A DNA stretch of 34,938 bases, from the IMG/VR virus record IMGVR_UViG_3300045999_008542, positions 1-34,938 of that record; one strand, 5' to 3'. This document shows, piece after piece, positions 1 to 34,938 of the stretch. The first letter of the stretch is position 1; each line of letters opens with the position of its first letter. A program made the position numbers and the translations under genes. This stretch comes from a virus. The notes below the pieces were generated by a model. It was not told the origin of the DNA. It saw only the letters and a program-made list of their open reading frames with translations, and did not search any database.

Positions 1-678
1 AGGCACTTCTGCGCCATGCAGGGCAAATGGGACAAACGGGCCAGCGCCGACGCCCTGCGGGATGAGCACCGCGGCGGCAACTACCTGGACCTGCTGGTGC
101 AGACCTGCGCCGACTGGTTTCAGCCCTACCGGGACAACCTGGCGATGATCTCCCTGGGCAACCACGAGACCGCCATCCGCCGGCACCACCAGGTCGACCT
201 GACCCAGCAACTGGTCGGCCTGCTCCGCCGTGAGGGTTCCCCGGTCGTGGCCGGGCCCTACTGGGGGTTTGTTGTCATCCAGGGGAGGTTTTTGGAAGGC
301 GCCGGCAAGTCCGACTGCATCAAACTGCATTTTTCGCATGGGTACGGTGGGGGCGGTCCGATCACACGGGGCCTTGTGGACCACAACCGCACCCGCAGCG
401 ACTACGACTGCGACGTCCACGTGTCAGGGCACATCCACCGCCGCAACTGTGACGAGAACGTGATCACCCGGGTGACGTCCCTGGGCAAGGTCTACCAGCA
501 GTCCCAGCTCTACCTGCGGTGCTCCACCTGGAAGGACGAGAGCCGCGACGGCTACCACGTCGAAAAAGGCCGGGCCGGGCGACCGATCGGGGGCTGGTGG
601 CTGGACCTGACCGCGCTGAAGACCCGGGACGTGCGCAACAACAACTACAGCCTGAAAGTCACCGCGGTGCCCACATGA
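1..678 (+). CDS. Metallophosphoesterase, 5' end cut by window
   Basis: Calcineurin-like metallophosphoesterase that would hydrolyse phosphoester bonds using two metal ions. The frame is open from base 1, so the true start and the first metal-binding motifs lie outside the window; the first ATG seen is at 16. Counting from that ATG, the GNHE motif is at residues 48-51, an HGYGGGG segment sits near 108 and SGHIHR near 137; these match the later metal-ligand motifs of the family. The stop overlaps the start of the next gene (ATGA at 675). It lies just upstream of the terminase genes, so it probably belongs to the same late operon, but its substrate (DNA end, nucleotide or protein) cannot be read from the sequence. 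Confidence 0.8.
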   Translation, partial: RHFCAMQGKWDKRASADALRDEHRGGNYLDLLVQTCADWFQPYRDNLAMISLGNHETAIRRHHQVDLTQQLVGLLRREGSPVVAGPYWGFVVIQGRFLEGAGKSDCIKLHFSHGYGGGGPITRGLVDHNRTRSDYDCDVHVSGHIHRRNCDENVITRVTSLGKVYQQSQLYLRCSTWKDESRDGYHVEKGRAGRPIGGWWLDLTALKTRDVRNNNYSLKVTAVPT

Positions 679-971
679 GCGACGACAAGCACCTCGACTT
701 CCTGAAATACCCCGAACTGGTCGCCAACTGTTGCAGCGCCAACCCGGAGCAACTGGCCATCCGGTTCAACCAGATCAAGGCCCTGAACGCCGACGTGCGC
801 TACGAGCTGCGGCTGATGGTGGTGGCGATCGGGTCCCTGATGCTGGAGCGGATCCTGGACCGGACGCCGGAGCAGGCGACCATGGCCGGCGTCTGGTGGG
901 CCTCAGAGCTGTTCGGGGTGCAGTCGATGCTGGGGGAAACCGGAGGAGGGCCCTATGGCTCCGCCAATTAA
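675..971 (+). CDS. Hypothetical protein, 98 aa
   Basis: I do not recognise this 98-residue protein. The ATG at 675 overlaps the upstream TGA (ATGA), which implies translational coupling and sets the start. It is mostly predicted helix with an amphipathic middle (residues 30-65) and ends in a Gly-rich tail, overlapping the next ORF by 17 nt. Its place between the metallophosphoesterase and the small terminase subunit suggests a packaging accessory role, but that is inference from position only. Confidence 0.6.
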   Translation: MSDDKHLDFLKYPELVANCCSANPEQLAIRFNQIKALNADVRYELRLMVVAIGSLMLERILDRTPEQATMAGVWWASELFGVQSMLGETGGGPYGSAN

Positions 972-1395
972 ACTGACGCCCGATCTCATCAAGCGGATGG
1001 GCGACCTGTTCCGGCTGGGGATGTCCCAGGTCCAGGTGGCCAAGTTTTACCACTTGTCGCCGCAGACGCTCAGGCGCTGGATCTTCAAGGGCAAGCGCCA
1101 GAAACGGGGCCTCTACGCCGACCTGGTGGGCGCCATGAACCACGGCGAGGCCGCCGCGGTGCGGGACTGCCTGGTGAACCTGCACCGGGCCCACGTCGAC
1201 GGCAACAAGTGGCAGGCCGCGGCCTGGTACCTGGAACGCAAGCACCCAGAGGAATGGGCCGACCGCGGCCCCGGGATCCGGGAGATCGATAGGCTGTATG
1301 CGAAGATGGTCCGAGGTGCCTCCACACCGGATGCTGAAGGAGCTGGCCCGGAGGCGGGCCCGGCTGATCCAGGAAAAAAAGCGGGCCCCCGCTGA
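955..1395 (+). CDS. Terminase small subunit (probable)
   Basis: Probable DNA-recognition subunit of the packaging motor. Residues 5-45 form a helix-turn-helix-like segment (LSPQTLRRW around 35-43), followed by helices and a segment ending YLERKHPEEWADRG, a pattern common in phage small terminases. The C-terminal 40 residues are Gly/Pro/Ala-rich and probably disordered. It directly precedes and overlaps the large subunit by 98 nt, the usual order for these genes. The start ATG at 955 overlaps the upstream ORF and has GGAGGAGGG about 5 nt upstream. Function rests on position and the HTH, so it is less certain than for the large subunit. Confidence 0.7.
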   Translation: MAPPIKLTPDLIKRMGDLFRLGMSQVQVAKFYHLSPQTLRRWIFKGKRQKRGLYADLVGAMNHGEAAAVRDCLVNLHRAHVDGNKWQAAAWYLERKHPEEWADRGPGIREIDRLYAKMVRGASTPDAEGAGPEAGPADPGKKAGPR

Positions 1396-2806
1396 CCCGG
1401 TCCAGTACGCCCACTCCCTCGGCCTCTACGTCACGCCGCAGCAGCAGGCCATCCTGCGGGCGCTGACCGAGCCCCCCTACTGCGTCATGGTCCGCGCCGC
1501 CCACTCGGTGGGCAAGACCTGGACCGCCGCCCTGGTGGCGTCCTGGTTCCACGACCGCTACAACCCCGGCCTGTGCCTGACCACGGCCCCGACGCTGGTC
1601 TCGGTGCGGGACCTGCTGTTCCGGGAATTGCGCAAGCTCCGCCCGCGCGATCCCAACTGGCTACCCAAGGACACCCGGCTGCAATCGTCGAACGACCACT
1701 GGATCCACGGTTTCACGGCCAACAAGCCCGACGCGTTCCAGGGGCGCCACGCCGACAAGCAAATGATTATTTTTGACGAGGCCTCCGGCGTCGACATCCA
1801 GTTCTGGGAACGGGCGATGACAATGATCAACCCGGGGCGCCCGGGGCACTATTTTTTCGCCATCTACAACCCCTACGACGTGAGCTGCCCCGCCTACAGC
1901 TACGAGCAGTCGGGCCGGTTCACCGTGCTGGAAATGTCCGCCTTGGATCACCCCAACGTCCTGACCGACGACGAGGTGGTGCCCGGGGCGATCACCCGCC
2001 AGGTGGTGGCCGAGCGGATCCGGGACGAGTGCCGCGTGCTGGAGCCCGAGGAGCAACGCCCCAGCAACGCGTTCGAGTTCGGCGAGACCGTCTGGGTTCC
2101 CGAGTCGCCGCTGTTCGAGGTGCAGGTGCTGGGCCGGTGGCCTTCAAGGTCCACCAGCTCCGTCTGGTCCGACCTGGCCCTGACCCGGGTCCAGGAGCCC
2201 GTCGAGGTCGACCCGAAGTGGCTGACCCAGATCGGCTGCGACCCCGCCCGCTTCGGCGACGACCGCACCGCCATCTGCGTGCGCCAGGGCCGGGCCATCA
2301 TCCACCTGGAAAGTCACCGCGGCTGGCCCCTGCAGCAAACGGCCAGCCGGCTGAAGGAGCTGGCCCAGGAGTACCACGCCCCGGGCCAGAAGGCGACCGA
2401 GGTGCCGATCCTGATCGACGCCGCGGGCCTGGGCGCCGGCCTGGTGGAGATGGCCGGCACCGGCCCCTTCCGGCATTTGTTCGTCGAAATCAATTCAGCC
2501 CTGCGCAGTCGGTGGGAGGCCGAATGGCCCAACCTGCGCAGCGAGCTGTGGTTCTCCGCCGCGGCTTTGGCGGAGGACGGCCAGATCACGATGGCCCCCC
2601 TGCCCGACGACGTGCGGCAGCAACTGATGGCCGAGCTGCGGCAGCCCGTGTTCACGCTGGACGCCATCCAGCGCCGGGTGGTGGAGGCCAAGGCGTCCAC
2701 GAAGCGCCGGCTGCGGGCAAGTCCTGACCTGGCCGACGCGTTCAACCTGGCCTGCATGCTGCGCGGCGCCGGTGGCTGGGTGGAGCGCGTGGAGGGTCGC
2801 ATCTGA
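1298..2806 (+). CDS. terL: Terminase large subunit
   Basis: ATPase-nuclease that drives DNA into the prohead and cuts it. The N-terminal ATPase has Walker A AAHSVGKT at residues 67-74 and Walker B MIIFDE at 156-161. The C-terminal RNase H-like nuclease has acidic residues in the expected order: D315 (GCDPARFGDD), D374 (LIDAAGLGAG) and D477/D480 (SPDLADAFN). The 502-residue length is typical. The start at 1298 overlaps the small subunit; an in-frame ATG at 1331 is an alternative that would remove 11 residues. The gene ends the packaging cluster and is followed by a 215-nt leader before the portal. Confidence 0.93.
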   Translation: MRRWSEVPPHRMLKELARRRARLIQEKKRAPADPVQYAHSLGLYVTPQQQAILRALTEPPYCVMVRAAHSVGKTWTAALVASWFHDRYNPGLCLTTAPTLVSVRDLLFRELRKLRPRDPNWLPKDTRLQSSNDHWIHGFTANKPDAFQGRHADKQMIIFDEASGVDIQFWERAMTMINPGRPGHYFFAIYNPYDVSCPAYSYEQSGRFTVLEMSALDHPNVLTDDEVVPGAITRQVVAERIRDECRVLEPEEQRPSNAFEFGETVWVPESPLFEVQVLGRWPSRSTSSVWSDLALTRVQEPVEVDPKWLTQIGCDPARFGDDRTAICVRQGRAIIHLESHRGWPLQQTASRLKELAQEYHAPGQKATEVPILIDAAGLGAGLVEMAGTGPFRHLFVEINSALRSRWEAEWPNLRSELWFSAAALAEDGQITMAPLPDDVRQQLMAELRQPVFTLDAIQRRVVEAKASTKRRLRASPDLADAFNLACMLRGAGGWVERVEGRI

Positions 2807-2834
2807 TTGCCGCTTGCGAATGTCCTGATATACT
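2807..2834 (+). promoter_or_regulatory. Candidate promoter upstream of portal operon
   Basis: TTGCCG (2807-2812), 16 bp, TATACT (2829-2834) with TG at 2826-2827, giving an extended -10. It sits at the end of terL in the only sizeable gap of the head region and would start transcription near 2841, leaving a leader of about 180 nt before the portal ATG at 3022. The match is by eye to the bacterial housekeeping consensus and is untested. Confidence 0.4.
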
Positions 2835-2905
2835 GGCCGCAGTAAACCCCGTTCGCCTCTCGCCGCAAGGTGACGCGCATCATGGCGACCTGAATTAACA
2901 GGTAT

Positions 2906-2936
2906 CACTCCTGGGACGCCGGGGGAGTGGGGTTTT
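2906..2936 (+). terminator. Terminator- or attenuator-like hairpin in portal leader
   Basis: CACTCC (2906-2911) pairs with GGAGTG (2924-2929), plus one T-G pair, around a loop of about 10 nt; then GGGTTTT follows, with more T-runs up to 2947. It could end terminase transcription or attenuate the leader started at 2807-2834. Three smaller inverted repeats lie upstream in the same gap: TACTG/CAGTA at 2831-2844, TCGCC/GGCGA around 2858-2888, and ACCTG/CAGGT at 2888-2903. A true terminator is plausible but the stem is short. Confidence 0.35.
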
Positions 2937-3006
2937 AAAATTTGTTTTAAAGCTGACTGGGCCTTTTAAAGTTTTTGGCCTTAAATTTGAAGCATATTCG
3001 GAGCTT

Positions 3007-3026
3007 GGTCATTTACTGACTATGGC
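3007..3026 (+). repeat. GTCATTTACTGACTATGGC element, copy 1 (portal start)
   Basis: A 19-nt element (3008-3026) that includes the portal start codon at 3022 and is repeated exactly at the protease start (5184-5202), with a partial third copy at 19392. GTCA and TGAC form a short dyad around TTTAC. No Shine-Dalgarno sequence lies in the usual position, so the element itself may set the start, for example as a -10-like site with transcription starting at the ATG. Confidence 0.7.
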
Positions 3027-4650
3027 AAACTGGTGGCAGCGCCTGTTCAGTCCCGGCACCAGTGACACCCGCAAACGGGTGCAGCGCGTCCGGGAATCGA
3101 CCCGGCTGACCGAAGCCTCGGAGCTGTTCGCCGGCATCCCCAACTACCCGTACCTAGATGGCCGGGACCTCTACGGTGAGATGGGCCCCTACGGGTTCTT
3201 GGACGGTGGCCCCACGGCCAGCCTGACCCGCCGGGACAACCGGATGACGGGCGAAATCCTGCCCGCCGCCATCACCTGGTGGCAGCTCAAGGTGATCCGG
3301 GACCGGGCTAGGCAGATCGCCAGGGGCAACGAGTACAGCATCGCCGCGATCAACGCGTGCCGGTCCTACGTCGTGGGCACCGGGTTCAAGTATTCGGTCG
3401 TGGCGAAAAAACGCCAGCAGGTGCCCGAGGACCTGCTGAACCGGGCCCAGGACATCCTGGACCTGTGGGCCGAACACAACAACCTGCCCGAGATCGAGGC
3501 CGAGATCGTCTACCGGCTGCACGCTGAGGGCGAGGCGTTCATCCGCACCTTCCGCGGCGAGGACGGCATGCTCCGGCTGCGGTTCATTGAGCCGGAATTG
3601 GTTCGCCCGCCCGCCGACGACACGACGCCGCAGTCCTCGTTCGGCATCCAGTGCAGCGACGAGGACATCCACGAGCGCGTCGGCTACTGGGTGGTCGAGC
3701 GCCCCTGGGAGGACCCGACGCCGACCCTGGTGCCCGCCGACGAGATCCTGCACCTGCGCAACAACGTCGAAAGCAACAGCAAGCGCGGCCTGCCGACCAT
3801 CTGGGCCGTCGAGAGCAACCTGCGAGCCGCGGAGGACATCCTGCAGTCGATGGTCTCCCTGGCCAAGGCCCGGGCCAAGGTGGCGATTATCCGTCGCGTC
3901 GCAGACACCCCGCCCGAGGCGATCGAGGAACTGACCAAGACCGCGACGGACTTCCAGGTCACCGACCCGACCACCAGCCAGACCACGAATATCAGCCGCC
4001 TGGGCTACGGCACCATTCTGACGGCCAGCGACAACGTCACCTACGAGTTCCCCGGCGCAAACCTGGGCAGCGCCGACATGGTGGAAACCCTGCGGGCCAA
4101 CCTGCGGGCCATCGCCGCCCGTTTCGGCCTGTCCGAGGCCATGCTGTCCGCCGATCCCTCCAGCGCCAACTACGCCAGCGCCCTGGTCGCCGAGGCGCCC
4201 GCCACCAAGCAACTGGAGCATTTCCAACACCTGCTGGCCGGAGCCCTGGGCACCCGCCGCACCAAGCCGGGCCGGTCCCTGGCGTGGCAGCAACTCAGCC
4301 TCGCCGTCGACGTCGGCCTGCTGCCGCGGGAGGTCCTGCGGATGATTGACGTCCAGTGCGACGTCCCCACGGTGGCCAGTCGCGACAAGGCCGCCGAAGC
4401 CAACCAACACCAGACCTATGTCGGCATGGGCGTCATGTCCAAAAGCCAGGTGCGGGCCGCTATCGGCCTGGACGATGCAGCGACCAATGAACAAATCGAG
4501 CGCGAGCGGCAGCACGAGGCCGAGTTCGCCGCCAAATACGGGCCAGCCAATCCGCCCCAACCGGGGCAGGCCGACCCGGGGCAACCGGAACCGCCGAATG
4601 GCGCCATACCTAGTGGCATCCCGACGCCGCCGCAACCCGACCGGCCCTGA
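3022..4650 (+). CDS. Portal protein
   Basis: Forms the dodecameric ring at the capsid vertex through which DNA is packaged. The 542-residue protein has the lambda-type portal pattern: an N-terminal segment with RNEYSIAAINACRSYVVG-like helices (about 100-125), a central alpha/beta region with RFIEPELV and DEILHLRNN, and a long helical C-terminus with LRAIAARFGLSEAML (about 360-375). The last 40 residues are Pro/Gly-rich and probably disordered. It starts at the repeated element at 3008-3026 and follows terL as expected. The sigma-factor gene begins inside its last 53 nt in another frame. Confidence 0.9.
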   Translation: MANWWQRLFSPGTSDTRKRVQRVRESTRLTEASELFAGIPNYPYLDGRDLYGEMGPYGFLDGGPTASLTRRDNRMTGEILPAAITWWQLKVIRDRARQIARGNEYSIAAINACRSYVVGTGFKYSVVAKKRQQVPEDLLNRAQDILDLWAEHNNLPEIEAEIVYRLHAEGEAFIRTFRGEDGMLRLRFIEPELVRPPADDTTPQSSFGIQCSDEDIHERVGYWVVERPWEDPTPTLVPADEILHLRNNVESNSKRGLPTIWAVESNLRAAEDILQSMVSLAKARAKVAIIRRVADTPPEAIEELTKTATDFQVTDPTTSQTTNISRLGYGTILTASDNVTYEFPGANLGSADMVETLRANLRAIAARFGLSEAMLSADPSSANYASALVAEAPATKQLEHFQHLLAGALGTRRTKPGRSLAWQQLSLAVDVGLLPREVLRMIDVQCDVPTVASRDKAAEANQHQTYVGMGVMSKSQVRAAIGLDDAATNEQIERERQHEAEFAAKYGPANPPQPGQADPGQPEPPNGAIPSGIPTPPQPDRP

Positions 4651-5170
4651 CCGGTCGCCTGTCTCCGACGAACAGATCCTGGCCCACCGCCCGCTGATCC
4701 GGCGGCTGGCCCACTACTACCGCGCCAAGGCCCCCTACCGCATCGACCTGGACGACCTCACCCAGGTGGGGTGGTGCGGGTTTCTGGCGGGCATGCAGCG
4801 TTACGACCCGCGGCGTGGCGTGACCCTCGGGGCGTTCTGCACCCTGTGGGTCCGGGGCGCCATGCACCGCGCCGTTTTCAAGCAGCGCAGCCTCTGGGAA
4901 GCCACGGTCAGCCACCTGAAGCTGGCCCGGCACGCCCACGCCGAGGAGAGCGACACCGACCCCGCCGCGGCGCCCGAGCAGGACAGCGTGCGGCTGATGG
5001 TCGCCGACCTGCTGGACATGCTGCCCGATCGGGAACAGATGATCGTCAAGGCGATCTACCTGGACGGCGTCCAGCCCGGCAAGGTCGCCCGCGACTGGGG
5101 CATGCTGCTGGCCGACGTGCTGCGCGTCAGCGAGGAGTCCCTGGCGTGGCTGCGCATCGTCGGGGAGTGA
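4598..5170 (+). CDS. Phage-encoded sigma-70-family factor
   Basis: Probable RNA polymerase sigma factor that would direct host polymerase to phage promoters. In this 190-residue protein, residues 23-95 match sigma region 2: HRPLIRRLAHYY, then LDDLTQVGWCGFLAGMQRYD and GAFCTLWVRGAMH, equivalent to the core-binding and -10 recognition helices. Residues 135-185 resemble region 4: LLDMLPDREQMIVKAIYLDG followed by a helix-turn-helix-like segment. No regions 1.1 or 3 are seen, as in small group-3/4 sigma factors. The ATG at 4598 overlaps the portal by 53 nt and no later in-frame start fits. It is unusual for a sigma factor to sit between portal and protease. Confidence 0.8.
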   Translation: MAPYLVASRRRRNPTGPDRSPVSDEQILAHRPLIRRLAHYYRAKAPYRIDLDDLTQVGWCGFLAGMQRYDPRRGVTLGAFCTLWVRGAMHRAVFKQRSLWEATVSHLKLARHAHAEESDTDPAAAPEQDSVRLMVADLLDMLPDREQMIVKAIYLDGVQPGKVARDWGMLLADVLRVSEESLAWLRIVGE

Positions 5171-5183
5171 TTTTGCCCGCCGT

Positions 5184-5202
5184 GTCATTTACTGACTATG
5201 GC
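5184..5202 (+). repeat. GTCATTTACTGACTATGGC element, copy 2 (protease start)
   Basis: Exact 19-nt copy of the element at 3008-3026, again with the start codon (5198) at the same offset and no good Shine-Dalgarno sequence. It lies 14 nt after the stop of the sigma-factor gene. Confidence 0.7.
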
Positions 5203-6439
5203 GACAGACACCATCAACCTGCGTGAAGACACCTACCTGCCCCTGGCCAGCAAGGCCAGCGCCGCGGGCCCGGTCGTGCGCAACGTCAAGGTGCTCGGCA
5301 TCAAGAGCCGCAACGGGCGCGAGTACCCGCTGAACGTCATGGCCAAGGCCCGGGACCTCTACGAGGGCAAGCCGGTCAACCTGGACCACCCGAAGCCGAA
5401 CCAGGAGATGCGCGAGTTCACCGAGCGCTTCGGGCGGATCACGAACGTGCGCATGGGCAAGGACGGCCTCTACGCCGACATGACCTACAACCCCGCCCAC
5501 CCGCTCGCCAAGGCCTTCGACTGGTGGGTCAAGAACGACCCGAACGCCGTCGGCCTATCGCACAACGCCACCGCCCGCATTCAGCGCAACCGCGAGGGCA
5601 AGGACGAGGTGACCGAGATCATCGAGGTCGAATCGGTGGACCTCGTGGCCGACCCGGCAACCACCAAGGGCCTGCTGGAATCTTTGCAACACGTCACCGA
5701 GAGGAACTGCGACATGTACGGAGAAGACAAGGACGACAAGAAGGTCGACGGCAAGAACGTCCTGGAGGAAGGCCCCGAGGGGATGGCCGACATGCTGGGC
5801 GACAACGAGCCCAAGGCCGACTCCGCCCCCGCGGGCGATGACTGGTCCCAGCACCTGGGCCAGATGATCCTCGGGATCCTGGGCGACAAGGGCATGGACC
5901 ACGGCGCCAAAAAGGCCAAGATCCTGCAGGCGCTGAAGCTGGTCGAGGACGAGCCCGAGGCGACCCCCGAAGCCGAGGAAGACCCCAGCATCTACGACAG
6001 CGACGACGAGAGCGCCCAGGCCGACGACATGGGCAGCGCGTCCGATGAGGTCGCCGACGATGAGGCCGAGGAAACTAGCGAGGAAGCCCCCGCGGACGAT
6101 GACGAGGCCATGGCCAAGAAGGCCGAGGAAGCGCTGAGGAAGACCGGCGACAAACACTACCTCGCCCTGCTCCGCCAACTCGACGCCTTCCGGGTCGCCG
6201 AGGCCCGCCGCCGAACCTTCAGCGCCGCCAAGGGCGCCTGCGAAAAGGCCGGCCTGCCCGCCTACGCCGTGACCGAGACCTTCCTGTCCACCTTGGCCCA
6301 CGCGCCCCGCGGCGAATGGGAGCGGGTGCTGGAGGACCGGCGCCGCGTCACCACGAAGTTCTCGAAACCCAAGAGCGCCCCGGCCAGTGTGGCCGACGGC
6401 CTCGAAGCCCTGCGTAAAGCCCTGCGAGAGGAGATCTAA
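5198..6439 (+). CDS. Prohead protease with C-terminal scaffold domain
   Basis: Serine protease that matures the prohead, fused to a scaffold-like acidic region. Residues 30-165 fit the T4 gp21/S80-like prohead protease fold: SRNGREYP (37-44), catalytic His64 in NLDHP, probable nucleophile Ser121 in GLSHN, then VDLVADPATTKG (147-158). Residues 173-413 are strongly acidic then helical, as in scaffolds. At 5714, codon 173 is an ATG preceded by GAGGA (5701-5705) with an 8-nt spacer, so a separate scaffold protein could be made from the same frame, as with lambda C/Nu3. The stop is 3 nt before the decoration-like gene. Confidence 0.82.
   Translation: MATDTINLREDTYLPLASKASAAGPVVRNVKVLGIKSRNGREYPLNVMAKARDLYEGKPVNLDHPKPNQEMREFTERFGRITNVRMGKDGLYADMTYNPAHPLAKAFDWWVKNDPNAVGLSHNATARIQRNREGKDEVTEIIEVESVDLVADPATTKGLLESLQHVTERNCDMYGEDKDDKKVDGKNVLEEGPEGMADMLGDNEPKADSAPAGDDWSQHLGQMILGILGDKGMDHGAKKAKILQALKLVEDEPEATPEAEEDPSIYDSDDESAQADDMGSASDEVADDEAEETSEEAPADDDEAMAKKAEEALRKTGDKHYLALLRQLDAFRVAEARRRTFSAAKGACEKAGLPAYAVTETFLSTLAHAPRGEWERVLEDRRRVTTKFSKPKSAPASVADGLEALRKALREEI
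5701..6439 (+). other. Internal in-frame start for scaffold protein
   Basis: A Shine-Dalgarno sequence GAGGA (5701-5705) stands 8 nt before an in-frame ATG at 5714, exactly where the protease domain ends and the acidic domain begins. Translation from here would give a 241-residue scaffold. Nested scaffolds are well known in lambda-like phages; here it is inferred from the site alone. Confidence 0.5.
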
Positions 6440-6442
6440 GAA

Positions 6443-6922
6443 ATGGCTGCTCAGTACCTGTACGGCGAAACGAACCCGATCGACTGCCCCATCGCCACCG
6501 CCCAGGCGGTGGACATTGGCGACGTCGTCGGCATCAGCTCCGGAACCCTGGTGCGCGCCAGCGACACCACCTGGAACACCAGCCTGGCCCAGACCCAGGC
6601 CGACTTCCGCGCCCTGTTCCTCGGCGTCGCCGGGCAGGCCAAGGACAACGCCACGGCGCAGATCCGCGGCAACTCCATCGCCAACCGCTGCCGCGTCGAC
6701 TCCGACGGCACCTACCTCTTCAACACCGCCAGCGCCAGCTACAACGTCGGCGACCTGGTCGGCCCCGCCAAGGCGAGCGGCAACGCCCTCCTGAACGACA
6801 CCGTGGCCAGCGTGGCGGCCCTCGACAAGGCCATCGGCTACGTCGTCGAGAAGACCACCAGCGCGACCACCGTGAAGGTCCGCATCCAGTCCGTGAAGAC
6901 CCCCAACGCCGCGAGCGCCTAA
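6443..6922 (+). CDS. Capsid decoration-like protein
   Basis: A 159-residue beta-rich protein between protease and major capsid protein, where head decoration (cement) proteins usually lie. Residues 14-33 (PIATAQAVDIGDVVGISSG) and the repeated beta/turn pattern with GDLVGPA near 105 resemble the DUF2190-type decoration family, which stabilises capsids from outside. It is preceded by GAGGAG about 9 nt before the ATG at 6443. The assignment is by position and general fold pattern. Confidence 0.55.
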   Translation: MAAQYLYGETNPIDCPIATAQAVDIGDVVGISSGTLVRASDTTWNTSLAQTQADFRALFLGVAGQAKDNATAQIRGNSIANRCRVDSDGTYLFNTASASYNVGDLVGPAKASGNALLNDTVASVAALDKAIGYVVEKTTSATTVKVRIQSVKTPNAASA

Positions 6923-6949
6923 CCCTGAACCACTGAGGAGACTGTGACC

Positions 6950-8134
6950 ATGTCAGCGATTTACCGCAAGCTGCGCGAAAGCGCCAAGACCAACGGGGTG
7001 CAAGCCACCTCCACCGCCCTGATCGAGGAAGTGAACGCCGGCAAGGTGAACCCGAGCCGCCTGTCCATCCGTCGTCTGGCCGAAGCCTTCATGGGCGATG
7101 GCTGGGCCGAACACCTCGACCGCTACAACAAGACGGGCCGGGTGCTGGAAAGCTCCGAGGCCGTCGACCCCAGCGCCTTCGCCGCGATCACCGGCCAACT
7201 GCTGGTGAACGAGATCCGCGAAAAGTACAAGTTGGCCTCGATGGTGGCGGATTCCCTTTGCTCCACCATCCCGGTGACCAATGGCAACCTGGGGCCGCAA
7301 ACCGTGCCCTACCTGTCGGACGTGACCAACGACTCCGACATCGTCGAGCCTGGCATGCCCTACCCGCAAACCAAGTTTGCCGGGCAGTACATCCAGCACC
7401 CCGCGATCCTGAAAAAGGGCCGCATCTGCTCGGTGACCGCCGAGGCGATCTACTCCGACCTCACCAACCAGATCATCGACTCGGCCCGGTCCACCGGCAC
7501 CCGCGTCGCCCTGGGCCGCGAGGAGGACATCCTGAAGGTCGTCCTGGGCATCACCAACCCCCATAGCTGGAACGGCTCCAGCTACAACACCTACCTGTCG
7601 AGCGGCAGCAACTGGATCAACACCGTGACCAGTTTCAGCCTCACCGACTGGAACGGGTTGAACACCCTGGAGCAGTTGTTCACGAAGATGAAGGACCCTG
7701 TGACCGGCAAGCCGATCATGATCGAGCCGAAACAGATCTTCGTCATGCCCGCGCAGAAATACTCTGTGCGCCGCATCCTGAACGCCACCGCCGTCGAGTC
7801 GGGCAACTACGCCACCTCGGGCAACCCCTCCAGGACTGTCAGCGACAACCCGCTCGACAGCAACTACGAGGTGATCACTAGCGCCCACGCCTTCAACCTG
7901 CTGACCGACGCCGCCATCGGCAACGTCAGCGAGTCGAACGCCAACCTGCGCGTCTACCTGGGCGACTTCAAGCGGGCGTTTGTCTGGCGTGAGGCCAAGC
8001 CACTGACCGTGGTCGAAGCGCCGCCGCAGAACCCCCTGGAGTTCAACAACGACATCGTGCTGTCGGTGAAGGCCTCCCTGTGGGGCGTCGCCGGTGTGGC
8101 CGAACCCCGGGCCGTGGCCCTGGGCAAGGAGTAA
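6950..8134 (+). CDS. Major capsid protein (HK97 fold)
   Basis: Builds the icosahedral head. The 394-residue protein follows the protease and decoration genes and has the expected pattern: a helical N-terminal arm (1-80) that may be removed by the protease, then beta-rich body with KGRICSVTAEAIYSDL (150s), a long helix with LNTLEQLFTKM, and a C-terminal YLGDFKRAFVWREA strand typical of HK97-like capsids. GAGGAG at 6935-6940 is 9 nt before the ATG at 6950, which is a better start than the GTG at 6944. Confidence 0.8.
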   Translation: MSAIYRKLRESAKTNGVQATSTALIEEVNAGKVNPSRLSIRRLAEAFMGDGWAEHLDRYNKTGRVLESSEAVDPSAFAAITGQLLVNEIREKYKLASMVADSLCSTIPVTNGNLGPQTVPYLSDVTNDSDIVEPGMPYPQTKFAGQYIQHPAILKKGRICSVTAEAIYSDLTNQIIDSARSTGTRVALGREEDILKVVLGITNPHSWNGSSYNTYLSSGSNWINTVTSFSLTDWNGLNTLEQLFTKMKDPVTGKPIMIEPKQIFVMPAQKYSVRRILNATAVESGNYATSGNPSRTVSDNPLDSNYEVITSAHAFNLLTDAAIGNVSESNANLRVYLGDFKRAFVWREAKPLTVVEAPPQNPLEFNNDIVLSVKASLWGVAGVAEPRAVALGKE

Positions 8135-8141
8135 TTGACCC

Positions 8142-8390
8142 ATGGCCAGGAAGCGCCCGCAGGCCCAAGAGCCTGAAGCGCAGCCGGCCCAGGAACAGGT
8201 GCAGCAGCCGGCCCACCAGCCGGCTGTTGCCCCATCCGGGCCCGCTGTCCGCCGCTGGTCCGTCCAGCTCCCATCCGCCGGGGCCCTCATTGTCGAGGCG
8301 CCCGACGAGGCCGCCGCCATCGCCCTGCACGACCAAATCAACGGAGTGCTGGGCAGCGTTCACGCCCACATCGTCACCCCGCTGGAATAG
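8142..8390 (+). CDS. Hypothetical protein, 82 aa
   Basis: Not recognised. The first 40 residues are rich in Gln, Pro and Ala and likely disordered; residues 41-82 form one small alpha/beta unit (RRWSVQLPSAGALIVEAPDE then a helix AAAIALHDQI). AAGGAG at 8126-8131 precedes the ATG. It sits in the head operon between the capsid and polyvalent genes and may be a minor virion protein. Confidence 0.6.
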   Translation: MARKRPQAQEPEAQPAQEQVQQPAHQPAVAPSGPAVRRWSVQLPSAGALIVEAPDEAAAIALHDQINGVLGSVHAHIVTPLE

Positions 8391-8396
8391 CACGCC

Positions 8397-10679
8397 ATGG
8401 GCCGCATCCCCGACCATCTCGTCCGCCTGGCCGTCCAGGCCCTGGAAAACCGGTGGGTGACCATCGGCGCCAAGCCGGACGCCAAGCGACCCGGCAAGAA
8501 AAAAGGCGGCACGCCGGTCGAGCTGGACGGGGACGGCAAGATCACCAAGGGGCCCGCGGCCCTGACGGGCAAGCGACCCAGCGAGCTGTCCCAGTCGCAC
8601 CTGTTCACCGGGCAGGCGCACAAGAGCCAGCGCAAGCTGTTTGCCGAGCCAGGCGACCCGCCACCGCCGCCGCCCATCGAGGAAACGCCCAAGCCTGTGG
8701 CCAAGCAGGCCAAGGAGCCCAAGGCCGAGAAGAAGCCCAACATGGGCCTGCTGGCGATCGTCCGCCGGGAGGGCGGCATCAGCTCCGGCGACTATGAGCA
8801 CGCGGATTTCCGCGAGTTCGGCCTGCTGGGCGCCCTGAAGAAATCCGGCCACAGCCTGGACGACATGGCCGCCACCCTGGTGCGCCAGGGGCACATCACC
8901 GTGCCCGCCGGCGTGTCGAGCCCCGGCGACCACCTGCTGCAACTGCTGAAGAAAAAGACAAAAAGTCTACTGGCATTCGACCAGGAAACGTACGATGAGG
9001 ACTACGACGACTACATCCGCGCCCGCGAGGAGGCCCTGGCCGATGGACACCAAGAGCGAGAGCTTGAAGAAGTTCGAGGCCGCGGCGAAAAAGCTGGCGG
9101 CGACCAAGGCCAGGATAGCGTTCTTGACGAAATCTTTGGCTGGGATGGAAGCGGAGGAGCAGAAGCGGGCCGGGAAGAACCCGGGGACCTCGCCGGAGAC
9201 GCCAGCGAGCCCGCAGGCGGAGTAGACACCAGTTTCGACTTTGGGCCCGCCGCGGCGCCGAAGGTCGAGGAGAAGCCGAAGGCGGCAGACACAACCGAGC
9301 CCGAGCCGGCGCCCAGCACCCCCACCCCACCCCCAGCCCTCGACCTCTACGGCAACCCCGAGCCCTCCAAGCCCCAGCCCGCCACCGTGCCCGGCCTGTT
9401 TGGGGGCGAGGTGCCCGCCGAGGACAAAAAGCCCGAGCCGCGGGAGACAGTCGCCGACCAGGCCGAGAAGGGCCTGGATTGGCTGGACCAGAAGCAGGAC
9501 AAGAAGACCGACGGGACCGGGGAAATGTTCGGGGGTCTGTTCTCGCCGGGGAGGACGTCGGGGGCGACGGAGCCGGAGGCGGGACCGGTGGCGCCGCCGA
9601 CAATTGAACAGCCCAAGCCCTCGTCCCTGCCCGACCGGATCCAGAACCTAAAAAACCTACTGAACAAAACACGCAGCAGCGCCAACGCAAAGGCACTCAG
9701 GACTGCGATTGCCCGGCTAGAACGGGAGGCGGGAGGACCGGTGGCACCGTCCGCGGTGCAAGCCAGCACCAGCAAGCCGGCCCACGAAATGACCAAGGCC
9801 GAATTTATGCAGGCCTACATGGACAAGGCCAACCAACTTTCGGCCAACGTCAAAGGCCGCAAGATGAAGGACCTAATGAGCGTGGCCGGCAAAGCGATAG
9901 CCGAGCTGGGCGGCGACCATTCCGAACAGATCAGGAAGGCCCGGGCCGCCGGCAAGCCTATCCCGCAGGAGGTGCTGGCCGACTACCCGCAGCTAAAAGA
10001 ACCGCACGAAATGAGCCAGGAGGAATGGGCGGCCAACTGGCTGAAAAGCAGCCCGGGCCGGGCGCCCCGGGACATCGACATGGACCTAGTCAAGGCTTTG
10101 CGCCGCGCCGACGTGAAACGAGCCATTGATGCCGGCAAGGAGGTGCCCGCCAGCGTGCTGAATGACTACCCGGAGCTGAAGGCGGGGCCAGCACCAGAAC
10201 AGCCACAACAAACGCCAACCCCCACGCCATCCTCCGGCTTTCGCATGTCCGAGAAGCAGACCGCCTACCGTGACAATTTGGTCCGGGATGCAGTGCGCCG
10301 GGCTGACCGCATGGCCAACCCAAACAACACGCCAAAAGGTGCCCATCAGGCCTTTGCCAGCATGGTCTTGGCCCTCAACATGCCAGACCCCAAGGACCAA
10401 AAAGACATCAGCACCCAATTGGACGCGCTGAAGGCCGGATCGCCACTGCCCTACGCCAAGGCAAACCGGGAATGGGCCGAGCCAATCCTGAAAAAAATGG
10501 CGGACAAGTTCGGAACCAATGGAGAGCGATTTGCCGACTGGGTCAACAAGCAAGCGCAGGGCGTGCCGACTGAAGTGAAGATGCGCGGCGACCTCATGGA
10601 GCACCTAGCCAAACGGTTCATGAGCGACCCCGCCACCGAATCCGACCGCATCCGCGCATTCCTCCGGGAGGCCCTCTAG
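8397..10679 (+). CDS. Large polyvalent-type virion protein
   Basis: A 760-residue, mostly disordered protein with folded islands. Residues 15-65 (VTIGAKPDAK...DGDGKITKGP) resemble the N-terminus of phage polyvalent proteins; residues 118-200 form a folded unit beginning MGLLAIVRREGG; two copies of a short motif, GKPIPQEVLADYP (about 520) and GKEVPASVLNDYP (about 581), are characteristic of these multi-domain proteins, some of which are packaged and injected with the DNA. The middle (280-450) is Pro/Glu-rich. Base composition drops after about 9640. It contains a nested ORF in another frame at 9043-9225. No catalytic domain is recognisable. Confidence 0.7.
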   Translation: MGRIPDHLVRLAVQALENRWVTIGAKPDAKRPGKKKGGTPVELDGDGKITKGPAALTGKRPSELSQSHLFTGQAHKSQRKLFAEPGDPPPPPPIEETPKPVAKQAKEPKAEKKPNMGLLAIVRREGGISSGDYEHADFREFGLLGALKKSGHSLDDMAATLVRQGHITVPAGVSSPGDHLLQLLKKKTKSLLAFDQETYDEDYDDYIRAREEALADGHQERELEEVRGRGEKAGGDQGQDSVLDEIFGWDGSGGAEAGREEPGDLAGDASEPAGGVDTSFDFGPAAAPKVEEKPKAADTTEPEPAPSTPTPPPALDLYGNPEPSKPQPATVPGLFGGEVPAEDKKPEPRETVADQAEKGLDWLDQKQDKKTDGTGEMFGGLFSPGRTSGATEPEAGPVAPPTIEQPKPSSLPDRIQNLKNLLNKTRSSANAKALRTAIARLEREAGGPVAPSAVQASTSKPAHEMTKAEFMQAYMDKANQLSANVKGRKMKDLMSVAGKAIAELGGDHSEQIRKARAAGKPIPQEVLADYPQLKEPHEMSQEEWAANWLKSSPGRAPRDIDMDLVKALRRADVKRAIDAGKEVPASVLNDYPELKAGPAPEQPQQTPTPTPSSGFRMSEKQTAYRDNLVRDAVRRADRMANPNNTPKGAHQAFASMVLALNMPDPKDQKDISTQLDALKAGSPLPYAKANREWAEPILKKMADKFGTNGERFADWVNKQAQGVPTEVKMRGDLMEHLAKRFMSDPATESDRIRAFLREAL
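9027..9033 (+). promoter_or_regulatory. Ribosome binding site for nested ORF
   Basis: GAGGAGG, 9 nt before the ATG at 9043. It is the strongest Shine-Dalgarno match in this stretch and lies inside the coding sequence of the 760-residue protein, so it supports an independently translated nested gene. Confidence 0.5.
9043..9225 (+). CDS. Nested overprinted ORF, 60 aa coiled-coil protein
   Basis: A 60-residue ORF in the +1 frame inside the polyvalent gene. Its third codon positions are G/C in 53 of 60 codons (88%), against 31 of 61 (51%) for the host frame over the same bases, whereas the host frame has high GC3 on both sides. It has its own ATG and a strong ribosome site at 9027-9033. The product starts with a charged Lys/Ala/Glu helix likely to form a coiled coil (residues 4-45) and ends in a Pro/Ser tail. 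No family is recognised. The alternative is a pair of compensating frameshifts in the host gene's history. Confidence 0.55.
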   Translation: MDTKSESLKKFEAAAKKLAATKARIAFLTKSLAGMEAEEQKRAGKNPGTSPETPASPQAE

Positions 10680-10897
10680 TGTCCCTCGCCCAAAACATCG
10701 CCGACCTGCAAACCCAGCGCGACGGCCTGATGGCCGCCCTGCTGGCCGATGCCGCCGACCCGCAGCCCGACTACTCCGTGGGCGGCCAGTCCGTCCAGCG
10801 CCAGGCATGGCGCGAGGGCCTGATGCGGCAGATCGGCGAGATCAACAAGATGCTGGCCCGCCTGCAGCCGAAAGAGTTCCGCGGCCAAATCCTGTGA
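10679..10897 (+). CDS. Small helical connector-region protein, 72 aa
   Basis: A 72-residue helical protein starting with GTG at 10679, sharing one base with the upstream TAG. Two helices (1-25 and 43-65) flank a turn with DYSVGGQSVQ, a segment often seen in small proteins encoded between capsid and neck genes of phages; a gpW-like head-tail joining role is possible but unproven. Confidence 0.6.
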   Translation: MSLAQNIADLQTQRDGLMAALLADAADPQPDYSVGGQSVQRQAWREGLMRQIGEINKMLARLQPKEFRGQIL

Positions 10898-10905
10898 GGT
10901 GACCC

Positions 10906-11256
10906 GTGCCCACCATCAACGTCGAGGCCGATTTCCTGGCGATCGACAACCTGCAGACGGTCACCGTGACCAACCCGGACGGGGCCACCACCAGCACCCG
11001 GGCCCTCCAGGAAGGCGTCGACACCGTGCCCTACGACCTGCCCGGGGGCGCCCTGGGGTACCGCACCTACTGCACCTGGCACCTGTTCCGGGCCGACCTG
11101 TCGGGCCTGGTGCCGCAGTTTTCCACGATCGTGACCGACGGCGACGGGCGCCGCTGGTTCGCCGGGGCCATCACCGCGGCCACCTGGGGCACCCGGTACG
11201 TGCTGCAGTGCGAGGCGGAGAGCGGCCAGGCCGTGACGGAGATCAACCCGCTGTGA
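10906..11256 (+). CDS. Head-tail connector/stopper-like protein
   Basis: A 116-residue beta-rich protein at the place of head-closure (stopper) proteins. The GTG at 10906 is preceded by GAGGTGA (10896-10902). Residues 60-116 show alternating strands (WHLFRADLSG, FSTIVTDGDGRRW, RYVLQCEAE). Its stop overlaps the next start. Identification is by position and general pattern. Confidence 0.55.
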   Translation: MPTINVEADFLAIDNLQTVTVTNPDGATTSTRALQEGVDTVPYDLPGGALGYRTYCTWHLFRADLSGLVPQFSTIVTDGDGRRWFAGAITAATWGTRYVLQCEAESGQAVTEINPL

Positions 11257-11687
11257 GCCAGTACCTGACAATCCTGGAGGCCGTGCAGACCCGCGTGGCC
11301 GGCGTGTCCGGGGGCGTGCCGGTGGTGATCCGCCGCCGCCCGCAACTGCTAAACGTCGACACCCTGCCCTGCATCGTCGTCGCCCCGGCGCCGGATGGCG
11401 AGTCGGTCGAGCTGGAGGCGTTCAACCGCCACGTGACCTGGGCCTACCCGGTTTACGTGGTCGTCTTTAGCAAGGGCAACCGGGAGCTGACCATCGCCCC
11501 GGACGACTTCGACCTGCGCGAGGCGGTCCGCAACGAGATCTACCAGCCGCTGCTGTCCGGGGCCGGGACGGTCTACGATATCGACCTGACCCTGTCCGGG
11601 CCGTTCAACCTGCGCGGCCAGGAGAACACGACCGAGACCGACGCCTTTCAGGTCATTTATAAGAGTAGCGAAACAAGGAGCGCCTGA
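11253..11687 (+). CDS. Neck/tail-completion-like protein
   Basis: A 144-residue alpha/beta protein starting with GTG at 11253, coupled to the upstream TGA (GTGA). The pattern helix (LTILEAVQTRV), strands with hydrophobic alternation (WAYPVYVVVF), and a C-terminal strand ending in FQVIYKSSETRS matches minor tail/tail-terminator proteins that cap the tail tube and contact the neck. No unique motif confirms it. Confidence 0.55.
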   Translation: MSQYLTILEAVQTRVAGVSGGVPVVIRRRPQLLNVDTLPCIVVAPAPDGESVELEAFNRHVTWAYPVYVVVFSKGNRELTIAPDDFDLREAVRNEIYQPLLSGAGTVYDIDLTLSGPFNLRGQENTTETDAFQVIYKSSETRSA

Positions 11688-12166
11688 TGCCCCTGACCCT
11701 GTCGAACATCAACGCCGAGATCGGCTGGACGCAGACGAAGTCCACGACCGGCTACGGGTCCGTCAAGCAGGGCCCGTCGAAGCTGTCGGGCACCCTGGCG
11801 CCCGCGGTGGCCACCTACAACGAGCTGCTGGCCGTCCAGGGCACCCTGGCGGCCTCCGCCAGCACCACCATCGACCTCTACAGCATCACGAACCTGTTCG
11901 GCGAGGCGAAGACCCTGACCAAGGGGATCGCCCTGATGGTCAAGGCCACGACGACCGGCATGAAGATCGAGCCCGGCGCGTCCAACCCGATCACCTGGTT
12001 TTTCGGGGGCACCAGCCCCTCCATCAGCATCAAGGCCGGCGGGTTTTTCCTGCTGGGCGACGGGTCCGTGGCGACCATCAGCGCCACCGACCGCAACCTG
12101 AAAATCACCAACCTTTCCGGGTCCACCACGGGGACCTACGACATCGTTTTCCTTGGGGGGACCTGA
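11687..12166 (+). CDS. Structural protein, 159 aa, Ser/Thr/Gly-rich
   Basis: A beta-rich protein (residues 70-159 have regular strands such as GFFLLGDGSVATISATDRN and the C-terminal TTGTYDIVFLGGT). The ATG at 11687 overlaps the upstream TGA. It probably is a virion protein of the tail or decoration class from its position before two tail-tube-like genes. I do not recognise a family. Confidence 0.6.
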   Translation: MPLTLSNINAEIGWTQTKSTTGYGSVKQGPSKLSGTLAPAVATYNELLAVQGTLAASASTTIDLYSITNLFGEAKTLTKGIALMVKATTTGMKIEPGASNPITWFFGGTSPSISIKAGGFFLLGDGSVATISATDRNLKITNLSGSTTGTYDIVFLGGT

Positions 12167-12167
12167 C

Positions 12168-12530
12168 ATGGCGTTTTATGCGGGCAAATCGGGCTCTGTA
12201 TCTGTGGGCGGCACCACCCAGCCCCTGACCGACTGGTCGATGGAAGTGGCCAGCGAGCCGATCGACGTGACCAATTTCAGCAGCTCCGGCTACGCCGAGA
12301 GCGAGGCCGGTATCCTGTCGGCAAACATCACCTGTTCCGGCCCCTACGACGGGTCGAGCGGGGCCACGGTGGGCAACGCCGTGACCTTTATCCTCAAGTA
12401 CGACACCGCCGGCGCTGGCTTCACCGTGTCGGGCCGGGTGACCAACGTCAGCGTGACCCAGAACGTCCGGGGCGTGGCCCAGGTCAACATCACCGCCCAG
12501 AGCACCGGGTCCTTCACGGTCGCCCCGTAG
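12168..12530 (+). CDS. Tail-tube-like protein A
   Basis: A 120-residue beta protein that resembles the next gene product: both begin MA..Y.GK.G.V..G followed by TQPLT.WS and have the order SGPY..., VT-rich strands, then RGVAQVN/RGVAMVD near the C-terminus. It lies just before the tail assembly chaperones, the place of the major tail (tube) protein. GGGGGG at 12155-12160 is 7 nt before the ATG. The pair most likely arose by tandem duplication. Confidence 0.6.
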   Translation: MAFYAGKSGSVSVGGTTQPLTDWSMEVASEPIDVTNFSSSGYAESEAGILSANITCSGPYDGSSGATVGNAVTFILKYDTAGAGFTVSGRVTNVSVTQNVRGVAQVNITAQSTGSFTVAP

Positions 12531-12545
12531 TATGCGGAGGCGGGC

Positions 12546-12953
12546 ATGGCCAGCACGTTCTATCAGGGGAAAAAGGGCGCGGTGACCTTCGGGCCGCGCG
12601 TCGGCGGGGTGACCCAGCCCCTGACCGAGTGGTCCTTGTCCATCTCGACCCAGGAAATCGACCAAAGCAACTACGACCAGCCCACCGCCACCTACGCCGC
12701 CGGCATCCCGACGGTGTTTGTGTCCATGTCGGGCCCGTATCCGCGGGAAGGCATGAGCCTGCAGGGCGGCAAGACCGGCACGGTCACCCTCTACCTGGAC
12801 CAGGACAGTGACCTGGGGTTCACCCTGCCCGTGCTGATCACGAGCCTGGGCGTTCGCACCAACACCCGCGGCGTGGCCATGGTGGACCTGTCCGCGGTTT
12901 GCACCGGTAACTTCACCGACGGAGACGCTGGCACCAGCGTGATTGAACTATGA
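12546..12953 (+). CDS. Tail-tube-like protein B (paralogue of A)
   Basis: A 135-residue protein paralogous to the upstream one: same N-terminal GK.GAV..G and TQPLTEWSLSI, same SGPYPREG turn, same RTNTRGVAMVDLSAV strand. Either may be the main tube protein with the other a variant or an end cap. The ATG at 12546 follows GGAGGCGGGC. Its last bases overlap the chaperone gene start by 4 nt. Confidence 0.6.
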   Translation: MASTFYQGKKGAVTFGPRVGGVTQPLTEWSLSISTQEIDQSNYDQPTATYAAGIPTVFVSMSGPYPREGMSLQGGKTGTVTLYLDQDSDLGFTLPVLITSLGVRTNTRGVAMVDLSAVCTGNFTDGDAGTSVIEL

Positions 12954-13360
12954 GCATCAGCCAGGCGATGGGCTCGCCCATTACCGCCGAGATCGGGGGC
13001 AAGGCCTACACGGTCCAGCTCATCCGCCAGAAGACCAAGGCGGCCTTGGAGCAGGCCTGCAAGGCCCAGGTGCGGGCCGAGATCATGCAGGACAAGGCCA
13101 ACCTCACCGACGAGGAGTTCAGGTTGGCCTACGGGGCGTTCCTGGACCGCGTCGGGGCCGGGGAGTTCTCGTTCGGCGGGGCGACGCACCGCAAATGGAT
13201 GGAGAGCCCGGCGGGCCTGTTCGCCCTGACCGGCCTGCTGTTCGGCGTCAACCAGGACGACGCCGCGGCCCTGCTCCAGAACCACGGCGACGAGGTGGGG
13301 GCCGTGCTGCAGCAAGTGTTCGCCGAGTCTTTCCGGGTCGCCCCGGTGGCCGCAGAGTAG
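12950..13360 (+). CDS. Tail assembly chaperone, G-like
   Basis: A 136-residue protein between tube and tape-measure genes. It begins with a short beta unit (PITAEIGGKAYTVQLI) and continues as helices (KTKAALEQACKAQVRAEIM). This place and architecture match lambda G, which coats the tape measure until the tube forms. The -1 frame stays open past the stop at 13360 and runs into the next gene, so a GT-type fusion by frameshifting is possible. Confidence 0.65.
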   Translation: MSISQAMGSPITAEIGGKAYTVQLIRQKTKAALEQACKAQVRAEIMQDKANLTDEEFRLAYGAFLDRVGAGEFSFGGATHRKWMESPAGLFALTGLLFGVNQDDAAALLQNHGDEVGAVLQQVFAESFRVAPVAAE

Positions 13361-13404
13361 CGACCGGGGCGGAGGGCGGGCCATCGTCCGGGGGCGGCGG
13401 GGGT

Positions 13405-13677
13405 ATGGATCCGGTGACGCTGTACGCGGCGCTTTCCGGGGAGCCGTTCCTGCTGACGCTGGAGGAGATCGGCGAGCTGACCGACTGGCAGATTGAGAAG
13501 GTGTACGGGCATCCCAGGAACAAGAAGACCGGCCAGGTCGAGGAAGTGCCGCTGGAGACGCCCAGACGGATGACGATGGAGCAGCGCCGGGAGCAGTTCA
13601 TCAGCCTGGGCCTGGCGCTGGGTCAGAAACGGGAGGTCCTGGAGAGGACCTGGGAGGAGAAACATGGCGGCCATTGA
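13405..13677 (+). CDS. Tail assembly chaperone, T-like
   Basis: A 90-residue helical, charged protein just before the tape measure. ATG at 13405 follows a G-rich stretch. In the same frame, 15 codons back to 13360 read as a Gly/Ser-rich linker (PSSGGGGG), so it may be made as an extension of the upstream G-like protein by -1 frameshifting, as lambda GT. I found no canonical slippery heptamer near the end of the upstream gene. Confidence 0.55.
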   Translation: MDPVTLYAALSGEPFLLTLEEIGELTDWQIEKVYGHPRNKKTGQVEEVPLETPRRMTMEQRREQFISLGLALGQKREVLERTWEEKHGGH

Positions 13678-15106
13678 CGCCAGCTCGACCGCCGCGCTGC
13701 CCCTGATCCGGGCGCTGGACAAGTTCGCCACCAACCTGGCGCTGGTGAGCCGGTCCATCTCGGGCCGGGACGGCGTCGGGTCCGCGGTCGGGGCCCTCGG
13801 GGCCGGAACCAGGATTCCCGGCGTCGGTCCAGCCGCGGCGACTATCAACCTCGGCATGAAGATCCCGGTGGCCGGTTCGTTTGCCAAGCTGGGCCTGGAA
13901 GGCCTGATGCTGCCTTTGCGCAAGGTCATGGGCGCGTTTTCCGCCCTGTTTTCGCCACTGTCCAAGATGGCCGCCAAGGCCGACGTGATGGCGACCGCGT
14001 TCAACCAGGCGGGCAAGGCGTCCTACGCCTACTCGGACGCCGTCAGCAGCTCCACCAAGGGTATCGCCGGTGCCGCGACGGCGTTCATGGATTCCTTCGG
14101 CAACGCGATGAGCAACCCCATGACCGGCCTGCCGGCCCTGGTCGGGGCCGTCCGACCTTTTGTGGCTGCGTTCAACCCGTACGCCCTCGACCTGTTCGAC
14201 GACGCCCTGCGCACCGTCTACGCCGTCATCGGCGAGTCCCTGGTGCCGATCGTCAAAGTGGCCGCGTCGGTCCTGCGCGACTTCGCCGGCTACCTGCGGC
14301 CCGTCATGAAGCAGCTTTCGCCGATTTTCGAGCAGATGGCCCGCATGCTGGGCGAATTCCTCAAGGACCTGATCCCCGAGCTGGCCAAGTTCGCCGCCGA
14401 GCTCGTGCCCATGTTCCGGCTGTACCTGAACGGGCTGAAAGAGGCCGTGGGCGGGCAGAAAAAGATGATGGCCGCGGGCCTGCTGTGGGCCACCGGGCAG
14501 ATCAGCACGCTGGAGATGATCAAGCGCGGCATCATCCAGTGGCTATCCACCCTGCCCTACGTCGGCAAGTATTTCAAGGTCGAGGAAAACGCCGCCAGCA
14601 AGGCCGCCGACGCCGCGGAGCTAAACCGGGCCCAGGCGATGGTGCCCAAGGAAAATATTTTCAGTTTCGGGGCGCCGACCAACCCGACGTTCAAATCAGT
14701 CGAGTCCTTGGGACGGGACACCCTCCAGGCCGCCTACGCCGCCATGCCGAACATGGAAGCGAAAAACGAGCAACTGGCCGTGCAGCAGAACGTCGCCCAA
14801 AACACCGCGGAGACCAACGACTTGCTGAAAGACATGATCGACGTGCTGAAGTCTCCATGGGACCAGGCCGTCAAATTTGGGTACGACACCGCCCGTTCGT
14901 TTTCCAGCGTGTCGGAAGGCGCCAACGTCTACGACGAGCGACTGGCCGCGGCCCGGCGTCCGGGCGCTGGCCTGGGCACCAAGCTGCTGGGCGCGGCGCA
15001 GTTCAGCTTTGGCCAACTGGCCGAAGGCGTCTACAACTTTGGCATCGTCGGCCCGTCCAACCTGTTTAGCGGCAGAAACTTCACCGACAGCATGGTGGAC
15101 ATCTGA
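13664..15106 (+). CDS. Tail tape measure protein
   Basis: Fixes tail length and may help DNA entry. A 480-residue protein with long Ala-rich helices, hydrophobic stretches (about 60-115 and 150-210) and late coiled-coil segments (about 360-395). It follows the chaperone pair and overlaps the next gene by one base. With the usual ratio of about 0.15 nm per residue, it predicts a tail of roughly 70 nm, short for the type. GGGAGGAG stands before the ATG at 13664. Confidence 0.75.
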   Translation: MAAIDASSTAALPLIRALDKFATNLALVSRSISGRDGVGSAVGALGAGTRIPGVGPAAATINLGMKIPVAGSFAKLGLEGLMLPLRKVMGAFSALFSPLSKMAAKADVMATAFNQAGKASYAYSDAVSSSTKGIAGAATAFMDSFGNAMSNPMTGLPALVGAVRPFVAAFNPYALDLFDDALRTVYAVIGESLVPIVKVAASVLRDFAGYLRPVMKQLSPIFEQMARMLGEFLKDLIPELAKFAAELVPMFRLYLNGLKEAVGGQKKMMAAGLLWATGQISTLEMIKRGIIQWLSTLPYVGKYFKVEENAASKAADAAELNRAQAMVPKENIFSFGAPTNPTFKSVESLGRDTLQAAYAAMPNMEAKNEQLAVQQNVAQNTAETNDLLKDMIDVLKSPWDQAVKFGYDTARSFSSVSEGANVYDERLAAARRPGAGLGTKLLGAAQFSFGQLAEGVYNFGIVGPSNLFSGRNFTDSMVDI

Positions 15107-16182
15107 TGCCCTTCACCAACCTGACCAACGCCGTCGAGCGCATCAGCGGGGTGAGCCCCTCGCCCTTCGGCTTCGGCGTTGAAAATGGCCGGGCCCAGAT
15201 GCTGCTGAAGATCCCGGCGGACTACCTGCTGCCGGCGATGCGCGAGGCCCTGGGGTATACCACGGTCTCGGGCATCGGCCTGGAGCGGTCCCTGCCCTTG
15301 GCCCACCCGATGTTCCCCTGGCTGTTCTGCGAGCGCATCAGCAACGGCCAGGGCGTCCAGTTCAAGGACAAGCGATCGAGCACCGGGGAGGAAAACGGCG
15401 TCACCGTCGACCTGGAGGCCGACCCGTTCCCCTACTACGCCCGGTACGAGTCCTACGAGCTGGCGCTGGAGTTCCTGCCGCGCCCCTACGCCGTCGTGAC
15501 CGACCAGCAGCTCCAGCGCAAGACAATCCAGTGGTGGGACATCGACACCCCGGCGGCCAATCCGCTGTCGTTCGACGTCCAGACCGAGTGGTGGCGCTAC
15601 CTGGAGCTGGACCAGCAACCCGCCGGCGACTACATCACCGCGGCCCAGGGCGCTTTCCTGTTCAGGATGGACAGCAACCCGACCGGGTTCACCCTGCAGA
15701 ACGTCGGCATCCCGACAGGCCAGCTCAAGCTGTACATCAGCGCCAAGGCGGTCAAGTTCCGCTGGTACCAGGTCCCTTTTGCGTGGGTGATCAGCGCCAA
15801 CAGCTATTTCGACAAGTACACCGGGCGCGTGAACCAGTACGAGTTCTACAACTACCCGAAGGGCACCCTGCTGCTGAACAGTGTCGAGGTCATGCGGGTT
15901 TACACCCAGCCTTTCCCGGAGTTCGTGCCCTACAACGGCGCGTTCCTGCCCAGCCAGCAGAAACTCTGTGACCTGCAGTTCAACTGTGTCTACCGCAACC
16001 CGACGCTGGCCAAGGCCTACACCCCCGGCGGGTCCGAGAGCAAAAACAACATCATCGGCGGGCACAACCTGATCCCGTGCCACGTCGACAACAAGTTCTA
16101 CTACGGGACCAACGAGAACAACAACTTGGCGATTTATCCGTCGGTACCGTTCGAGATTTTCTTTCGCAACCCGGACGCCTGA
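15106..16182 (+). CDS. Distal tail/tail-tip structural protein
   Basis: A 358-residue aromatic-rich beta protein directly after the tape measure, the place of distal tail or baseplate hub proteins. Segments such as DPFPYYARYESYELALEF and KFRWYQVPFAWVISANSYF are strand-rich. No enzymatic motif is seen. The start overlaps the tape-measure stop (TGATG at 15104-15108). Confidence 0.6.
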   Translation: MPFTNLTNAVERISGVSPSPFGFGVENGRAQMLLKIPADYLLPAMREALGYTTVSGIGLERSLPLAHPMFPWLFCERISNGQGVQFKDKRSSTGEENGVTVDLEADPFPYYARYESYELALEFLPRPYAVVTDQQLQRKTIQWWDIDTPAANPLSFDVQTEWWRYLELDQQPAGDYITAAQGAFLFRMDSNPTGFTLQNVGIPTGQLKLYISAKAVKFRWYQVPFAWVISANSYFDKYTGRVNQYEFYNYPKGTLLLNSVEVMRVYTQPFPEFVPYNGAFLPSQQKLCDLQFNCVYRNPTLAKAYTPGGSESKNNIIGGHNLIPCHVDNKFYYGTNENNNLAIYPSVPFEIFFRNPDA

Positions 16183-16184
16183 CC

Positions 16185-16649
16185 ATGCGTTTCACCAGCG
16201 CCACGCCGGCGTTCAAGCTGAGCAACGACGGCAACGCCCTGGTCCTCCAGGCGGGCGACGGCGGCTGGTTCGTGGCCAAGATCACCGGCAACTTCACCGC
16301 GTCGGGCGCCACCTACTACACCTGGAAGGAGCAGGAGCCCAAGGAAGACGGGACCGGGTACCGGGACATCCCCAACGGCAAGGCGGGCACCAGCACCAGC
16401 AACTGGGCCCGGGAGATGAACGGCGCCACCGACGTGGCCACCAACACCATCGTGCAGATGCGGCCCGTCATCGTCACCAAGGCCGGCGGGGCGGGCAAAA
16501 CCCAGCTCCATGAGTTCATGGTGGGCGGCGGCGGTGGCAGCGCCGGCCCGTCGGTCTCCCAGACCGTCGTCACCGCGGTGACCTGCTCCAACGGCACCCT
16601 GACGGTGACCACCAAGACGATCACCGTGCCAGGCATGGTGGTGACCTAA
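16185..16649 (+). CDS. Tail-tip associated protein, 154 aa
   Basis: A 154-residue protein with N-terminal strands (FKLSNDGNALVLQAGDGGWF), a central aromatic region, a Gly-rich hinge (MVGGGGGSAGPS) and a final TVTTKTITVPG strand. It starts two bases after the stop of the upstream gene and overlaps the next by one base, so it is part of the tail-tip operon. Not recognised beyond that. Confidence 0.6.
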   Translation: MRFTSATPAFKLSNDGNALVLQAGDGGWFVAKITGNFTASGATYYTWKEQEPKEDGTGYRDIPNGKAGTSTSNWAREMNGATDVATNTIVQMRPVIVTKAGGAGKTQLHEFMVGGGGGSAGPSVSQTVVTAVTCSNGTLTVTTKTITVPGMVVT

Positions 16650-19390
16650 TGGCGGGCGGGACGCAGACCGACGCCGACATCATCGACGGGTCGGCGTTCG
16701 GTGGCGCCAAGTCCCTGGACTCCTTCAGCGGCACCGCCACCGGCTCCGCCGGAGCCCAACCCAACGGCGCCGAGTTGTCCGGCCTGGTCCTGGACCCGAT
16801 CGAGGGGACGGCCACCGGCGGCACGGTCATCATCCCGCCGACCACCTGGTCACCCTTCCCCGTCACCCAGCCCACCGGTACCGCGGTCGGCGGGGCGACC
16901 CCCACGCCGATCTTCTGGGATCCCGCGCCCCTGTTCCCGCCGGCGGGCGTCGCGGTCGGTGGCGCCATCCCCGAACCGGTGCCACTCCCGGCCCCGGTCG
17001 TGCAACCACCCGCAGGCGGAGGGGCCGGCGGCGCCATCCCGGCCCCCGTGGCCCTCGATCCCGTCGGCGTTTTCGACCCTGTCGGTGGCGCAGTCGGCGG
17101 CGGTGGCGCGATCCCCATCGGCCCGCCCCAGGTGCCAGTCGCGGCCCCGGGCGGAGGTGGCGGCGGCGGGGCTATCATTTCCCCGGTCGCTTTGGACCCG
17201 GTCGAGGGATCACCCCCAACGGGCGGCGCCATCGGCACCGATCCGACCGTCTTCCCGCTGCCGATTCCGACTGTTCCAACCAGCCCGCCAATCGGCGGCG
17301 GTGGCGGCGGGTCAACCACAACGCCGACTGCGCCAACCGGCCCGACTGTCACGCCTCCCGCTGGTGGTGGCACTGGCGGTGGTGGCGGAACGCCCACGGG
17401 CCCCGGTTCCGTCCCGGTCACCGCCCCCACGGGCACCGGCACCGGCACCGGAACCACGTCGCCAACAGCCCCGACGGTCCCTGTCACGCCCCCGACCGGT
17501 TCCGCAGTCGGCGGGGACGCATCCACGGGCGTGGGCGAGACGCTGCCGGCCCAGACGGTGACGGCGCCTACGGCGACGGTGGAAACCAGTTCGACGGCCA
17601 CCACTTCAGCACCGCCAACCACCACCAACCCGGTCACGGCGCCGACCGTTTCCACCACGACGACCACCAGCGGCACGACCACGCAGACGATCGCCTGCAA
17701 GTGCTGCGGGGCCGCCGCGGATCCGTGCTGTGGGCCGTTCGACCGGACGGGCCCGTATTTCAACCGGTGGTTCAACGGCAGCGCGTGGACGTCTAACATC
17801 GTCGGTCGCGGCAAAACGACCGCGCCAGAGCGCTTTAAGCTGTCGCTGTCCTTTGGCAACAAGTCGTCCTGGGGCGACGTCAGCGTGGGCGCCCCCAATG
17901 TTGACCTGATTCAAGTTTTTAACCTGCCGTTTGAATACTACGACCCGGGCGACTCGGTCACCTTGATTGACCCGTTTCTGCGTTTTGAAATCGCCCGCTG
18001 GACCAACACCGGGCCCGTCAAATGCCAGCTTCTGAATAACTACCAGTATGCCGGCAGCATCATGAACAACATCGGCAACGTCTGGCTGGATTTTGAGAGC
18101 GAGTACCTGTACCTGCTGACCGGCTACCGCAACCTGACCAACGCGCCGTTTCAAACCAACGACGCCGCCCACTGCTTTGTCCTGCTGTCGTCCCTGGAAA
18201 ATCTCACCCAGGACAAGGGTACCGGCGCCAGCGAAATCGCCGACGCGTCCTCCTACAAGGTCTTTTTCCGGCGCTGGGACCCCAAGACGGCCAGCCACTA
18301 CGGCTATCGCTATGTAATGAAGACAGCGCAGCTCACCTCGTCCGTTCTGGGCTATTCCGCCAGCCAATTGACCTGGGTTCCCAGCATCAACGGCTGCCCA
18401 TTGTCGATAACCACCCAGGGCAACCGCAGCACCGCAACTCCAGGCGGCGACCCGATCGTCCGCTCGGTCGAGCAATGCACCAGCACCACGATGGGCACCA
18501 TCCCGTGCAACAGTTTTGGAGCAAGCCTGGTCCTGAAGCGTGAGCAGGACTGCGGATGCCCGAACGGCTACGCCAAGCAGCTATTTGGCCCGGATGGGTT
18601 ATGCGCCGGCATCGACTTGGGGCTGGGCCCCGTGGAACTGCAAGCCGATCTGACCGCCTACACCCACGTGGCGCCGTATTCTGCAGCCAGCACCGCCACG
18701 CCCACCCTGCCGATGAGCCTGGGCTACATGGGGGGTGCCCTAGTCGGCAGCCCCTGCTCCGTATTCGCCGGCGAAAACCTCCTGGGCTATCTGGGGCAAC
18801 GCAGCGAGAACGGCAAAAATCTGACCTACAAAACGATGGGGATGACGTTTGAGTTGCAGGGCACCGGGGACCCGATCAAGGCGACCGTCACCAACCAGCC
18901 CGACCCCAATTTCTACACCTGGACAACCCTGGGCGCCTGGGGCGATCTCTACGCCCGGGCGGTTCACCTCTGGGGGTCCGTGACGGGCGGCGTGCCATCT
19001 GGGCAGCTTCAGTATGTTTCCCACACCTGCAGCCCGTTTTCCATGACCTTCTCTGGCGGTCTGTACTCAACTACCAGTCCTTTTTCTTCCGGCTACACCG
19101 AACACATCGCCGACGTCGAAATCACCTTCACCCTGCCCTCCAACGGCATCCCCAACCAGGCGGGCCCGTATCAGGCCACCAGCCCGAACGCCCATGACCT
19201 CATCCAGCAAAGTAAACAGCGCCTCGCCCTGCCCTGCGTCCACCGCGGCCAACCTCTGGAGGAGTCGGCGTCCTGCGGCTGTGGCGGGGCCGTGCTGACT
19301 GCGTGCTCCGTCTACGGCCAGTGCCGCCCCTACGGCACCGCCACCGACGCCCAGGTCTGCACGCGCTGCCCAGACTACCAGGCCCCCTGA
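16649..19390 (+). CDS. Large tail-tip/receptor protein with 23-aa repeats and Cys-rich end
   Basis: A 913-residue virion protein in two parts. Residues 20-320 are about eleven units of roughly 23 residues with the pattern xGxAxGGAxPxP, low in charge and rich in Pro, Gly and Thr. Residues 345-860 are a folded domain opened by CKCCGAAADPCCGP and with many aromatic strands. The last 50 residues carry paired cysteines and a histidine (PCVHRG, CGCGG, C..YGQC, CTRCPDY), like a metal-binding or disulfide module that I associate with planctomycete phage proteins. A tail-tip or receptor-binding role is inferred from position and size. Confidence 0.65.
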   Translation: MAGGTQTDADIIDGSAFGGAKSLDSFSGTATGSAGAQPNGAELSGLVLDPIEGTATGGTVIIPPTTWSPFPVTQPTGTAVGGATPTPIFWDPAPLFPPAGVAVGGAIPEPVPLPAPVVQPPAGGGAGGAIPAPVALDPVGVFDPVGGAVGGGGAIPIGPPQVPVAAPGGGGGGGAIISPVALDPVEGSPPTGGAIGTDPTVFPLPIPTVPTSPPIGGGGGGSTTTPTAPTGPTVTPPAGGGTGGGGGTPTGPGSVPVTAPTGTGTGTGTTSPTAPTVPVTPPTGSAVGGDASTGVGETLPAQTVTAPTATVETSSTATTSAPPTTTNPVTAPTVSTTTTTSGTTTQTIACKCCGAAADPCCGPFDRTGPYFNRWFNGSAWTSNIVGRGKTTAPERFKLSLSFGNKSSWGDVSVGAPNVDLIQVFNLPFEYYDPGDSVTLIDPFLRFEIARWTNTGPVKCQLLNNYQYAGSIMNNIGNVWLDFESEYLYLLTGYRNLTNAPFQTNDAAHCFVLLSSLENLTQDKGTGASEIADASSYKVFFRRWDPKTASHYGYRYVMKTAQLTSSVLGYSASQLTWVPSINGCPLSITTQGNRSTATPGGDPIVRSVEQCTSTTMGTIPCNSFGASLVLKREQDCGCPNGYAKQLFGPDGLCAGIDLGLGPVELQADLTAYTHVAPYSAASTATPTLPMSLGYMGGALVGSPCSVFAGENLLGYLGQRSENGKNLTYKTMGMTFELQGTGDPIKATVTNQPDPNFYTWTTLGAWGDLYARAVHLWGSVTGGVPSGQLQYVSHTCSPFSMTFSGGLYSTTSPFSSGYTEHIADVEITFTLPSNGIPNQAGPYQATSPNAHDLIQQSKQRLALPCVHRGQPLEESASCGCGGAVLTACSVYGQCRPYGTATDAQVCTRCPDYQAP

Positions 19391-19391
19391 C

Positions 19392-19411
19392 GTCATTTAC
19401 TCAGTAGGGGG
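19392..19411 (+). repeat. GTCATTTACT element, partial copy 3
   Basis: The first 10 bases match copies 1 and 2; the following GACT is CAGT here, and the next base is A (19406), where the other copies have the A of the start codon. The gene start is 12 nt further on (19418), after AGGGGG. If the element is a promoter, this copy would give a short leader with a ribosome site, while the other two would be leaderless. Confidence 0.5.
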
Positions 19412-19417
19412 ATCCGC

Positions 19418-20131
19418 ATGCTTGTCCTGTTAAATCTGTTGCTTTCCCAGGACCTGAAACTGCCCGCCGAGGTGCAGGCCGCCCCGGGGACGTTCGTGTC
19501 CCTGGTCGCCGAAACCAAGGGCGAAATCGTCAAATTCACCGCCATTGACCCCGGCGTCTCCCTGTTCCCCGCGGAGCTGCTGGCCAACCGCAAGAGCACC
19601 GTGGCCGTCGCGATGGCCGCGGGCCGGTACCGGGTCCTGGCCTGGACGGCCCTGGACGGCAAACCCACCGACGCCGTCCAGGTGACCCTCGTCGTGGGCG
19701 GTGGCCCGGGGCCGGTTCCTCCACCACCCAGCCCCCCGGCGCCACCGCCCCCCGCGCCCCCTCCGCCAACACCCCCGACACCCCCGCAGCCCGCTGATGA
19801 ACTGGTGCAGATCCTGCAGGCGCTGTACGGGGCGCTGAACGAAGAAAACAAGGCGGCGCACGTCAAGGCGCTGGCCGAGGTCTACGACCAGGCGGCGATC
19901 GCCTCCGCGGACAACCGCTACCAGACGCTGGGGCAACTCTACGGCGCCATCCGCCAGCAAAGCCTCCAGACCCTGCCGAACACCGCCCTGCAGTCGATGC
20001 GCGAGCGCCTCGCCCTGGTGCTGTCCCAGCAGCTCGGCAACGACCCTGCGGCGCCCCTGACGCCCAGCAGCAGGGCCAAAGCCTTCGAGCTGTTTGGGCG
20101 GATCTCCAGCATCCTGGAGGGCCTGCGATGA
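19418..20131 (+). CDS. Proline-linker protein, 237 aa
   Basis: Three parts: a hydrophobic N-terminus (MLVLLNLLLS) and a beta domain (1-93, ending DAVQVTLVVGG), a linker of about 30 residues that is almost all Pro with Ala, Ser and Thr (94-126), and a helical C-terminal domain (127-237). The N-terminus could be a weak signal or anchor segment. AGGGGG precedes the ATG. It is encoded just upstream of the cysteine peptidase and overlaps it by 4 nt. Function unknown; a virion or envelope-facing accessory is possible. Confidence 0.6.
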   Translation: MLVLLNLLLSQDLKLPAEVQAAPGTFVSLVAETKGEIVKFTAIDPGVSLFPAELLANRKSTVAVAMAAGRYRVLAWTALDGKPTDAVQVTLVVGGGPGPVPPPPSPPAPPPPAPPPPTPPTPPQPADELVQILQALYGALNEENKAAHVKALAEVYDQAAIASADNRYQTLGQLYGAIRQQSLQTLPNTALQSMRERLALVLSQQLGNDPAAPLTPSSRAKAFELFGRISSILEGLR

Positions 20132-21033
20132 GTGACACGCCCCCGTTCTTCAGCGGCTGGATCGATGACCCCGCCGAGGTCGAAATCGTCGCCGGCCTGC
20201 AGCCCTACTACTCGTTCGCCGAGACCCCGGCGGGCGCCATGGCGACCGGGCCTGACCACGCCTACCTGTGGCAGGCCTGGGAACGGGCGACCGGGCGCAA
20301 ATACCCGAACCGCGATCAGGGCCAGTACGGCACCTGCGTATCGTTCGGCACCGTGGCCGCCGTGGAAATCAGCCAGGCGTGCGAGTCGATCGCCGGGGAC
20401 CCCGAGGAGGTCCGCGACCTGGCCACCGAGGTCGTCTATGCGGGCAGCCGGGTGGAAATCGGCGGGGGCCGGTTCCGGTCCGATGGGTCGATCGGTGCCT
20501 GGGCGGCGGAGTTCGTCAAGAAGTGGGGCGCCCTCGACCGCGGCGTCTTCTGCGGCGGCAAGTACGACCTGACCACCTATTCGGGCGCCAGGGCCCGCCA
20601 GTGGGGCGCACCCGGGGCCGGCGTGCCGGATGACCTGGAGCCCGACGTGCGCAAGTACCCGGTCAAGACCATCACCAAGGTGACGACGTTTGAGGACGCC
20701 TGCAAGGCGCTGGCCGCCGGGTTTGCGATCTCGGTCTGTTCCTCGGTCGGCTTCAAGACCGCCCGCGACAAGGACGGATTCTGCGCCCCTGGGCCCAGGT
20801 GGGACCACTGCATGGCGCTGATCGGATTCCAGCGCGGCAGTCGCCCCGGCGGGTTCATCCAGAACAGTTGGGGCGCCAACGTCCACACCGGGTCCCTAGG
20901 CGCCGGCGACCCGCCCACGGGCGGATTCTGGGCCGACGCCGACGTCGTCGAACGCATGCTGAAGGCCGGGGACTCGTGGGCCTTTTCTTCCGTCGTCGGG
21001 TTCCCCGCCCGCGTCCTTCCCTGGTTCATCTAG
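20128..21033 (+). CDS. Papain-family (C1) cysteine peptidase
   Basis: Predicted papain-like peptidase. All active-site elements are present with correct spacing: oxyanion Gln64 and nucleophile Cys70 in DQGQYGTC (six apart as in papain), His227 in DHCMALIGF and Asn246 in FIQNSWG. There is no clear signal or propeptide; the first 45 residues could be a short prodomain. It is followed by a short hydrophobic protein and a holin-like protein, so a lysis or host-envelope role is plausible; a virion-borne entry role or host-protein cleavage are alternatives. Confidence 0.85.
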   Translation: MSDTPPFFSGWIDDPAEVEIVAGLQPYYSFAETPAGAMATGPDHAYLWQAWERATGRKYPNRDQGQYGTCVSFGTVAAVEISQACESIAGDPEEVRDLATEVVYAGSRVEIGGGRFRSDGSIGAWAAEFVKKWGALDRGVFCGGKYDLTTYSGARARQWGAPGAGVPDDLEPDVRKYPVKTITKVTTFEDACKALAAGFAISVCSSVGFKTARDKDGFCAPGPRWDHCMALIGFQRGSRPGGFIQNSWGANVHTGSLGAGDPPTGGFWADADVVERMLKAGDSWAFSSVVGFPARVLPWFI

Positions 21034-21042
21034 GAGCACCCC

Positions 21043-21360
21043 ATGGCCCTGCCCCCCTATCCCCAAGACTTTCCCAACGAGGCGTTCCTGCTGGTCCTGG
21101 ACAAAGTCCGGGGCCGTGGCGACGTGACCGGGCCTGACCTGGCCCACGCCGGCTGGTGCGTCGCCGGTTACGCCCTCGGCCAGACCCTGGGCGGCGGCCC
21201 GACCATCCGCGGCGCCGAGGCTCTGGAACAGGCCGGCTGGACCGATGAGCAGGTGCTGCAAGGCGCCATCGACGCCAACGCCGGCGCCAAGGGCATGCTG
21301 TTCCCCTGGGTCCTGGTGGTGCGGGTCGCCGTGAAGCTCATCCTGGAGGCCGTGCTCTGA
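21043..21360 (+). CDS. Small protein with C-terminal membrane segment
   Basis: A 105-residue protein with a soluble N-terminal helical part and a hydrophobic C-terminus (residues 84-105, FPWVLVVRVAVKLILEAVL) that could be a membrane anchor. The ATG follows GGAGCACC. The gene overlaps the next by one base (TGATG). Position between a peptidase and a holin-like gene suggests a lysis accessory role. Confidence 0.6.
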   Translation: MALPPYPQDFPNEAFLLVLDKVRGRGDVTGPDLAHAGWCVAGYALGQTLGGGPTIRGAEALEQAGWTDEQVLQGAIDANAGAKGMLFPWVLVVRVAVKLILEAVL

Positions 21361-21629
21361 TGGACGCGATCCAGTTTCTCCGCGAGTTCGGCCTCCCGAC
21401 GATGGCCCTGGTGGTCACCGTCTACGGCATCTGGCAGGTGTGCGCGTGGATCGCGCGCGAACTGGTGGTGCCTCTGCGCGACCGGCACTTCACGTTCCTG
21501 TCCAGTATCGAGCAGACCCTGAAGGCCTTGCAGGAGACCCAGCGGTCCATCGTCGCCACCCAGGAAAACATGGTCAACGAGATTGAGCGAGTCAGCGGGC
21601 TGATCCGGTGCCCGCAAAACAAGGAGTGA
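21360..21629 (+). CDS. Holin-like protein: one membrane span plus coiled coil
   Basis: An 89-residue protein with one transmembrane segment (residues 10-33, GLPTMALVVTVYGIWQVCAWI) followed by a basic patch and a long coiled coil (45-80). This resembles small holin or holin-associated proteins of the BhlA/XhlA kind. With the upstream peptidase it forms a probable lysis cassette. The topology is clear; the function is inferred. Confidence 0.6.
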   Translation: MDAIQFLREFGLPTMALVVTVYGIWQVCAWIARELVVPLRDRHFTFLSSIEQTLKALQETQRSIVATQENMVNEIERVSGLIRCPQNKE

Positions 21630-21634
21630 GTTAA

Positions 21635-22054
21635 ATGGCTAGTCTGATTTACAACTCGTGCATCCGCGACGCCGTCACCGGCGCCATCGACTTTGACACC
21701 GACACGTTCAAGATGCTGCTGGTCACGTCGAGCTACGCCGCGGCCAAAAGCCACGCCAAGCGCTCCGACGTAACCAACGAGGTCAGCGGCACGGGGTACA
21801 CCGCCGGCGGCAACGCCTGCTCGGTCAGTGTCGCCGCCGTCGACAACACCAACAACGACGTCGAGATCTCGTTCACGGTGACGAGTTGGACCAGCGCCAC
21901 TATCACCGCCAGGGCGGGCGTCATCTACAAGAGCCGCGGCGGGGCGTCGTCCGCCGACGAGCTGGTCGGCTACGTCGACTTTGGCTCGGACGTCAGCAGC
22001 ACCAATGGCACGTTCGCCGTGACCGTCTCGACCCCGCTCAAGTTCCAAAACTGA
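21635..22054 (+). CDS. Minor virion protein, 139 aa
   Basis: A beta-rich protein opening MASLIYNSCIRDAVTGAIDF and with a DTDTFKMLLVTSSY segment, a pattern seen in many phage minor structural proteins encoded near fibre genes. It starts 6 nt after the holin-like gene and ends 12 nt before the fibre gene. A role in fibre attachment is inferred from position. Confidence 0.6.
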   Translation: MASLIYNSCIRDAVTGAIDFDTDTFKMLLVTSSYAAAKSHAKRSDVTNEVSGTGYTAGGNACSVSVAAVDNTNNDVEISFTVTSWTSATITARAGVIYKSRGGASSADELVGYVDFGSDVSSTNGTFAVTVSTPLKFQN

Positions 22055-22066
22055 TGAGGTGACACC

Positions 22067-24646
22067 GTGGCGCTGATCCGGGCCGACCGTGTCAAGGAGA
22101 CCTCCACCAGCACCGGCACAGGGGCATTCACCCTGGCCGGTGCTGATTCCACCTACCGGACGTTTGCGTCTGTCTGTGCTGTGGGTGATACGGTTTACTA
22201 CGCCATCGCCAATCGTGCGGCAAACGAGTGGGAAGCAGGCCTAGGCACCTACTCAGCCACCAACACGCTGGACAGGACTACGGTCCACGCATCAAGCAAT
22301 GCCAATGCGAAGGTCAATTTTAGTGCTGGGACAAAGGATTGCTTCATCTCTGTTACTAAGGCATGGCTCGATACTTTCATCACGCAGACGAGCGGAACGA
22401 CCAATTATGTAGCCAAGACGACTGGTACTGGCACGATTGGTAATTCGCAGATATTCGACAACGGAACTAGGGTTGGAATTGGCACGACAAGCATTCCGTC
22501 AAACGCAAAGTTTGAGATACAGACAGGCGATGGTGAAGATGCAATTGGAATGTCTGGTTACAAGGTGATGAAGTGGGAAAACAGCAGCGAAATAGCATTT
22601 GGAGGTTACGCTGCCGGTAACTGGACGGTTTTGAAGTTCTACACAAGTGCTGCTGAAAGATTAAGGATCGACTCGTCCGGCAATATCGGCATCGGCGCAG
22701 CACCAATTTCTGGAAGCACGGGTTATAGGCTTCAAGTTGGAAGCTCTAGCGATTCTCAGACATTTATTGCAATAGGCAACAGTACAAGCGGACTTGGACC
22801 TACAAACGGACTACTAGTTGGCAACGATGCCGCTAATGCCTACCTACTGAACAGAGAAAACACTAGGCTTCGCATTGGGAACAACAGTAGCGACCATATC
22901 GTTGTTGACGCTACTGGTCTGGTTGGAATCAATCAGTTTACTCCAGCAGCACAATTACATACGACCTCTTCGGCAGCAACAACAAAAGGCTTGATCGTTC
23001 GTGGAGCATCCGGCCAATCGACCAGCTTGCAAGAGTGGCAGAGTAATAACGGAACCATCGTGGCTAGTGTTCAGCCAGATGGAAGCATTTACGGCTCATA
23101 CGGCTCAATCTACAACAGCACCAGCGCAGCCAGTGGTGCTTTTATCGGTGTAAGTAAATGGATTGGTCAAGACGGTCAGTATGTAAACATTCGCAAGCTA
23201 TACGGCACCAGAACAATACCTACAACTGTTGGTGGTTATGTAGAGATTGCACGGATGGGCAGATATGGCTCTGCTCCTGTGACGATCACAATCCACGCTT
23301 GCTCCGCTCAAGGATTAACTGGACAAGCTCCAAAAATCTATATGTTCTGCACGGAAGGCTACTTCTATGGCGGAGGCGTAATACCGCCAATTTCTTCCAA
23401 TGTTCTAAGCGGAGGTTATGGGAATTTTGACTTTGAACTTGAAGCCGTAATCGATCCGACTGACGCAAACTTCCTGACATATAGGATTAGAAGGACTGTT
23501 GGCACCGCTCAAGCCAGCTGTATGTTCACCATCGAGATTCATAACTTCAATTCGAGCGCACTACTTGAAGCAAGCAACACCGGGACAAGTACATCTTCCT
23601 TGTCGTACCTAAGAACCAATAACAGGTTCATTGATATTACAACGCCTCCTCCAGCAGGTGGCTCCGGTGCTGGCGTAAATCTAAGTGTTTCTGCCGGGTC
23701 AGCCGTAGGAACTGGCTCAGGTGGATCAGTCGTACTTTATTCTGGAGCAGGTGCTGGAGGCGGGACAACTGGATTATTTAAGCTAAGAAACAGTTACGAT
23801 TCTTCCAACAGAAGAAACATATCGATGCTCGTCAGGTCGATTCCTGACACAGTTGGAAACTATGTTGAAGTTGGCAGGATTAACTGGCGAGCCGGAGCAG
23901 TATTAAAAGCTACAGTTTTTGCCAGCCGTGGAGCATTTGATGGGTCGTTTTCAACTTACAATGCGCTGTGCAAAATATACGAGTTTTACCCGCACTACAG
24001 CACTAGCGGAATTGTCGCCCCAAGAACTATTTCTGGTTCAACGGGTGGCGAAAGACAACCAAACGAATTTGAACTAGAACTTGCGTTCGATGCAGCGAAT
24101 GGTTCGCAAATAATACGGCTTCGAAGAACTAAAGCTGACGCAACAAACTTCAACAACTACACCGCTGTTGTCGTTATCGAGCAAGACATTTGGTCCCCTC
24201 ATGCGTTTGAAGTTCAGGAGTTGTCTGGAACAGGCACCTCCGCATACGGCAGCGGATACCTGACAAATACTGGAAACTACTGTAGCCCTGCACTTATTCC
24301 ACCACCACCAAGCGGAACATCCGGTGCTGGTACTGATCTAGCTCTGTACGGCCAGAATGCAATCGGTACTGGCAACGGCGGCAATATTCTGCTGCAAGCT
24401 GGTGCCTTTGTAACGAGCGGCAGCAACGGCAAGGTGATTGTCCGTGGGCTGGCAAGCAATACTGCCAACCTTCAGGAGTGGCAAAATAATGCTGGGACAG
24501 CATTATCAGCAGTCAAATCTGATGGATCAATTCAGCCTGCATCGCTAGCCGACTCTGCTGCAACAAACAATTCGATTTACTATTCAACTACCGCTGGGAA
24601 GTTGGTGTACAAGGACTCTAGCGGAACTGTCAACAACCTGTACTAG
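22067..24646 (+). CDS. Tail fibre, low GC, with internal duplication
   Basis: An 859-residue fibre starting with GTG at 22067 after GAGGTGA. Residues 1-70 form an N-terminal attachment domain that keeps the GC-rich composition of the genome. From about 22270 on, the sequence is AT-richer (29 of 60 bases G/C in the line at 23221). Two related modules of about 210 residues follow each other (about 364-574 and 575-795): compare IPTTVGGYVEI with IPDTVGNYVEV, and SGAGVNLSVSAG with SGAGTDLALYGQ. Short LQEWQSNNGT/LQEWQNNAGT motifs recur. No chaperone (S74) domain is seen at the end. Probable receptor-binding fibre acquired as a module. Confidence 0.78.
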   Translation: MALIRADRVKETSTSTGTGAFTLAGADSTYRTFASVCAVGDTVYYAIANRAANEWEAGLGTYSATNTLDRTTVHASSNANAKVNFSAGTKDCFISVTKAWLDTFITQTSGTTNYVAKTTGTGTIGNSQIFDNGTRVGIGTTSIPSNAKFEIQTGDGEDAIGMSGYKVMKWENSSEIAFGGYAAGNWTVLKFYTSAAERLRIDSSGNIGIGAAPISGSTGYRLQVGSSSDSQTFIAIGNSTSGLGPTNGLLVGNDAANAYLLNRENTRLRIGNNSSDHIVVDATGLVGINQFTPAAQLHTTSSAATTKGLIVRGASGQSTSLQEWQSNNGTIVASVQPDGSIYGSYGSIYNSTSAASGAFIGVSKWIGQDGQYVNIRKLYGTRTIPTTVGGYVEIARMGRYGSAPVTITIHACSAQGLTGQAPKIYMFCTEGYFYGGGVIPPISSNVLSGGYGNFDFELEAVIDPTDANFLTYRIRRTVGTAQASCMFTIEIHNFNSSALLEASNTGTSTSSLSYLRTNNRFIDITTPPPAGGSGAGVNLSVSAGSAVGTGSGGSVVLYSGAGAGGGTTGLFKLRNSYDSSNRRNISMLVRSIPDTVGNYVEVGRINWRAGAVLKATVFASRGAFDGSFSTYNALCKIYEFYPHYSTSGIVAPRTISGSTGGERQPNEFELELAFDAANGSQIIRLRRTKADATNFNNYTAVVVIEQDIWSPHAFEVQELSGTGTSAYGSGYLTNTGNYCSPALIPPPPSGTSGAGTDLALYGQNAIGTGNGGNILLQAGAFVTSGSNGKVIVRGLASNTANLQEWQNNAGTALSAVKSDGSIQPASLADSAATNNSIYYSTTAGKLVYKDSSGTVNNLY

Positions 24647-24657
24647 GAGACCACCAC

Positions 24658-25005
24658 ATGCCTGATCCGGTCATTCCTGAATTCTCCCCGGTGCAAGCTG
24701 CCGAGGTTGTCACCCAGCCTGCCATTGCCGAGGTGGTTAATGATACCTGGGCGCTCGACTACCAGCACATCCGAAGATACAAGGCCGATGGTGCCTACAA
24801 GTTTGAGCTGTACACCATCTGGTCTTTGGGCCGCATGACAGCGGAAGGTGTGTGGACTGAGGCAGAAAAAGAAGCCAAGAAAAACGTGGTTTTGCCGGAC
24901 ATGCTCTCAGCGGAAAACCTTGCGGCCAATCCTGAGATCGCGGCCATCGGGCCGCCATTCTTCACCAATCTGGCTATTGTCTGCAAGCGCCTCGGCAACC
25001 TGTAG
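24658..25005 (+). CDS. Hypothetical protein after tail fibre, 115 aa
   Basis: A 115-residue, mostly helical protein starting at ATG 24658 after GGAG. It has aromatic-rich helices (YKFELYTIWSLGRM) and an acidic stretch (WTEAEKEAKK). Its place right after the fibre, and composition intermediate between fibre and genome, fit a fibre partner or assembly factor, but no family is recognised. Confidence 0.55.
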   Translation: MPDPVIPEFSPVQAAEVVTQPAIAEVVNDTWALDYQHIRRYKADGAYKFELYTIWSLGRMTAEGVWTEAEKEAKKNVVLPDMLSAENLAANPEIAAIGPPFFTNLAIVCKRLGNL

Positions 25006-25013
25006 GAGCCTGA

Positions 25014-26147
25014 ATGGTCGGCGGCCATCCCCTAGCCGATGCACCACTAGCCGACCTTGGCATTGTCCAGGGATCGGCCAGCGGCGCTTTGGTTACGGTG
25101 ACCGTCAGCACCCAGGCGGGAAGCGCCAGCGGCACGGGATCCGCCACCGGCGTCCTCGGCACTGTCTCAGTGTCTGGCCTGGCTGGATCGGCAACCGGCA
25201 CGGCTAGCAGATCTGGCACCCTGCCAACCGTCACCCTGACAACGGCAGCAGGTTCAGCGACTGGCAGCGCGGCACGGTCTGGCACTTTGCCGACTGCCGC
25301 CTTGACAGCACCAGTCGGGACTGCCAGCGGCAGCGCCAGTAGCAGCGGGGCCCTTGGCACGATCACCACCTCGCCGGCCTCCGGCAACGCCGGCGTGTCT
25401 GTAGTCGGCTCCGGCACCTTGCCGACGGTCACCCTATCGGCCATGGTAGGCGCGGCTACGGGCAGCGCGACCCGCTCCAGCGCCCTGCCGACGGTTCCAG
25501 TCTCTGCACCAGCGGCCACGGCAACCGGTTCGGCCAGCACCTCGGTCGTGCTGCCGGGCGTGTCGGTCAGCACCCAGGCGGGGACGGCAACCGGCACCGC
25601 GACCGGCTCGGGCCTGGTGGGCACCGTCTCGGCCTCTGGCCTGACCGGAGCTGCCACCGGATCGGCCAGCCGCTCCGCCACCCTGCCCACGGTCACCCTG
25701 GCGGCACCCAGCGCCACCGCCGCCGGATCGGCTTCGGCCAGCGGACTGGTCGGCACCGTCACCATCTTGGCCCCCGCGGCAACCGCGGAAGGCGGAGCCA
25801 CGGCCCAGGGCTCCGGCCCGACGGTCACTGTGGCGCCCCTGGCGGGCACCGTGTCCGCATCGGCCACCTGCTCCGGCACCCTGCCCGCCGTTTCGCTGGC
25901 GACTTGGTCCGGCACCGGGTCCGGGTCCGCTTTCATCGGCTCTGGGCTGCCCGCCCTGCAAATTCTCGCCTGCGCTGGCGGCGCCATCGCCATCAACCCG
26001 CCTGGCAAGGCAATTGCCTGGACGCAACGCATCAGCCACGCCGGCCCCAATGGCAAGGCGATCACCTGGGACGGGCGCGTGGCCAAGGCGACCGCCCGGG
26101 TCGTCAGGACGCGGGCGGCGACCAGACACCTGGAACCGGTCGGCTAG
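25014..26147 (+). CDS. 22-residue repeat protein, 377 aa
   Basis: After a 30-residue head (LADAPLADLG), about 13 units of 22 residues follow up to residue 305, with consensus xGSATGSAxxSGTLPTVTLxAP: alternating small residues then a LPTV strand. The DNA period is 66 bp with diverged copies, so the repeats are old. The C-terminal 60 residues are basic and non-repetitive (KAIAWTQRISHAG, DGRVAKATARV). It probably forms an elongated beta structure on the tail. The unit resembles the 23-residue repeat of the 913-residue protein at 16649. Confidence 0.65.
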   Translation: MVGGHPLADAPLADLGIVQGSASGALVTVTVSTQAGSASGTGSATGVLGTVSVSGLAGSATGTASRSGTLPTVTLTTAAGSATGSAARSGTLPTAALTAPVGTASGSASSSGALGTITTSPASGNAGVSVVGSGTLPTVTLSAMVGAATGSATRSSALPTVPVSAPAATATGSASTSVVLPGVSVSTQAGTATGTATGSGLVGTVSASGLTGAATGSASRSATLPTVTLAAPSATAAGSASASGLVGTVTILAPAATAEGGATAQGSGPTVTVAPLAGTVSASATCSGTLPAVSLATWSGTGSGSAFIGSGLPALQILACAGGAIAINPPGKAIAWTQRISHAGPNGKAITWDGRVAKATARVVRTRAATRHLEPVG

Positions 26148-26156
26148 GAGGCCACC

Positions 26157-26438
26157 ATGAAATACGACATTGGGGACGGCGTGCGGTTGTCGGTGGTTTT
26201 CACGACCGCGATCGACGGGCAGCACGTCGACCCGACCACCCTGGAGTTCACCCTGCAGCTCCCCGACGGGACCAGCGCCCAGGGCGTCACGATCAACCAG
26301 ACCGCCACGGGCAAATACTACGCCGACTACGTCGCCACCCTGCCCGGGGTCCACTACTACCGCTGGGCCGGCACCGGGGCCTGCCAGGCCGCCGCGGAGG
26401 GCGCGTTCACCGTCTCCCGGAGCCTGATCAATGGGTGA
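26157..26438 (+). CDS. Small Ig-like virion protein, 93 aa
   Basis: A single beta-sandwich-like unit: strands VRLSVVFTTAIDG, PTTLEFTLQLPDG, YYADYVATLPGVHYYRW and EGAFTV. GGAGG precedes the ATG at 26157. It overlaps the HNH gene by 8 nt. Small Ig-like proteins of this kind are common tail-associated proteins; the identification is by pattern. Confidence 0.55.
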   Translation: MKYDIGDGVRLSVVFTTAIDGQHVDPTTLEFTLQLPDGTSAQGVTINQTATGKYYADYVATLPGVHYYRWAGTGACQAAAEGAFTVSRSLING

Positions 26439-26781
26439 GTGGTTCCGCGACCTGTGGTTTTCCCTGCGCACCGGCGTCTGGCACGCATGGGGCAGCACGC
26501 GGCGGTCCAGCGACTGGGGCCCGCTCCGGGACCGGTTCGTGGCGGAGAATCCGTTCTGCGCCGGCTGCTCCCGGCAGACCATGCTGGAGGTCCACCATAT
26601 AACGCCCTACCACGTGCGGCCCGACTTGGAATGCGACGAGGGCAACCTGGTCGTGTTATGTCGCAATTGCCACTACACGTTCGGCCACCTGCGCGACTGG
26701 CGCCTGGCCAACCCCCACGTGCTGGAGGACGCCGGGGCCTACCGGCGGCGGTTCACGGAGGCGCGGGCGGCCAAGTCCTAG
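26431..26781 (+). CDS. HNH endonuclease
   Basis: A 116-residue HNH nuclease. Two zinc-binding CxxC pairs (C43/C46 and C77/C80) frame the catalytic His in VHHITPY (H55-H56), Asn72 in GNLVVLC and a final His81/His86 in CHYTFGH. In many tailed phages an HNH protein assists packaging-related cleavage; here it lies at the end of the structural genes rather than next to terminase. Its TAG (26779-26781) shares the palindrome CTAG with the stop of the convergent integrase gene. Confidence 0.85.
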   Translation: MGEWFRDLWFSLRTGVWHAWGSTRRSSDWGPLRDRFVAENPFCAGCSRQTMLEVHHITPYHVRPDLECDEGNLVVLCRNCHYTFGHLRDWRLANPHVLEDAGAYRRRFTEARAAKS

Positions 26782-27965
26782 CCGAACCGCTCCACCACTT
26801 CCTCCACCACCCGCCGGTGGATCTGCGCGTACCGCCCGGTGATCGACCCCGAACCCGTCCGCAGCGTGGCGCCGCCCCCGTGGCCCAGAATCGCCCCCAC
26901 GATGCCCTCGTCGATGCCATGCGACCGCAGCCAAGTGGCCGCGCTGTGGCGGATCTGCCGCGGGCTGTAGCGAGGCATCATCGGCAGCGGGGCCTTCTTG
27001 CTCGGCTTACGTCCGAGCTTCGCCCATTTCTCGGCCACCACGGCGTCGGCCCGCTTCATGGCGTATTCAAACGCCTGCCGATACCCGGACGCTGTGGCGG
27101 GGCCATGGTAGGGCACGCCGCGGATCTGGTGCTTCCCGGGGAACAGCCAGTCCTCCGGGCGCCGCTTCAGGATCCGGGCCAGGGCCCGCCGGGCCCGGGG
27201 ACCCACCAGCACCGCCAGGCGCTGGCCCCGCCAGGCGCCCTTGTGCTGGACGGGCACGTACCGCCAGGGTTTTCCCGTCTGGTCCAGGTCTTCCGCCCGC
27301 ACCGACAGCGCCGTCTCGACCCGCTGGCCGGTGAACAGGTGAAACAGGAACGCAGCCCGCCACCGCGGCTTCAGGTACCGCCAGATGCGGAACAAGTGCA
27401 GCGGGGGGATCGCCTCGACCACCCGGGAGGCCTTGGCCTGGGTGGGCCGGAGTCTTTCCCAGCCCTTCAGCGTGGCGAGTTGCCCCGCCTGGATCCAGCC
27501 GCGGGCCTCCGCCCAGGTGAACGACCGGACAATCCGGCCCAGGTACTCGTGGATGGTCTTGCGGGTTTTGCCCTCCAGGACCAGCTGGTCCCGGACCTGC
27601 AGCAGGTGCTCCCGGCTGAACGCGTCCAGGTGCAGGTCCTGGAACGGCATGAACAGTTTCACCGCCTGCCGGCAGACGCCGACCTCGCCGGAGGGGCGCC
27701 CGTCGGCCCGCCGGTACCGCTCGTGGCACTGGTCCAGCCACAGGGCCCACAGGGCGGAGCAAACCAGGGGCCGGGAGGGCGAGTCCACCCGGGCCGGCTC
27801 GGCCTTTTCCCGCAGGAAGTCGGCCAGCCATTTTTTGTAATTGGCTTCCGCCGCGGGGGTTCCGGCGTGCCCCATCATGACCTGCTTGCCGGTCCGGGGG
27901 TCCTTCACATAGGCCCACCCCGTCCGCTTGTGCCGCAGCAGTTTTGGGATCCGAATCCCGCCCAA
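26778..27965 (-). CDS. int: Tyrosine site-specific integrase
   Basis: Integrates the phage at the attachment core encoded just upstream of it. Read from a TTG at 27965, the protein has 395 residues: an N-terminal arm-type domain (IPKLLRHKRTGWAYVKDP), a core-binding domain with helices, and the catalytic domain with FTGQRVETALSVRAEDL (first Arg), VQHKGAWRG (Lys), RQIRHSAATWLR (second Arg), LGHGGG and the nucleophile Tyr in TGRYAQI. The usual HxLRH box is RQIRH, so the first His is replaced. The frame stays open to 28319 only because it reads through the attachment core, so I take the TTG; the exact start is uncertain. Confidence 0.85.
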   Translation of the reverse strand: MGGIRIPKLLRHKRTGWAYVKDPRTGKQVMMGHAGTPAAEANYKKWLADFLREKAEPARVDSPSRPLVCSALWALWLDQCHERYRRADGRPSGEVGVCRQAVKLFMPFQDLHLDAFSREHLLQVRDQLVLEGKTRKTIHEYLGRIVRSFTWAEARGWIQAGQLATLKGWERLRPTQAKASRVVEAIPPLHLFRIWRYLKPRWRAAFLFHLFTGQRVETALSVRAEDLDQTGKPWRYVPVQHKGAWRGQRLAVLVGPRARRALARILKRRPEDWLFPGKHQIRGVPYHGPATASGYRQAFEYAMKRADAVVAEKWAKLGRKPSKKAPLPMMPRYSPRQIRHSAATWLRSHGIDEGIVGAILGHGGGATLRTGSGSITGRYAQIHRRVVEEVVERFG

Positions 27966-27992
27966 AGTTGTAAACCCCGCTAAGAGTTGTAA
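27966..27992. repeat. Integrase arm-type repeat pair, left
   Basis: Two copies of AGTTGTAA at 27966-27973 and 27985-27992, 19 bp apart and in the same direction. A second pair of the same octamer lies on the other side of the attachment core. Such paired short repeats flanking the core are what lambda-type integrases bind with their N-terminal domain. The first copy abuts the proposed integrase start, so binding could also repress int. Confidence 0.5.
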
Positions 27993-28039
27993 GATTTTGC
28001 GGGCGGTTTTTTGGCGTTTTTCCCTTGTTTTCCAGCTAT

Positions 28040-28084
28040 TCGGGGCAACAGGATTCGAACCTGCGACCTCTTGGTCCCGAACCA
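28040..28084 (-). other. Attachment core (attP): 3' part of tRNA-Pro(CGG)
   Basis: Read on the minus strand this is a tRNA 3' part: anticodon loop TTCGGGA with anticodon CGG, 3' anticodon stem CCAAG, variable loop AGGTC, T-arm GCAGG-TTCGAAT-CCTGT, and acceptor 3' strand ending GCCCCG plus A. The 5' half of a tRNA is missing: CCAAG has no full CTTGG partner upstream. A partial tRNA next to an integrase gene is the standard phage attachment core. Phage genes lie on both sides, so this is best read as attP. Confidence 0.8.
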
Positions 28085-28144
28085 CCCCCCGAGAATTGCC
28101 GAAACCGCTTAAAAACAAGGCAAAAACATCGAAAAACCGCTCGT

Positions 28145-28181
28145 CCGTTTCGTCTGTATTGTACCGTTTCGTCCGTTTCGT
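28145..28181. repeat. Three CCGTTTCGT direct repeats
   Basis: CCGTTTCGT at 28145-28153, 28164-28172 and 28173-28181, between the core and the right arm-type repeats. The last two are directly adjacent and the first is 10 bp away. They could be excisionase or accessory-protein sites in the attachment region; this is inference from position. Confidence 0.4.
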
Positions 28182-28222
28182 GCGCTGTAAAACAAGGGTT
28201 TTTTCGCAAGCCAATTTCGGAA

Positions 28223-28239
28223 AGTTGTAAAAGTTGTAA
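28223..28239. repeat. Integrase arm-type repeat pair, right
   Basis: AGTTGTAA at 28223-28230 and 28232-28239, one base apart, same direction as the left pair. With 27966-27992 they make four copies around the core in a 275-bp stretch with no convincing gene, so an integrase arm-binding role is likely. Confidence 0.5.
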
Positions 28240-28245
28240 ATTTCG

Positions 28246-28273
28246 TTGACAGACCACCTGAGTACGGTAAAAC
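28246..28273 (+). promoter_or_regulatory. Candidate promoter for the excisionase-like gene
   Basis: TTGACA (28246-28251), 16 bp, TAAAAC (28268-28273). It lies just right of the arm-type repeats and points to the gene at 28403, leaving a leader of about 120 nt. The -35 is perfect; the -10 is weak. In 28274-28402 I see no gene, only a short inverted repeat TGTAC/GTACA at 28300-28318. Confidence 0.4.
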
Positions 28274-28402
28274 GGTCAAAAGTGAACGACTTGTCCGGTT
28301 GTACTGAACATGCGTACACTACAGCATCGGGGGACGAGAAACCGATCCAGGCTGCGAAGGATCAACGCCTGAACTGGGGACTGGTGGAAGTGGAATGAAC
28401 AA

Positions 28403-28699
28403 TTGCTGGGGACACAAGCAGTAGCAGAACAGTTAGGCGTGCGCCGCCAGGCCGTGCTTTACTGGATTACCAATGGCGTGACCGTCAACGGCACGCGGCA
28501 CCAATTGCCAGCCACCCGGGCCGGCAAAAACTTCAAGGTCCAACCGTCCGCCCTGGACGAGTTTCTGCGGGCTTTGAACGAGCAAACAACTACTTCTGAA
28601 GCGGTTTCCGCGGCTGCTTTGGCGCCTTCGGAGCGACGGGCTGACTCGGCGCGACTGAAGGGCCGGTCGGCTCTTGAACGTGCGTTACAGAGGAAATGA
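28403..28699 (+). CDS. Helix-turn-helix DNA-binding protein, excisionase-like
   Basis: A 98-residue protein with an N-terminal MerR/excisionase-type winged helix: LGTQAVAEQLGVRRQAVLYW (2-21), then a wing with NGTRHQLPAT and FKVQPSALDEFLRAL (about 48-62). The C-terminal third is disordered. It is transcribed away from int and next to attP, the usual place for a recombination directionality factor. A TTG at 28403 is the only in-frame start after the stop codon at 28370. Its last 110 nt overlap the opposing repressor gene. Either an excisionase or a small regulator. Confidence 0.65.
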   Translation: MLGTQAVAEQLGVRRQAVLYWITNGVTVNGTRHQLPATRAGKNFKVQPSALDEFLRALNEQTTTSEAVSAAALAPSERRADSARLKGRSALERALQRK

Positions 28700-28850
28700 C
28701 TTCAGGGTGTTCGGCGCGGAAATAAGCAAGCAGGACGCGCTCCACCACTGCAGACATGTCTCGGTCTTCTGCCTCCGCCGCGGCTTTTAGCCGCAGATGG
28801 GTCAGTTCATCCAGGCGCACTACGCAGTTTCTTTGCTTATTCCGAACCAT
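28590..28850 (-). CDS. Ribbon-helix-helix repressor
   Basis: An 86-residue leftward protein with an Arc/CopG-type ribbon-helix-helix: DNA-binding strand NCVVRLD (8-14), helix A (ELTHLRLKAAAEAEDR), turn, helix B (MSAVVERVLLAYFR). The C-terminal 35 residues are Pro-rich and disordered. GGAGGG stands before the ATG at 28850. It lies beside a divergent promoter region with four AGTTAAC sites that are likely its operators, so it may play the part that CI plays in lambda. No other repressor candidate is seen in the window. Confidence 0.7.
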   Translation of the reverse strand: MVRNKQRNCVVRLDELTHLRLKAAAEAEDRDMSAVVERVLLAYFRAEHPEVISSVTHVQEPTGPSVAPSQPVAPKAPKQPRKPLQK

Positions 28851-28865
28851 TGCCGACCCTCCTGA

Positions 28866-28971
28866 CAGTTAACCACAGTTAACGAAACAATACGGCAAAT
28901 TTACTTAAAGGGCAAACTAAAACCGCCCGATGAGTTAACCAGAAATAATTCTTTGTTGACTTGTAGTTAAC
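28866..28971. repeat. Four AGTTAAC operator-like sites
   Basis: AGTTAAC at 28867-28873, 28877-28883, 28933-28939 and 28965-28971. The first two are 10 bp apart (one helical turn) and read CAGTTAAC; the core GTTAAC is a palindrome. The first pair sits at the expected start point of the leftward promoter, the last between the -35 and -10 of the rightward promoter. This arrangement fits cooperative binding by the ribbon-helix-helix protein, which often uses short sites one turn apart. Confidence 0.65.
28887..28915 (-). promoter_or_regulatory. Candidate leftward promoter for the repressor gene
   Basis: On the minus strand: TTGCCC (28915-28910), 17 bp, TATTGT (28892-28887). Transcription would start near 28880, on top of the paired AGTTAAC sites, so the repressor could control its own gene. 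Confidence 0.45.
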
Positions 28972-28983
28972 AAGGAGTAATAT
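28956..28983 (+). promoter_or_regulatory. Rightward early promoter
   Basis: TTGACT (28956-28961), 16 bp, TAATAT (28978-28983), the best housekeeping-type promoter in the window. An AGTTAAC site lies inside the spacer. It would start near 28990 and drive the lipoprotein, CsrA and downstream early genes. Position and operator content make it the likely target of the repressor. Confidence 0.6.
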
Positions 28984-29005
28984 TGGCCACAGCTGAGGGC
29001 TACCC

Positions 29006-29137
29006 ATGACCAACTACCTGCGACTCCTTTGTGCGCTGGCCTGCGGGTCACTGGTTGGCTGTTCGGCGATGAGGACGGAAGTCTCGGTGACCTACCAGTC
29101 CGGGGACTGTGCGGTCAGTGCAAAGGCATGGAGGTGA
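29006..29137 (+). CDS. Small lipoprotein, 43 aa
   Basis: First gene after the early promoter. The 43-residue product has a lipoprotein signal: basic/polar start MTNYLR, hydrophobic core LLCALACGS and a lipobox LVGC with Cys19 as the lipidated residue, followed by SAM and a 22-residue mature part. GAGGG at 28995-28999 lies 6 nt before the ATG. It ends 2 nt before the CsrA gene. Small phage lipoproteins expressed early or in lysogeny often block superinfection or receptor use; that role is inference. Confidence 0.6.
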   Translation: MTNYLRLLCALACGSLVGCSAMRTEVSVTYQSGDCAVSAKAWR

Positions 29138-29139
29138 GC

Positions 29140-29355
29140 ATGTTGGTCTTGAAGGTAAACCACGGCGGGTTTGTCGAGCTCGACACCGGGCGAGAGATCA
29201 TCCGCGTCCACGTGAACAAGGCGGACGACTTTGGCGTGTCGCTGGGTTTTGACGCGCCCCTGTCGGTGCGTGTTGTCCGCGACACCGTTCTTGCCAGGCT
29301 TTACGCCACGGAGCCCACCATCAACCCGCTGGAGGAAGCCCATGTCCGCAGCTAA
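29140..29355 (+). CDS. csrA: CsrA-family RNA-binding regulator
   Basis: A 71-residue protein that aligns with CsrA along most of its length: MLVL start, VHVNKADDFGVSLGF, then the conserved APxxVxVxR block as DAPLSVRVVRDTVLARL, with Arg47 at the place of the RNA-contacting Arg44 of E. coli CsrA. Residues 5-18 diverge from the usual SRKVGE segment. CsrA dimers bind GGA motifs in leader RNAs and alter translation. GGAGGTGAG precedes the ATG at 29140. A phage copy in the early region could redirect host or phage mRNA use. The C-terminal tail (55-71) is longer than usual. Confidence 0.72.
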   Translation: MLVLKVNHGGFVELDTGREIIRVHVNKADDFGVSLGFDAPLSVRVVRDTVLARLYATEPTINPLEEAHVRS

Positions 29356-29512
29356 CCCCTACGCCGACGCCCTGGTCGGCACCCTCTGGGAAGACGGCCA
29401 GGAGGCCAACGAAACAACCGAGGCCGCCGGTCAGGCCGAGCTGGACCGCCTGGTGGCCGAACTGCTGAACGGCATCGAGTGGGAGGGAGTGGACCATGAC
29501 GGCGATATGTGA
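29342..29512 (+). CDS. Very acidic small protein, 56 aa
   Basis: A 56-residue early protein with 14 acidic and one strongly basic residue, mostly helical (QAELDRLVAELLNGIEWEG). It overlaps the CsrA gene by 14 nt and the next gene by 17 nt. Such acidity is seen in DNA-mimic inhibitors, but many unrelated small proteins share it. Not recognised. Confidence 0.55.
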   Translation: MSAANPYADALVGTLWEDGQEANETTEAAGQAELDRLVAELLNGIEWEGVDHDGDM

Positions 29513-29741
29513 CGGACAAGGCAAGCGCCTGCTGCTGCCCGACGACCTGAAGGTGGCGAACTGCCACCAGTGCGAGCGCCTGAGCGTGGGCCACCACGTG
29601 CCACGCAAGCACCGGCTGATGGTGCGGGACCACATCCAGCGCGGACGCATGGGGCGCCTGGTGCGCAACCGGGAGGAAGGCCAGCGGCCCCTCTGCACCG
29701 AATGCCGGCACGTGCTGCGGGTGTTAGGCGGTGCGGCATGA
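29496..29741 (+). CDS. Zinc-ribbon-like small protein, 81 aa
   Basis: Two CxxC pairs, CHQC (23-26) and CTEC (67-70), with a basic His/Arg-rich stretch between them (HHVPRKHRLMVRDHIQRGR). This suggests a zinc-ribbon that binds nucleic acid or protein. Overlaps both neighbours. No family recognised. Confidence 0.6.
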   Translation: MTAICDGQGKRLLLPDDLKVANCHQCERLSVGHHVPRKHRLMVRDHIQRGRMGRLVRNREEGQRPLCTECRHVLRVLGGAA

Positions 29742-30088
29742 CCAGCATGCTGGAGGCCTTTGACGAGTACATGAACGAATACGAGCGGGCGACCGTGGCC
29801 GCGGTTCAGGGCTGGATCGCCTCGGGCTGCCCCACCTGGTGGTCCTCGGGCCCGACGGCCCACGTCAAGTTCCAGGTGGATCCCCACGAGCTGTCTGGCC
29901 TCGCCCTGACCTACGACCACCAGCGCTGGCACCCCTACGCCCAGACCTGGCGCTGGCAGGGCTGGCGCAACTGGAACAACCACGGCACGCCGCTGCACCC
30001 CATGGAGGTGATCGCGCGCCTGGTGGACGACCTGTCGATGCGGCGCGAGGAAGCGCTGGCGAACGAGGAGGAGGTGGAGCGTGCCTAG
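29738..30088 (+). CDS. Trp-rich hypothetical protein, 116 aa
   Basis: A 116-residue protein with many tryptophans in residues 25-75 (PTWWSSGP, QRWHPYAQTWRWQGW) framed by helices. ATG at 29738 overlaps the upstream stop (ATGA). Function unknown; the aromatic cluster suggests a compact fold. Confidence 0.6.
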   Translation: MTSMLEAFDEYMNEYERATVAAVQGWIASGCPTWWSSGPTAHVKFQVDPHELSGLALTYDHQRWHPYAQTWRWQGWRNWNNHGTPLHPMEVIARLVDDLSMRREEALANEEEVERA

Positions 30089-30599
30089 TTTATTTGACCT
30101 GACCAGCAAGCTGGCGGCGATCGAGGGTTTGCTGGTCGACGGACTGCCCGAGACACCGGAGGCCGAGGCGGAGCTGGACCGCGTGCTGGCGGAGGAGCTG
30201 GCGACCCGCGAGGCCGTCGAGGACAAGGCCGAGGCCTACTGCGGTCTGATCACCGAGCTGGAAGCGCTGGCGACGGCGCGGAAGGCCGAGGCGGACCGGG
30301 TGGCCAAGCTGGCCAAGGTGGCCGAGGCCCAGGTGGAGCGACTGCGGCAGGCCCTGCGGGAGGCCCTGCTGCGGCTGAACATGCGCAAGCTGGTCACCGA
30401 GCGCTACCAGATCGGCCTGCGCAAACCAGGCGGCAAAACGCCGCTGGAAATCGACGAGTTCATGGTGCCGGCGGAGTTTGTCACCGTCGAGACCATCACC
30501 AACCCCAACAAGGACCTGATCCGCCAACGCCTGGACGCCGGCGAGGTCCTGGAATTTGCCCGCTACCTCGAACGCCAGGACAGCCTGGTCATTCGCTGA
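30081..30599 (+). CDS. Siphovirus Gp157-family protein
   Basis: A 172-residue protein of the Gp157 type: an N-terminal helix, a long coiled coil (about 30-95, rich in EALATARKAEADRVAKL-like heptads) and a short beta part (RYQIGLRKPGG...VPAEFVTV) with a conserved basic C-terminus. Members are encoded in recombination/replication regions of many siphoviruses and have been linked to phage resistance in Streptococcus thermophilus; the exact role is unclear. GTG start at 30081 overlaps the upstream gene by 8 nt. Confidence 0.75.
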   Translation: MPSLFDLTSKLAAIEGLLVDGLPETPEAEAELDRVLAEELATREAVEDKAEAYCGLITELEALATARKAEADRVAKLAKVAEAQVERLRQALREALLRLNMRKLVTERYQIGLRKPGGKTPLEIDEFMVPAEFVTVETITNPNKDLIRQRLDAGEVLEFARYLERQDSLVIR

Positions 30600-30638
30600 T
30601 TTTGTCTTTCCTACCCACACCTAGGAGTTCTGTTTCCC

Positions 30639-31625
30639 ATGTTTCAACGCGCTACACGACAACAGGCCAAGCTGCGCCTGGGCATCACCGGCCCGAGCGG
30701 CTCCGGCAAGACCTACAGCGCCCTGCTGCTGGCCAAGGGCATTGGCGGCAAGATCGCCTGCATCGACACCGAGCAGGGGAGCGCCAGTCTGTACGCCCAC
30801 CTGGCGGACTTCGACACCCTGAACCTGGAGCCCCCCTACCGGCCCGAGCGGTTCGTCGAGGCGCTGAAGGTCGCGGAGGCCACCGGCTACGACGTGCTGG
30901 TGATTGACAGCATCACCCACGAGTGGAGCGGGTCGGGCGGCTGCCTGGAGCTGGTGGACGAGGTCGGGCGGGCCAAGTTCCGCGGGAACAACTGGTCGGC
31001 CTGGTCCGAGATCACCCCGCGGCACCGGGCGTTTTTGGACGCGATCCTGCACAGCAAAATGCACATTATCTGCACGCTGCGCAGCAAGACGGAGACCGCC
31101 CAGGTCGAAGACGGCGGGCGCAAAAAGGTCGTCAAACTCGGCATGAGAAGCGAGCAGCGCGACGGATTCGAGTATGAGCTGACCACGGTGCTGGACCTGT
31201 CACACGACGGGCACTATGCCACGGCCAGCAAAGACCGGTCGGGCCTGTTCAGCGACAAGGACCCCGAGCGGATCACCATCGCCACCGGGCAGCGCCTGCT
31301 GTCCTGGCTGAACAGTGGGGCGGCCCCTGCCCCTGAAACCACCCCGGCACCTGGGCGGGAAGCAGCCCCAACTCCTGCACCCGTCCAGGTGACCGAGGCG
31401 GCGCCGGTGATGGCTGACGAAAGCACGCTGAAACGCATGGCCAGCCTAATTACCAAGGCCAAGGGGTTTGGGTTGATCGACGACCCCGAAGCGTATCGGC
31501 AAAAGCTGCGGCACACCTACCTGGTGCAGTCTGCACGCGATTTGACCATGCAACAGGCCGAGGAGGTTATCTCCCAACTGGTTGAGGCCATCCAGGAACG
31601 GGAAGCGATTGCAGCGACGGTGTGA
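30639..31625 (+). CDS. RecA-like ATPase, Sak4-type
   Basis: A 328-residue ATPase with Walker A GPSGSGKT (18-25), a second conserved acidic segment CIDTEQGS (41-48) and Walker B VLVIDSI (86-92). The fold matches phage single-strand annealing/recombination ATPases of the Sak4 kind (AAA_24). Residues 225-260 are a Pro/Ala linker and 265-325 a small helical domain. AGGAG precedes the ATG at 30639. It is paired with the SSB-like gene just downstream, as usual for Sak4, which works on SSB-coated DNA. Confidence 0.8.
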   Translation: MFQRATRQQAKLRLGITGPSGSGKTYSALLLAKGIGGKIACIDTEQGSASLYAHLADFDTLNLEPPYRPERFVEALKVAEATGYDVLVIDSITHEWSGSGGCLELVDEVGRAKFRGNNWSAWSEITPRHRAFLDAILHSKMHIICTLRSKTETAQVEDGGRKKVVKLGMRSEQRDGFEYELTTVLDLSHDGHYATASKDRSGLFSDKDPERITIATGQRLLSWLNSGAAPAPETTPAPGREAAPTPAPVQVTEAAPVMADESTLKRMASLITKAKGFGLIDDPEAYRQKLRHTYLVQSARDLTMQQAEEVISQLVEAIQEREAIAATV

Positions 31626-31631
31626 CCAACC

Positions 31632-31674
31632 CCACCCGACTAGCGGCCCCCGGGAGCAAGCCCCGGGCGGGTGG
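31632..31674 (+). ncRNA. Two-stem RNA structure, copy 1
   Basis: Starts 6 nt after the ATPase stop. Outer stem CCACCCG (31632-31638) with CGGGTGG (31668-31674), a 10-nt 5' linker ending GGCC, and inner stem CCCGGG (31649-31654) with CCCGGG (31662-31667) around the 7-nt loop AGCAAGC. The 3' strands are directly joined, so the two helices could stack. The same design with compensating base changes occurs at 32225-32266. A further hairpin TCCCC/GGGGA follows at 31676-31690. It has no T-tract, so a simple terminator is unlikely. Confidence 0.55.
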
Positions 31675-31734
31675 TTCCCCAGAGCGGGGATCTAGGACTG
31701 TGAACGGTTTTGGCATCAAGCAGGAGCAGCAGCC

Positions 31735-32217
31735 ATGTCAGATTTCAGCGAGTTCGACGACTTTTTCAGCCCATCCGAGCCCAAGAAATTTCTGTCCATG
31801 AACGACCTTCCAGATGGGCAGTACGAGTTCACCATCAAGGAAGCGAAGCCTAGCACCTTGGGAAAAACCGGCGAAAAAATCGTCGAGTTTAGCCTGCTGA
31901 TTGCCCGCGGCCCCATGCAGGGCAGCGAGTTTTACAGGACCTACTTTTTCCGCAACGACATGTCCGTCAACATGTTTGGCGCCGACCTCGTCCTGCTGGG
32001 ATTGCCCGCCCAGACATGGACCAAGGAACACGGCAAAAAGTTCAGCGTGGAGATGCCAAAGGCTCTGCCCAGTCTGAAGGGCAAGACCTTCAGCGGCTCG
32101 ATCAAGACCACTGAAAAGGATGGCAGGTCCTACAAGAATCTGCGCATTGGCAGCCTGGTCAACGGTGCCCCCAAGGTGGCCATGCCCGCGGCCAGCCTCG
32201 ATGAAATGCCCTTCTGA
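31735..32217 (+). CDS. SSB-like protein (DUF669-type)
   Basis: A 160-residue protein with an OB-like strand pattern (DGQYEFTIKEAKPS, KIVEFSLLIARG, RTYFFRND, KTFSGSIKTTEKDGR) and a final SLDEMPF. That acidic tip with a terminal Phe is typical of single-stranded DNA-binding proteins, which use it to recruit partners. It follows the RecA-like ATPase, its usual partner. Composition is lower in GC than the neighbours. The gene is bracketed by two copies of the same RNA structure. Confidence 0.65.
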   Translation: MSDFSEFDDFFSPSEPKKFLSMNDLPDGQYEFTIKEAKPSTLGKTGEKIVEFSLLIARGPMQGSEFYRTYFFRNDMSVNMFGADLVLLGLPAQTWTKEHGKKFSVEMPKALPSLKGKTFSGSIKTTEKDGRSYKNLRIGSLVNGAPKVAMPAASLDEMPF

Positions 32218-32224
32218 AAAAACA

Positions 32225-32266
32225 CCATCGGCAGGCAGGCCCCAGGGTTCAAGCCCCTGGCGATGG
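32225..32266 (+). ncRNA. Two-stem RNA structure, copy 2
   Basis: Starts 7 nt after the SSB-like stop. Outer stem CCATCG (32225-32230) with CGATGG (32261-32266), an 11-nt 5' linker ending GGCC, inner stem CCAGGG (32242-32247) with CCCTGG (32255-32260), loop TTCAAGC. Relative to copy 1 the third inner pair changes from C-G to A-T and the outer stem also changes on both strands, so pairing is conserved. The loop end CAAGC and the linker end GGCC are kept. Confidence 0.55.
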
Positions 32267-32296
32267 GATGGCAGGACGGATTCTCCTGGAGGCGCT

Positions 32297-32878
32297 ATGA
32301 GGGCGGGCGATCATTTGACCGTCGGGGACTACGAGACCGAAAGGCAAGCAGAGGAGGCTTTTGACGTTGCAGTGAACACGAAGCATTGGACCATACACCG
32401 GGAAGTTCAGGGGCGATCCAACGCCCCGAACGTCTTCAGCAATGACACGGTGAACGTGCGCATAGACCGCGTGCTGGTCCCAACCCCTGAGCTGAACGAC
32501 CTGGGGTGGTGGCTTGGGCCGGTCGGCGTGGAGATCAAGAAATCTGGCGAGAAGATTGGCCCGCCGATCTGCCAGATCCGCGACTACAGCCACTGCGTGT
32601 TCCGCCTCGATCTGGGATCCGGTCCGCACTACACGGTGCTGAGAAATATTTTTTTGTTCCCAGCCCTGGCGCCGTCCGGGGCGGTCCTCAGCATCCTGAC
32701 CGCGGAGCGGATTGGGTTTGCTTCTATCGGTCGTTTTTACAGCCGGGAGGGCCTTTCCTTCACCCGGGCCGGTGACGCCCTGTCGTTCTACCTGGCAGGG
32801 CAACGGGTCTATTGCAGCGTGGAAGGGCCAAGGATCCAGTCGGCCATGCGTTCCGGCGTCAAACACGGGAGCAGGTGA
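32297..32878 (+). CDS. PD-(D/E)XK nuclease candidate
   Basis: A 193-residue protein with the core of a PD-(D/E)XK nuclease: RIDRVL with Asp57, then GVEIKKS with Glu79 and Lys81, then QIRDY (Gln93 and Tyr97), the QxxxY box of the RecB/Cas4-like branch. GGAGG precedes the ATG at 32297. In this neighbourhood (annealing ATPase, SSB-like protein, primase-helicase) it may supply an exonuclease or resolvase. Identification rests on motif order and spacing only. Confidence 0.55.
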   Translation: MRAGDHLTVGDYETERQAEEAFDVAVNTKHWTIHREVQGRSNAPNVFSNDTVNVRIDRVLVPTPELNDLGWWLGPVGVEIKKSGEKIGPPICQIRDYSHCVFRLDLGSGPHYTVLRNIFLFPALAPSGAVLSILTAERIGFASIGRFYSREGLSFTRAGDALSFYLAGQRVYCSVEGPRIQSAMRSGVKHGSR

Positions 32879-33168
32879 TGGAAAACCGAACAGCGCTGGA
32901 AAAACTGCTGCAAGCCGATCCCGACGCCATGCGTCATTTCAAGGCAATTCAGGCCTACAACACGCTGCGAACCACGCCGCTAGACGCCTACCTGAATGCC
33001 TGCGCTTTTTTCTTTGAGCTGGATGTGAGGAGGGGAAACCAATGTCCGATGTCAGACGTGTTGCTATTCACCTTGGCCGATTTGTACGACCAGGAACCGT
33101 TACCGAACTTCGAGCCCTGGGAGGAAAAAACCTCCATGGTTTCTTTGATTCAGACCATCTCGACTTGA
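32878..33168 (+). CDS. Hypothetical protein overlapping the primase gene, 96 aa
   Basis: A 96-residue helical protein (ALEKLLQADPDAMRHF, TTPLDAYLNACAFFFEL). The ATG at 32878 overlaps the upstream TGA. Its last 127 nt overlap the start of the primase-helicase in another frame; over that overlap its third positions are G/C in 29 of 41 codons against 16 of 42 in the primase frame, so this frame is probably the older one. Its stop also overlaps an in-frame primase ATG (TGATG at 33166-33170). Function unknown. Confidence 0.55.
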   Translation: MENRTALEKLLQADPDAMRHFKAIQAYNTLRTTPLDAYLNACAFFFELDVRRGNQCPMSDVLLFTLADLYDQEPLPNFEPWEEKTSMVSLIQTIST

Positions 33169-34938
33169 TGGCCAAATGCGCCATTGAGCTGCAGGACAGT
33201 TGCAAGGGCGTCTATTTCGTCCCGAATCCGGTCAACAAACCAGCGACCAACGTCGTTGTGCCCACCAAGACAGGTGCCGGCACGTCCGATGCCGACATCA
33301 CTGAGCGCCGCTGGCTTCTGGTCGACATCGACCCGGTGCGGCCCGCCGACACCAGCGCCACCCGGGAGGAGTCGAACGAGGCCTGGAACGTGGCCATGGT
33401 CTGTTACCAGGTCCTGCACGACGCTGGTATCCGTGCCCCATTGATCGGGTTTTCCGGCAACGGCTGGCACCTGAACTACCCCATCAACATGCCCAACGAC
33501 GACGCCAGCCGCCTGGTCATCCAGTCCCTTCTCAGCGGACTGAACAACCGCATCGGCAACGAAAAGGCCAAGGTGGACCTGAAGACCTTCAACGCGGCCA
33601 GGATCTGGAAGCTGTATGGCACGGTGGCCAGAAAAGGCGTCGAAACGGATGATCGGCAGCACCGGGAAAGTTTTATCGTCTCCAGACAATTGGAGGGCAT
33701 AGAGACCGCCCCCTCCGATTTTGAGGAACTGGACGCAATCGCCGACAGCAACACCAGGGCGATCCCCGAGCTGTTGTCCCTGTGGCATGCGCAGGACATG
33801 GCCCGCAGCAAGATTGAGTCTGACAACTCGGCGCCGGACGCCATTCGGCGGGCCAAGTCCTACCTGGCACGCATGGAACCGGCCATCAGCGGGCAGAACG
33901 GCCATGACGCCTGTTTTCGGGCCGCCTGCATTTGTGTCGAGGGTTTTAACCTGTCTGAAGACGAGGCCCTGCACGCTATCCAGGACTGGAACTCCAGGTG
34001 CGTGCCGCCATGGAACGAGCGGGAGCTGCGGCACAAGATCCGCTCTGCGGCCAAGGTGGCCACCGACCGCGGGTATTTGCTCCACGCCGAAAAGCCCACG
34101 GAGGTTTCCGCAGCCAGCACGGAGACCGTCGCCACCGAGGTCGTCCAGGAGGAGGACGCCACCGCGGCGGACATCAAGGAGGCCAACATGACCACCCGGT
34201 GGGTTTGGCCTGGGTGGATCCAGTTCGGCGCCAGCACTTGCTTGGCCGCGGAGCCTGGCGTGGGGAAAACTCGTTTTGGCATGGACCTGGCCCGGCGCAT
34301 CTTTCACGGCATGGCCTGGCCTGATGGCACCGAGATGGCCGAGGACATCCGGGGGCGGTGCACGCTATGGATCCCGGCGGATGGCCAGTATTCCGAAATT
34401 GGCGACATACCCGACCAGATGAAAATTCCGCACCAGGCGGTCAAGCTGAACGCCTTCAAGTCCAACCCGTTTGACGGCACCAACCTGGAAAAGCCCGAGC
34501 AGTTTGCGGCCTTGGAGGCGCGGATCAACCGGCTGAAGCCTGTCCTGGTGCTTGTGGACACGATCGGCATGGTGACCGAAACCAGCACCAGCAAGCCCGA
34601 GGACGCCAAGAAAGTATTCAAGCCGCTGAACGACATCGCCAACCGCACGGGGTGCGCGATGATCCTGGTCACTCACTTGAACAAGGGCGGCGAGGCCCTG
34701 GGCAGGCGAATCATCGGCGCAACCCGCCAGGTGATTAAGTTGTCCAAGCCTGAGACCTGCGGCGAAAACGACCGCCGTCTCTGGGTCGACAAGACTTCCG
34801 CCAAGAAGCCCCCTGCCCTGCGTGCGGTGATGGGCGACCACGGCAATGAGTACGACAGCCAGGCGCCTGAAGACACCCATCCATCAGCCGGCGGAGCAAT
34901 CAGCGACGAGATCCCCCTGGTCCGCTGCACGGCCTGGT
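33042..34938 (+). CDS. Primase-helicase, 3' end beyond window
   Basis: Replication protein joining a primase-polymerase-like N-terminus to a RepA/RecA-type helicase. Residues 1-60 include RPGTVTELRALG and GVYFVPNPVN; Asp95 and Asp97 in LLVDIDP form the DxD metal site and SGNGWHL carries His143, as in archaeo-eukaryotic-type primases; FNAARIWKLYGT follows. After a helical linker, the ATPase has Walker A EPGVGKT (about 403-410), Walker B LVLVDTI (about 503) and ILVTHLNKG (about 544). Start ATG 33042 has GAGGAGGGG about 6 nt upstream; an in-frame ATG at 33168 would lose the conserved N-terminus. No stop before the window end. Confidence 0.8.
   Translation, partial: MSDVRRVAIHLGRFVRPGTVTELRALGGKNLHGFFDSDHLDLMAKCAIELQDSCKGVYFVPNPVNKPATNVVVPTKTGAGTSDADITERRWLLVDIDPVRPADTSATREESNEAWNVAMVCYQVLHDAGIRAPLIGFSGNGWHLNYPINMPNDDASRLVIQSLLSGLNNRIGNEKAKVDLKTFNAARIWKLYGTVARKGVETDDRQHRESFIVSRQLEGIETAPSDFEELDAIADSNTRAIPELLSLWHAQDMARSKIESDNSAPDAIRRAKSYLARMEPAISGQNGHDACFRAACICVEGFNLSEDEALHAIQDWNSRCVPPWNERELRHKIRSAAKVATDRGYLLHAEKPTEVSAASTETVATEVVQEEDATAADIKEANMTTRWVWPGWIQFGASTCLAAEPGVGKTRFGMDLARRIFHGMAWPDGTEMAEDIRGRCTLWIPADGQYSEIGDIPDQMKIPHQAVKLNAFKSNPFDGTNLEKPEQFAALEARINRLKPVLVLVDTIGMVTETSTSKPEDAKKVFKPLNDIANRTGCAMILVTHLNKGGEALGRRIIGATRQVIKLSKPETCGENDRRLWVDKTSAKKPPALRAVMGDHGNEYDSQAPEDTHPSAGGAISDEIPLVRCTAW

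Follow-up and report, generated by a model that had tools for sequence, protein, structure and literature searches.

A tRNA-like two-stem RNA element past viral stop codons, a candidate punctuation mark for polycistronic mRNA in viruses of bacteria and archaea

Introduction

The t-elements, found in Haloferax upstream of 5S rRNA and in plant mitochondria, are tRNA-like processing signals between genes, and in Haloferax they serve as substrates of both RNase P and tRNase Z (PMC4326828). In animal mitochondrial tRNA punctuation, tRNA-shaped marks stand between genes, and mascRNA/menRNA (RF01684), a tRNA-like element at the 3′ end of eukaryotic lncRNA, sets an RNA end via RNase P and RNase Z. Minimal model substrates of RNase P (pATSer type) consist of an acceptor stem, a short 5′-side linker and a T-arm. 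REP elements, by comparison, are multi-copy host repeats that form palindromic RNA shortly past stop codons. To our knowledge, the means by which phages set different mRNA lifetimes within one transcript are poorly known beyond a few models.

Here we analyzed a window of 34,938 bases, an IMG/VR virus record with linear ends, in which two copies of a small RNA element flank an SSB-like gene. The element resembles t-elements as a tRNA-like processing signal between genes, but it comprises only an acceptor-like stem, a D-loop-like GG and a T-arm in ~40 nt, is viral and tied to stop codons, recurs many times within a genome and mostly has a second hairpin behind it; its cleavage is putative. As in animal mitochondria, such marks would free single mRNAs, although the viral marks are not tRNA genes and carry no anticodon. 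mascRNA/menRNA has a fuller cloverleaf-like fold, and the viral element is not a member of that family. Its topology is the same as that of pATSer-type substrates, which are laboratory constructs with a 3′ CCA, whereas the viral elements are natural and lack CCA. In contrast to REPs, it is viral, varies in sequence and has a T-loop and an elbow.

Results

Two elements flank the SSB-like gene

Genes on the + strand at the site run in the order Gp157/Mu Gam-like, AAA_24 protein, copy 1, SSB, copy 2 and an unknown gene (Table 1). Both copies consist of an acceptor-like stem, a 10–11 nt linker, a T-stem-like helix and a 7-nt T-loop-like loop, with no linker on the 3′ side. The initial annotation had described twin two-stem structures beside this gene, and its coordinates, spacers, loop size and missing 3′ linker all agree with ours. 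Its end point of 32266 holds for the element itself; a second hairpin follows each copy.

The 25-mer pattern common to the two copies matches the window twice, against 0.01 matches expected. Consistently, a structural scan returned 2 matches in the window and 0 in 60 dinucleotide shuffles. Folding-energy z-scores of the bare elements were −1.0 for copy 1 and −1.2 for copy 2, and in the best single-sequence fold of copy 2, part of the linker pairs in place of the inner stem. Because energy alone gives only weak support, the evidence rests on comparison. ARAGORN called no tRNA in the window.

Table 1 Coordinates of the two elements and adjoining features in the window
Feature	Position	Strand	Remark
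AAA_24 / phrog_1366 gene	30639..31625	+	Sak4 a weaker match; stop precedes copy 1
Copy 1, whole: CCACCCG-ACTAGCGGCC-CCCGGG-AGCAAGC-CCCGGG-CGGGTGG	31632..31674	+	begins 6 nt past TGA at 31623..31625
Copy 1 acceptor-like outer stem, 5′ strand CCACCCG	31632..31638	+	
Copy 1 linker ACTAGCGGCC	31639..31648	+	AG at D-loop 18/19-like position
Copy 1 T-stem-like inner stem, 5′ strand CCCGGG	31649..31654	+	
Copy 1 7-nt loop AGCAAGC	31655..31661	+	G = T-loop position 55, then C56, A57
Copy 1 inner and outer 3′ strands CCCGGG+CGGGTGG	31662..31674	+	without 3′ linker
Second hairpin TCCCC-AGAGC-GGGGA	31676..31690	+	directly after copy 1
SSB-like gene, phrog_378	31735..32217	+	E 4.5e-7; between copies; stop precedes copy 2
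Copy 2, whole: CCATCG-GCAGGCAGGCC-CCAGGG-TTCAAGC-CCCTGG-CGATGG	32225..32266	+	begins 7 nt past TGA at 32215..32217
Copy 2 acceptor-like outer stem, 5′ strand CCATCG	32225..32230	+	
Copy 2 linker GCAGGCAGGCC	32231..32241	+	with GG
Copy 2 T-stem-like inner stem, 5′ strand CCAGGG	32242..32247	+	
Copy 2 7-nt loop TTCAAGC	32248..32254	+	matches tRNA T-loop consensus TTCRANN
Copy 2 inner and outer 3′ strands CCCTGG+CGATGG	32255..32266	+	without 3′ linker
Second hairpin CAGGA-CGGATTC-TCCTG	32272..32288	+	after copy 2

Several other features of the window were recorded. A short frame, ATGGCAGGACGG...CTATGA (32268–32300), opens immediately downstream of copy 2 and shares an ATGA overlap with the beginning of the following gene; an in-frame ATG stands at the equivalent place in relatives L006 and L070, and the frame is possibly due to chance. 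An ORF at 28025–28249, adjoining the integrase gene (26778–28319), has the sequence GFEPATSWSRTTP, of the kind typically seen antisense to a tRNA 3′ end, and is probably the phage attachment site by the integrase. Small CsrA-like proteins are encoded both in the window (29029–29355, MLVLKVNHGG...) and in phage L099 (2398–2673, MLVLSREVNER...). A gene at 25014–26147 is built of imperfect 66-base repeats, each encoding ~22 aa with many Thr, Ala, Gly and Ser residues.

The two-stem fold is kept by covariation in uncultured viruses

Relatives were found among other viral contigs. In two phages with related SSB genes (L003 and L004), the element lies 7 nt past the SSB stop codon and reads CCGCCG-GATGGCGTA-CCAGGG-ATCATTC-CCCTGG-CGGCGG, the linker of L004 being GCTGGCGTA. 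In L005, an element with outer strands CCACCG...CGGTGG starts 1 nt past the stop of an HNH gene, and L006 and L070 carry CCGGCCG-CGGTGGCGCATG-TCCGGG-TTCGACT-CCCGGA-CGGCTGG 5 nt past a Sak4-like stop. Comparison of seven sequences showed that 12 of 12 pairs hold, five of them with changes on both sides. A covariance model search added L082 (42.8 bits), L099 (58 bits) and L119 (46.3 bits), the last on a contig of a Planctomycetota MAG with integrase-like and SSB-like ORFs; covarying copies exist in other IMG/VR phages and in a planctomycete prophage-like contig, as the initial annotation had proposed to look for. Pairing over these 10 sequences was 100%, with a covariation score of 0.506 against 0.131 in shuffles. 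Pattern scans recovered a type with linker WAGCGGC and loop [TA]GCRAGC in L162, L166, L167, L169, L186, L202 (two copies) and L207, and a type with a canonical T-loop in L337 and L365.

For 30 diverse members, 94.2% of the cells were paired, while slid partners reached at most 59%. The covariation score was 0.652, compared with 0.145 in shuffles and at most 0.18 for slid partners, and changes on both sides occurred in 86 cells versus 28.5 in shuffles. Judged from these alignments, it is nearly certain that the two-stem fold is kept by covariation while the sequence changes, which upholds the earlier reading of base-pair differences between the two window copies.

A tblastn search of the phage collection with two SSB proteins gave no match, and ARAGORN called no tRNA on L325, L337, L356, L365 or L006. 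L099 also has another T-arm on its reverse strand (~3030–3120), immediately ahead of the gene that the element follows; this T-arm reads CCCGGTTCAATTCCGGG, with CGGGTT after it.

Cultured bacterial and archaeal viruses carry up to ~11 copies

BLAST with L337 matched T-arms of mycobacteriophage tRNA-Leu genes as well as intergenic sites in Mycobacterium phage Azrael100 and halovirus HRTV-4. The HRTV-4 element, TAA followed directly by CCCGC-TCGGAGTA-CGCGGG-TTCGACT-CCCGCG-GCGGG, abuts the stop codon of gene 25. Konstantine has seven elements (35, 9, 8, 7, 7, 52 and 6 nt past annotated CDS ends), Predator seven in 36 kb, and Gordonia phage Cafasso ~11 in 47 kb, located on either strand but always matching that of the preceding gene. 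HRTV-27 has four, three beginning exactly at a stop codon; Azrael100 has two, and SH1, HHTV-2 and HF2 have one each. The "twin" of the initial annotation was right for the window and too narrow for what is a large family with 1 to ~11 copies per virus. SH1 belongs to Varidnaviria and the other listed viruses to Duplodnaviria, so that the haloarchaeal carriers span two realms.

A structural scan of five viruses gave 16 matches against ~0.03 in dinucleotide shuffles, and a scan of lambda gave none. When run on lambda and 723 kb of near-random phage contigs, covariance model R3 returned a single marginal match (E 0.047); it also found Predator and Cafasso members outside its training set, 7 to 11 nt past stops where a gene end was annotated nearby.

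Larger tRNA-like folds also occur in such viruses. HRTV-27 (L376, 564–625) has a longer form in which an acceptor, a D-arm-like hairpin (GAG-AATTGGTAA-CTC) and a T-arm are present and the anticodon arm is missing; this form resembles an intermediate. Intergenic tRNA-type T-arms inside larger tRNA-like folds, with no tRNA annotation, were seen in Cafasso (L383, 481–540), Rhodococcus phage Maselop (L398, 327–469) and Bacteroides phage BF1-TP2 (L399, 267–447).

The element has the topology and elbow signature of a tRNA top half

The acceptor and T-stem helices of tRNA total 12 bp. In the viral family, two coaxial helices of 11–13 bp in total carry a 7-nt loop and a 5′ linker of 8–12 nt, and a 3′ linker is absent. 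The loop is TTCRANY in most members; other types (A and B), ATCRTTC and [TA]GCRAGC, depart from TTCRA. A G-C pair closes the loop in 30 of 30 members; the structural scan demands this pair, and the members found by covariance model agree. The acceptor-type helix on a T-arm with a 7-nt, G-C-closed T-loop places the element among tRNA-like elements, while the full cloverleaf with anticodon arm that defines a tRNA gene is missing, as is an encoded CCA after the acceptor. The layout of a T-arm stacked on an acceptor stem, remarked on in the initial annotation, is borne out.

Every linker has GG or AG in the D-loop position. Among structural-scan members, GG is present in 45 of 45 linkers (mean 32.9 and maximum 41 in 2000 shuffles of the linkers), HRTV-27:46692 and L179:3396 being left out as chance matches. 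In the viral elements, linker GG goes with loop U55 in 35 of 35 distinct combinations and linker AG with G55 in 11 of 11, with zero exceptions, an association that is partly forced since type A/B members were fetched by patterns fixing one side. Copy 1, L082, L119, L146, L202:798 and Predator:7758 were fetched without such patterns. Downstream of Konstantine gp57 and Predator gp52, genes of equal length at a similar place in two related phages, the elements read ACTGGC...TTCGAGT and ACCAGC...TGCGAGT, respectively, exactly the linker/loop double change. This covariation of the linker base with loop position 2 parallels that of G18 and U55 in the tRNA elbow.

The three bases after the acceptor-like 3′ strand are ACG in 19 of 45 elements, most of them from actinophages (Konstantine, L391; Cafasso, L394); haloviruses have CCT or CGT there.

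Elements lie at gene ends and are usually followed by a second hairpin

In 2.7 Mb of loci biased toward carriers, a scan itself blind to stop codons gave 25 structure-defined matches. Eighteen of these start within −4 to +16 nt of a stop that ends an ORF of 40 codons or more, compared with 14% of random positions. All elements in annotated viruses are co-directional with the preceding gene, and spacers are mostly 0–14 nt, some members having long ones (25–147 nt). A second hairpin (at least five Watson-Crick pairs, starting 0–8 nt past the element) was present in 31 of 47 members, compared with a mean of 1.7 and a maximum of 8 in shuffles; it is absent in about one-third of members.

Two further ideas were discarded: stop-codon readthrough or frameshifting, as the frames across the element are unrelated between loci, and a CsrA-binding GGA motif after the element (GGATG), which is missing from copy 1 and most members.

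Cellular genomes, Rfam and the literature

Among 392 Planctomycetota genomes searched with model R2, one, G019, was a true carrier, with two copies on a prophage-like contig. The L148 match is due to chance and lies inside a coding gene, and L149 (29.8 bits) was left out of the carrier count. Across 31 genomes of varied bacteria, model R3 found G019 again and a single Streptomyces match (L397, G427:C4:264858-264898, 33.5 bits), which is prophage or chance. With the best 15–150 candidates scored per genome, these searches exclude abundant use of the element but not rare use.

No Rfam family reached its gathering score for the element, in answer to a check that the initial annotation had called for; the only matches at that level were two true tRNAs in L218, apart from its element. 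The T-arm of copy 2 weakly matches mascRNA/menRNA, at 14.4 bits against a gathering score of 42.5. We found no description of the element in the open-licence literature, in line with the initial annotation; subscription journals were outside the scope of this search, so one may exist. Halovirus tRNA-like attP sites (PMC8707807, PMC7230728) and mycobacteriophage stoperators (PMC3029335) have been reported, and both differ from this element.

Discussion

We favor, with a probability of roughly 0.55, the reading that these elements are minimal t-elements that punctuate polycistronic viral mRNA and are cut by tRNA-processing enzymes (RNase P, RNase Z), as the known t-elements of Haloferax are. In such a mini t-element, the acceptor-like stem would stack on the T-arm, with the D-arm and anticodon arm shrunk to a linker (10–11 nt) whose R-G dinucleotide would dock in the T-loop in the manner of G18-G19 at the elbow of tRNA. 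Host RNase P would cut at the acceptor-like stem on its 5′ side, so that the upstream message ends a few bases beyond the stop codon; the 3′ side would be cut by RNase Z or a different nuclease. The downstream message would then start with a hairpin shielding its new 5′ end, and neighbors such as Sak4 and SSB may thereby gain separate mRNA lifetimes. The suggestion that the structures are a processing signal setting SSB dose survives as to processing and fails as to a device specific for SSB, since many unrelated genes precede the element.

The same structural evidence would equally serve a tRNA mimic that is bound without being cut, its elbow and acceptor held by a tRNA-handling protein (EF-Tu, the CCA-adding enzyme, TruB or TrmA, RNase P without cleavage, or a viral protein) that protects or regulates the mRNA. 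Such enzymes bind acceptor/T-arm minihelices, and the 3′ end of the viral element lacks CCA, so some tRNA enzymes would not act on it; yet gene-end placement, multi-copy genomes and the following hairpin fit punctuation better than a ligand switch, and we consider mere binding unlikely. More doubtful is a REP-like 3′ stabilizer or translation-end element, in which a helix by the stop blocks 3′–5′ exonucleases or slows the terminating ribosome. The short, tight spacer and the stable GC-rich stems suit such a role, but a simple stem would be enough for it, and the T-loop, linker GG, elbow covariation and zero 3′ linker would be superfluous.

An operator through which SSB protein regulates its own gene is suggested by the two copies flanking that gene in the window and by an SSB-like gene near the element in L003, L004, L006, L070, L082, L166, L169, L207 and L146. 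This association is real for ~10 loci, and a large share of it reflects the use of SSB and Sak4 genes to retrieve phages; the element is not restricted to ssb transcripts, as unrelated genes precede it in Konstantine, Predator, Cafasso, HRTV-27, L005 and L337, which makes the operator very improbable. Still harder to credit is action in DNA, as a single-stranded hairpin for replication start, recombination or mobility: replication genes are often nearby and the stems are GC-rich palindromes, but in annotated viruses the element always keeps to the sense strand of the preceding gene, its seven sense-strand G-U pairs become A-C mismatches on the other strand, and the T-loop and elbow rules are RNA features. 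Least probable of all is an intrinsic terminator or host REP-type repeat, the latter also raised in the initial annotation. Intergenic hairpins would be expected of either, but the hairpins here lack a U-run, no terminator-like site was found in 31400–32500, and the 392 Planctomycetota and 31 further whole genomes gave almost no matches among the 15–150 candidates scored in each, the one real planctomycete carrier being prophage-like.

Returning to minimal t-elements, we see about an even chance that they represent an undescribed RNA punctuation common to bacterial and archaeal viruses of two realms, in which ~40-nt tRNA mimics past stops, paired with a protective hairpin, would direct processing of polycistronic mRNA by host tRNA enzymes. 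Should cleavage occur, the cell's tRNA maturation enzymes would be put to work on mRNA by viruses ranging from planctomycete phages to haloarchaeal SH1. Punctuation of this mitochondria-like kind has not been described for phages in the literature searched. If the elements act in this way, many unexplained intergenic gaps would be accounted for, the element would offer an annotation marker, and RNase P would be a phage host factor.
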